From an uncultured Pseudomonadota bacterium (GTDB lineage Bacteria; Myxococcota_A; Bradymonadia; Bradymonadales; Bradymonadaceae): a DNA stretch of 38,079 bases. The notes under the pieces were generated by a model. That model made no database searches, was not told the origin of the DNA, and saw only the letters and a list, made by a program, of their open reading frames with translations. Below, piece by piece: positions 1 through 38,079 of the stretch. The stretch is taken from contig CATLTV010000029.1 in assembly GCA_950059285.1 (NCBI GenBank), positions 1-38,079 of the forward strand, read 5' to 3'. The first letter of the stretch is position 1. Every line of letters starts with the position of its first letter. The position numbers and the translations under genes were made by a program.

Positions 1-1
1 C

Positions 2-235
2 AAGGTGGATGTGTCCTCGCAACCTGTGGATTTATCCGCATCGTTGCGCTGTGATCTGTGTGCAACCTCTCTGTTTGTGTTGTCTGGTCAGGTGTCACTG
101 CATGTGAATGGACAAGGCGACATGCTCTCCCTGTCCGAGGGTGAGTTTTCGTTGTGCACCACACACTGTACATTGTTATCTGCGTCGACCTCATCAGCCG
201 AGGGTGCAGCATTGATTTTGATCGAAAGTTTATAA
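2..235 (+). CDS. C-terminal fragment of a cupin-like protein (possibly type I mannose-6-phosphate isomerase)
   Basis: The reading frame is open to the left edge, so only the last 77 or so codons are in the window. The visible part looks like the end of a cupin beta-barrel: alternating hydrophobic strands, a short turn (VNGQGD), an LSLSEGEFSL strand resembling the 'l.l.kGe..lvpa' segment of cupins, and a final strand ILIESL before the stop. The C-terminal domain of type I phosphomannose isomerases (ManA) has this layout, which is the basis for the suggestion. No metal ligands or active-site residues are visible because the catalytic part lies outside the window. Another small cupin is equally possible. 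Nothing downstream supports an operon, since the next gene is a lipoprotein with its own 120-base upstream gap. Confidence 0.4.
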   Translation, partial: KVDVSSQPVDLSASLRCDLCATSLFVLSGQVSLHVNGQGDMLSLSEGEFSLCTTHCTLLSASTSSAEGAALILIESL

Positions 236-284
236 CACCACGCAACATCAAGGTTGGGGAGGGCGATAACTTGTGTGGATGCAG

Positions 285-314
285 TTGCATTTGATGCGCG
301 ACTGGTCGTATAAC
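285..314 (+). promoter_or_regulatory. Possible sigma-70 promoter for the RCC1 lipoprotein gene
   Basis: A TATAAC -10 element (309-314, five of six to consensus) sits 18 bases after a weak TTGCAT -35 (285-290). Transcription would start near 321, about 35 bases before the start codon at 356. The -35 is poor, so this is only a candidate. Confidence 0.3.
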
Positions 315-355
315 GTCATCTGTAATAGATAACTTTGTAATCGGGGCTATGGTTT

Positions 356-2253
356 ATGAATCGTATGAAAAAGTGTATTGGTGTTGTAAGTGTCTGCGGT
401 GTAATTGTTTTTGTTTCTGCATGTTCAGATGTAGGGCCAACCACAGATCCCTATGCAGACATGGATGCAGGCGTGGACATGAGCACACCTGTGGACATGC
501 CCAGAACGCAAACTCCAGTGGATCTTGGTAAGGACACAGGTCCTGTTGATCAGGGTGTGCAGTTACCTGCGCCCAAAGAGGTGCAAGCCATCGCTTCAGC
601 TGAAGGCATTACGCTAAGCTGGTTGCCCGCGTTTAATGCGGTACGTTACGAGGTTCGCATCAACGGAGGACCATGGCTGAACGCAGGTCTTGAGATGACC
701 TACACCCATGATGATGCGCCTGGTGGTAAGGTTGTTTCTGCGACCACCGTGGCTTCTGACATGACAGAACGTCAGCATGTTCAACTTTCTATTGAAGACC
801 TTGTGACAGAAGATGGCCCCGAACAAACCTACGAGGTTCGCGCCATTTATTACAACGGCGCTTCAGACGCATCAGAACCCATTACCGCAAGACGCCCGTT
901 CTCTCTTGAGAGCGTGCAATGGCAACGACAGCTTAATGATGGCGATTTATGGGAAGATTTGACGGATGCAACTACAATTACCACGCAAGACACATCTGCT
1001 TCACCAGAAGGAAACACACACTCCTATCAAGCCATCCTCACGCCTTCTTACGGGCAGTCATTTCATTCACCAGTTGACCTGGGCGCGCGGCTCGCTGCTG
1101 TCGAGGTTGCTGCTGGTATGGTGCATGTGTGTGCATTATTGAATAATGGTGATGTAAAATGCTGGGGGAGTAATACTGAAGGGCAACTGGGGTTAGGGCA
1201 TTCAGAGTCGTTAATTAGTGATCTTGATTCATCGTATCCTCTTGGGCGCGTGAAGTTACCAGAGCCAATGATTCAAGTCAGTGTTGGATTAGCTTCTAGC
1301 TGTGCTTTGTCTGTGTCTGGTAAGCTGTATTGTTGGGGGCGTTTACATTCTGGCACAGAGCCATTTAAATGGAGTGGTGATGAGATTGCTCCGCTGGATT
1401 CTTCATCAGATATCAAGGTGTTACCTGATGCATACGATAAAAGCCTTTGCTATGTTACCTTGAGTGATGATGTAAAGTGTTTTGGATTCAATGGTATTCT
1501 TGGACTTTTGGGGACAGGTGATATGGAGAGCACCATATCACCTCCCTCTGAACCTGTTGATTTGGGAGGGGCAAAGATTCGTGATGTCCAAATGTCTTAT
1601 ACCGGTCCTTGTGCATTGACAGACACTAATCAGCTGATGTGCTGGGGTAAACATAGTTATGTTAATAACGGTGAGACTATTGGTGATGAGCCAGGAGAGA
1701 TGCCTCCTCCTGTTACAGGTTCGAGTGAAGGCGTAAGTGTGCGACAGATGGCGTTGGCACGTTTGATAATGGGTGTCTTTTGGATGAGAGTACGGGGAGG
1801 GTTCGTTGTTGGGGTGTATCTGAGTATGGGCAGACTGGTTTAGGTCATACAAATGCAGTCGCTGCTCCTGGTGGGTATACTGTGTTGTCAAGAATGGGTT
1901 CTGCTTTTGAAGTTGCAGAGCAAATTGCATTTGCTGCCACAACTGCATGTATGATCACTCAAGTTGGTGATGTTTATTGTTGGGGAAAGGGCGGCGCTGA
2001 AGGGTTGAATGGGACAGGGAGCGCCGAACATATTGGCGATGACCCTGAAGATGTTATGGCACGTGTCAATTTGGGTGGGCCTGCGAGTTCTATCTCCATG
2101 AGACATGGTGTGGCATGCGTTATCGTTATGGGTGATGTGAAGTGTTGGGGCAACAATGCAGTGGAACAATTAGGCGTTTCCAGTCTTGGTAAAGGCGCAA
2201 TTATTGGCGATGAGCCAGGGGAGATGCCGCCACAACCTGTTGAGTTGTGGTGA
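356..2253 (+). pseudogene. RCC1-repeat lipoprotein interrupted by a frameshift
   Basis: The N-terminus has a lipoprotein signal peptide with lipobox VSAC. It is followed by an Asp/Pro/Val/Met linker (DAGVDM, PVDM, PVDL), a fibronectin-III-like domain (about residues 62-185), then RCC1-type beta-propeller repeats of the form C-A-L-x(5,8)-V-x-C-W-G. A GGGG stretch at 343-346 precedes the ATG at 356; ATG 365 is an alternative. The frame used from 356 leaves the RCC1 pattern near 1750 and stops at 1843. The missing repeat continues in the -1 frame (NGCLLDESTG, then RVRCWG) and runs to the stop at 2251-2253. Loss of one base between about 1742 and 1774 explains this. The rest is intact: repeat spacing, Cys pairs and the recurring IGDEPGEMPP motif. 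It is either a recent pseudogene, a phase-variable gene or a sequencing error. If intact it would be a surface-exposed propeller of about 630 residues. Its function is unknown. Confidence 0.75.
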
Positions 2254-2258
2254 AACAA

Positions 2259-2295
2259 AGAGAGGGTGTTTGGCTTCAAGCCAAACACCCTCTTT
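2259..2295. terminator. Bidirectional terminator palindrome 1
   Basis: Perfect 16-bp arms (2261-2276 and 2278-2293) flank one base. The stem can be extended by a G-U and an A-T pair. It lies between the convergent RCC1 and Cys-rich lipoprotein genes, ends in T's on both strands, and leaves 21 bases to the stop of the minus-strand gene. Confidence 0.85.
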
Positions 2296-2316
2296 AAGTT
2301 GTAGAGAACTATATTC

Positions 2317-3849
2317 TTAGAATGGACTACAGAAACTCTCGGACAGGAGTAGTGAAGTGCATGATTCGCCTGCACTGCAGTCTGCATCAGAAGTACATCC
2401 TGTACATACCATGAATGTGCCAACCAAGGGATCGGGCTCGCATGTTAAGCCATTCATACAGCCAGATGTGCTACAGCCACCGAGTGGGTCTGTGCCACCG
2501 CCGCCACCCTGACAGGAGTATGAGCCGCTTCCAGTGGAAGTTTCTAAGCACATGGCAGGAGGCAAGCAAGATGTTGGATCACCGGGGTTGCATGCCTGTC
2601 CGCCGCCACCGCCAGTGCTCTGACAGGTGTTGTTGACGCATTCGGTACCTGATGGGCAGACAGTGGGGTCAGCAGCACAGCTGGGAGGATCACCGCAGCG
2701 ACCGCTGCTGAGGCAGACCTGTGAGCCTGTACATTCAGCGCTTGTGGTGCACTCCACGCAGCAACCATTGAAGCAGAGAGGGGCTGCGTCGCCGCAAGCG
2801 CCTGGTGTGTTGGGGTCGCAAGCTTCACAGCCTTCAACGCACTGGCCGTTCAGGTTACAGGATGAACCTGTGGGGCAGTGGGTGTCGTCGACACATTGAA
2901 CACATGCGCAGAAGTCTGTGTTAAGGACTGGAGCGTCGGTGCCGTCACAATCTGCCTGTGTGATGTTGGGGCAGGATGCGACTTCGCAGTTGCCTGTGGC
3001 CTGGTTGCAGCGCTCGCCAGGAGGACACGCGTTGGGGTCGCCCTGAATGGTGGAGCATTCTGCGGGACGTTCCACACACTGGAAGTTGTTGTCTGGATCG
3101 CAGTACTGGTTTTCGCCACAGGTGACGTCATCACAGGATGTGATTTGTTTTTCAATACATGCGTTGACGGAGTCATCGCAGAAGTAGCCTGCGGGACACT
3201 TGCCCTGATCGCATTCACACTGGTGTGTGTCGGCGTTGCAGCTCTGGTCGGCGAGACAGGATGCGTCGGTGCGGCAGCCAGGTTCGCAGAGGTTTGAGTC
3301 GGTGTTGCAGAACTTGTCGGCGTCTTCGCAGTCAAGGTCTGTGGAGCATCCTGCGGCACAGGAGCCGTCGTCTTTACAGACAAGACCTGTGGGGCAGTCA
3401 AAGTTGGAGGCGCATGTTGCAGGAGGCTGCTGGCAGATGTTTGCCAGCATGTTGCAGACCTGACCTTCAGGGCAATCGCTCTTGTCGCTACAGGTAGCTT
3501 CAATGCATGCACCCTTGACGCAGGACTCGGAGCCATTGCAGTCAGAGCTTGATGTACACTCTGGTTTTGAGCAGGACTGGGCGCCATCATCTGCTTCGTA
3601 GCAGATCTGGCCTGTCAGACAAAAGTCACAGCTGACAGCTTCACATTGCTTTGTAGTCAGAATACACACTGTGCCAAGCGCACAATCATCATCTGCGATG
3701 CAGGACTGGGCCTGGCTTGCTGTGGTGTCGGGTCCACATGATGAAGCAAATACACCCAGCGCTCCAAACATGGCCACAGGAACAAGTAGTTTTCCTGTCA
3801 GGGCGGCCAATCGTGTCAATCCTTGTGAGGTCTCTATCCTCTTCTTCAT
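2317..3849 (-). CDS. Large Cys-rich (Dickkopf-like repeat) lipoprotein
   Basis: This is a 510-residue exported lipoprotein. A basic N-terminus (MKKR) and long hydrophobic stretch lead to lipobox ASSC, with the lipidated Cys at about residue 38. The whole mature region consists of short repeats of the type C-x(4-6)-D-C-P-x-G-x-x-C-x(4-8)-C. These resemble the Cys-rich repeats of Dickkopf/EGF-like proteins that are common in surface lipoproteins of Myxococcota and Bradymonadota. Several dozen cysteines, mostly even in spacing, imply many disulfides and therefore a periplasmic or surface location. Gly-rich segments (GGGGG) occur twice near the C-terminus. The start is supported by an AGGAAGAAGG ribosome site just upstream. 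It may be an adhesin or structural surface protein, but no catalytic motif is visible and I assign no function. Confidence 0.85.
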   Translation of the reverse strand: MKKRIETSQGLTRLAALTGKLLVPVAMFGALGVFASSCGPDTTASQAQSCIADDDCALGTVCILTTKQCEAVSCDFCLTGQICYEADDGAQSCSKPECTSSSDCNGSESCVKGACIEATCSDKSDCPEGQVCNMLANICQQPPATCASNFDCPTGLVCKDDGSCAAGCSTDLDCEDADKFCNTDSNLCEPGCRTDASCLADQSCNADTHQCECDQGKCPAGYFCDDSVNACIEKQITSCDDVTCGENQYCDPDNNFQCVERPAECSTIQGDPNACPPGERCNQATGNCEVASCPNITQADCDGTDAPVLNTDFCACVQCVDDTHCPTGSSCNLNGQCVEGCEACDPNTPGACGDAAPLCFNGCCVECTTSAECTGSQVCLSSGRCGDPPSCAADPTVCPSGTECVNNTCQSTGGGGGQACNPGDPTSCLPPAMCLETSTGSGSYSCQGGGGGTDPLGGCSTSGCMNGLTCEPDPLVGTFMVCTGCTSDADCSAGESCTSLLLSESFCSPF

Positions 3850-3917
3850 ACCTTCTTCCTCTTCTTACCGTATGTTGCTTTGTGTATAGCAAAGCCTGTG
3901 ACAAGTGCGTGGTCACA

Positions 3918-3959
3918 TGTGAACCTGTCTCAAAGTCCTGTTTGTAAGGTGTGAACCTG
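3918..3959. repeat. Two direct repeats of TGTGAACCTG, 32 bp apart
   Basis: TGTGAACCTG occurs at 3918-3927 and again at 3950-3959, three helical turns apart. The first copy overlaps the 10-bp palindrome TCACATGTGA (3913-3922 region). Same-face spacing upstream of the minus-strand lipoprotein gene suggests binding sites for one regulator. The regulator is unknown. Confidence 0.45.
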
Positions 3960-4000
3960 CTCCTGTCGAGGCGCTAAGCTTGCTGCCTGACAAATGTCAT

Positions 4001-4016
4001 TGTGACAAATTGCACA
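4001..4016. promoter_or_regulatory. CRP/FNR-family-like operator
   Basis: TGTGA-N6-GCACA differs by one base from the CRP consensus TGTGA-N6-TCACA. It lies between divergent genes, about 340 bases before parA and 150 bases before the Cys-rich lipoprotein gene. A match of this quality can arise by chance. Confidence 0.3.
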
Positions 4017-4354
4017 TCCCATGTCCAATTTTCACAATCCCCCTCAAATGTGCCCATCCGTGAGCCGTGTAGTTGGTTGCTCGCCGTCGTTTTTCTCAAT
4101 GTTTATTTGAGTATAACAGGTGCAAGCGTCCAATGTAGACCAGCATCATTATTTGTGCAATATGATTATGGGAAAGATTTATGTTCTCCGCAACTTCTTT
4201 TGAAATGTGTTGCTTTTCTGGGTGTTTGGTGGTTTTTATGGACCTCTCTACGTCAGGTAAAGATCGTGTATCGATCACCTAACTTTTTGTCAGGTGTGGC
4301 CTCTCACTCCCTCTCATCCATTCTCCATCACATTCACATACAACGAATTTTATC

Positions 4355-5212
4355 ATGCGAAACCTCATCTCTTCAGGACTCAAACGCCTTAAAAGACAGG
4401 ACAGTAAATACCCCCAGGGTGATAAGTCAGCCACGGTCATCGCGGTCGCGACGGTCAAGGGTGGTGTGGGTAAGACAACCTCCACGATTAATATCGCTGC
4501 GGCGCTTGCCTCCACACATCAAAAGCGTGTGCTGTTGATTGACCTCGATGCTCAGGGCCACTGCTCTACCAGTCTCTCGGCACTGGTGCCCGATGCGCCT
4601 GTCTACACGCCCATCAGTGAGGTCTTGCTTGCCGATGACCAGAAGCAGGTGCTCGATAGCGCAGTGTCCACATCCTATCCAAACCTTGATATTACGCCTG
4701 CTGACTCCTCACTTGCCGAGGCCGAAGGACTGATATCACAGAAGATTGGTAAGGAGATGCTCCTGCGCGATGCGCTCGCCATTACGCGTACGCACTATGA
4801 TGTGATCCTGATCGATTGTCCTCCAAACAAGGGTAACCTGACGCTCAACGCGTTGCTTGCGGCGGATTATGTGCTCATTCCCACGGACCTCTCTCCGCTT
4901 GCTGTACAGGGCGCGGATGAGCTCATCGATGCGGTCCTCACTGTCAATGAACGCTTGCATCACAAGCTTGATGTGCTCGGTGTGGTGCTGACGCGTGTGG
5001 ATGGACGTAATGTCTCGTTGAATGATGAGATTCGCAAGCAGATCAAGGACGCCTGGGGTGATTATGTGCTCTCCTCGGAAATCGGTGTGAATACACAGCT
5101 CAGTCAGGCTCAACATGAGGGCCAACCTATCTTTGCTTTTGCGCCCAAAAGTCGTGGTGCTGCGCATTACTCTGCGCTGGCTCAGGAAATCTATAACAGA
5201 ATCTTTGTCTGA
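4355..5212 (+). CDS. parA: Orphan ParA/Soj-family ATPase
   Basis: This is a 285-residue P-loop ATPase of the ParA/MinD family. Such proteins bind DNA or membrane as ATP dimers and position chromosomes, plasmids or protein complexes. The deviant Walker A motif KGGVGKTT is at residues 35-42 with the signature lysines. The A' motif LIDLDAQG is at 61-68 and Walker B DVILIDCPP at 149-157. The length is usual for chromosomal Soj proteins. An extra basic N-terminal stretch of about 25 residues (KRLKRQ) precedes the first strand. The ATG at 4355 has no good ribosome site, so the start is uncertain. No parB or parS-like 16-mer is adjacent and the next gene is metabolic. It may therefore be an orphan positioning ATPase rather than the main segregation protein. 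Confidence 0.85.
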   Translation: MRNLISSGLKRLKRQDSKYPQGDKSATVIAVATVKGGVGKTTSTINIAAALASTHQKRVLLIDLDAQGHCSTSLSALVPDAPVYTPISEVLLADDQKQVLDSAVSTSYPNLDITPADSSLAEAEGLISQKIGKEMLLRDALAITRTHYDVILIDCPPNKGNLTLNALLAADYVLIPTDLSPLAVQGADELIDAVLTVNERLHHKLDVLGVVLTRVDGRNVSLNDEIRKQIKDAWGDYVLSSEIGVNTQLSQAQHEGQPIFAFAPKSRGAAHYSALAQEIYNRIFV

Positions 5213-5262
5213 TGACTGCGCGTGTGCCAGTTGCGTTCTTTCCTCCTCATGGGTACAATCCG

Positions 5263-5275
5263 CTTACTGAGTAAG
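5263..5275. promoter_or_regulatory. 13-bp palindrome upstream of acyl-CoA dehydrogenase
   Basis: CTTACT-G-AGTAAG is a perfect palindrome. A related half-site (AACTTA) follows 14 bases later, within the 126-base gap before the gene. Fatty-acid genes are often controlled by TetR-family regulators at sites of this size. This one is a guess from shape and place. Confidence 0.3.
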
Positions 5276-5338
5276 TGAACACTAACTTATTGGCTTTAAG
5301 TTCCTGTTTTTTAAGTCTTTAGCTATAGAGGAGGCCGC

Positions 5339-6496
5339 GTGGCTAGTCAGGAGAAGTACCCCCAGTTTACCGAAGAACATCAGATCTTTCGCAAGCAGTT
5401 GCGCGACTTTGTCGTCAAGGAGCTTGCTCCTCATGCCGAGGAATGGGAGAAGAATAAGCTCTTTCCTCGCGAGGTCTTTGAGCAGATGGGCAAACTGGGC
5501 TTCCTGGGTGTGCGTTATCCCGAGGATGTCGGTGGTAGCGCGGGTGATATCTGGCACACTGCTGTGCTCTGTGAAGAGATGCCGCGTGCGCGTCTGGCTG
5601 GTTTGACCATGGGTGTCCTTGTGCAGACCGATATGGCGACCCCCATTATCAATGAGATCGGGACCAGGGAGCAAAAAGAGGAGTTCCTTGCGCCCGCATT
5701 GCGTGGGGAGAAGATCGCTGCTCTCGGCGTCTCCGAGCCTAACGCGGGTTCAGACGTCGCAGGCATCAAGACCACCGCTGTGAGCGATGGTGACGATTAC
5801 ATTATTAATGGCCAAAAGACCTGGATCACCAACGGGACGCGCGCTGACTTTATCACCCTCGCGGTCAGGACCGATGTGGACAACCGCTACGGTGGAGTGA
5901 GCCTTGTGTTGTTTCCCACGGATACACCTGGTTTTACAGTGGGTCGCAAGATCGAAAAAATCGGAAATCACTGCTCTGATACTGCCGAGCTATTCTTTGA
6001 CAACTGTAGGATTCCAAAACGTTATTTGCTTGGTGAAGAGGGGCATGGCTTCTACTATATCATGCAGAACTTCCAGGGTGAGCGACTTGTGGGTGCGCTC
6101 TCGGGTACGGCGGGCGCGCAGCTTGTGTTGGATGATACCATTGCGTACTGCAAGGATCGCACAACCTTTGGCAAGCCTTTAAGCAAGCATCAGGTGGTGC
6201 GTCATCAGCTCGTGGATTGTGAAACCGAGCTTGAGCTTTGCCGTACGCTCTCCTACCACGCGGCTGATTTGTTTGGTCGTGGTATTCCTTGCCAGCGTGA
6301 GATCTCAATGGCCAAATTGATTGTAGCCGAGCGCGCGATGGAGGTCATCGATCGCTGTGTTCAACTCCACGGTGGAATGGGGTATGCCGAGGAACTCCCT
6401 GTGGCGAGGGCCTGGCGAGATGCGAGGTTGTTGCGTATCGGCGGCGGGGCGTCCGAGATTATGAAGGAGATTATCTCGAAGATGATGGGGCTGTAA
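5339..6496 (+). CDS. Acyl-CoA dehydrogenase
   Basis: This is a 385-residue FAD flavoenzyme of the acyl-CoA dehydrogenase family. It oxidises acyl-CoA to trans-2-enoyl-CoA in the cytoplasm and passes electrons to ETF. The N-terminal helical domain is at about 8-120, the beta domain with GVSEPNAGSD and WITNG at about 120-230, and the C-terminal helical domain at 235-385. The C-terminus reads RIGGGASEI where medium-chain enzymes carry their catalytic Glu. The base is instead likely E248 in GERLVGA, which lines up with the helix-G Glu of isovaleryl-CoA and long-chain dehydrogenases. That points to a branched- or long-chain or similar substrate. The start is GTG, chosen because AGAGGAGG (about 5327-5334) sits at the right distance. 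It stands alone with its own terminator and possible operator. Confidence 0.92.
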   Translation: MASQEKYPQFTEEHQIFRKQLRDFVVKELAPHAEEWEKNKLFPREVFEQMGKLGFLGVRYPEDVGGSAGDIWHTAVLCEEMPRARLAGLTMGVLVQTDMATPIINEIGTREQKEEFLAPALRGEKIAALGVSEPNAGSDVAGIKTTAVSDGDDYIINGQKTWITNGTRADFITLAVRTDVDNRYGGVSLVLFPTDTPGFTVGRKIEKIGNHCSDTAELFFDNCRIPKRYLLGEEGHGFYYIMQNFQGERLVGALSGTAGAQLVLDDTIAYCKDRTTFGKPLSKHQVVRHQLVDCETELELCRTLSYHAADLFGRGIPCQREISMAKLIVAERAMEVIDRCVQLHGGMGYAEELPVARAWRDARLLRIGGGASEIMKEIISKMMGL

Positions 6497-6502
6497 GCAC
6501 AC

Positions 6503-6574
6503 GACAAAAAAGAGGCGCGAGGGGGGCGAGGATTTACGCAGTAAATCCTCGCCCCCCTCGCGCCTCTTTTTGTC
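6503..6574. terminator. Bidirectional terminator palindrome 2 (31-bp perfect arms)
   Basis: Arms 6507-6537 and 6541-6571 are perfectly complementary around the loop GCA; beyond one bulged A the stem continues for 3 bp. It lies between convergent acyl-CoA dehydrogenase and HEAT-repeat genes. Its central part (GCGAGGATTTAC-GCA-GTAAAT) closely matches palindrome 6 at 18080. Confidence 0.9.
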
Positions 6575-6588
6575 TCACGCGCAAGCGC

Positions 6589-7902
6589 TTAGTGTAGTCC
6601 TGTCTTGTCGATTTGTTTGACGATGGCGGCGGCAGCTTCGCGTAGTGACCACTCCTGAGAGGGATCGTGGGCGATGGTTTCAAACCATGTTCTGTAGCGT
6701 GTGCCCTCGCCAGAGTTGGCGACGATCTTGACGTATTTGGTGCGCAAGGTGTCGGAGAACAGGATGGTATGGAGGCGCTCGTCGCGTTCTTCCCAGACGA
6801 CACGTTCGCAGCTTGTGTCCTCGGTGATGGAGAGGAACTCCTTGCGTGCCCAGCTCACATCCTCGGGCTTGGAGAGCATCTTCATCGCGTCAAGCAAGGC
6901 ACAGAGGCGCTCGCCTTCTTCAGGCGTGTCATCGCTGAGCTGTTTTTTGACCCATTGTCTGGCCTCGGGAGCCTGTGTTTCCTGAAGTGCCCAGAGCGCG
7001 TAGATCATGACCTCCTTGTCGTCGGTCTGCTGTGCGAGTGGGAGGATCGTGTCATAAGAACCTTGCATGGCGATCATGCCAAGTCCGCGTAATAGGCCGA
7101 TTTTTAGTTCTCTTGGGCCATCTTTGCTCTGGGCCAGTGCGTTGTCGATGGCGGCGCGTGCCTCTTCATCACGGCCAAGTCGACCGAGCGCGACCGAGGC
7201 TTCTTCGCGGACTTCAGGGGTTTGAGAGGTGTCCTTGACGAGGGCAACAAGTGGCTTGCGCGCGGTCTGGATCTTCATGATGCCTGCGTTCCACGCAGCC
7301 TGTGCACGAACTTTGGGGTCGTCATCTGTTTCGAGTGTGGAGGCGACAAGATCGCGCAATGTGGGATTTTCCCAGAGATCAAACTGTGTGGGATCAGACA
7401 TATCCTGGAGCGCAGCGAGTCGTTCGGATGGGGTGTCAGAGCGCATGCGAACAAGGAAGAAGCCTTCTTCGTGATAACGATCAAGGAATCCACCACCGCT
7501 GTAGTTCAGGAGTAGGGCGTTTCCAATGACGAGCATGATCAGGACAATCATAAACTCGGCGTTGTGGTTTGAGACGACCACATCCGCATCAGGATCTGTC
7601 TTCCACTTGCGTTCTCCCAGAATGACCTGTTCTCGCCAGGGGCCTTTGAAGAAGAGGTCGCCGACGAGGATGGCCTGAAGGTAGCTGGCGAGCATGACGA
7701 TAATCATCAGTATGGTGATGATGCCAATGTTGAGGCTCACCGAGGTGGATTGTTCAATGATGTAGTTGGTGCAGGCCAGTCCTGCGCCGATCATCAGCGC
7801 GCTCACGAGGATGACGGTAATAATGAGGCGTCCTCGGGAACTTGCGACGGAGCGAAAGAGTCCAAATTCCGAGACGTTGGAGACGAGTTTTATACGTGCC
7901 AT
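6589..7902 (-). CDS. Membrane-anchored HEAT-repeat protein
   Basis: The protein has 437 residues. Three predicted transmembrane helices lie near the N-terminus (about 25-45, 56-80, 115-132), with a hydrophilic charged loop (KGPWREQ, GERKWKTD) between the second and third. From about residue 150 to the end it is a run of paired helices typical of HEAT repeats (VRAQAAWNAG, VREEASVALGRLG, MIYALWALQE). HEAT solenoids are usually protein-binding scaffolds, so it probably docks partners at the inner membrane. No catalytic motif is seen. No clear ribosome site precedes the ATG. It is a single gene, convergent with acyl-CoA dehydrogenase and divergent from the TPR/PEGA gene. The partner is unknown. 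Confidence 0.8.
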   Translation of the reverse strand: MARIKLVSNVSEFGLFRSVASSRGRLIITVILVSALMIGAGLACTNYIIEQSTSVSLNIGIITILMIIVMLASYLQAILVGDLFFKGPWREQVILGERKWKTDPDADVVVSNHNAEFMIVLIMLVIGNALLLNYSGGGFLDRYHEEGFFLVRMRSDTPSERLAALQDMSDPTQFDLWENPTLRDLVASTLETDDDPKVRAQAAWNAGIMKIQTARKPLVALVKDTSQTPEVREEASVALGRLGRDEEARAAIDNALAQSKDGPRELKIGLLRGLGMIAMQGSYDTILPLAQQTDDKEVMIYALWALQETQAPEARQWVKKQLSDDTPEEGERLCALLDAMKMLSKPEDVSWARKEFLSITEDTSCERVVWEERDERLHTILFSDTLRTKYVKIVANSGEGTRYRTWFETIAHDPSQEWSLREAAAAIVKQIDKTGLH

Positions 7903-8288
7903 GATAGTGTTTTGATAAGTGAGTCGATGAATAGGCTGTCAAGTGGGCTTATGTGCCCTGTGATCAAGAGACAACAGAAGTTGTCTGGAGTTGCCTTGTG
8001 GCCCAAAATAATTTGTTGGGCTGCATTTATTTATAGCAGAGAATGGAGGTGATGAGGATCACCTTGGTCTGGTTTATGGTGTTCAGGCATTTTTTATGTC
8101 ACAGTGAGGTCTGCTTTTGAATAGAGAAGGTGGGGTATCACGTCAGTAAGTATATGGGGAGCGATCTTCTCAGGCTGCGTTAAAAAGTGAATAGTCTTCT
8201 TGCATTGTGTCAGGGAATAGCTTTTGATGTGACCTGTATAGATCATATGAGATTGAATTGATCCTGAGAGTAGATAGGAGAGGTTGAG
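7903..8288. ncRNA. Divergent intergenic region with three successive perfect hairpins
   Basis: This 386-base gap between divergent genes has no plausible ORF. Three perfect stem-loops lie within 96 bases: AGACAAC-agaa-GTTGTCT (7969-7986), GCCCAA-N9-TTGGGC (8001-8021) and AGGTGAT-gagg-ATCACCT (8047-8064). A T6 run follows at 8090-8095. This could be a small RNA, the leader of the TPR/PEGA gene, or chance. No promoter in front of it is convincing. Confidence 0.3.
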
Positions 8289-9140
8289 ATGAGACATGTG
8301 CCAGGAATTTTGGGTGCAGCGAGTGCGCTTGTGATGTTGTGCTGTGCCACGATGGCGTGGTCACAGGAGAAAGAAAAGCCTCAGTATGATGCGTATGAGG
8401 AGTTTGCCAAGGCCAACAAGTACGTGAATTATGGCAGTTATAGCCGCGCGATTCCGCATTATGAGCGCACGCTGGCGGCTGACCCTATTACATATAATAT
8501 TGTGCACTATAACCTTGGGGAGCTTTACCGAGCCAAGAAGAACTGCGTCAAGGCGGTGTTCCACTACACGGCATATCTTGGTGTGGGCAATGATGAGGAG
8601 GCGCTGCAACTCTCCAAGAAGAGTATTTCCGAGTGTGACACCTCATCGTGGCCAAGCTTGACTGTGAAGGCCACACCTGAGGGGGCGACAGTGAAGATCA
8701 ATGGGTATATCTTTGCGCAAGGCAAGGAACTTGGTACGATCAAGCTTGGCCCTGGTGACTACAATGTGGAGGTTGAGGCGCCCGAGTATATTGCTCAGAT
8801 GCGCTCCGTCTCGTTGAAGTCAAAAGAGGAGAAGCAAGAGGAGTTTTCACTTGAGAAGCAGACGTTCTTTGGGACGGTGACTGTGAAAGTGGATCAGCCT
8901 GGCGCGACCGTGAAGTTGATTCCAAAGAAGTTGGACAAGCCCGAGCTTTCTCAGGGTGACCAGTCGATGAGTTCACCTGTCAAGGAGCCCGTCAAGCTCT
9001 CGACAGGTAAGTATTTGCTTGAGGTCAACAAGGATGGATTTGATCGCTGGATTCGTCACGTGTACATCACGCGCGATCAAAATATCGATGTGGAAGTGAG
9101 CCTGACCAAGGCGATTCCTGTGGAGTTGAAAGTGCAGTGA
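8289..9140 (+). CDS. Periplasmic TPR protein with PEGA-type repeats
   Basis: The protein has 283 residues with a signal peptide ending near AWSQ (about residue 26). A TPR-like helical region (about 35-110) includes SRAIPHYERTLAADP and YNLGELYRAKKN. Two PEGA-like beta modules follow, the first containing TPEGATVKINGYIF and GPGDYNVEVEAPEY (about 123-175), the second DQPGATVKL and STGKYLLEVNKDGF (about 195-280). PEGA domains are found in surface and periplasmic proteins of Myxococcota and often follow TPRs or kinases. GAGAGG precedes the ATG. It is monocistronic, closed by palindrome 3. It probably acts as an envelope protein-protein interaction factor; the precise role is unknown. Confidence 0.8.
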   Translation: MRHVPGILGAASALVMLCCATMAWSQEKEKPQYDAYEEFAKANKYVNYGSYSRAIPHYERTLAADPITYNIVHYNLGELYRAKKNCVKAVFHYTAYLGVGNDEEALQLSKKSISECDTSSWPSLTVKATPEGATVKINGYIFAQGKELGTIKLGPGDYNVEVEAPEYIAQMRSVSLKSKEEKQEEFSLEKQTFFGTVTVKVDQPGATVKLIPKKLDKPELSQGDQSMSSPVKEPVKLSTGKYLLEVNKDGFDRWIRHVYITRDQNIDVEVSLTKAIPVELKVQ

Positions 9141-9154
9141 GCGCTTTGGCTACA

Positions 9155-9212
9155 GCAAAAATAAAGGGAGGGGGCAGCTGATTTATCAGCTGCCCCCTCC
9201 CTTTATTTTTGC
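9155..9212. terminator. Bidirectional terminator palindrome 3 (28-bp perfect arms)
   Basis: Arms 9155-9182 and 9185-9212 flank TT and are perfectly complementary, with A-rich ends. It separates the convergent TPR/PEGA and yacG genes. The core differs from the GGGGCGA group (GGGGGCAGCTGAT). Confidence 0.9.
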
Positions 9213-9219
9213 GATGTGC

Positions 9220-9411
9220 TTAGTCCTCGTCAGGGAGGCTTCGCTCGGTGCTGTTACGTGTGACGGTGATGCTATATTCTTCGCCAAACCAACGGCTTAA
9301 GTCGATATCTTTGCAGCGCTTTGAGCAGAATGGGAAGTGTGGATTTTCCTCGCGAGGAGGGAGATTTTCTTTGCACTCTGCGCAGCGGCCATGCGTGGGT
9401 GTGGATGACAT
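9220..9411 (-). CDS. yacG: YacG-like zinc finger protein (DNA gyrase inhibitor family)
   Basis: This is a 63-residue protein with one zinc finger: Cys10, Cys13, Cys29, Cys33 (C-A-E-C ... F-C-S-K-R-C). It is followed by the family signature KDIDLSRW and EEYSI. In Escherichia coli the family binds GyrB and inhibits gyrase. The C-terminus is acidic. The start ATG at 9411 is chosen because GGAG lies 10 bases upstream; a longer frame exists upstream (ATG 9441, 73 residues) with no ribosome site. It is a single gene. The usual coaE/zapD neighbours are absent. Confidence 0.85.
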   Translation of the reverse strand: MSSTPTHGRCAECKENLPPREENPHFPFCSKRCKDIDLSRWFGEEYSITVTRNSTERSLPDED

Positions 9412-9530
9412 TGTAACGACGCTCCATGTTGATTGTTGCATGATGTCAGGGTGATTGTTTCCAGGTTGGAAATAATATGTTGCGATCAGATAACTTGCCG
9501 ACAGCAAAAAGAACGCTACAGTTGTGGACG

Positions 9531-9654
9531 ATGGGCAAGTGACCTCAAACGAGGTCTCCCCATGCTATTCATTTTAGAGTATAGCACCTTTGAGCCCAGC
9601 TTGGTACGCAGCTTAACTGCGCAATGAACTTAAGTCCTTTGCCTGATGTGGCAA
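9531..9654 (+). ncRNA. Three hairpins in the gap before the YceI-like gene
   Basis: The 300-base gap 9412-9711 has no ORF of note. It contains a nested stem-loop: outer ATGGG/CCCAT and inner GACCTC-aaac-GAGGTC (9531-9563). It also contains CGCAG-cttaa-CTGCG (9607-9621) and TTGCC-N6-GGCAA (9639-9654). If transcribed rightward these would be the 5' leader of the YceI gene. No known RNA family is recognised. Confidence 0.3.
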
Positions 9655-9711
9655 GCTTGAGCACTGAGCTTGAAGGGTAAAACAACGAACAAATCAGGAG
9701 ATTTAGATTAC

Positions 9712-10422
9712 ATGAAGATTTCAAAAAACGTATTGGGCGCATTGGTTGCATTGAGCTTTGCTGGCGTGACATTGACCGCGTGTGACAACGAAGTGAAAGG
9801 TCCTAAAGCTGAAGTTAGCGAGCCCGAGAAAGTCGAAGAAAAAGCAGAAGCTCCCAAGACCGAAGAGGCTGAGAAGCCCGCAGCTGCTGCTGAAGAGAAG
9901 GCTGCTGCTAAAGAACTCGCAATCAACAAAGAAGCGAGCAAGATTGAGTTCACAGGCGCTAAAATCACAGGTAAGCACGACGGTGGCTTCAAGGACTTTG
10001 ATGGCAAGATCATGGTCGGCGAAGATGGCAAAGTGCAGGGCGTGAACTTCACCGTGAACACCAAAAGTGTGTTCACCGATCAGGAAAAACTCACAGGACA
10101 CCTTCAGTCCGCTGATTTCTTTGATGTCGAGAAGTTCCCTGAAGCCAAGTTTGAGTCCACCTCCGTCAAGGAAGGTTCCGACGCCAAAACAGAAGATGGC
10201 AAGGCATACTCCCACACTGTGGAAGGTAACATGACCCTTCACGGCATCACCAAGAAGTTGGCCTTCCCTGCACATATTGACGCTTCTGGCGACAAGGTTG
10301 TGGCAAGCACCGACTTCGTGATCGACCGCAGCACATTCGACATCGTGTACAAGGGCAAGCCCGACGACTTGATCAAGCAAGAAGTTCAGCTTCGCGTGAA
10401 CTTTGAGGCTCCCAAGCAGTAA
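9712..10422 (+). CDS. YceI-family lipoprotein
   Basis: This is a 236-residue lipoprotein. The signal peptide ends in lipobox LTAC (Cys at about residue 24). A Lys/Glu/Ala-rich spacer follows (about 28-70) before the YceI lipocalin-like domain (about 73-236). The domain shows the family segments SKIEFTGAKITGKHDGGF, TGHLQSADFFDVEKFPEAKF and GNMTLHGITK. YceI proteins bind polyisoprenoid or other lipids in the periplasm. The start ATG 9712 follows CAGGAG at 9695-9700; an upstream TTG at 9670 is unlikely. Monocistronic, closed by two hairpins. The spacer is probably a flexible tether from the membrane. Confidence 0.9.
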   Translation: MKISKNVLGALVALSFAGVTLTACDNEVKGPKAEVSEPEKVEEKAEAPKTEEAEKPAAAAEEKAAAKELAINKEASKIEFTGAKITGKHDGGFKDFDGKIMVGEDGKVQGVNFTVNTKSVFTDQEKLTGHLQSADFFDVEKFPEAKFESTSVKEGSDAKTEDGKAYSHTVEGNMTLHGITKKLAFPAHIDASGDKVVASTDFVIDRSTFDIVYKGKPDDLIKQEVQLRVNFEAPKQ

Positions 10423-10436
10423 TGCATGTGAGTGAT

Positions 10437-10460
10437 GTCAGGATGGTGTAGCATCCTGAC
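10437..10460 (+). terminator. Small hairpin after the YceI-like gene
   Basis: A perfect 9-bp stem GTCAGGATG/CATCCTGAC has a 6-base loop and begins 14 bases after the stop codon. No T-run follows directly, since the next bases lead into palindrome 4. Confidence 0.5.
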
Positions 10461-10462
10461 GA

Positions 10463-10538
10463 TCAAAAAATTGAGCGGCCAGGGGAGGGCAAATTTCGCA
10501 AGCGAAATTTGCCCTCCCCTGGCCGCTCAATTTTTTGA
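10463..10538. terminator. Terminator palindrome 4 (37-bp perfect arms)
   Basis: Arms 10463-10499 and 10502-10538 flank AA. A6 and T6 runs are at the ends and a GGGGAGGG-rich stem is in the middle. Unlike most of the set it stands between two genes in the same direction, YceI-like and di-haem cytochrome. Confidence 0.9.
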
Positions 10539-10677
10539 GTCCATGGGAACAGATCCCATGGAAAACTGATAAGATTGTGATTTCTGTGAATTCTTTTGTT
10601 TGTGTTAAGTGTCTGTTTTTATTGTTGTTTTGTTCTTGTTGCGAGAGGTGGCGCAAGACTTGCTCATGCTATAAGTC

Positions 10678-11970
10678 ATGAAGACGCTTATGATTTACAT
10701 GGCGAGTGCCACGAGTTTGTTTTGCAGCAGCCTGATGTGGAGTGGATGTACTCTGGATGAGGTTTCTGAGGAGCCAGATCCTCAACGCGAGCCTGTGGCC
10801 TGGATGTTTGAGCACACAGAAGATTACCTCGCTGCATCACCCACATGGCGACGTGAGCGCATTGAGCAGACGCTCTGGCAAGCAGAGCTTGGGTATTCTT
10901 CAAAGATGTTGGATGGCTATGGTCTTGAGCAGGAGGGGTGGGAGTTGTTGTATGCGTATGACTTCCCTGTGCAACCTCTTGCTGCAACTGAAGCACCACA
11001 TGTACGCACGCTTGAGTTTGAGGGGATGCCCTTGCTCCAGAACGCAAAGTCAAAGTTTGGGGACGATCCGACGCGCTGGACTCAGGCACAATGGCAGAGC
11101 TTTGGCGAGGACGTGTTCTGGCAGATGCCAATGCGCAAGGATAACTACTTTGAGTGGTTATTAGGTCAGCCTGAGCTCTGGGATGATCTTGGTTTAAGCG
11201 TGGATGAGATGGGGAATCTTCGCGGTGTGACGCGTTACCGTGATATTCGTGGTGATGTGCAGGTGGGGATGAGCTGTGCGTTATGTCACGCCGCAGATGG
11301 TGTGCAGGGGAGGGCCGTGGAGCGGCTTGATCTTGGAATGGCCCGAGCAAAGTTCCGTGAGTCACGTGGTCTTGAGGCGGACGTGTATGCACAGTGGGGA
11401 GCAGGCAAGGTTGATGTGACCGATGATGATGTGCTTGATCCGATGGCGATTCCAAACCTGTGGGGGATGAAGTACCAGCGTTATTTCAATGCGTCAGGCG
11501 TAATTCGTGTGGAGACACCTGCAAGCGCGGCGATCCGCTTTGAGACACAGTATATGATGAACCACGGCTATGAGGTCAGGGCTCCGCGTGAGTATACCTG
11601 GGCGCTGGCGATGTATTTGTATGGTTTGTCCGAGCCTGATTCCGAGCCCATGAGCGATGCTGCTCATCGTGGTGAAGAGGTGTTTGGTGAGCGTTGTGCA
11701 TCGTGCCACGTTCCTGAGCGAGGATATTCTGGAGATCTGGTTACGGCGACAGCCTTGGTGGGGTTGGACATGGTCGCGGCGACAAGCCTTGATCGTGGTA
11801 CGGGGAGTTACCGTGTTCCAAGTTTGATCGGTGTGGGCGAGGGCGGACCATACTTTCATGACTCCTCGGCAAAGACGCTTGGGGATGTATTGGCAGGGGG
11901 GCACCCCATGGGAGGTGAGTTAGATGAAGATGATATGTCGGATCTGATCCTGTTTTTGAAGACATTGTAA
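10678..11970 (+). CDS. Di-haem cytochrome c lipoprotein (cytochrome c peroxidase-like)
   Basis: The protein has 430 residues with a lipoprotein-type signal ending WSGC (Cys about residue 24). Two covalent haem sites are visible: CALCH at residues 200-204 and CASCH at 340-344. The second domain ends with GGHPMGG, a likely distal Met ligand, after GPYFHDSS, which resembles the 'pYfHdGs..tL.dvl..h' segment of the di-haem cytochrome c peroxidase family. The first 160 residues before haem 1 are not recognised. It probably acts in periplasmic electron transfer or peroxide reduction, but the substrate cannot be told. Lack of a strong ribosome site makes the start less certain. Palindrome 4 cuts it from the upstream gene; the next lipoprotein begins 80 bases downstream and may be co-transcribed. 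Confidence 0.82.
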   Translation: MKTLMIYMASATSLFCSSLMWSGCTLDEVSEEPDPQREPVAWMFEHTEDYLAASPTWRRERIEQTLWQAELGYSSKMLDGYGLEQEGWELLYAYDFPVQPLAATEAPHVRTLEFEGMPLLQNAKSKFGDDPTRWTQAQWQSFGEDVFWQMPMRKDNYFEWLLGQPELWDDLGLSVDEMGNLRGVTRYRDIRGDVQVGMSCALCHAADGVQGRAVERLDLGMARAKFRESRGLEADVYAQWGAGKVDVTDDDVLDPMAIPNLWGMKYQRYFNASGVIRVETPASAAIRFETQYMMNHGYEVRAPREYTWALAMYLYGLSEPDSEPMSDAAHRGEEVFGERCASCHVPERGYSGDLVTATALVGLDMVAATSLDRGTGSYRVPSLIGVGEGGPYFHDSSAKTLGDVLAGGHPMGGELDEDDMSDLILFLKTL

Positions 11971-12050
11971 TGGGTTGAAGAATAACAAGAATCGTATGGG
12001 TGAAGTCTGATTTGCTCATCGGAGAGCGTGATAAACACAAGGAGAGCGAG

Positions 12051-12743
12051 ATGAGAGTACAAGAGTTGATGAAGGTGATGGTGTTGGGATGTTTTGTGGT
12101 GATGCAGACCGCGTGTGTGTTTGGCGGCGAGGAGGAAGAGCCCGAGTCCTGGAACACCGAGGAGCCTGAGCCCGATCCCGAGGTCAAGGCGGTCCTGGAT
12201 GTGAACTATGTCTCTGGACACCTTGGTAATTATAGTGATTGTCCCGATAAGGGTTATAGCGAAGATGATGGTGCTTCGGCGGGAGAAGCAGAGGATTCAG
12301 CTGGTTTTGCGCCTGTGGCAGGGGATTGTGCAGAGGGTGAAAGCTGTGGCGGATTATGGAACTGTGAGGAGGCTCAAATTACGGTGAATCTTGCCAACAC
12401 ATCGATGGAGGCAGCTACAGGCGTTTCGGTGGAGATGATCGAGTTGCTTGATAGCGATGGCATGGTCAGGGCAGTGCTACCTGTGAATGATGTGATGGTT
12501 GTGGGCGAGCAGATGTCCTTTAGCGGTGAGCTTGACGCGGGAGAGATGGTGCAGGTGCGCATTGATTATAAGGGGCCTGTCAACCTGTCAGAGCTTCTGG
12601 CGGAGGAAGACCCCTCAAGATCGGATGGACGTTCAGCCTATCAGAGCAGCGCCCAGTTGAGGATTACTGTGGGGGCCGAGAATGCGGATGATGTGAGTAC
12701 AGACACCAAGGAGGTGTATGTGATCTCTGATGTGGCGACCTGA
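12051..12743 (+). CDS. Acidic lipoprotein of unknown function
   Basis: This is a 230-residue exported lipoprotein. The signal peptide ends at MQTAC (Cys about residue 22). A short Glu/Pro-rich tether (EEEEPESW, EPEPDPE) leads into a soluble domain with four Cys (DCPDKG, GDCAEGESCGGLWNC). A C-terminal half of alternating strands suggests an immunoglobulin or CARDB-like beta sandwich (ITVNLANTSMEAATGVSVEM, QVRIDYKG). The start ATG 12051 is preceded by AAGGAGAG; the frame extends upstream without a better site. It follows the cytochrome gene closely and may share its transcript. No function can be assigned. Confidence 0.75.
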   Translation: MRVQELMKVMVLGCFVVMQTACVFGGEEEEPESWNTEEPEPDPEVKAVLDVNYVSGHLGNYSDCPDKGYSEDDGASAGEAEDSAGFAPVAGDCAEGESCGGLWNCEEAQITVNLANTSMEAATGVSVEMIELLDSDGMVRAVLPVNDVMVVGEQMSFSGELDAGEMVQVRIDYKGPVNLSELLAEEDPSRSDGRSAYQSSAQLRITVGAENADDVSTDTKEVYVISDVAT

Positions 12744-12756
12744 GCAACGTGACAAA

Positions 12757-12820
12757 AGACAAGAGCCAAAAGAGGGGCGATGTTCGCTAGCGAACATCGC
12801 CCCTCTTTTGGCTCTTGTCT
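12757..12820. terminator. Bidirectional terminator palindrome 5 (32-bp perfect arms, no spacer)
   Basis: Positions 12757-12788 and 12789-12820 form a perfect 64-bp palindrome centred on GCT|AGC, with core GGGGCGATGTTCGCT. It lies between the convergent acidic lipoprotein and polyferredoxin genes. Confidence 0.9.
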
Positions 12821-12831
12821 GTTGAGATAGT

Positions 12832-14055
12832 TTACACCGCTCGTCTGTGAGGTTCCTGTTTGTAGGATTCAGAGAGGAATGCATTCATGGAGAGCTCCTG
12901 AGGATCGGGGTCGACCTTGTTTTCAAGTTTCAGGACACCACGAGGACAGACCTCGGCGCAGATACCGCAGCCCACGCAGCTTGCACGTGTGAAGGACTGA
13001 TTTTTCTGAGCATAAGCGCGCACGTCGATTCCCATTTCGCAGTATTTGGAGCACATACCACAGGAGATACACATGTCTTTTTTGACGGTAATTCTGTAGC
13101 GACCAAACTTTTGAACGAGGCCAAGGATTCCCGCCATGGGGCAGAAGTAGCGGCACCAGACGCGCGTGCCCTTGATGGGGTAGAATGCGACGCCGACGGC
13201 ACCCGAGAGGAGTGCAACGCCAAAGACTCCGTAGAGGAACTTGATGATTAGAGCGCTCTTCTGGAGAGCAGGAGAGTGATCACCCACGAGGTAGTTTGCG
13301 ATCACGAGTCCTGTGGTGAGGAAGGCGATGATGATCATGGAGTGGATGGTGAACTTCTCCATTCGCCAGGCAGCAGAGCTTTTGTTTGAGAGTTGTCGCC
13401 AGGGTTCACCGAAGGTATTGGCGAGTCCACCGCAGCCACAGACCCAGGAGCAGTACCAGCGTTTGCCAAAGAATGCGCCGAGGATGGGGACGACAAGCAT
13501 GGCTCCGATGATACCGTAAAGCACGAGGAAGATCGGCATATTGGCGAGGTTCTCGGGATAGAGATACTCGATTTTGAGAGGCCAGAAGTAGCTAAAATAG
13601 TAGTCTTTATAGCCATTTGCGCCAAGCAGTATGGGGAGCGAAAAGCCAAAGATGATCTGGACCAACATGACAACGCTTGTGCGTACGATTTGATAGGGGT
13701 TGTGCTTGTAGCGACGAATGACGAGCGCGCCACCGATGGTGATCGCAAGTGTGTAAATGGTGCCGTAGAGGGTCCACTTGTTAAAGACAGGGTCCCACCA
13801 TTTTTTGAGTTCAAAGCCTAGCGCGGGGCCAAGCCAGCGCATGAAATGCTCAAAGATATTGAGGTCGTTCCCAAGGGATTTCATGGACGCAATGGTCGAC
13901 TTGCTCGCCCCAAAGACGCGCGCTCCTTCCTCGAACTTATCGGGAAAATAGAGCAGAAAGTAGAACGCAAGCAGGAGGATGAAGAGAGCCCACGCGGAGG
14001 GGCCTCTGTGTGTAATGTCGTGTTTCAGTCGATTGAGTGTGCCTTGTTTAATCAT
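12832..14055 (-). CDS. Membrane polyferredoxin (NapH/NosR/CcoG-like 4Fe-4S protein)
   Basis: This 407-residue inner-membrane protein has about six transmembrane helices. The conserved Cys motifs of the 4Fe-4S membrane family follow: CSWVCGCGG after TM4, CRYFCP after the last helix, then two ferredoxin clusters CISCGMCSKYC (from residue 329) and CVGCGICAEVCP (from residue 360). Such proteins pass electrons between quinol or flavoprotein donors and periplasmic or cytoplasmic acceptors (NapH, NosR, RnfB-like roles). No FMN-binding domain is seen at the N-terminus, unlike full NosR. It overlaps the upstream oxidoreductase gene by 8 bases, which implies translational coupling and a shared function. 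No terminal reductase is nearby, so the acceptor is unknown. Confidence 0.85.
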   Translation of the reverse strand: MIKQGTLNRLKHDITHRGPSAWALFILLLAFYFLLYFPDKFEEGARVFGASKSTIASMKSLGNDLNIFEHFMRWLGPALGFELKKWWDPVFNKWTLYGTIYTLAITIGGALVIRRYKHNPYQIVRTSVVMLVQIIFGFSLPILLGANGYKDYYFSYFWPLKIEYLYPENLANMPIFLVLYGIIGAMLVVPILGAFFGKRWYCSWVCGCGGLANTFGEPWRQLSNKSSAAWRMEKFTIHSMIIIAFLTTGLVIANYLVGDHSPALQKSALIIKFLYGVFGVALLSGAVGVAFYPIKGTRVWCRYFCPMAGILGLVQKFGRYRITVKKDMCISCGMCSKYCEMGIDVRAYAQKNQSFTRASCVGCGICAEVCPRGVLKLENKVDPDPQELSMNAFLSESYKQEPHRRAV

Positions 14056-15352
14056 GGTTCAAGATCTCCTCTTGCATGGCTTTGAGTTTTGCGCGGCCAA
14101 ACTCCACATCGAACTGCGCTTGATGGAGACGTTTGCGTACATAAGACAGGGGGCGTCGTTGTTCGATCCATTGTGTCAGGATGCGGTGATTCCAACGAGA
14201 GCCCAGCATATTAAAGCCAATGACCTGGTCTTTTTGGGTGGGGTCAAACACGATGCGTTGTGTGAGGTAAGGTTGAGAGGGGTGTGTGCGCCACAGTGAT
14301 TTTGTGTGCGCGGGAGTATTCACGACCTGACCAGCGGTGGTGTATTCGACATCAAAGAATTTGGAGCTATTAAAGAACGTCGGAGGTGCGTAGGCGACCT
14401 GATCGCCAAGCATATTCAGGGCGGCGATCTGGCCATGTCGTTTGGCAGAGTACCAGATGGTTTCGATCAGGGGCTGTTCCATGCCCAGGTCGATTTGAAC
14501 GCAGTCTCCAGCACCAAAGACATCGGGTAGTGATGTTTGAAAGAACTTGTCAACACAAAGCGCGCGTTGAATATCAGGAGGCGTTGTCGCTGATTTGAGC
14601 CAGGATGTGTTGGATGTGACACCCACACAAATGCCCAGCATTTGTGTGTCAATCTTCTGATTTTTGTTGGTTGTAATTGCGCTTACACGGCCCTGTTGAT
14701 CGGTATGGATCTGTTGAAGTTCTTCTTCAAGCAGCAGGTTCACATGATGTGAGCGAATCAAGTCGGCGATACGGGAGCCTTCTTCATGGGAGAGGGCTTG
14801 TGGCCAGTAGGAGGACTCTCGCACAAGGAATGTAACCTTGACCCCATGGTACATGAGGCATTCGACAAGTTCGATGCCGATGAGGCCGCCACCCACCACC
14901 ACAGCGTGGGAGGTTGAAGGGGTAAGGCGTTCACAGTGATCGAGGTCCTGCATGCTGACGAAGTTGACCACACCATCAGTGGCCTGCTCGATGCCCTCAA
15001 AGGGCACGTGGCGCGGATGTGCGCCCGTGGCGATCAGGAGCTTGGTGTAGGTGAGCGGAGCTGATGTCTCAAGTGTGATGGTGTGGTTGTGCGCGTCAAT
15101 ATCTGTGACAGTATCACGTAGAAGCGTGATATGCTGTTGTGTGTAGACATGACGTTCATAAGGTTCAAGGTCTTCGCGTTGCATGGTGTTCATGTAAGCG
15201 TACATGAGCGCGGTCCTTGAGAAGAAGAAGTCGGACTCTTTGGAGATGACCGTAATTTTTGCGTCCTCGACCGAGAGTCGTGAGCGGATGGTCATGGCGG
15301 CTTCGATACCAGCGACGCCATTGCCAATAATAATGAAGTGTTCTTGATTCAT
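14048..15352 (-). CDS. FAD-dependent NAD(P)H oxidoreductase partnered with the polyferredoxin
   Basis: The protein has about 434 residues and belongs to the pyridine nucleotide-disulfide oxidoreductase superfamily, resembling NADH:nitrite reductase or rubredoxin reductase-type enzymes. The FAD-binding Rossmann motif IIIGNGVAGIEAA is at the N-terminus, the NAD(P)-binding motif VVVGGGLIGIELVE near the middle, and the FAD-contacting VFGAGDC near residue 290. There is no redox Cys pair of the CxxxxC type, so it is not a disulfide reductase. The start is taken as ATG 15352; a TTG 12 bases upstream is less likely. Both have weak ribosome sites. Together with the downstream polyferredoxin it looks like an electron-input unit, NAD(P)H to flavin to Fe-S. 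Confidence 0.85.
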   Translation of the reverse strand: MNQEHFIIIGNGVAGIEAAMTIRSRLSVEDAKITVISKESDFFFSRTALMYAYMNTMQREDLEPYERHVYTQQHITLLRDTVTDIDAHNHTITLETSAPLTYTKLLIATGAHPRHVPFEGIEQATDGVVNFVSMQDLDHCERLTPSTSHAVVVGGGLIGIELVECLMYHGVKVTFLVRESSYWPQALSHEEGSRIADLIRSHHVNLLLEEELQQIHTDQQGRVSAITTNKNQKIDTQMLGICVGVTSNTSWLKSATTPPDIQRALCVDKFFQTSLPDVFGAGDCVQIDLGMEQPLIETIWYSAKRHGQIAALNMLGDQVAYAPPTFFNSSKFFDVEYTTAGQVVNTPAHTKSLWRTHPSQPYLTQRIVFDPTQKDQVIGFNMLGSRWNHRILTQWIEQRRPLSYVRKRLHQAQFDVEFGRAKLKAMQEEILNHD

Positions 15353-15565
15353 AAAGTTTGTCAAATGCTTAGGCTTCTTGGGTGGAGAAGATTCTGTTGT
15401 CTATGGCAAGAATGATTTAATGTATGTGATGGTTTCAAATGAATAAGGAAGTTGTCTTGACGTTGACATAGTAGAGGGTGGCTTCGTAACATGCGCCTTC
15501 TGTTGAGGTAAATAATCACGCTTCATACACTGGTGTAGTGGAGCATAATCGACGAGGAAATACGA

Positions 15566-16420
15566 ATGAATAAATGGACCAAAACCCAAGTGTTGCTCTG
15601 TGGCCTGATCTGTTTCGGCCTTGGCTTTACAGCATGTAAGAAAGATGGAGACAGCGGTGAGGAGACAGTCTCAGAGGCGGAATCCACTGAGGAAGCGGCG
15701 ACTGAAGAGGAGCCCGCGGCGGAGGAAGAGCCTGCTGCTGAAGAGGAGCCCGCTGCTGAAGCTGACGCAGGTTCAGATGCGCAGGAAGCCGATGCAGGCG
15801 CAGAGGTTGAGGTAGATGAGGCGTTGTTTATCACAGCACTTTATGAGTCTACCTGTGTGCAAGGTCGCATTGAAGACACCGAGAAGCAGAAGAGCATTCT
15901 CTCCGAGATTTATGCACGTTACGGCTTTGACGAGGACAGCTTCAAGGCAGCTCAGGACAAGCTTGGTGAGAAGGCCAATGTACAGAGCGCCCTGAAGTTG
16001 AGGATGGAGAAATGTACCAGCGTGGAGGTTGCTGAGAGCTTTGCCAAAGCAGGCGATGCTGCTGAAGAGGAGACCGAGGAAGAGGTCAAGAAGGCACCTG
16101 CGCGCAAGTATAGCACCGTGGGTGCATACACACAGCGCGGTATCAGCATGGGGAGTTTCAACCAGGGTGAGTTGAGGCTTAGCTTCTCCAGTTCAGGTGT
16201 GGTCAGTGGTCAGTTCAAGATCAAGGCAGACTCTGTCCTTGTGAAGGTTCCACTGCGTGGTCGCATTGATAAGGATGGTGGTTTCAGCGCATCAGGCCGT
16301 AAGGGTGTGAACAACAACTTGAGCATCAAGGGTAACGCGACGACCAAGGAAGCCAGGGGTTCTATCACAGGTAAGATCAACAGCAAGGGCGTGAGATCTA
16401 GCTTGAACGCCAAGAAGTAG
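15566..16420 (+). CDS. Lipoprotein with Glu/Ala repeat spacer
   Basis: This is a 284-residue lipoprotein. The signal peptide ends at FTAC (Cys about residue 24). A very acidic low-complexity spacer (about 27-85) contains three EEPAAE-type repeats. A helical region (about 88-155) has two Cys (STCVQG, EKCTSVE). The C-terminal basic beta-rich domain (about 185-284) has repeated GxxSxxG motifs, such as GSFNQGELRLSFSSSGVVSG and SITGKINSKG. CGAGGAAA precedes the ATG. The closing hairpin has a T-run. Function unknown. The acidic spacer is of the same style as the one in the YceI-like lipoprotein and probably serves as a tether. Confidence 0.75.
   Translation: MNKWTKTQVLLCGLICFGLGFTACKKDGDSGEETVSEAESTEEAATEEEPAAEEEPAAEEEPAAEADAGSDAQEADAGAEVEVDEALFITALYESTCVQGRIEDTEKQKSILSEIYARYGFDEDSFKAAQDKLGEKANVQSALKLRMEKCTSVEVAESFAKAGDAAEEETEEEVKKAPARKYSTVGAYTQRGISMGSFNQGELRLSFSSSGVVSGQFKIKADSVLVKVPLRGRIDKDGGFSASGRKGVNNNLSIKGNATTKEARGSITGKINSKGVRSSLNAKK
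15704..15757 (+). repeat. Three in-frame 18-bp tandem repeats
   Basis: Units 15704-15721, 15722-15739 and 15740-15757 all encode E-E-(E/P)-P-A-A with only synonymous differences. Change in copy number would lengthen or shorten the lipoprotein spacer without a frameshift. Confidence 0.75.
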
Positions 16421-16462
16421 GCGTGTGATACAGCGCATCTGATGGATGTGTTTGTACATGTA

Positions 16463-16518
16463 AAATCCATGACCGCGAGCCGATGTAGTGTGGGCTCGTG
16501 GTCATGGATTTATTTTTT
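16463..16518 (+). terminator. Intrinsic terminator after the Glu/Ala lipoprotein
   Basis: A 19-bp stem (16463-16481 with 16493-16511, one G-U) has a 10-base loop and is followed by TATTTTTT. It is a conventional rho-independent terminator with a real loop, unlike the loopless palindromes. Confidence 0.85.
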
Positions 16519-16756
16519 ATGGTCAAGTGATCAGATATGAAGTGGTGAACCTGACACCTTAACCGTCGTCATTGGGTGAGGATGCAAGCCTTGATTTTAT
16601 TGAGGACTTGAATGAATTGCGCTCAGAAGTTGTCGTCATGGCGTGGATGGGTTATGGTGTCGCGAATACGTCGTAAGCCATCGCGTTTTAGTGCGATGCA
16701 TAATGAGAAAGAATTTAGACAGTCACATCTGAATCCTGAAGAGGAGATAGTTCAAT

Positions 16757-18076
16757 ATGAAGTTCTGTACGACATGCGGGAGGACCTACGAAGATCCTGA
16801 AATCGATATGTGTCCTCATGATGGCACACCCCTGTTCGGGATGGCTGGCAGCGAAGGCAAAGACCTTCCTGATGAGGATGTAGAGCCAGAAGGTGTCGAG
16901 GCGGGTACGGACTCGCCTGTGGAAGAGCTTCCCAGTCTTGTTGCGGCAGGATTACCTGAGGAAGACGCCAGCGTGGAGCCATCTGAGCCTGAAGAGGATG
17001 ATGCGCCAGCAGGTATCAAGCCGATTCCAGAGCCGATGCCATTGCCTGAGCCCGAGCATCTTGATCTTCCAGAGTCCGAGCCTGAAGAGGAGCCCGAGAC
17101 CGATCTTGGTGCGGCCCTGTTTGACGAACCTGAAGCTTCCGAGCCACAGGCAGAGGAAGAAGAAGAGGACGTTGATCTGTTTGGCCTTGCCGACGAGTCT
17201 GAGCCTGAAGCTTCCGAGCCAGTGTTTGCCGACGAGTCTGAGCCATCAGAAGATCCGCTCGCTGCAAGTGAGCGTGCGTTGTTTGGTGACGATCAGGATG
17301 ACTCCTTGCTTGGTGATGACAGTGAGGCAACGCCCGACACTGCTCCTGTGCTTGGCGATGCGTTGTTTGATTCACAGGACGATGATGAGGACAAGGCGTT
17401 TGAGATTCCAGGCGCTGATGATGCCGCATCCATTCAGATCTCCGAGGCGATCGACACCACACTTGGTGACTTCGACGAGGATTCTGAGCCTGAAGGTGAT
17501 GTTTCGCTTGCCGATGCATACGAGCCAACCTCTATCCCTGCCGAGGATGATGTGGAGGCAGACTCCATGCCCGATCCTCTCAAGGAAGAGTCCAAGGGAC
17601 GCAGCGGCCTGTTGCTCGTGTTGTTGGTCATCATTATTGGTGCTGGTGCTGCGTGGTACTTCACCATGGGACCTGGTGCTGCAACCGAGGGCACCACGGA
17701 TACTCCATCTCAGCAGACGAAGCCTGAAACAACAGACAGCAAGAAGGTTGAGCCTGCGACCGATGAGACGCCCAAGACCGATGAAGCCAAGGGCACCGAG
17801 GCGGATGCAGGCACTGCTCCTGAAGCAGATGCAAGCGCTGATGCCGCTGGAGATCAGCCAGCCAAGACAGAAGAAGCCAAAAAAGATCCCAAGGATTCAC
17901 CCGGTGTCGCGCCTCCTCCTGTGAAAAAGGAAGAGCCAGTCAAAAAGGTTACCAAGAAGGCTCCCAAGAAAGTGACCAAAAAGGTTGAGCCGAAGAAGAC
18001 CGAGCCCGCTGAAGAGAAGAAAGAGGATAAAAAGGAAGAGCTTAACAACGAGCTTGAAAACCTCTTGGGCGAGTAA
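16757..18076 (+). CDS. Zinc ribbon, acidic spacer, TM and Lys-rich tail protein
   Basis: The protein has 439 residues. The N-terminus is a small zinc ribbon (CTTCG near residue 4 and CPHDG near 19), apparently cytoplasmic. A long acidic disordered region follows (about 25-280), rich in SEPE motifs and with repeated LF(D/G) elements (ALFDE, DLFGL, ALFGD, ALFDS). One transmembrane helix (about 283-305, LLLVLLVIIIGAGAAWYF) leads to a Pro/Thr/Lys/Glu tail with a Lys-rich block (KKAPKKVTKK) and a helical end (ELNNELENLLGE). GAGGAG (16741-16746) sits 10 bases before the ATG. Zinc ribbon plus TM architecture is common in Myxococcota proteins that sense or organise the envelope. No precise function is known. 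The LF(D/G) repeats could be partner-binding short motifs. Confidence 0.8.
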   Translation: MKFCTTCGRTYEDPEIDMCPHDGTPLFGMAGSEGKDLPDEDVEPEGVEAGTDSPVEELPSLVAAGLPEEDASVEPSEPEEDDAPAGIKPIPEPMPLPEPEHLDLPESEPEEEPETDLGAALFDEPEASEPQAEEEEEDVDLFGLADESEPEASEPVFADESEPSEDPLAASERALFGDDQDDSLLGDDSEATPDTAPVLGDALFDSQDDDEDKAFEIPGADDAASIQISEAIDTTLGDFDEDSEPEGDVSLADAYEPTSIPAEDDVEADSMPDPLKEESKGRSGLLLVLLVIIIGAGAAWYFTMGPGAATEGTTDTPSQQTKPETTDSKKVEPATDETPKTDEAKGTEADAGTAPEADASADAAGDQPAKTEEAKKDPKDSPGVAPPPVKKEEPVKKVTKKAPKKVTKKVEPKKTEPAEEKKEDKKEELNNELENLLGE

Positions 18077-18079
18077 GCA

Positions 18080-18150
18080 AGCGCAAGAAACGACAAAAGG
18101 GGCGAAGATTTACGCAGTAAATCTTCGCCCCTTTTGTCGTTTCTTGCGCT
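18080..18150. terminator. Bidirectional terminator palindrome 6 (34-bp perfect arms)
   Basis: Arms 18080-18113 and 18117-18150 flank GCA, with core GGGGCGAAGATTTAC. It is between the convergent zinc ribbon protein and NDH-2-like genes. The stop codon is three bases to the left. Confidence 0.9.
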
Positions 18151-18154
18151 GATA

Positions 18155-19438
18155 TCATTCCTCCACAGTGTCTTTATCCGCGGGCTCTGTGGTTGGCAGA
18201 TTTGCCATCGGGAGGTTTGGCAGGGACATGATACGCGCAGTGGCAAGGTCATGTTCAAACCATTCAGTGAGGATGTGCATTTTGTTCATGGCACCAGGCA
18301 TGAGGCTTGCGTAGGCCGCGCGGTACATGGCGTAAGCGACGCGTCCTTGAAGTGGGACACCCATGACCTTGATCGCAGCGCGTCCTCGTCCAAGCGTGAG
18401 CATATCGCCGAGGTGTTGGAATGAGAAAGTCTTGGGAGCACGTCCCGAGAGGGCGGCGATGATGTTCTGGGCGGCTACAGGCCCCTGTTGTTTTGCTGCC
18501 TGTGCGTTTGGCGCGGGGGCTTCTGGGGGAGCAGCGCAGTCTCCTGCGACAAAGACGTTCTCACAACCAAGTGCTTGCAATGTGCTGTCTGTCATGACTC
18601 GCCCTGAAGCGTCGAGTTCAAGGTTGGAGTTCTGGAGCAAGGAGCTTGGTTTGACACCAGCGCACCAGAAGAGGTGATCGCAGAGTATGGTTTCCCCGGA
18701 GGAGAGCGTGATCTCATGCTCTGTACGTTCTGTGACGCTGGTGTTGGTCAGGATGGAGATGCCAGGCGTGTTGGAGAGGTGGTCATGGGCGAACTTCTGA
18801 AGTTCGGTGGGGAGGTTTGTGAGGATCTGGTCCTGAGGATCAATTAGCAGGAAGCGCGTTTGTTGGACGAGATCGGGTGATGCCTTGGAGAAGACATCAC
18901 GAGCGAGTCCAGCGTAGATCTCAGCGAGCAGCTCCACGCCTGTGGGGCCAGCGCCCGCGAACGCAAATGTAAGGAGGGACTGGCGCTCATTTTTTGGGAG
19001 TTGAGCAGCTTTTGCAAAGGTGTGCTCAATGTGTTCACGGATCAGGACAGCGTCTTCAGCGCTCTTGCAGGTGTAGCAGAGGTCCTTCCAGTGCTCATGA
19101 TCCTTCCAGTCTGTCTCGGAGCCAGGCGCGAGGAGGAGGTAATCATAGGGGATGGGTTGAGAGGACGTGAGGAGCTGATTGTGTTTGAGGTCAAGGCCCG
19201 TGATCTGTTCAATGATCAATTCGGTGGAGGGATCGATGTGATCTTTGAGCGGGAAAGTGATGCTTTTGAGGGAGAGCTCGGAGTTTGCCACATTGGGGAG
19301 CAGTGGAGTGAAGAGGAAGTGTGTGGAGTTGGAGACAAGGGTGATCTTGAGTTTACGACGGGTAAGCGTGGCTTGTTCAAGGGTATGAAGGGCAGAGAGA
19401 CCAGCGAAGCCAGCACCGAGGATCACGATATGACGCAT
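18155..19438 (-). CDS. Type II NADH dehydrogenase-like flavoprotein
   Basis: This protein of about 427 residues belongs to the NDH-2 family, single-subunit flavoenzymes that oxidise NADH and reduce quinone at the membrane without pumping protons. The FAD motif GAGFAG is at residues 8-13. The NAD(P) motif FAGAGPTGVELLAE is in the middle, and a second FAD site NVFVAGDCA is followed by AQAAKQQG, a typical NDH-2 feature. FTPLLPNVA resembles the 'f.PLLp..a' segment of the family. The ATG at 19438 is preferred (AAGG 8 bases upstream) over a TTG at 19456. The last 40 residues include hydrophobic AMYRAAYASLMPGAMNKM, a likely membrane-binding amphipathic region. Other FAD oxidoreductases of this superfamily cannot be excluded. 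Confidence 0.85.
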   Translation of the reverse strand: MRHIVILGAGFAGLSALHTLEQATLTRRKLKITLVSNSTHFLFTPLLPNVANSELSLKSITFPLKDHIDPSTELIIEQITGLDLKHNQLLTSSQPIPYDYLLLAPGSETDWKDHEHWKDLCYTCKSAEDAVLIREHIEHTFAKAAQLPKNERQSLLTFAFAGAGPTGVELLAEIYAGLARDVFSKASPDLVQQTRFLLIDPQDQILTNLPTELQKFAHDHLSNTPGISILTNTSVTERTEHEITLSSGETILCDHLFWCAGVKPSSLLQNSNLELDASGRVMTDSTLQALGCENVFVAGDCAAPPEAPAPNAQAAKQQGPVAAQNIIAALSGRAPKTFSFQHLGDMLTLGRGRAAIKVMGVPLQGRVAYAMYRAAYASLMPGAMNKMHILTEWFEHDLATARIMSLPNLPMANLPTTEPADKDTVEE

Positions 19439-19599
19439 GAGAGAAAACCTTATCAAGAGGGATGAGATCGGTCCTTTGGAGGGGACCGCATCATGGAGGC
19501 AAGCACAATGCTAGATTTTGCGGGAGTGATCAAGTGAGTGTGATCGGAACACGTAAAAAATAGCTGACTCATGAGGGGTTATGGTGTGGGCTATCGTGA

Positions 19600-19617
19600 T
19601 TTGACAGAACCGTCAAA
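19600..19617. promoter_or_regulatory. Inverted repeat TTTGAC-N6-GTCAAA
   Basis: A perfect 6-bp inverted repeat with 6-base spacer lies in the divergent region between the NDH-2-like gene and nrdJ. It could be an operator for either. The spacing does not fit FNR/CRP sites. Confidence 0.3.
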
Positions 19618-19720
19618 ATAATGACATGGTGTAAGCACACAAACACAAAGACGTGGCCAAACAGGGTGCAAGTGACTCAAAAAAGGGGGAGATATGGTTT
19701 TTCTTGCGTGAGATCGATGC

Positions 19721-19734
19721 CACTATATGTAGTG
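19721..19734. promoter_or_regulatory. NrdR-box-like palindrome
   Basis: CACTATATGTAGTG strongly resembles the NrdR box (ACACTATATATAGTGT type). It lies 31 bases upstream of the extended -10 at 19762-19770 that points towards nrdJ. NrdR represses ribonucleotide reductase genes in most bacteria. Pairs of boxes are usual; I could not find a convincing second one. Confidence 0.6.
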
Positions 19735-19761
19735 TGTTCTACTTTTGTGGGCTACTTTATC

Positions 19762-19770
19762 TGGTATAAT
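19762..19770 (+). promoter_or_regulatory. Extended -10 promoter upstream of nrdJ
   Basis: TGGTATAAT is a perfect extended -10 (TG-N-TATAAT). The -35 region is poor, as is usual for this class. Transcription would start near 19777, leaving a leader of about 520 bases. A nearer promoter is possible at 20234-20260. Confidence 0.55.
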
Positions 19771-19779
19771 AAGCTTGAC

Positions 19780-20290
19780 ATCCTGTGTGTGCTGGGCGAG
19801 TCTTTGGTTCGCTTCGGCCACACGAAGGGCAGCAGGTTACAGGATATGTAAATCGTTGTTGATGCAGTATAAATCAACAACTGTTGCCATGTGTGGGCCA
19901 GATTGAATCGTAAAGTCACGATGATTTATGTCGGGTCACCACCAAAGGGTGATCAGCAGGAAAGTACAGGCTCACAGGAGTTAGACGACATGAATAGCAC
20001 GGAACATCAAGGTGGGGGAGCGGGGCGGATCTTGAGTTCCAACTGGCAAGAAGAGATCAGGTTACATTGGGGGATGTGGTTTGGATCAGGCACCTAGAAC
20101 GTAGGGGTGGGACAGCAGGACAGGATACACAAATGAGCAAGGGCGAATGAGATCGCTGTTGGTCATGCTGTGAGTCTTGTTTTGAATTGAATGGAGCTTC
20201 ACTGGACTTATGTTTAGTGTGAGTGTCAGGTACTTGGAAAACTAGCACGTATTTTATACTTCACAACAACCCGAACATCATTGGAAGACG
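19780..20290 (+). promoter_or_regulatory. Long structured 5' leader of nrdJ (candidate cis-regulatory RNA)
   Basis: The 5' part can fold into a closed domain. ATCCTGT (19780-19786) pairs with ACAGGAT (19839-19845), TGCTG (19790-19794) with CAGCA (19830-19834), and inside lie GCGA/TCGC and CTTCG-N6-CGAAG. Then come GTTGTTGAT-N9-ATCAACAAC (19855-19881), a 7-bp hairpin at 19934-19954 and a 10-bp stem with a bulge at 20001-20040, whose loop is very G-rich. The motif CAGCAGG...ACAGG recurs at 19830, 19954 and 20113, so three downstream segments could compete for one upstream strand. No known riboswitch consensus is present, including that of cobalamin. A published candidate RNA motif found before nrdJ genes in metagenomes may be related, but I cannot compare the two here. 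Confidence 0.5.
20234..20260 (+). promoter_or_regulatory. Alternative proximal promoter of nrdJ
   Basis: TATACT (20255-20260) lies 15 bases after TTGGAA (20234-20239). The spacer is short and the -35 weak. If used, it would give a 30-base leader and bypass the structured region. Confidence 0.3.
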
Positions 20291-20296
20291 AGCATT

Positions 20297-23218
20297 ATGG
20301 CCACAGATATTCCCAGCACATCTGTTAATACACAGGCAGCAAAACCGACCAAGAAGGTCAGAACATTTAAACCCACCAAGGACGGGCTCAAGTTTCCCCG
20401 TGTGTATACCAAGCCAGGCGTACACCCATTTGACGAGGTGACATGGGAGCTACGTGATGCGTCAATTACCAATGAGCGCGGCGAGGCAGTGTTTGAGCAG
20501 AACGGAGTGGAGTTCCCCGAGTTCTGGTCACAGATGTCTACCAACGTGGTGGTCTCGAAATATTTCCGTGGCAAGATCGGCTCCCCTGAGCGTGAGCACA
20601 GCGTCAAGCAGTTGATTGGCCGCGTGGTGGATACAATCACAGAGTGGGGCAAGAAGGATGGTGTCTTTGCGGATGATGACGCAGCCGAGACCTTCAGAGC
20701 AGAGCTTGCATATTTGATTTTGCATCAGAAGATGGCCTTCAACAGCCCCGTGTGGTTCAACGTGGGTGTGGAGGAGCGTCCACAGGCGTCAGCATGTTTC
20801 ATCAACTCGGTGCAAGACACCATGGGTGACATCATGGATCTGGCAAAGACCGAATGCATGTTGTTCAAATGGGGAAGTGGCGCGGGCTCCAACCTGTCCA
20901 CCTTGAGGAGCTCCAAGGAGTATCTCTCGGGTGGTGGTCAGGCCAGCGGTCCTGTCAGCTTTATGCGTGGTTATGATGCGTTTGCAGGCGCGATCAAATC
21001 AGGCGGCAAGACACGTCGTGCAGCGAAGATGGTGATTCTTGATGCAGAGCACCCTGATATCCTTGAGTTCGTGGAGAGCAAGTCCAACGAGGAGCGCAAG
21101 GCATGGGCTTTGATCGAGCAGGGTTATGATGGTGGCTTCAACGTGCCTGGTGGTGCGTATGATTCTGTAGCCTTCCAGAACGCCAACCACTCCGTACGAG
21201 CATCTGATGAATTTATGCAAGCAGTGGTGGACGATGCGGACTGGACCACAAAGGCTGTGGTTGATGGCGCTCCTATTGAGACCTTGAAGGCACGTGATGT
21301 GATGAACTCCATTGCCGAGGCGGCATGGGTGTGTGGTGATCCTGGTATGCAGTATGACACCACCATCAACGACTGGCACACATGCAAGTCGACCGATCGT
21401 ATTTACGCAAGTAACCCATGTTCCGAATACATCTTCCTGAATGACACGGCATGTAACCTTGCGAGCTTGAACTTGATGAAGTACCGCAAGGACGATGGTT
21501 CCTTTGACGTGGAGAAGTTTAGCCACGCAGCAAGGCTCACCATCACGGCGCAGGAAATTATTGTTCCTAACGCAAGTTACCCCACACCTGCGATTGGAAA
21601 GAACTCACATGATTTCCGTCCACTAGGTCTTGGATTTACAAACCTTGGTGCGCTGCTCATGGTGCGAGGCATTCCTTATGACTCCGCACAGGGTCGTGCC
21701 ATCGCAGGTGCGATCACCTCATTGATGTGTGGTGAGGCGTATGCGCAGTCCGCAAAGATCGCCAAGACCTCAGGTCCATTCCCTGGATACCCCGAGAATG
21801 AAGAGCCAATGCTTGGTGTGATCAAGATGCACCGCGATAGCGTGCAAGGCATCGCATCAGAGTACAACGACATTCAGAACGATCCTATTTTCAAGGCGGC
21901 TCAGAAGTCCTGGGACAATGCATACGCACTGGGCAAGGAGCATGGATACCGCAACGCACAGGTCACAGTGCTCGCACCTACAGGTACAATCAGCTTCCTT
22001 ATGGACTGTGACACCACAGGTATCGAGCCTGATATCGCGTTGATCAAGTACAAGAAACTTGTGGGTGGTGGTTACTTCAAGATTATCAACCGCTCTGTGC
22101 CAGAGGCTCTAACCGTACTTGGTTATAATGAGCAGGAGCGCAAGGACATCGAGCAGTACCTGATGGATCAGGACACCATTGAGGGTGCGCCTCATCTGAA
22201 AGAAGAGCACCTCTCCGTCTTTGATTGTGCGTTTGTTGCTGCCAACGGCACGCGTTCCATCGAGCCGATGGGTCACGTCAGGATGATGGCCGCATGTCAG
22301 CCATTCCTCTCTGGTGCAATTAGCAAGACAGTGAATATGCCAAACACCGCAACTGCCGAGGAAATCGCAGATGTGTATGTGGATGCATGGAAGCTTGGTT
22401 TGAAAGCGATCGCCATCTACCGCGATGGTTGTAAGCGTACGCAGCCTCTGTCCACCTCCATGGACAAGGGTGAGGAGAAGCAGGAAGCTGTGGCATCCAC
22501 AGAGACCGTTGAGAGTGAACTTCCCATGGCAGCAGTGGCTGAGAAGGTCATGTCCGAGCAGCCCGTGCTCAAGCGTCGTCAGCGTCTTCCCGATGAGCGT
22601 CCCTCGATTACACACAAGTTCTCCATCGCAGGTCACGAGGGTTACATCACCGTGGGCATGTACAACAATGGACAGCCTGGCGAGATCTTCATCGTGATGA
22701 GCAAGGAAGGAAGCGTGGTCAGTGGTTTGATGGATTCCTTCGCGACCTCCATCTCTCTCTGCTTGCAGTATGGTGTGCCTCTGGAAGTGCTCGTGGACAA
22801 GTTTAGCTTCACACGCTTTGAGCCATCTGGCTTCACCAACAACCCACGTATTCGTATGGCACACTCCATTACGGATTATCTCTTCCGCTGGCTTGCGGAC
22901 AAGTTCATGGGCGACTCTCAAAAGAGCCGTTACTTTTCAAACCTTGAGTTTGGAAGCGACTCCGAAGAAGAAACTGTGAGCCCTGCTCAGGCTGTCGCTG
23001 CTGTCAAAGGCCAGGAGCCAGAAACTGCTGCCGAGGCGACTGCTTCTGCATTCGAGGAAGCTCCTGCTGGAAGTGTGGTGTATGAGGCATCCAAGAACTC
23101 TGCGCCCATCGCCATGCAGTCAGATTCACCCCCCTGTCATGTATGTGGTGGTATCACGGTTCGCGCTGGAGCTTGTTACTCCTGTCCAAACTGTGGCGCT
23201 ACAACAGGTTGCGGTTAA
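20297..23218 (+). CDS. nrdJ: Adenosylcobalamin-dependent (class II) ribonucleotide reductase
   Basis: The 973-residue enzyme makes deoxyribonucleotides with a thiyl radical generated from adenosylcobalamin, so it needs no oxygen or iron partner. MAFNSPVWFNVG and the KWGSGAGSNLS segment are hallmarks of NrdJ. The active site NPCSE gives N373, C375 (radical Cys) and E377. Redox Cys are likely C167 (ACFINSV) and C386 (TACNLASLNL). There is no N-terminal ATP-cone. After the barrel come a basic linker (about 715-755), a TSCPD-like domain (HKFSIAGHEGYITVGMYNNG to about 880), an acidic linker and a C-terminal Cys-rich tail (CHVCGG, CYSCPNCG, GCG). That tail is likely a zinc-binding or thiol-regenerating element. 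GGAAG 9 bases before the ATG supports the start. It is monocistronic, closed by palindrome 7, with an NrdR-like box upstream. Confidence 0.95.
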   Translation: MATDIPSTSVNTQAAKPTKKVRTFKPTKDGLKFPRVYTKPGVHPFDEVTWELRDASITNERGEAVFEQNGVEFPEFWSQMSTNVVVSKYFRGKIGSPEREHSVKQLIGRVVDTITEWGKKDGVFADDDAAETFRAELAYLILHQKMAFNSPVWFNVGVEERPQASACFINSVQDTMGDIMDLAKTECMLFKWGSGAGSNLSTLRSSKEYLSGGGQASGPVSFMRGYDAFAGAIKSGGKTRRAAKMVILDAEHPDILEFVESKSNEERKAWALIEQGYDGGFNVPGGAYDSVAFQNANHSVRASDEFMQAVVDDADWTTKAVVDGAPIETLKARDVMNSIAEAAWVCGDPGMQYDTTINDWHTCKSTDRIYASNPCSEYIFLNDTACNLASLNLMKYRKDDGSFDVEKFSHAARLTITAQEIIVPNASYPTPAIGKNSHDFRPLGLGFTNLGALLMVRGIPYDSAQGRAIAGAITSLMCGEAYAQSAKIAKTSGPFPGYPENEEPMLGVIKMHRDSVQGIASEYNDIQNDPIFKAAQKSWDNAYALGKEHGYRNAQVTVLAPTGTISFLMDCDTTGIEPDIALIKYKKLVGGGYFKIINRSVPEALTVLGYNEQERKDIEQYLMDQDTIEGAPHLKEEHLSVFDCAFVAANGTRSIEPMGHVRMMAACQPFLSGAISKTVNMPNTATAEEIADVYVDAWKLGLKAIAIYRDGCKRTQPLSTSMDKGEEKQEAVASTETVESELPMAAVAEKVMSEQPVLKRRQRLPDERPSITHKFSIAGHEGYITVGMYNNGQPGEIFIVMSKEGSVVSGLMDSFATSISLCLQYGVPLEVLVDKFSFTRFEPSGFTNNPRIRMAHSITDYLFRWLADKFMGDSQKSRYFSNLEFGSDSEEETVSPAQAVAAVKGQEPETAAEATASAFEEAPAGSVVYEASKNSAPIAMQSDSPPCHVCGGITVRAGACYSCPNCGATTGCG

Positions 23219-23233
23219 TTTAGAACACGCTCA

Positions 23234-23266
23234 GTCCTGGGTTTGAAACCTTGAGGTTCTCAGGAC
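23234..23266 (+). terminator. Small hairpin after nrdJ
   Basis: GTCCTG/CAGGAC outer stem and AACC/GGTT inner stem with TTGA loop, 16 bases after the stop. No T-run follows, so it may protect the 3' end or be incidental. Confidence 0.35.
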
Positions 23267-23277
23267 ATGACATCCTG

Positions 23278-23343
23278 TGATAAAGGCCAGAGGGAGAGGG
23301 GCTGCTCATATATGAGCAGCCCCTCTCCCTCTGGCCTTTATCA
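23278..23343. terminator. Terminator palindrome 7 (33-bp perfect arms, no spacer)
   Basis: A perfect 66-bp palindrome is centred on CATA|TATG, with GGGAGAGGGG stem. It lies between nrdJ and the co-directional beta-helix lipoprotein gene. Starts GATAAAG, like palindrome 9. Confidence 0.9.
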
Positions 23344-23448
23344 TGGAGAACTTTGAAGAAAGGGCTGGATTATCTGGCATCTTGATCGAACTCAAGCTAC
23401 AACTAGAGTGGTAGAGGGGTTTGTATAGTAAGAACTTGTTTGGGATAA

Positions 23449-24891
23449 ATGATGCATCGATACGTGAAGGATTTTAAAACAGGTGTTGTGGGCCGCGTTG
23501 TGTTGACCTCTCTCTTGGGCCTTGTCATGTCGGGGTGCACTGTGTTGACAAGCTTCAACGAGTGTGACGTTGACGCAGACTGTGCGCCGCTTCAAGGGGA
23601 TGGCGCTGTGTGTTCTGCGGGGATCTGTGAGGTTTCCGAGTTGCCTCGTGTTGATGTGTCTGGTGTGATTTCAACCGACACCTTGTGGACCGCCGATAAA
23701 GTGTGGGTGCTCAAGGATATTGTCACCGTGTCTCCCTCTGTGCAGCTTACCATTGAAGCAGGCACCACGATCGTAGGCGATCGACATTCCGCGCTCGTTG
23801 TGCGCTCAGGTGGTCGATTGATCGCGCGCGGCTCCCGCGAGCTGCCGATTGTTTTTTCAAGCAGCAAGGATGAAGGTCAACGCAAGTCAGGAGACTGGGG
23901 TGGTGTCGCGCTCCTTGGGCGCGCCAGCGTCAATCGTCCGAATGCGACATTGAACATCTTGCCCAATCAAGAAGATTCACAGTTTGGTGGCGGTGATGAC
24001 GCTTGGAACTGTGGCGTGCTTGAGTATGTGCGTATTGAGTTTGCTGGTGGACAGGTTGAAGGCGAAGAGGCCCTCAACGGGCTCACGTTTGCAGGCTGTG
24101 GTTCAGGGACATCCGTGGACTATGTGCAGATTCATTACGGAGATGATGATGGCCTCGAACTCTTCGGTGGCACTGTGAATATCAACCACATCCTCGTCAC
24201 TCGCCCGCAAGATGATGGCGTGGATATTGACCTTGGTTGGCGAGGACGCGGGCAGTTTATTGCAGTGCAGATGGACGCGGGTGGAGACAACGCCATTGAG
24301 GTGGATAACCTTGGTGAAGATCCGCTGGCCACACCTCTGACCGACTTCCAGATTTATAACTACACCTTGATTGGTGATCGTGACTTTGGTCACAGCCGTG
24401 GCATTACGTTCAAGGCTGGTGGCACAGGTTCATTGTCTCACGGAATTATTCTTGGCCACAGGTTAGAGGCAATCGATGTCTTTGGTGTGGACTCGGGAAA
24501 CCTTGCGTTGATGGATCGTATGGAGGTTGCGCGTACGCTGTTTTATGACATTGGCCCAGATGTCGCGATGGGGCAACCCGCACAGTACTTCCCCGTGGCA
24601 GGTCAGGAAGGAGAGGTTGATCCCGAGACGATGACGGGAGATGATGACAATGGCTTGAGTGAGTCCGAATTCTTCCGTAGCAGCAAGTTTAACAACATCT
24701 TTGATGTTGATCCTCTGATGCCTGACGCACATGATCTGCTGGCTCCGAACTTTTTGCCTGCAGTGGTCACCTCCACAGGGCAGCCTGCACCACCTTCTCC
24801 AGAGTTCAACCCGATCGGCGTATATCTGGGAGCATTTTCTCCAGGCAGCATTCCCTGGACTGATGGATGGGCGTCGTTCCCTGGTTCATGA
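23449..24891 (+). CDS. Beta-helix lipoprotein
   Basis: This 480-residue lipoprotein has signal peptide and lipobox MSGC (Cys about residue 30). A short Cys-rich segment (about 38-62: DVDADCAPL, CSAGIC) matches the Dickkopf-like units seen in the window's other lipoprotein. A long domain follows that resembles a right-handed parallel beta-helix, with WVLKDIVTV, LTIEAGTTIVG and GDWGGVALLG segments typical of proteins annotated as T9SS-type or surface 'multidrug transporter' homologues. Start ATG 23449 (or 23452) has a weak ribosome site. The stop TGA overlaps the next start codon, ATGA, so the two genes are translated as a unit. It probably acts at the cell surface; the substrate is unknown. 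Confidence 0.8.
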   Translation: MMHRYVKDFKTGVVGRVVLTSLLGLVMSGCTVLTSFNECDVDADCAPLQGDGAVCSAGICEVSELPRVDVSGVISTDTLWTADKVWVLKDIVTVSPSVQLTIEAGTTIVGDRHSALVVRSGGRLIARGSRELPIVFSSSKDEGQRKSGDWGGVALLGRASVNRPNATLNILPNQEDSQFGGGDDAWNCGVLEYVRIEFAGGQVEGEEALNGLTFAGCGSGTSVDYVQIHYGDDDGLELFGGTVNINHILVTRPQDDGVDIDLGWRGRGQFIAVQMDAGGDNAIEVDNLGEDPLATPLTDFQIYNYTLIGDRDFGHSRGITFKAGGTGSLSHGIILGHRLEAIDVFGVDSGNLALMDRMEVARTLFYDIGPDVAMGQPAQYFPVAGQEGEVDPETMTGDDDNGLSESEFFRSSKFNNIFDVDPLMPDAHDLLAPNFLPAVVTSTGQPAPPSPEFNPIGVYLGAFSPGSIPWTDGWASFPGS

Positions 24892-25796
24892 ATACACAGC
24901 GAGCATATACAACGTGTGCGATGCGCGGCCTTCTGTGTTTGAGTCTCTTTTGCTTCTCGTGTGAGCCTGATCAAGAGGCACTAAGAGGCATTGCTGATGA
25001 TGTGATGGATGTCGCAAGGCAAGACCCTGAACGCCCAGGTAAGGTGGGTGTCTACATGGGGTTAATTGTACGTCATCATGCCATGAATGTGGCGACACGC
25101 ATTGAGACTCAAGGGGGAGCAGCGTTGACGCGTCAGCGCGCACCCGTGTGTGTGGGGCGTTTGCCAGGGCAGGCACAGCAGATCAGGCAGTGGGCGCGTG
25201 CGCAGCTGTCATCCTCACCCGATATCTTTTTCGAGCAACAGATCACGTATGCATCCTATTCAGATGGTGGGGAGCAGCTTACGCTTGAGGATCGTTATGG
25301 CGATATGCATACGGTCCTCAAGGGTGATCGCTGGATAGATATGCGGTGGCGTGGTGGGACACGTTTACTGAGTTCATCAAGGGGAGATGCTCGTTATGTG
25401 GAGGATCCCATGCCGATGTATATATGGCAGGCGTTGAGGGATCGCCATATACGACAGATGGAGTCCCTGATTATGCAAGTACCTGCGTGGCAGCGTGTAC
25501 ACGATATGGAAGGGGGCTATCGCATGGTATCTCAGGACACCGAGGGTGCTGTGCGTCTTGTGTGTGAAGATGGTGGGGATCAGGTCACTTCGTGGGGAGG
25601 TCAAGGCGGGATATTGAGACAGGTCACGCTCTTACCCTCATTGAGAGATGGCCAGGATGGGTGGTTGTTGAGCGCGACGTATGTGCTTGGCCGCGAAGAG
25701 CTTCAGGTTGAGATATGGCAGGGTGAGCGCGAGGAGGGTGGGGCTTTGGACGTTTTTGATGTGAACAGGTTAGTGTTGGAGGATGGAACGCAATGA
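24888..25796 (+). CDS. Small lipoprotein of unknown function in the proB operon
   Basis: The protein has about 302 residues, with a signal peptide ending CFSC (lipobox FSC, Cys about residue 25). The rest is soluble and mostly helix or mixed, with many basic and acidic residues and no repeats. One segment of note is HHAMNVATRIETQGG. I recognise no family. The ATG at 24888 overlaps the upstream stop by four bases and the TGA at 25794-25796 overlaps the proB start, again ATGA. A start at 24867 is possible in the same frame, and an internal ATG at 24921 would also give a signal peptide. Coupling to proB is a strong hint of shared expression, though the biochemical link is not visible. Confidence 0.75.
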   Translation: MNTQRAYTTCAMRGLLCLSLFCFSCEPDQEALRGIADDVMDVARQDPERPGKVGVYMGLIVRHHAMNVATRIETQGGAALTRQRAPVCVGRLPGQAQQIRQWARAQLSSSPDIFFEQQITYASYSDGGEQLTLEDRYGDMHTVLKGDRWIDMRWRGGTRLLSSSRGDARYVEDPMPMYIWQALRDRHIRQMESLIMQVPAWQRVHDMEGGYRMVSQDTEGAVRLVCEDGGDQVTSWGGQGGILRQVTLLPSLRDGQDGWLLSATYVLGREELQVEIWQGEREEGGALDVFDVNRLVLEDGTQ

Positions 25797-26944
25797 GTGT
25801 GAGTGCACGAGGAGAACTTTCGACATGTCGTCGTTGGGTGATCAAGCTTGGGAGCAATGTGCTTCTGAGGAAAGATCGAAAGGGTGTGGATCGCGTTGTT
25901 TTTGCGAGCCTGGTTGAGGACGTGGTGTGGCTTCTTGAACAAGGTTGTGAGGTCACGATCGTGTCCAGTGGAGCGGTGGCACTTGGCAAGAGCTTGATCC
26001 CTGCCGAGCGTTACAAGCGTGGTGATATTCCAGTGTTGCAGGCGTTAGCTGCGCTGGGACAACCTCACTTGTTACGATTGTACGATGAGGAGTTTGCGCA
26101 TTATCAGAGGCTTGTGGCGCAGGTGTTATTGAGCCGAGGCGATCTGGATGATCGCAAGCGTTATTTGAACGCAAGGCACGCATTGCACAGGTTGCAGGCG
26201 ATGGGGGTTGTGCCGATTATCAATGAGAATGATACGGTCGCCACGGAGGAGCTCAGGTTTGGTGATAACGATCAGTTAGCCGCGATGGCCTGTGGTGTTG
26301 TGGGTGGCGATGTGCTGGTCATCTTGAGTGATGTGGATGGCGTGTTTGATGTATCTCATGATGAGAGTGGAGGGCGAGTCTTTGGTGATCGCATTGGTCA
26401 GGCAGGAGCGCTTGATGAGTATTTGATGCAGATCGCGGGGCCTTCTGTGTCTGGAGTGGGGACGGGTGGGATGAGCACCAAGATTCTTGCTGCGAGGAAG
26501 GCTGCAACATTTGGTGTGTCGACGATGATCGCACCAGGAAAGAGGCAGGGTGTGTTGAGAGCGTTGTATGAGGGGGCTGACGTGGGGACGTTGCTCACGG
26601 TGGATGGCGCGAAGGATGTGACAGGCAAGAAGGTATGGTTAAGTGCGGGAGCGATGCCTGTGGGTAGGATTATTTGTGATGCGGGGGCATGTCAGGCGGT
26701 CATGGAGAAGGGGGCAAGTGTGTTACCTGTGGGCGTGCTTGGTGTGGATGGGGACTTTACAGAGGGCGATGTGATCGAGCTGGTGAATCAGGCGGGTGAG
26801 CGGTTTGCAGTGGGGCTCGCGGTGTATGATGGAGAGTCCACGCGTCGTCTTGTGGGAGCGCACACCGAGGAGATCATGGAGAGGCTTGGTTATCATGTGC
26901 TCGATTGCGTGGTGCATCGTGACAATCTGGTGATCTCGACGTGA
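25793..26944 (+). CDS. proB: Glutamate 5-kinase
   Basis: The 383-residue cytoplasmic enzyme phosphorylates glutamate to gamma-glutamyl phosphate, the first step of proline synthesis. The amino acid kinase domain (about 12-260) shows VIKLGSN, VSSGAVALG, PIINENDTVAT with FGDNDQLAA, ILSDVDGV, and SGVGTGGMSTK. The C-terminal PUA domain (about 285-365) is present, as in the Escherichia coli enzyme. Its start overlaps the upstream lipoprotein stop by four bases. proA and proC are not in the window. Feedback residues cannot be assessed. The 3' end is followed by palindrome 8. Confidence 0.95.
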   Translation: MSVSARGELSTCRRWVIKLGSNVLLRKDRKGVDRVVFASLVEDVVWLLEQGCEVTIVSSGAVALGKSLIPAERYKRGDIPVLQALAALGQPHLLRLYDEEFAHYQRLVAQVLLSRGDLDDRKRYLNARHALHRLQAMGVVPIINENDTVATEELRFGDNDQLAAMACGVVGGDVLVILSDVDGVFDVSHDESGGRVFGDRIGQAGALDEYLMQIAGPSVSGVGTGGMSTKILAARKAATFGVSTMIAPGKRQGVLRALYEGADVGTLLTVDGAKDVTGKKVWLSAGAMPVGRIICDAGACQAVMEKGASVLPVGVLGVDGDFTEGDVIELVNQAGERFAVGLAVYDGESTRRLVGAHTEEIMERLGYHVLDCVVHRDNLVIST

Positions 26945-26967
26945 GGTGTTCATGATGGGGCACATGG

Positions 26968-27009
26968 AGAAAGGCCGTGCTCCCCTGCAAAGGGGAGCAC
27001 GGCCTTTCT
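26968..27009. terminator. Bidirectional terminator palindrome 8 (19-bp perfect arms, GCAA loop)
   Basis: Arms 26968-26986 and 26991-27009 close the stable tetraloop GCAA on the plus strand. T-rich DNA (TTCTTTGTTTTT) follows. It separates the convergent proB and small membrane protein genes. Confidence 0.9.
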
Positions 27010-27023
27010 TTGTTTTTGGCATG

Positions 27024-27431
27024 TCACTGGATGTAGGAGCGTAACACGTCGGGGCCGATGTAGAGCATCCAGCTGGTGGTGATGAGGATGAAGATGACGA
27101 GGAAGGGGTTGAGTGTGTTTTCAACCTTGATGCGCTCGGAGGAGACAGGTTCCCCATCGATGGTCAGCTCGCAGAGCGGGCGTAATCCTGCGATGGAGAG
27201 GATATTAGCCTCGATATGGTAGCGAGGGATCTCCTCACTGGAGGGATCATCCTCACTGGTGTCGTCTTCAAGTTCGACGATGGCCTCAAGCTTTGGATGC
27301 AGTCGTGGTCCTCCCTGGGCATCGATACGCTGGTCGTCAAGCCAGAGTTCGTATTGTGGCGCGAGGAAGAGATATCGAGCGACCCAGTTGCCAGTGATGC
27401 GAATAGAGTGATTTTTCCAGGAGCATTCCAT
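27024..27431 (-). CDS. Small membrane protein of unknown function
   Basis: This 135-residue protein has a soluble beta-rich N-terminus (RITGNWVARYLFLAPQYELWLDD) and an acidic middle with DDTSEDDPSSEE. One transmembrane helix lies near the C-terminus (about 108-125, PFLVIFILITTSWMLYIG). It is probably anchored with its N-terminus in the cytoplasm, since there is no signal peptide. The gene ahead of it on the same strand, 94 bases away, may be in the same operon. Not recognised. Confidence 0.6.
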   Translation of the reverse strand: MECSWKNHSIRITGNWVARYLFLAPQYELWLDDQRIDAQGGPRLHPKLEAIVELEDDTSEDDPSSEEIPRYHIEANILSIAGLRPLCELTIDGEPVSSERIKVENTLNPFLVIFILITTSWMLYIGPDVLRSYIQ

Positions 27432-27525
27432 GATTCAAATCCTGCAATAAGAGGGCGGTACTATATCAAGTGTACCGCATTGGAAAGTGGAGGAAAAGAG
27501 TCAGAGAAGCGAGGGAGAGATCGCA

Positions 27526-27768
27526 CTAGTCTTTCTTGGGAGCCATGAGGATGAACTTTTTGTGCACATGGGAGGCGAAGTGGCAGTTTTCCTCGACGGT
27601 CTTGTTTTTGTAGGGTTCTGGGCGGCAGTCGAGTACATCGCTCCAACCACGGACGCCCTCGGGGAAGAAGACATCATGGTTCAAGACGGAGGCGGTGCCG
27701 AATTCGGAGAAGCTGCCATCTTTGTTGACATGATAAAGGATCAGGGACTGGTCAGAGGAGGAGGACAT
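27526..27768 (-). CDS. Small soluble protein of unknown function
   Basis: This is an 80-residue protein with no signal peptide or membrane segment. The compact sequence contains LYHVNKDGSFSEFGTASVL, FPEGVRGWSDVLDC and HVHKKFILMAP. I chose the start at 27768 because GGAG lies 9 bases upstream; in-frame ATGs at 27783 and 27807 and a GTG at 27813 are alternatives without a ribosome site. It lies divergent from pilM. No family is recognised. Conserved-looking aromatic and turn residues suggest it is a real protein. Confidence 0.55.
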   Translation of the reverse strand: MSSSSDQSLILYHVNKDGSFSEFGTASVLNHDVFFPEGVRGWSDVLDCRPEPYKNKTVEENCHFASHVHKKFILMAPKKD

Positions 27769-27813
27769 AATGGAGGACTCCATGGGGGTGAAGGAAAAGT
27801 GTAACATGAACAC

Positions 27814-28262
27814 GCTTTTTACGTGTCTTGGCGCGTGATTTTGTCAGGGAGGAGGGCTGTGATCAAGAGGAAAGGTGCGGAGAAGAGGATAAAGTCGAGA
27901 AGAGTTGAGAATTTTTTTGTCAAACGCCAAGGACATGTCATAATGATTGAAGTTAGGTATGTGAGTTGTGGAGTTTTTCGCGCCATGTAGCGTGAGATGA
28001 CGATGAACTTGCTGCTTAATCGTACAGATGGAATAGAGTTGCCCTCTCTTGAACGTGAGTTGGGTGGACGACTGGTCTTGGCCAGGGAGTGAATTGCAGA
28101 GGTGCTTGGAGTCAATATGTTTGTGATCGCAAGGACGCGAGGTCGTCATTGTGAATATAACGTGCAAGCAAATTGACAACAGTGAGCGTTTCGTGCGAGG
28201 CTGCACCTGGTAAAGAACCTATCGTCGGATAACTAATAAAGAAGAGCACGAGGATTGCGCCC
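27814..28262. other. Intergenic region upstream of pilM
   Basis: About 450 bases without a credible gene. A GAGG ribosome site (28250-28253) precedes pilM. A TTGACA sits at 28173 but no good -10 lies 16-18 bases after it; a TATAAC at 28156-28161 lacks a -35. I see no other motif I would defend. Confidence 0.5.
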
Positions 28263-29324
28263 ATGGCAAAGGGAAAGCACTGCGTAGGGCTTGATATTGG
28301 TTCAAGCGCAGTCAAGCTTTGTGTGCTGAAGGGGACCAAGCGGGGATTACAACTGCAAGCATTTGATTATGCGCCGTTGCCCCCCGAAACGATCGTTGAT
28401 GGTGCGCTACTGAACTCATCAGTAGTGGCTGACGCGATCACAGAGCTGTTGAGGAGGCACAAGATTCGTGCCAAGGAAGCAGCGATGAGCGTCTCTGGCA
28501 ACACGGTGATTATACGAAAGATTACGCTCCCAATGATGACCCAAGAGGAACTGCGTGAGTCGATCCAGTGGGAGGCTGAGCAGTATATTCCATTTGACAT
28601 CAAGGAGGTCTACATTGGCCACGAGGTCATCGCCCCGCGTAAAGAGCAAGGGCAGATGGATGTGGTACTGGTAGCCGCCAAGAAGGAGATGATTGATGAC
28701 TATCAGAACGTCTGTCTTGACGCTGGCTTGAAGCCACGCGTGATGGATGTGGACGCGTTCGCATTGCAGAACGCGTATGAGGTCAACTACTCATTCCTTC
28801 AGGGAGAGACTGTAGTCTTGTTGGATATTGGTAACTCGGTGGTGACCATGAACGTGGTGACCGATGGTGTGACCATGTTCACGCGAGATCTATCACTGGG
28901 TGGAGCAGACATTACTGAAGAGATTCAGAAGCAGCTGAACATCACGTATCAGGAAGCAGAGAAGTACAAGACGGGCGGCACGCCTGGTGTGCAGACCGAT
29001 GAGGTCTTGCCCCAGGAGGTTGAGAAGATCATTGGAGAGAAGGCCGAAGGCATCGCCAATGAGATTCAGAGGTCGTTGGACTTTTATTCTGCGACGGCGG
29101 CGGATTCGCGCATTGACAAGATCATGGTCTCGGGAGGCACCTCTGCGATTCCATCCTTGGTGCGAACGATCTCACGCATCAGCGGTATTCCCGCGCAGGA
29201 GATCAACCCCTTCCAGAACATCAGTTATGATGAGCGCCTGTTTACCAAGGCGAGGATACAAAAGCTTGCGCCTATCGCGACAACCGCAGTAGGGCTTGCT
29301 CTCAGGAGGACAAACGAGACATGA
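28263..29324 (+). CDS. pilM: Type IV pilus assembly ATPase-fold protein PilM
   Basis: This 353-residue cytoplasmic actin-like protein has nucleotide-binding motifs GLDIGSSAVKL (N-terminus) and VLLDIGNSVVTM (about residue 188), and the C-terminal phosphate loop MVSGGTSAIP. PilM binds the N-terminal peptide of PilN and links the pilus motor to the alignment complex in the envelope. The length is usual. Its stop overlaps the pilN start (ATGA, 29321-29324). First gene of the pilMNOPQ cluster. An extra segment, TGGTPGVQTDEVLPQ, lies before the last third. Confidence 0.95.
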   Translation: MAKGKHCVGLDIGSSAVKLCVLKGTKRGLQLQAFDYAPLPPETIVDGALLNSSVVADAITELLRRHKIRAKEAAMSVSGNTVIIRKITLPMMTQEELRESIQWEAEQYIPFDIKEVYIGHEVIAPRKEQGQMDVVLVAAKKEMIDDYQNVCLDAGLKPRVMDVDAFALQNAYEVNYSFLQGETVVLLDIGNSVVTMNVVTDGVTMFTRDLSLGGADITEEIQKQLNITYQEAEKYKTGGTPGVQTDEVLPQEVEKIIGEKAEGIANEIQRSLDFYSATAADSRIDKIMVSGGTSAIPSLVRTISRISGIPAQEINPFQNISYDERLFTKARIQKLAPIATTAVGLALRRTNET

Positions 29325-30028
29325 TTCGGATTAACCTCTTGCCAGTTAGCGATGGGGACCGTCTCGCACAGGGACGCCTACATCTCATTATTTTTGCCGG
29401 CGTGCTTTTGATGGTGGCGGCGCTCCTTGGGCTGATCTTTATGGCGACCAACTCCGAGCTTGAAGAGTTGACGAAGCGTCGTGATGAGGGCAGGGCTGAG
29501 GTTCAGCGTATGGATCGTGATGCCAAGGAGATCAAGGCATTAAACGACGAGGCTTCGCAGCTTGAGAAACAGCTCGCCATTTTGGCCGAACTCAAGGGTG
29601 GGCGCACAGGTCCTGTGCGTATGCTTGATGAGCTCAAGTCGATGTTGAACCCCCCTCGCAACGAGGAGGATCGCTTTGCACAGCTCCAGAAGAACTGGAA
29701 CGTGGAGTGGGATCCCAAGCGTTTGTGGCTGGCCTCCTTTGCGGAGGAAGGTGCCAAGAAGGGTGGTAAGCCAGAATTTTCCCTGGAAGGTTCAGCGATC
29801 AACCACGATGATGTCGCCGAGTTTTTACAGCGTTTAAATACAGCAGAACACTTCTATGACATCAAGCTTGATGAGGTCGTGTCTTCACCAGTGAAGATGG
29901 GCCAGAAGGAAGTGCCAAGGGTGAACTTCAAGCTCAAAGGCAAGCTCTCTTATCTTGGAAAGAGTAAAGAGCAAGCTCAAGCCCCCGTTGTTGCTCCTGG
30001 TAACCCTCGTCAGAGGCCAAAGAAGTAA
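29321..30028 (+). CDS. pilN: Type IV pilus alignment protein PilN
   Basis: This 235-residue inner-membrane protein opens with MIRINLLP, the conserved peptide that docks into PilM. One TM helix (about 21-44), a coiled coil (about 47-90) and a C-terminal ferredoxin-like periplasmic domain follow (about 115-215). It starts inside the end of pilM. The last 20 residues are Pro/Lys/Gln-rich. PilN pairs with PilO. Confidence 0.93.
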   Translation: MIRINLLPVSDGDRLAQGRLHLIIFAGVLLMVAALLGLIFMATNSELEELTKRRDEGRAEVQRMDRDAKEIKALNDEASQLEKQLAILAELKGGRTGPVRMLDELKSMLNPPRNEEDRFAQLQKNWNVEWDPKRLWLASFAEEGAKKGGKPEFSLEGSAINHDDVAEFLQRLNTAEHFYDIKLDEVVSSPVKMGQKEVPRVNFKLKGKLSYLGKSKEQAQAPVVAPGNPRQRPKK

Positions 30029-30063
30029 ACGCCACACAGCTTATGCTAGAAGAGAGATAAGGA

Positions 30064-30681
30064 ATGAACGATCTTATCAGTCGCTTTAACACCTACCCAC
30101 TGGGTCAGAAAGTCTTGATGCTGCTTTTGCTCATCATCTTGATGGTGATTGGATTTTACTTCCTCCACTATCAACCCTATGAGGAGCAGGTCGCGAGCCT
30201 GAACCAGGAGCTCAAGACCATTCAGGCCAAACGTGAGGAGTTTGAGGTCCTCAAGAATGAGAGGGCCGAGGTGCTCTCACGTTTGGAGAAGCTCAAGCGC
30301 GAGCTTTTGGTGGCGCGTGAGCAGCTGCCTGCGAGCGCCGAGGTGCCAAGTTTGCTGCAACGCATTCACAACCAGGCAAAGACAGCTGGCCTTGAGATTA
30401 CACGCTTCAAGCGTGTGGATGACGTGTCGAAGAACTATTACACAGAGATCCCCGTGGAGATGAAGCTCTCAGGCAGCTTTGATGAGCTGGCGAACTTCTT
30501 CTACTACCTGGGTCGAATGACACGTATTGTGAACGTGCGTGATATCTCCCTGAAGCAACAGGGGGGTGGTAGCAAGCTTGACTCCGAGGATGCAGGCGAG
30601 CTTGAGGTTACCGCGAGGGCAACAACCTTCATGTACAACGCGCCAGAGCAGTCTCAGTTGCTGGGTACAAATAAGAAGTAG
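30064..30681 (+). CDS. pilO: Type IV pilus alignment protein PilO
   Basis: This 205-residue protein has one N-terminal TM helix (about 15-37), a coiled coil (about 40-95), then a C-terminal PilO domain with LLQRIHNQAKTAGLEITRFK and GSFDELANFFYYLGRMTRIVNV. It forms heterodimers with PilN in the periplasm. AGAGATAAGGA is just ahead of the ATG. 35 bases separate it from pilN. Confidence 0.93.
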   Translation: MNDLISRFNTYPLGQKVLMLLLLIILMVIGFYFLHYQPYEEQVASLNQELKTIQAKREEFEVLKNERAEVLSRLEKLKRELLVAREQLPASAEVPSLLQRIHNQAKTAGLEITRFKRVDDVSKNYYTEIPVEMKLSGSFDELANFFYYLGRMTRIVNVRDISLKQQGGGSKLDSEDAGELEVTARATTFMYNAPEQSQLLGTNKK

Positions 30682-30697
30682 TGATGTGTGCATCGGA

Positions 30698-30751
30698 GGG
30701 AGGGCGTGATGGCGGTGGCGTAATGCGACCGGCACATCACACGACCCTCCC
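30698..30751 (+). promoter_or_regulatory. Intercistronic hairpin between pilO and pilP
   Basis: A nested stem: GGGAGGG/CCCTCCC (30698-30704, 30745-30751), GTGATG/CATCAC (30706-30711, 30735-30740) and a possible inner CGGT/ACCG. No T-run follows, so it is not a normal terminator. It may be an mRNA processing or stability element, or a regulator of pilP. Confidence 0.45.
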
Positions 30752-30800
30752 GAATACAAGAGACACATGATTTAACAGACCTTTAGAGGTTAATAGAGCC

Positions 30801-31574
30801 ATGAAGATTGATGACACAAATGTACAACCCAGACGATGGAGCCGCCAACTTGGTCAGGTGATATCTCTGGTGTGTATGGGCGTGGTGGTCGGCTCTGGTT
30901 GTGAGATGCTAGGTCTGAGTGATCCGGCTCAGCAAAACACACCCAGTCCAAATCAGGCCAAGAAGACGCCTCCTAAAACTAACACCCCACCTCCTGTGGT
31001 CGCAGATGCGGCGGCAGAAGAGGAAGAGAGCTACGAGCGTCCCGAGTATCCTGATAACGCAGGGCGTAACCCCTTCCGCGTGGATGTGGAGACCGTGGTT
31101 CCATCTGTGGTTGTGGCCGTCAAGGAGGAGCGTCCTGTCGAGCCTCTTGAGCAGTTTGGTCTCTCGCAGCTTTCGCTTATTGGCGTGATCAGCGAGACCG
31201 CTGTACCCAAGGCAATGTTTGTGGACCCCGAGGGCTTTGGCCATGTGGTCAAGGAAGGCGATCGCATTGGGCGCCAGGGCGGAATCATCACGGATATTCG
31301 CGACAATGAAGTGGATATTCAGGAGTCTGCTGTGGAGAACTCCCAGGTCCCATCCACGATCAGAACACTTCGACTTAGCGACACTGAGATCCGTTCATCG
31401 GGTGATGATGAGGAGCTTAGCGAAGCAGAGCGTCAAGCTCTTGAGAGGTTGTTAAAGAGCGAGGAGGGGCGTCAGCAACTCCGCGACAACCTCAGAGAAC
31501 AGATGAATCGAGAGTCGCAACGAGGAGCTTCTCAGGGAGCTTCCTCGGGTGGGATTGCACCACCTGTCCCTTAA
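30801..31574 (+). CDS. pilP: Type IV pilus lipoprotein PilP
   Basis: This 257-residue lipoprotein has a hydrophobic segment and lipobox GSGC (Cys about residue 34). A Pro/Thr spacer and the PilP beta domain follow: NPFRVD, then QLSLIGVISE, KAMFVDPEGFGHVVKEGDRIG and GGIITDIRDNEVDI. PilP links PilN/PilO to the PilQ secretin. The C-terminus carries an additional helical tail (about 205-250) with EAERQALERLLK and REQMNRESQ, longer than in typical PilP. AGAGG precedes the start. Confidence 0.92.
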   Translation: MKIDDTNVQPRRWSRQLGQVISLVCMGVVVGSGCEMLGLSDPAQQNTPSPNQAKKTPPKTNTPPPVVADAAAEEEESYERPEYPDNAGRNPFRVDVETVVPSVVVAVKEERPVEPLEQFGLSQLSLIGVISETAVPKAMFVDPEGFGHVVKEGDRIGRQGGIITDIRDNEVDIQESAVENSQVPSTIRTLRLSDTEIRSSGDDEELSEAERQALERLLKSEEGRQQLRDNLREQMNRESQRGASQGASSGGIAPPVP

Positions 31575-31598
31575 GGACAAGAATTGCATAAAAAAATT

Positions 31599-31645
31599 GG
31601 CTCTCTCCTCACCCGAGGGTTATAACGAGGGAGAGAGTCTTTTTT
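31599..31645 (+). terminator. Intrinsic terminator-like hairpin between pilP and pilQ
   Basis: GGCTCTCTCC..TC pairs with the GAGGGAGAGAGTC strand (one G-U, one bulge) and is followed by six T's. An A7 run just before the stem makes it bidirectional-looking. It either stops most transcripts before pilQ or forces pilQ onto its own promoter in the 160 bases that follow. Confidence 0.75.
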
Positions 31646-31813
31646 GAATGAACACTATACGTTTTTCGCGTGAGGGTAAGGTTGCCACGGCAGCACTGGT
31701 CTCACACAAGACAGAGGTCACCGTTTATTAGCGCGTACATAAGACTATCTCTTGAAAGGCAGGCATGTTGCCCGCCAGGAGTGTCGCGTTAATAACATCG
31801 AGGAGTCGTGCAT

Positions 31814-34800
31814 ATGTCTTCTATAAGATGGAAACTGGCAGCAGCCACAATGAGCATCGCGCTTGCCGCGAGTGCGCCCGCCTGGGCGCAACAGCTTGAT
31901 GATGGCCCTGCCCAGGTTACAATAAACAAGGTCAACTCCTTCGATATTTCCGAAGGTGAGGCGGGCACCCTGATCCGAATCAAAGGATCCAGTGTGCCCA
32001 CGTTCTCGGTGTTTAAGCTCGCCGATCCGCCACGCCTCTTTGTTGACCTCTCTCACAGTCAGCTTGCTGGAGGTGAGGGTGAGGTTCGCGCTGTAGGTAA
32101 TGGCGTGATCTCACAGGTTGCTCTCATTGGTGTAGAGGACTCCTCTCAAGCGATGACTCGCGTCATCATTGGCTTTGAGCAGGCGGCCCACTATGATGTG
32201 CGCGCGGATGGTAACGATGTCCTTGTGTTCATTGATGGTGAGTCACGCAGAGCTCCCGATGTCAGTGAGAAAGTGTCTGCAGCTGCAAGCCAGGCGCTTG
32301 AGCAGGAACGTCAGCGCTACCAAAAGGAGCTGACCTCCACACGTGAGCGTCTTGAGACTACTGAGCAGGAACTTGAGCGTTTGCGCGCTCAGGCAAAGAC
32401 CGCTCAGGGCAAGGAACGCAAGGCGCTTGAAACCAAGATTCAGGCGAAAAACCGCGAAGTTGAGCAGGCCAAACTTGAGCGTCGTGATGCTCAGGATAAG
32501 CTTGCTCGTGCAGAGCGTGAGCGTGAAGGTGCACTGAAGAGAGCTCGTCAGGCAGAGAAGCAAGCTTCTCAGTCCGAGCAGCAACGTCAGCTTGCGCTCA
32601 AGCAACTTGAGCAGACACGTGAGCGTCAACAGACACTCGCAAAGCAGACCGAGCAGCTCAAACAGCGCGAGGCCAAGGCATCTCAGGAAGCTGTGAAGCT
32701 CCAGCAAAAAGCCACCGCGCTTGAGCAAGAGCTTAGTAACTTGCGTAAGAAGGTCGCCACATCTGGCTCTTCTTCCAAGGTCGCTTCACAAGAGATTGCA
32801 CGTCTTGAGTCGCTTCAAAAGAGCAACGCCAAGGCACTCGAGTCTGCCAAGGACGCAAGCGCCAAGGCTCAGCGTGAATACGCTCAGAGCCAACAGCAAC
32901 TTGTCGCCGTACAGGACAAGCTCGCCAGCACACAGGCTCACGCAAGCAAATTGCAGAAGAGCCTCGATGCACAGACTCAAGAGATGTCTGTGATGCAGGC
33001 CGAGCTTGCTGCGCTCAAAAAAGAAAAAGCTCAGCTTGACTCCAAGAGACAGACTCTGGAAGCCCGCAACGCGGACCTCTCCAAGAATAATACAGAAAGT
33101 AAGGAACTGGCTCAGCGTCTTGCTCGCGCACAACGCGAACTTGAGCAGGCCAACCTTCGTCAGCAAAAGCTCATCGCTCAGATGGAAGAGCAGTCCAAAG
33201 CACAGTCTGCAAAGCCTGCTGCCAAAGCTGTTCCCGTCGATGTGACCGCGCCCAATGTCGTCAAGGATATTCGCCTTGAGACCACCAACGGCCGCTCTCG
33301 CATTGTCGTTGAGCTTGACCGTCCAGGTAGCTTTGAAACCTTGCCTGGCGATCAGAGTCGCGCTGTGATGATTCTGAACAACACCGAGCTCCCCGAGACT
33401 CTTGAGCGTACGCTTTCTGCCAACGCTCAGGGTGGCGCTGTGCGCTTCGTCTCAAGCTTCGTGGACCAGGGTCAGGTACGCATGGAAGCTGAGCTTGGTG
33501 GTGAAGTCGCCGAGACAGTCCGCGCTGATGGCAACACCCTTGTGTGGGAGTTTGCTTCTGCGATTGCGGAAAACACTGCACAGGCACAACTTCCCGCTGA
33601 AGCCGCTCCACAGGCTCCAGAAGCTGGTGATAGCTTCACATCTGCTCCTCCTCTGATTGTGACTGACCCCACAAAGGTCTCTCGCGTCCCAGGTATGAGC
33701 CGTAAACGCTTGACCATCGACCTTCGTAACGCTGACATTCAGAACGTGCTTCGCCTCATCTCTCGTGAAGGTGGCGTGAACATCATCGCGGGTAGCGATG
33801 TGGCAGGTACTGTGACAATGCGTCTTCGCGGTGTGCCTCTGGAAGAAGCCTTCTTGACCGTGCTTCAGTCTCAGGGACTTGGCTTTGAAAAGCGTGGTAA
33901 CGTGATTCGCGTGACCACACAAAAAGCTTTGCTTGATGAGCAGCGCGCCAGAGCAGAAGCTCGCCAGGCAATGCTTGATAGCCAGCCTCTGGAAGTGTTC
34001 CTGTTGCCTATCAACTACGCAGAAGCGGGTGACCTGACGGGTCAGATTCAGGGCATCCTGAGTCCTCGCGGTAGCGTCACAGTGGATGAGCGTACAAACA
34101 CACTGATCATCAAGGATGTGGCAGAGAACCTTGAGCCGATTCGCGTCCTGATTGAGAGTCTTGATACACAGGTGCCTCAGGTTCTGATTGAAGCTCGCAT
34201 TGTGGAGACCAACGACACCTTCCAGCGTCAGATTGGTATTCAGTGGGGCGGTAGCTTCGGCATGAGCCAGCAAAACGGTAACCCCACAGGTCTTATCTTC
34301 CCAAGCACACTTGGTGTGGCTGGTGGTGCGACTGATGGTCAGACACCTAACGCAGGTGTTGGTAACGCTAACCCCAACTATGCGGTTAACCTTCCTGCTC
34401 CAGTGGGTACGGGTTCCGGTGGTGGTATTGGCCTGACCATGGGTAGTGTAGGCGGCAACGTCAACTTGAACCTCCGCTTGAGTGCTCTTGAAGAAGCTGG
34501 CCATGCACGCATCGTGTCTGCGCCCAAGATTCTGACTCTCGACAACAACGAAGCATCCATCTCACAGGGTACAAGTATTCCTATCAGCGTCGTGGGTGCG
34601 GCGGGTGTCCAGACCGTGTTCGTCCAGGCAGTGCTTGAATTGGTGGTGACACCTCACGTAACTCCAGATGGAAACATCCAGCTGCACATCCAGGCGAGCA
34701 AGAACGAACCAGACTTCCAGAACACGGGCGCTCGTGGTGACCCCACAATCATCCGTCGTAACGCCGAGACTGAGCTCTTGATCAAAGACGGTGATACCAC

Positions 34801-35092
34801 CGTGATCGGCGGAATCTACACACGCAACGCAGGTACAAGCACATCGGCTGTCCCCTTCTTGCACAAGATTCCAATCCTCGGCTTCTTCTTCCGCTCAAAC
34901 TCCGAGAGCGAGCGTCGCAGCGAGCTTCTGATCTTCATCACACCTCGTATTGTGAACCGAGCAGAGTCCCTGGGTGTCATCTCCGCAGGAGCTGTCCAGG
35001 CAGGAAGTGGAAGTAGCGCATCAGGCGGCGGAGCTTCAGGCGGAGCTGGCGCAGCAGGTGGTGGCGGATCTGTGAACGTGTCCCCCTACTAG
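31814..35092 (+). CDS. pilQ: Type IV pilus secretin PilQ with coiled-coil insertion
   Basis: This 1092-residue outer-membrane secretin is the pore for the pilus. Domains in order: signal peptide ending AWA (about residue 25), AMIN 1 (35-140), a very long coiled coil (about 148-470, Gln/Glu/Lys/Arg/Ala-rich), AMIN 2 (478-585), STN-like domain (630-700), N1 domain (725-795), secretin core (795-1050) with HARIVSAPKILT and the VPFLHKIPILG motif, and a Ser/Gly-rich tail. PilQ is usually about 700-900 residues, so the coiled coil is the unusual part. AMIN domains bind peptidoglycan. The start ATG 31814 has GAGGAG 8 bases upstream; the GTG at 31808 is too close to it. Confidence 0.95.
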   Translation: MSSIRWKLAAATMSIALAASAPAWAQQLDDGPAQVTINKVNSFDISEGEAGTLIRIKGSSVPTFSVFKLADPPRLFVDLSHSQLAGGEGEVRAVGNGVISQVALIGVEDSSQAMTRVIIGFEQAAHYDVRADGNDVLVFIDGESRRAPDVSEKVSAAASQALEQERQRYQKELTSTRERLETTEQELERLRAQAKTAQGKERKALETKIQAKNREVEQAKLERRDAQDKLARAEREREGALKRARQAEKQASQSEQQRQLALKQLEQTRERQQTLAKQTEQLKQREAKASQEAVKLQQKATALEQELSNLRKKVATSGSSSKVASQEIARLESLQKSNAKALESAKDASAKAQREYAQSQQQLVAVQDKLASTQAHASKLQKSLDAQTQEMSVMQAELAALKKEKAQLDSKRQTLEARNADLSKNNTESKELAQRLARAQRELEQANLRQQKLIAQMEEQSKAQSAKPAAKAVPVDVTAPNVVKDIRLETTNGRSRIVVELDRPGSFETLPGDQSRAVMILNNTELPETLERTLSANAQGGAVRFVSSFVDQGQVRMEAELGGEVAETVRADGNTLVWEFASAIAENTAQAQLPAEAAPQAPEAGDSFTSAPPLIVTDPTKVSRVPGMSRKRLTIDLRNADIQNVLRLISREGGVNIIAGSDVAGTVTMRLRGVPLEEAFLTVLQSQGLGFEKRGNVIRVTTQKALLDEQRARAEARQAMLDSQPLEVFLLPINYAEAGDLTGQIQGILSPRGSVTVDERTNTLIIKDVAENLEPIRVLIESLDTQVPQVLIEARIVETNDTFQRQIGIQWGGSFGMSQQNGNPTGLIFPSTLGVAGGATDGQTPNAGVGNANPNYAVNLPAPVGTGSGGGIGLTMGSVGGNVNLNLRLSALEEAGHARIVSAPKILTLDNNEASISQGTSIPISVVGAAGVQTVFVQAVLELVVTPHVTPDGNIQLHIQASKNEPDFQNTGARGDPTIIRRNAETELLIKDGDTTVIGGIYTRNAGTSTSAVPFLHKIPILGFFFRSNSESERRSELLIFITPRIVNRAESLGVISAGAVQAGSGSSASGGGASGGAGAAGGGGSVNVSPY

Positions 35093-35103
35093 TGGCATGC
35101 ATG

Positions 35104-35140
35104 AGAGGTGGTCAGTGGACGACGAGCCCTGACCACTTTT
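35104..35140 (+). terminator. Terminator after pilQ
   Basis: GTGGTCAG (35108-35115) pairs with CTGACCAC (35129-35136), loop 13 bases, followed by TTTT. The stem can be lengthened by A-T and G-U pairs with the T-run. Confidence 0.75.
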
Positions 35141-35209
35141 CATCTCCACAGATGCTAAAGATTTTGATAGACTTAAGTGACTTAGAGCACTTCATCGAGG
35201 ATAGATACC

Positions 35210-35992
35210 ATGAATACTTTACTGAAGAAGACATTCGCATCGCTCGCGATTTTATCTGGAGCATGTGTGGTGTCTGGCTGTGTTGAAGCAGAATCCAGCC
35301 TCTCCATCTCGGGTCCACATGTGGGTACAGGATCCAGCACCGATGAGGGTGCGTTTGAGTCGTGTGTCTGGGAGTTCGAGAACGGTGCGGAGATTCCTTC
35401 TCCCATGGTTCTGGATTTGTCTGCTCTGGAAACAGTGGGACACTTCCCATTCACTCAACTCCAGGCCCCATTCTCATATCCTGTGGGCTCCTTTGTTGCC
35501 GTACTTAACGTGGGTAACAGGTTGACTGGCGATACAGGTGGCTCATCTCTGTCGATGAACCAGAACACTGTATACCTCAACAACGCAACCATTGAGTGGA
35601 CTGTTGGAAACAACTCCTACTCACCAGGTGCCTCAGATGGCGGTGCCTGTGAAGGCGATGGTCTTCGTCAGATCTCTGGCGTGGTGGATACAAGTGGCTC
35701 CAGCGTCTTCGTTCCCGTGGAACTGTTGAGGACTCAGGTTCGCCCCAATCCTACCTCACCTTCAACTGAGGCCGAGTGTTTGCGTGGTCTGTTGACCTCG
35801 GCAGATGCAACGGGCGCACCCACACCTGCAACTGTACGTGTGCAGTACCTTGGTGAAACCACTGCTGGTGTGAACGTTGAAACCCCCATCCTTGAGATCC
35901 CTGTGATCCTGTGTGATGGATGCGCTACAGATTACAACCTCAGCGCTAGCGGTTTCCCATCAGGTGCCACATCCTTGTGCTCCATTGAGTAA
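35210..35992 (+). CDS. Lipoprotein of unknown function downstream of pilQ
   Basis: This 260-residue lipoprotein has a signal peptide ending VSGC (Cys about residue 24). The mature part is Ser/Thr/Gly-rich and beta-like, with six or so scattered Cys (SCVWEF, GACEGDG, AECLRG, LCDGCATDYN, SLCSIE). GAGG precedes the ATG. It starts 117 bases after pilQ, behind a terminator, so it is probably separately expressed. A role with the pilus cannot be shown. No family is recognised. Confidence 0.75.
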   Translation: MNTLLKKTFASLAILSGACVVSGCVEAESSLSISGPHVGTGSSTDEGAFESCVWEFENGAEIPSPMVLDLSALETVGHFPFTQLQAPFSYPVGSFVAVLNVGNRLTGDTGGSSLSMNQNTVYLNNATIEWTVGNNSYSPGASDGGACEGDGLRQISGVVDTSGSSVFVPVELLRTQVRPNPTSPSTEAECLRGLLTSADATGAPTPATVRVQYLGETTAGVNVETPILEIPVILCDGCATDYNLSASGFPSGATSLCSIE

Positions 35993-36002
35993 GATGGACC
36001 AC

Positions 36003-36068
36003 TGATAAAGACAAAAAGAGAGGGCGAAGTTTGCTAGCAAACTTCGCCCTCTCTTTTTGTCTTTATCA
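36003..36068. terminator. Bidirectional terminator palindrome 9 (33-bp perfect arms, no spacer)
   Basis: A perfect 66-bp palindrome centred on GCT|AGC, with core GGGCGAAGTTTGCT. It lies between the convergent lipoprotein and SpoIID-domain genes; the minus-strand stop codon is 6 bases to its right. Confidence 0.9.
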
Positions 36069-36073
36069 CAAGA

Positions 36074-37789
36074 CTAGTTTTTCTTTTGGCGTCGGTACAT
36101 CAGACCTGCTGCTGCGATAAGTAACCATGAGGCATCACCTGAGCGTCCTGGTGTGTGGTTACAACCACCATCTATACCTGATGATGTTGTGAGGAGCTGG
36201 TCGAAGTTCTCGCCATTTTCATCCTCGCCAGTTGGGTCGGATGGTGTTGTGCCCTGATCTTGTGGTGTGGATGGAGAGCTTCCCATATCAGAGGAGGAGG
36301 GTTGTCCTCCCTGATCCTGACCGCCGCCAGTGCCTCCTCCCATATCGCTATCTGCCGAGTCGGCTACAAGTTGTACGCTGACCCAGTTTGTCTCGCCTTC
36401 GGTGAGCATCTTGGTCTGGGCGTTGGTGATATAACCTGCTGCGCTGGCTGTCACGGTGATGGTGCCTGCATCCACAGGTACTTCATTAAAGATAAATAAT
36501 CCCTGCTCATTGCTAAGTGTGCTTTGCCCATCATCAAGTGATACGTCTGCGCCCACAATGACTGTGCCTGTGATGTCGTTTGGATCGGTGTAGACGTAGC
36601 CTTGCACAGTGACAGAAGCATCGGCGACCTCGAGGCTTCGCAGCTCAAGGTTTGGTTGATAGTGCTCAAGAATCCAGATGTAGTCCTTGCCCGATGCTCC
36701 CCAAGATGCCGTGCCCCATTGGCACATGCCACGTACAAGGCAACGATCGCTGCCTGCGAGGTTGGGGTTATCTTCATGTCCTGCGCACGTGTTGTGGCCA
36801 CACCATGAGCCTGCGCAGGCGTTTACCGTGGGGTCATCGGGGACGAGGGCGCTTGTTGTTCCATATTCGGGGAGCGTGCCGTGTTTGCCACAGGAGGCAG
36901 CATACTCAAGCTTGTCGAGCGTCTGTGGTTCGCCCTTTTTGACGAGGATCTGATTGGCTACTGCTTCAGCTGCGGCTGTGGTGATCCCAAGGCGCTCATC
37001 GCTATAGCGTTGGTTGCAGGCCGTGTCGTCAATATGAAACCAGGTGTAATTGTTGGGGGGCAGAGGTGCATCCACGGTGCGTCGGTTGCTCTCATCATAG
37101 GTGAGCATGAACCACAGGCCATAGCTCTTGGCAGCGATGCCAAATGCCTTGTACGTTTCGGATGATCCCTCAATGCTTTGAAAGACACCGATCTCTGGTG
37201 GTAGCACGCCCTTGACGTAATCATCGATGTCCATCTCTTCAATGGCGACCACGGGGTTGTTGCTACAGCCATTTTCGGGGCTCTGCCGACGGCCCACGCG
37301 AATCCTGCGTGGAATGGGATCGGTGACAGTCAACGCCAACGGGTTGTTTTGTCCAGGGAGTTGAATACTGTGTGGAGCATCGTCAGGAAGCGCGCCACTG
37401 GAGGTTGGAATCCCCATGGGAGTGGTGCTTGCTGGGAGTCCCTGATCTGCAAACCAACTGGTATAGATGTGGGCCTGAGCTGCTTTGTATTGCGGTACAA
37501 CCTGACGCACCAGTGAGACCTTGCTTGGTTTCTGTTCAAGATTTGCTTCAAAGTCGATCTGATATTCACCCTGCGGCAAGTCAAATGACCATTTACCTTC
37601 ATGATCGGTGTGGGTTGTGTGGTTTGTACCTGCAACAGTCACAAGCGCGCCTTCCACAGGATATCCTGTCAGCGCATCTGTCAGTGAGCCTTCCAGTGGT
37701 TCGGCCAGGGCAGCCGAGCTTGAGCACAAGATCATGCATCCTGCTAGAAGTGGGAGGCCATGTGTCATCAGGGTGTGTGTTGTCAGCAT
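36074..37789 (-). CDS. Exported SpoIID/LytB-domain protein with MYXO-CTERM-like tail
   Basis: The protein has about 571 residues from the ATG at 37789, chosen because GGAG (37800-37803, on the minus strand) lies 10 bases upstream; ATG 37825 is an in-frame alternative. A signal peptide ends near SAALA. A carboxypeptidase-regulatory-like beta domain is at about 30-90 (LEGSLTDALTGYPVEGALV). The SpoIID/LytB domain is at about 180-375 (MDIDDYVKGVLPPEIG, AFGIAAKSYGLWF, RGMCQWGTASWG). A second regulatory-like beta domain is at about 390-470 and a Ser/Gly/Asp/Gln linker at 480-540. The C-terminus reads GGCNHTPG, then hydrophobic SWLLIAAAGLMY and RRQKK, the layout of MYXO-CTERM sorting signals. SpoIID proteins cleave or remodel peptidoglycan denuded glycans. 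Its place in a non-sporulating cell and the target are unknown. Confidence 0.85.
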   Translation of the reverse strand: MLTTHTLMTHGLPLLAGCMILCSSSAALAEPLEGSLTDALTGYPVEGALVTVAGTNHTTHTDHEGKWSFDLPQGEYQIDFEANLEQKPSKVSLVRQVVPQYKAAQAHIYTSWFADQGLPASTTPMGIPTSSGALPDDAPHSIQLPGQNNPLALTVTDPIPRRIRVGRRQSPENGCSNNPVVAIEEMDIDDYVKGVLPPEIGVFQSIEGSSETYKAFGIAAKSYGLWFMLTYDESNRRTVDAPLPPNNYTWFHIDDTACNQRYSDERLGITTAAAEAVANQILVKKGEPQTLDKLEYAASCGKHGTLPEYGTTSALVPDDPTVNACAGSWCGHNTCAGHEDNPNLAGSDRCLVRGMCQWGTASWGASGKDYIWILEHYQPNLELRSLEVADASVTVQGYVYTDPNDITGTVIVGADVSLDDGQSTLSNEQGLFIFNEVPVDAGTITVTASAAGYITNAQTKMLTEGETNWVSVQLVADSADSDMGGGTGGGQDQGGQPSSSDMGSSPSTPQDQGTTPSDPTGEDENGENFDQLLTTSSGIDGGCNHTPGRSGDASWLLIAAAGLMYRRQKKN

Positions 37790-37920
37790 AAGAACCGCGC
37801 TCCAATCATCATTTCTGGCCATCATATTATGGCGTCATATCGTGCATTTAAACCATAGTTCTCGCGTATATTACGCGACTTGATGGGTCACTGCAAAGGT
37901 TGTGCTGTGATTTTATCAGT

Positions 37921-38003
37921 GACCAAAAGAGAGGACGACAAAGAAGGGGGCGAGTGTTGCGCAGCAACACTCGCCCCCTTCTTTGTCGTCCTCTCTTTTG
38001 GTC
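37921..38003. terminator. Palindrome 10 (40-bp perfect arms)
   Basis: Arms 37921-37960 and 37964-38003 flank GCA, the same loop as palindromes 2 and 6, with core GGGGGCGAGTGTTGC. It is upstream of the SpoIID-domain gene and probably ends a gene beyond the right edge. It is the longest in the window. The last 76 bases hold nothing I recognise. Confidence 0.85.
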
Positions 38004-38079
38004 TAGGTTCTGTTGACATAAGCTAAAGGTATGAAAACTTGACAAAATCGGTGGTCCGAGCATGGATGTAAGTACGACC

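Follow-up and report, generated by a model that had tools for sequence, protein, structure and literature searches.

Predicted NrdR operators and a long, predicted structured 5' leader upstream of the class II ribonucleotide reductase gene nrdJ in a Bradymonadaceae bacterium

Published sites of the regulator NrdR overlap the RNA polymerase site and are made up of paired palindromic boxes, with about three helix turns from one box to the other; they include the class II nrdRJ promoter of Streptomyces coelicolor (PMC9110341, PMC12051234). The spacer between the boxes is commonly 15-16 bp and binding occurs with dATP plus ATP (PMC9110341, PMC12051234). In S. coelicolor, NrdR acts on both class II nrdRJ and class Ia nrdAB (PMC9110341, PMC12051234). 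Vitamin B12 enters the regulation of reductases in Streptomyces at another gene, namely through a cobalamin riboswitch on the B12-free class I enzyme (PMC4991794), RF00174 at class Ia nrdABS (Borovok 2006, as cited in PMC4991794). Moreover, an RNA motif named nrdJ, RF03034, is described upstream of nrdJ genes in Streptomyces (Weinberg 2017, as cited in PMC8388888) and, for S. lividans, is listed as preceding nrdJ (PMC8079986).

In this study, we analysed a window of 38,079 nucleotides (the whole stretch of DNA) which carries a nrdJ gene behind an intergenic gap of 840 bp, reaching from the start of a divergent oxidoreductase gene (19456, minus strand) to the start of nrdJ at 20297. The gene product exceeds the curated cut-offs of both NF005122 (1448 bits, cut-off 859) and TIGR02504 (587 bits, cut-off 400). 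An earlier note on this DNA had described a B12-dependent reductase preceded by a gap of roughly 500 bases with several stems; the enzyme is indeed class II by both models, and gap and stems are present where the note had placed them. Absent from the note was a pair of predicted NrdR operators just upstream of the leader. The elements at the upstream end of the leader and the gene itself are as follows.

19720-19735: NrdR box 1, CCACTATATGTAGTGT, a palindrome with 0 mismatches to the consensus; core 14-mer at 19721-19734, conserved C19723 and G19732
19752-19767: NrdR box 2, degenerate, CTACTTTATCTGGTAT, placed by its spacing from box 1; core at 19753-19766, C19755 and G19764
19762-19770, plus strand: extended -10 element TGGTATAAT, read from the sequence, with a weak -35; overlaps NrdR box 2
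19775-19780, plus strand: TTGACA
20297-23218, plus strand: nrdJ, class II (adenosylcobalamin-dependent) ribonucleotide reductase, 973 aa, matching NF005122 and TIGR02504

The palindrome pair is the only element common to the nrdJ upstream regions of 16 other genomes. It stands before nrdJ with an offset of 31-33 bp in all 16 relatives scored, and box 1 is found in these relatives as the same element at the same place. In the window the core of box 1 is CACTATATGTAGTG and that of the degenerate box 2 is TACTTTATCTGGTA; the offset between them is exactly 32 bp, which leaves a spacer of 16 bp between the two 16-mers and puts the second box about three helix turns off, as in NrdR sites. Both boxes carry the C and G, 9 nt apart, that are conserved in NrdR boxes (PMC9110341). 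A degenerate pattern of the pair matches the 6.6-Mb genome once, at this site, and its reversed-pattern controls gave 0 matches. The genome encodes NrdR (G000:C52:6949-7389; TIGR00244, 187.9 bits, cut-off 124.65). Because sequence, invariant C and G positions and spacing fit the published boxes, we regard the pair as predicted NrdR sites. The conserved regulator of nrdJ is, on this prediction, a pair of NrdR DNA operators with a DNA-level logic. As in S. coelicolor, two palindromic boxes lie at the promoter of a class II nrdJ in a genome that encodes NrdR; in contrast to S. coelicolor, nrdR is not adjacent to nrdJ, the second box is degenerate and a leader of 520 nt follows.

In nearly all relatives TTGACA follows the box pair, most often at the same distance. 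The TTGACA of the window lies 8 nt after the core of box 2, in the place of the relatives' -35, without a good -10 downstream, and a simple promoter scan at 19775-19780 gave no two-hexamer promoter. Thus the -35/-10 pair of the relatives is not intact in the window, and the predicted transcription start near 19777 is based on the extended -10 element and its weak -35. This start is close to the beginning of the leader as the earlier note had placed it. A leader starting there would contain the following features.

19777-20296, plus strand: predicted structured 5' leader of nrdJ, 520 nt; folding z -3.5 to -4.9, without a family match in Rfam or a homologue among 379 genomes of the phylum
19779-19850, plus strand: closed multi-stem domain with outer stem ATCCTGT/ACAGGAT, inner stem TGCTG/CAGCA and two small hairpins
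19855-19881, plus strand: 9-bp perfect hairpin GTTGTTGAT/ATCAACAAC, z -3.2
19934-19954, plus strand: 7-bp hairpin GGTCACC/GGTGATC, z -2.7
19990-20097, plus strand: candidate upstream ORF of 35 codons, MNSTEHQGGGAGRILSSNWQEEIRLHWGMWFGSGT, with AGGAG 8 nt before the ATG, inside the leader
20001-20040, plus strand: stem with G-rich loop, z -0.9, within chance
20055-20087, plus strand: 14-pair hairpin GATCAGGTTACATT...GATGTGGTTT.GATC, within a stretch of z -5.3
20116-20184, plus strand: long imperfect hairpin of about 27 pairs with U-rich 3' arm (GTCTTGTTTTG), z -5.3 and -4.9 to -5.6

The leader folds better than expected by chance, in agreement with the earlier note which had called it structured. 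The 527 nt from 19770 to 20296 fold at -178.3 kcal/mol, their shuffles at -149.9 +/- 5.8 (z -4.9, 0 of 100); when repeated on 520 nt, the test returned z -3.5. Among the four stems named in the earlier note, the hairpins at 19855-19881 and 19934-19954 exceed shuffles, while the multi-stem domain and the stem with the G-rich loop do not. The multi-stem domain alone (19775-19850) reaches z -0.8, and pairing with 19850-19890 offers a more stable alternative to it (19770-19890, z -2.9). The strongest fold had been missed: it is formed by 20055-20087 together with 20116-20184, in a stretch (20050-20190) of z -5.3. Folding of 20055-20184 is strand-specific, with z -5.6 and -4.9 on the plus strand as compared to -2.2 and -1.2 on the minus strand.

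This strand-specificity bears on the question of where the transcript begins. nrdJ might instead be driven by a proximal promoter, the gap being untranscribed or the remains of a lost gene.

20234-20260, plus strand: candidate proximal promoter TTGGAA-15 nt-TATACT, proposed from its letters only, with a start near 20267

Its hexamers agree with the consensus in 4/6 and 5/6 positions, its 15-nt spacer falls outside the range of 16-18 used in our promoter scan, and the unusual length of the leader would find a simple explanation. We nevertheless judge it unlikely that this promoter drives nrdJ, as in nearly all relatives the promoter adjoins the NrdR boxes, strand-specific folding points to a transcribed RNA, and the ORFs within the gap have no match to a Pfam family. 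Promoter conservation and strand-specific folding favour the distal start, and the leader is probably transcribed from the distal promoter. A direct repeat, TTGGAAAACTAGCA / TTGGAAGACGAGCA, is found at 20234-20247 and 20281-20294, the former lying at the promoter-like proximal site and the latter over the ribosome-binding region of nrdJ.

The hairpins at 20055-20184 also raise the question of termination within the leader. They could be an intrinsic terminator or attenuator, perhaps a decayed form of the palindromes which stand at gene ends in this genome (see below), with read-through setting part of the nrdJ output and the 35-codon upstream ORF coupling it to translation. The z of -5.3, the U-rich 3' arm, an inner 5' arm (AAGGGCGA) that like this arm resembles the gene-end palindromes, a palindrome score of 17.5 (20116-20184) which is high for a site away from a gene end, and the AGGAG-8-ATG start of the upstream ORF at 19990 all speak for it. 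However, although the hairpin at 20116-20184 is terminator-like, no U tract follows the stem, and a terminator scan of the 20055-20184 hairpins found no canonical terminator; moreover, the arms are imperfect, unlike those of the gene-end elements, and the leader has no homologue in the genomes searched. Altogether we consider termination here rather improbable. The 35-codon ORF has no match in Pfam. The leader, and most concretely this terminator-like hairpin, may have an RNA-level role, but the comparisons with relatives lend it no support.

Concerning known RNA families, scans of the leader and its surroundings against Rfam, both at gathering score and up to E 10, returned nothing relevant, and neither did a scan of 18 related loci at gathering score. 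This upholds the statement of the earlier note that the leader matches no known riboswitch. The position before nrdJ is like that of RF03034 in Streptomyces, but this motif of 80 positions has no match in 19770-20296 up to E 10. The cobalamin riboswitch RF00174 was found neither in the leader nor in the window. When the leader was searched as DNA against 379 genomes of the phylum, in which the genus is represented by this genome alone, nothing came up beyond two marginal matches, 23-29 nt long, and pairwise local alignment with the nrdJ leaders of 16 relatives gave z of at most 2.4. The idea of the earlier note that the leader may sense B12, a nucleotide or another signal is not supported as far as a conserved element is concerned, given that RF03034 and RF00174 have no match and that no homologue appears in the 379 genomes or in the 16 relatives' leaders. 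By these searches the leader is private to this lineage. A copy search found it once in the genome, and its interpretation as a repeated or mobile element was rejected on account of the single copy.

The leaders of relatives differ in length from the 520 nt found here, with about 94-180 nt and 339 nt in one case. Their first 85 nt after the -10 have a mean z of -2.2 over ten genera versus approximately 0 in two non-coding controls, and are better folded than control stretches (genus-level Wilcoxon p 0.001-0.025). The start of nrdJ leaders in the family thus tends to be structured, though the sequence is not kept. A common outer stem closing from the transcript start was dropped (Fisher p 0.03; one coding control reached 0.04). 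RNAalifold gave no covariation support in either of two groups of leaders (g3 and g13). The leaders of G001 and G012 (pair g2, loci L017 and L013) form the sole genus pair with covariation support: the consensus fold reaches -31.6 as compared to -9.2 +/- 2.9 for column shuffles; 7 of its pair changes are two-sided, and 0 pairs are broken. These two leaders are a better place to seek an nrdJ leader RNA.

It is against these comparisons that a new riboswitch or protein-binding RNA in the leader, confined to the genus and responding to a nucleotide, B12 or another signal, has to be weighed. Strong and strand-specific folding, the length of the leader relative to those of relatives, leader starts structured across the family, and the G001/G012 consensus fold, which far exceeds column shuffles and has two-sided changes and no broken pair, are compatible with such an element. 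What makes us consider it unlikely is that the leader matches no Rfam family and has no homologue in the phylum genomes or in relatives' leaders, that the two other leader groups lack covariation support, that the common closing stem did not rise above controls, and that B12 is already sensed at another locus, before nrdAB.

L114:2283-6120 (G000 contig C55), minus strand: cobalamin riboswitch and nrdA-nrdB, on another contig than nrdJ

This riboswitch (RF00174, 106.8 bits, E 1.1e-26) is the single match in the genome and lies directly upstream of class I nrdA-nrdB. The NrdA of this operon has an ATP-cone and a barrel domain, and NrdB is encoded alongside. Among 12 genomes of the same family scanned, only this one has a second full-length reductase large chain; two large-chain matches in G009 are contig fragments. 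As in the Streptomyces nrdABS case (cited in PMC4991794), the riboswitch precedes class I nrdAB in a genome that also has class II nrdJ; it lies on another contig, outside the nrdJ leader. By analogy with Streptomyces, B12 sensing in this genome is located before nrdAB. The riboswitch at this position takes away the chief argument for a B12 sensor upstream of nrdJ. The arrangement, with the riboswitch at the B12-free enzyme and predicted NrdR boxes at the B12-dependent one, is the same wiring as in Streptomyces (PMC4991794), as far as the predicted boxes hold.

We therefore consider it likely that an NrdR-controlled distal promoter drives nrdJ, that the leader is transcribed as a structured 5' UTR peculiar to this lineage and that B12 is read at nrdAB instead. 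We infer that, with dATP plentiful, NrdR with dATP and ATP would occupy the boxes at 19720-19767 and, as these overlap or abut the promoter, would block RNA polymerase. When dNTPs fall, NrdR would release the site, and transcription would start near 19777 to give a 5' UTR of 520 nt which is strongly but privately folded. The cobalamin riboswitch before nrdAB would turn down the B12-free enzyme when B12 lets NrdJ work. The folds of the leader most likely influence how stable the mRNA is or how it is translated, and transcription may pause or in part terminate at the hairpin of 20116-20184, whose 3' arm is U-rich. Points against this explanation are the degenerate box 2, the -35/-10 pair which is not intact, the candidate proximal promoter and the z of -0.8 of the 5' domain.

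If NrdR control holds, the Streptomyces-style wiring of a class I and class II pair, with NrdR acting at nrdJ and a B12 riboswitch preceding nrdAB, occurs in another lineage as well. This corrects the natural assumption that the long leader of a B12-dependent enzyme must sense B12. If the leader proved regulatory, a second, RNA-level layer would act on an essential enzyme. It is improbable, in our estimate, that the leader is a genus-restricted attenuator or a riboswitch class not described before, layered on NrdR control of the class II reductase; if it were, initiation at nrdJ would respond to the dNTP level and elongation to a second signal.

A side observation concerns the ends of genes in this genome. 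Long near-perfect palindromes lie mostly within 80 nt after stop codons. They have arms of 18-41 bp and a central gap that is mostly 0-2 nt, and are A/G-rich in their outer and GC-rich in their inner parts.

Palindromes in the window: 2259-2295, 6507-6571, 9155-9212, 10463-10538, 12753-12824, 18080-18150, 23278-23343, 26968-27009, 36003-36068, 37921-38003
Further palindromes: loci L123-L132

Over 238 kb of this genome we counted 41, as compared to 0 over 255 kb of six relatives of the same family. Their hairpins give false Rfam matches below threshold, to RF03034 and to microRNA families. The only RF03034 match of note in this genome (30.9 of 40.3 bits; contig C262, L115:1501-1577), which is also the best in the family, was discarded as spurious: it is a perfect gene-end palindrome which also scores as microRNA families. 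The palindromes look like giant loopless bidirectional terminators, and they seem more unusual than the nrdJ leader itself.

Follow-up and report, generated by a model that had tools for sequence, protein, structure and literature searches.

A long, length-variable coiled coil between the AMIN domains of the pilus secretin PilQ in Myxococcota, with a predicted hairpin fold

Only a handful of species, namely Myxococcus, Pseudomonas, Neisseria and Thermus, underlie the current models of the type IVa pilus machine. The pilQ gene described here raises a question: what is the stretch of about 320 residues that separates two AMIN domains of this secretin, how widely is it shared, and what could it do for the machine? 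PilQ is multimeric, and its AMIN domains are known from the literature to bind peptidoglycan and to position the pilus machine. In M. xanthus, according to excerpts of PMC10653833, the PilQ AMIN domains bind the polar wall and are required for polar recruitment. The Bradymonadales, the order to which the present DNA belongs, include predators whose pili are seen at contact with prey, and pilT expression is raised while they prey (excerpts of PMC7460792).

The DNA analysed, hereafter the window, is the 38,079-nucleotide contig CATLTV010000029.1 of a 6.65 Mb draft genome (G000), and it holds the pilus cluster pilM-pilN-pilO-pilP-pilQ at 28263-35092 (Table 1). The last protein of the cluster matches the PilQ family TIGR02515 with 419.8 bits (cut-off 284.35). 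It also has the domain order AMIN, N0/STN, N1 and secretin, as seen with Pfam and in an alignment with M. xanthus PilQ. Judged by Pfam, NCBIfam and the operon together, it is beyond doubt a true PilQ, the type IVa pilus secretin. The ATG at 31814 is likelier to be its start than the GTG at 31808, because it has the better ribosome-binding site, a GAGGAG 8 nt upstream; it is also the start given in a sequence-only reading of this DNA. At 1092 aa the protein exceeds the usual 700-900 aa of an insertion-free PilQ, as that reading had pointed out. This size is not defining, and complete PilQs of the phylum that lack the coil described below span 546-1219 aa, one broken frame having been dropped. 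Pfam finds AMIN in two stretches of the protein, the best being residues 487-568. Among relatives with a name, the closest are Lujinxingia vulgaris TMQ2 (locus L044, 53% identity in the best segment), a Lujinxingiaceae MAG and a Bradymonadaceae MAG, all of them Bradymonadales.

Table 1. Pilus genes of the window and features of its PilQ; residues are counted from the GTG at 31808.
Feature	Position in window	Strand	Basis or remark
pilM	28263..29324	+	Pfam PilM_2 4.9e-76; TIGR01175
pilN	29321..30028	+	Pfam PilN 8.4e-07
pilO	30064..30681	+	Pfam PilO 2.3e-30
pilP	30801..31574	+	Pfam PilP 4.8e-15
pilQ	31814..35092	+	1092 codons from ATG; 1094 from GTG at 31808
Signal peptide	31814..31888	+	predicted by eye, cut after AWA
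First AMIN domain, AMIN1 (residues ~40-146)	31925..32245	+	alignment with M. xanthus PilQ 15-141; iterated HMM; beta domain in model
Coil helix 1 (residues 154-198)	32267..32401	+	AlphaFold2 model
Coil helix 2, predicted hairpin arm one (residues 202-319)	32411..32764	+	register fit, AlphaFold2, structural matches
Gly-Ser turn (residues 320-323)	32765..32776	+	AlphaFold2; structural matches centred here
Coil helix 3, predicted hairpin arm two (residues 324-462)	32777..33193	+	register fit, AlphaFold2, structural matches; second-half pLDDT 61-69
Second AMIN domain, AMIN2 (residues 487-589)	33266..33574	+	Pfam AMIN; iterated HMM; AmiC match Z 13.5
N0/STN domain (residues 638-704)	33719..33919	+	Pfam STN 657-704
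N1/Secretin_N domain (residues 731-791)	33998..34180	+	Pfam
Secretin core (residues 893-1049)	34484..34954	+	Pfam Secretin E 2.8e-48

The linker between AMIN1 and AMIN2 has the composition and the periodicity of a coiled coil. Residues 151-469, 319 in all, contain no proline, and A/Q/E/K/R make up 64% of the linker. Heptads were judged by Fourier periodicity and by a custom register fit: the LIVMFYW periodicity peaks at exactly 3.50 residues, a peak that none of 300 shuffles reaches, and the register is fitted with 3 shifts over the 319 residues at a score of 77.8, the maximum of 30 shuffles being 45.6. The second half of the coil taken alone is likewise significant when alanine is left out (0/300 shuffles) and not significant when alanine counts as apolar (98/300 shuffles as good). 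GC3 in the coil is 0.548, against 0.55 in the AMIN domains, and tandem repeats in the DNA of the gene are negligible; we thus regard the coil as ordinary coding sequence. At the protein level its internal repeats are at the null (0.27 vs 0.28 in a shuffle that keeps the heptads). Membership in an SMC-like family was considered and rejected, with NCBIfam scores of 31.8 bits for ASRP (cut-off 300) and 22.7 bits for SMC_prok_B (cut-off 567), so that these matches appear to be a likeness of coiled coils only.

The coil is far more widely distributed than the window sequence alone could reveal. The survey took in 57 class genomes and a sample of 140 from the phylum, 115 of the latter giving a match at 1e-60; those with no usable PilQ match, 5 of the 57 relatives (among them G007, with the N-terminal half only) and 25 of the 140, stand outside the counts. 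PilQ regions were retrieved from genomes with a usable match, and the counts cover 142 Myxococcota genomes with an assessable PilQ. A coil was called where at least 150 proline-free residues with more than 45% A/Q/E/K/R lie upstream of the secretin. It is present in 73 of the 142 genomes and absent from 61, with 8 not judged, and it extends across 15 coded families. Besides the window's own genome (1/1), it is found throughout the same family (19/19) and the same order (5/5), in 19 of 27 genomes from the rest of the class (5 without, 3 not judged) and in 29 of 90 from the rest of the phylum. The latter were listed with 57 without and 4 not judged; one of the 57, G167, was moved to the genomes not judged because its frame has an in-frame stop. 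The gene concerned (L114, family f39) is a 2,215-codon pilQ frame with a single in-frame TAA, either a sequencing error or a truncated gene. Since the longest proline-free stretch in complete coil-less PilQs is 125 residues, the two classes do not overlap and the trait is all-or-none. The search for the insertion in related families, which the sequence-only reading had proposed, thus found it in about half of the genomes. An assembly artefact or a repeat local to this assembly, which the same reading had named as a refuting outcome, is ruled out by the 73 genomes and by the lack of a notable DNA tandem array in the gene.

Heptad periodicity is found in the linkers of relatives too. In the class, 28 rows were dropped because they were duplicates or ran off the end of a contig or locus, leaving 40 complete, distinct PilQs; 35 have linkers longer than 200 residues, and for 33 of them no more than 2 of 100 shuffles reach the observed 3.3-3.8 residue periodicity. 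The two that fail, with 27/100 and 14/100 shuffles as good, belong to family f3, some of whose coils are Ala-rich. All 23 coil linkers examined in the phylum set have at most 1 of 50 shuffles as periodic. In the 57 complete coil PilQs, a count that itself requires two AMIN domains, these flank the coil on both sides, with 210-2,039 residues between the outermost of them (median 573) and a longest ORF of 2,830 codons. Apart from these, three PilQs of 546-634 codons (L150 and L151 of family f27, L156 of f13) have no AMIN domain by the iterated AMIN profile.

What fold could such a linker take? AlphaFold2 was run on AMIN1-coil-AMIN2 as a monomer, giving two models that differ in lead sequence and share the same 11 sequences in their alignments. 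With the window PilQ as lead, the coil is predicted as the three helices of Table 1 (pLDDT mostly 66-93); with L. vulgaris PilQ as lead, as helices of 51, 154 and 165 residues (pLDDT mostly 83-94). The pTM of both models is 0.36-0.38. Both predict that a short helix leads into a long antiparallel hairpin, whose arms have 118/139 residues in the window protein (about 18-21 nm, taking 0.15 nm per residue) and 154/165 residues in L. vulgaris (about 23-25 nm). The long coiled coil that the sequence-only reading had placed between the AMIN domains is thereby borne out by heptads, absence of proline and predicted helices over about 151-469, and a disordered region, its other refuting outcome, is excluded to the extent that prediction allows. 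VIA-align matches to known hairpin coils centre on the turns, covering 223-364 around the turn 293-296 in the window model and 225-448 around the turn 333-336 in the L. vulgaris model. Scores of Z 11-14 are common among long helices, and the matches therefore speak for a hairpin shape and not for kinship. As a hairpin of about 18-25 nm would project from the AMIN domains, AMIN1 and AMIN2 are probably not kept 47 nm apart by one rod. The heptad register continues unbroken across the predicted turn, and the coil may instead be a parallel one between subunits. Against a strict hairpin, by eye L014 has lost about 100 residues from the first half of its coil only. Over 11 sequences the two arms have near-equal mean lengths (147 and 149 residues) with no significant covariation (r 0.19, p 0.58), and when helix propensity was scanned for a break shared by the 57 coils, the long ones showed no one break at the centre. 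A Gly is kept in 10 of 11 family PilQs about 55 residues past AMIN1, within a motif resembling (A/S)G-x-ER (window residues 199-201 in alignment A1); it is here that the coil is first predicted to break.

The predicted hairpin bears on two readings of the coil. First, the coil could pair PilQ monomers, as parallel or swapped hairpins, and gather them at the septal and polar wall for ring formation. The heptads are continuous through the coil, AlphaFold monomer models do not distinguish pairing within a subunit from pairing between subunits, and in M. xanthus the polar wall is believed to capture PilQ monomers before they multimerise (excerpts of PMC10653833); nevertheless, the hairpin is predicted within a single chain, and such a coil is lacking from other PilQs, 60 complete ones of this phylum among them, so that we consider this role unlikely. 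Second, the coil may be a long leash that gives a free AMIN1 a large reach for wall sites, in which case flexibility alone would matter. An AMIN1 kept N-terminal in the complete coil PilQs counted and a length free to vary would suit it, but a disordered, Pro/Gly-rich linker would more likely be expected than a proline-free heptad coil, and the predicted hairpin returns AMIN1 towards AMIN2; a leash thus seems to us quite improbable.

The coil is old in much of the phylum, and its length changes fast. A quick maximum-likelihood tree was built from 80 secretin domains (63 with coil, 15 without, 2 unlabelled), the last 50 genomes not being included; on it the coil label needs 4 changes, of which well supported branches require at least 3, whereas shuffled labels need 13.9. 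The coil is therefore clustered on the tree and of early origin in much of the phylum; several lineages, such as f4/g23 (linker 30) and f7 (linkers 44-66), lack it or have lost it. Within genus g21 of family f5 the linkers have 211, 565, 602, 712 and 725 residues. Over 55 pairs of 11 PilQs, identity is 28% in the coil versus 58-60% in the AMIN domains, the heptads persisting as the sequence drifts.

Giants of the trait are found in family f11 (L104-L113), with PilQ ORFs of 2,100-2,830 codons and 1,340-2,035 residues of coil between the AMIN domains. Internal repeats in 7 of the 11 complete coils of this family are strongest at a lag of 206-239 residues, which is close to the length of a single window hairpin (118+139), and the giant coils may be strings of hairpins. 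Towards the end of several f11 coils, at about 91-94% of their length (e.g. in L107), there is a motif ending in DDYLK, possibly a docking or capping site.

Such turnover invites the view that the coil is a functionless helical linker, growing and shrinking near-neutrally by slippage. Indeed, internal repeats stand clearly above the heptad-keeping null in 29 of the 57 complete coils, the coil sequence is poorly conserved and lengths change inside genera; the hypervariable length could thus reflect a weak constraint. A neutral linker, however, should gain Pro, Gly and Ser, whereas heptads and the absence of proline are kept over 15 families, and the window coil itself is without repeats above the null. 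We judge this explanation to be very improbable.

A further possibility is an axial spanner or ruler: by crossing the periplasm, the coil would set the spacing of the wall, the outer membrane and the inner-membrane parts, much as the sequence-only reading had suggested. The predicted arms of the window and L. vulgaris proteins would fit the periplasm of about 30 nm of other Gram-negative bacteria (about 70 nm in Thermus; excerpts of PMC13039148). Also, over 34 coil genomes, PilO tends to be longer where the coil is longer (rho 0.65), in statistics that are uncorrected for kinship and use crudely picked start codons. Without the giant family f11, however, rho falls to 0.33 (p 0.11, n=24) for PilO and is 0.19 (n=17) for PilN and -0.42 (p 0.019, n=31) for PilP; the length covariation of the coil with PilN, PilO and PilP is weak and driven by f11. 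The sequence-only reading had also suggested that the coil may bind PilP/PilO-like partners; with f11 set aside, longer coils do not go with longer PilN or PilP, and only weakly with longer PilO. With 1,300-2,000 residues in one family and 211-725 in one genus, there is no common ruler, and the lengths of up to about 2,000 residues, together with the weak covariation, speak against a fixed periplasmic ruler. A spanning role therefore looks improbable, and the hairpin in both models speaks against it as well. Of the sequence-only reading, the coil between AMIN domains, shared by relatives, stands; the fixed spacing of wall and outer membrane is not supported in the form proposed.

We tentatively prefer a different role, though with less than even confidence: the coil may be a wall-rooted arm that braces the pilus machine on the peptidoglycan or links neighbouring machines. 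Each of the 12-15 ring subunits would carry such an arm as an added periplasmic element, inserted after the wall-binding AMIN1 and before the N0-adjacent AMIN2 and made, according to the models, of a short helix leading into a long antiparallel hairpin. Because its root would be at peptidoglycan level and its length is free to range from about 200 to about 2,000 residues, most of the arm would lie sideways, in the plane of the envelope, rather than across the periplasm. Arranged in a ring, such arms would distribute the force of pilus retraction over a wide patch of wall and would stop the machine from tilting or sinking; at the pole, the arms could interlock with those of neighbouring machines. 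A bolder and more doubtful generalisation is that much of the phylum Myxococcota carries a length-tunable coiled-coil skirt on its secretin, wall-rooted, sideways and of up to about 2,000 residues per subunit, which would turn the machines into wall-braced or mutually linked polar arrays, the coil length being set by the pulling force or machine density of the lineage. If, in a large part of the phylum, each of the 12-15 subunits does bear as many as 2,000 additional residues, tomograms of these machines must look different. The coil, which can be deleted, shortened, lengthened or swapped, also offers a handle on how the wall holds the machine under load.

How does the coil-bearing PilQ compare with known systems? 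M. xanthus PilQ (PDB 3jc8, 901 aa) belongs to the same secretin family and has the same pilMNOP partners, and its AMIN1 and its last AMIN domain are homologous to those of the window protein. It differs in that it has a third AMIN domain between the two (excerpts of PMC10653833; a weak middle match in our alignment) and no coil, so that the 320-residue coil occupies the place of the middle AMIN domain. A precedent for a coiled coil that ties an outer-membrane protein to the wall is SlpA of Deinococcus (excerpts of PMC9388160). SlpA and like connectors share with the window PilQ an outer-membrane protein, a long coiled coil and a wall-binding domain on the N-terminal side; however, SlpA has SLH domains, a homotrimeric coil and an outer-membrane domain with one chain per barrel, whereas in the window PilQ the coil is predicted to be a hairpin, is flanked by AMIN domains and is part of a secretin ring. 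No SLH domain was matched by Pfam in the window PilQ at E 0.1, and we regard the likeness as analogy, without homology. The predicted hairpin also superposes on the antiparallel coiled-coil hairpins of EnvC, RipA, PcsB, SMC arms and chemoreceptors, for example on RipA-SteB (Z 13.0, 1.8 A over 168 residues, 14% identity) and on SMC 5xg2 (Z 14.5, 1.4 A over 164 residues, 18% identity); common to them is the arrangement of helices, with no sequence kinship and no shared neighbouring domains. TsaP is a peptidoglycan-binding protein of the PilQ complex as well, but a separate protein. Searches of a library of open-licence PubMed Central papers, which mostly does not extend to subscription papers and preprints, yielded no paper on a coiled coil inside PilQ.

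Two further genes of the window are worth recording. On the forward strand, positions 20297-23218 encode a class II (B12-dependent) ribonucleotide reductase of 973 aa. On the reverse strand, positions 36074-37825 encode a protein of 583 aa in which a SpoIID domain is accompanied by two carboxypeptidase-regulatory stretches; its C-terminus has a Gly-Cys, a hydrophobic stretch and an Arg-Arg tail, an arrangement that we take to resemble a MYXO-CTERM sorting tag.
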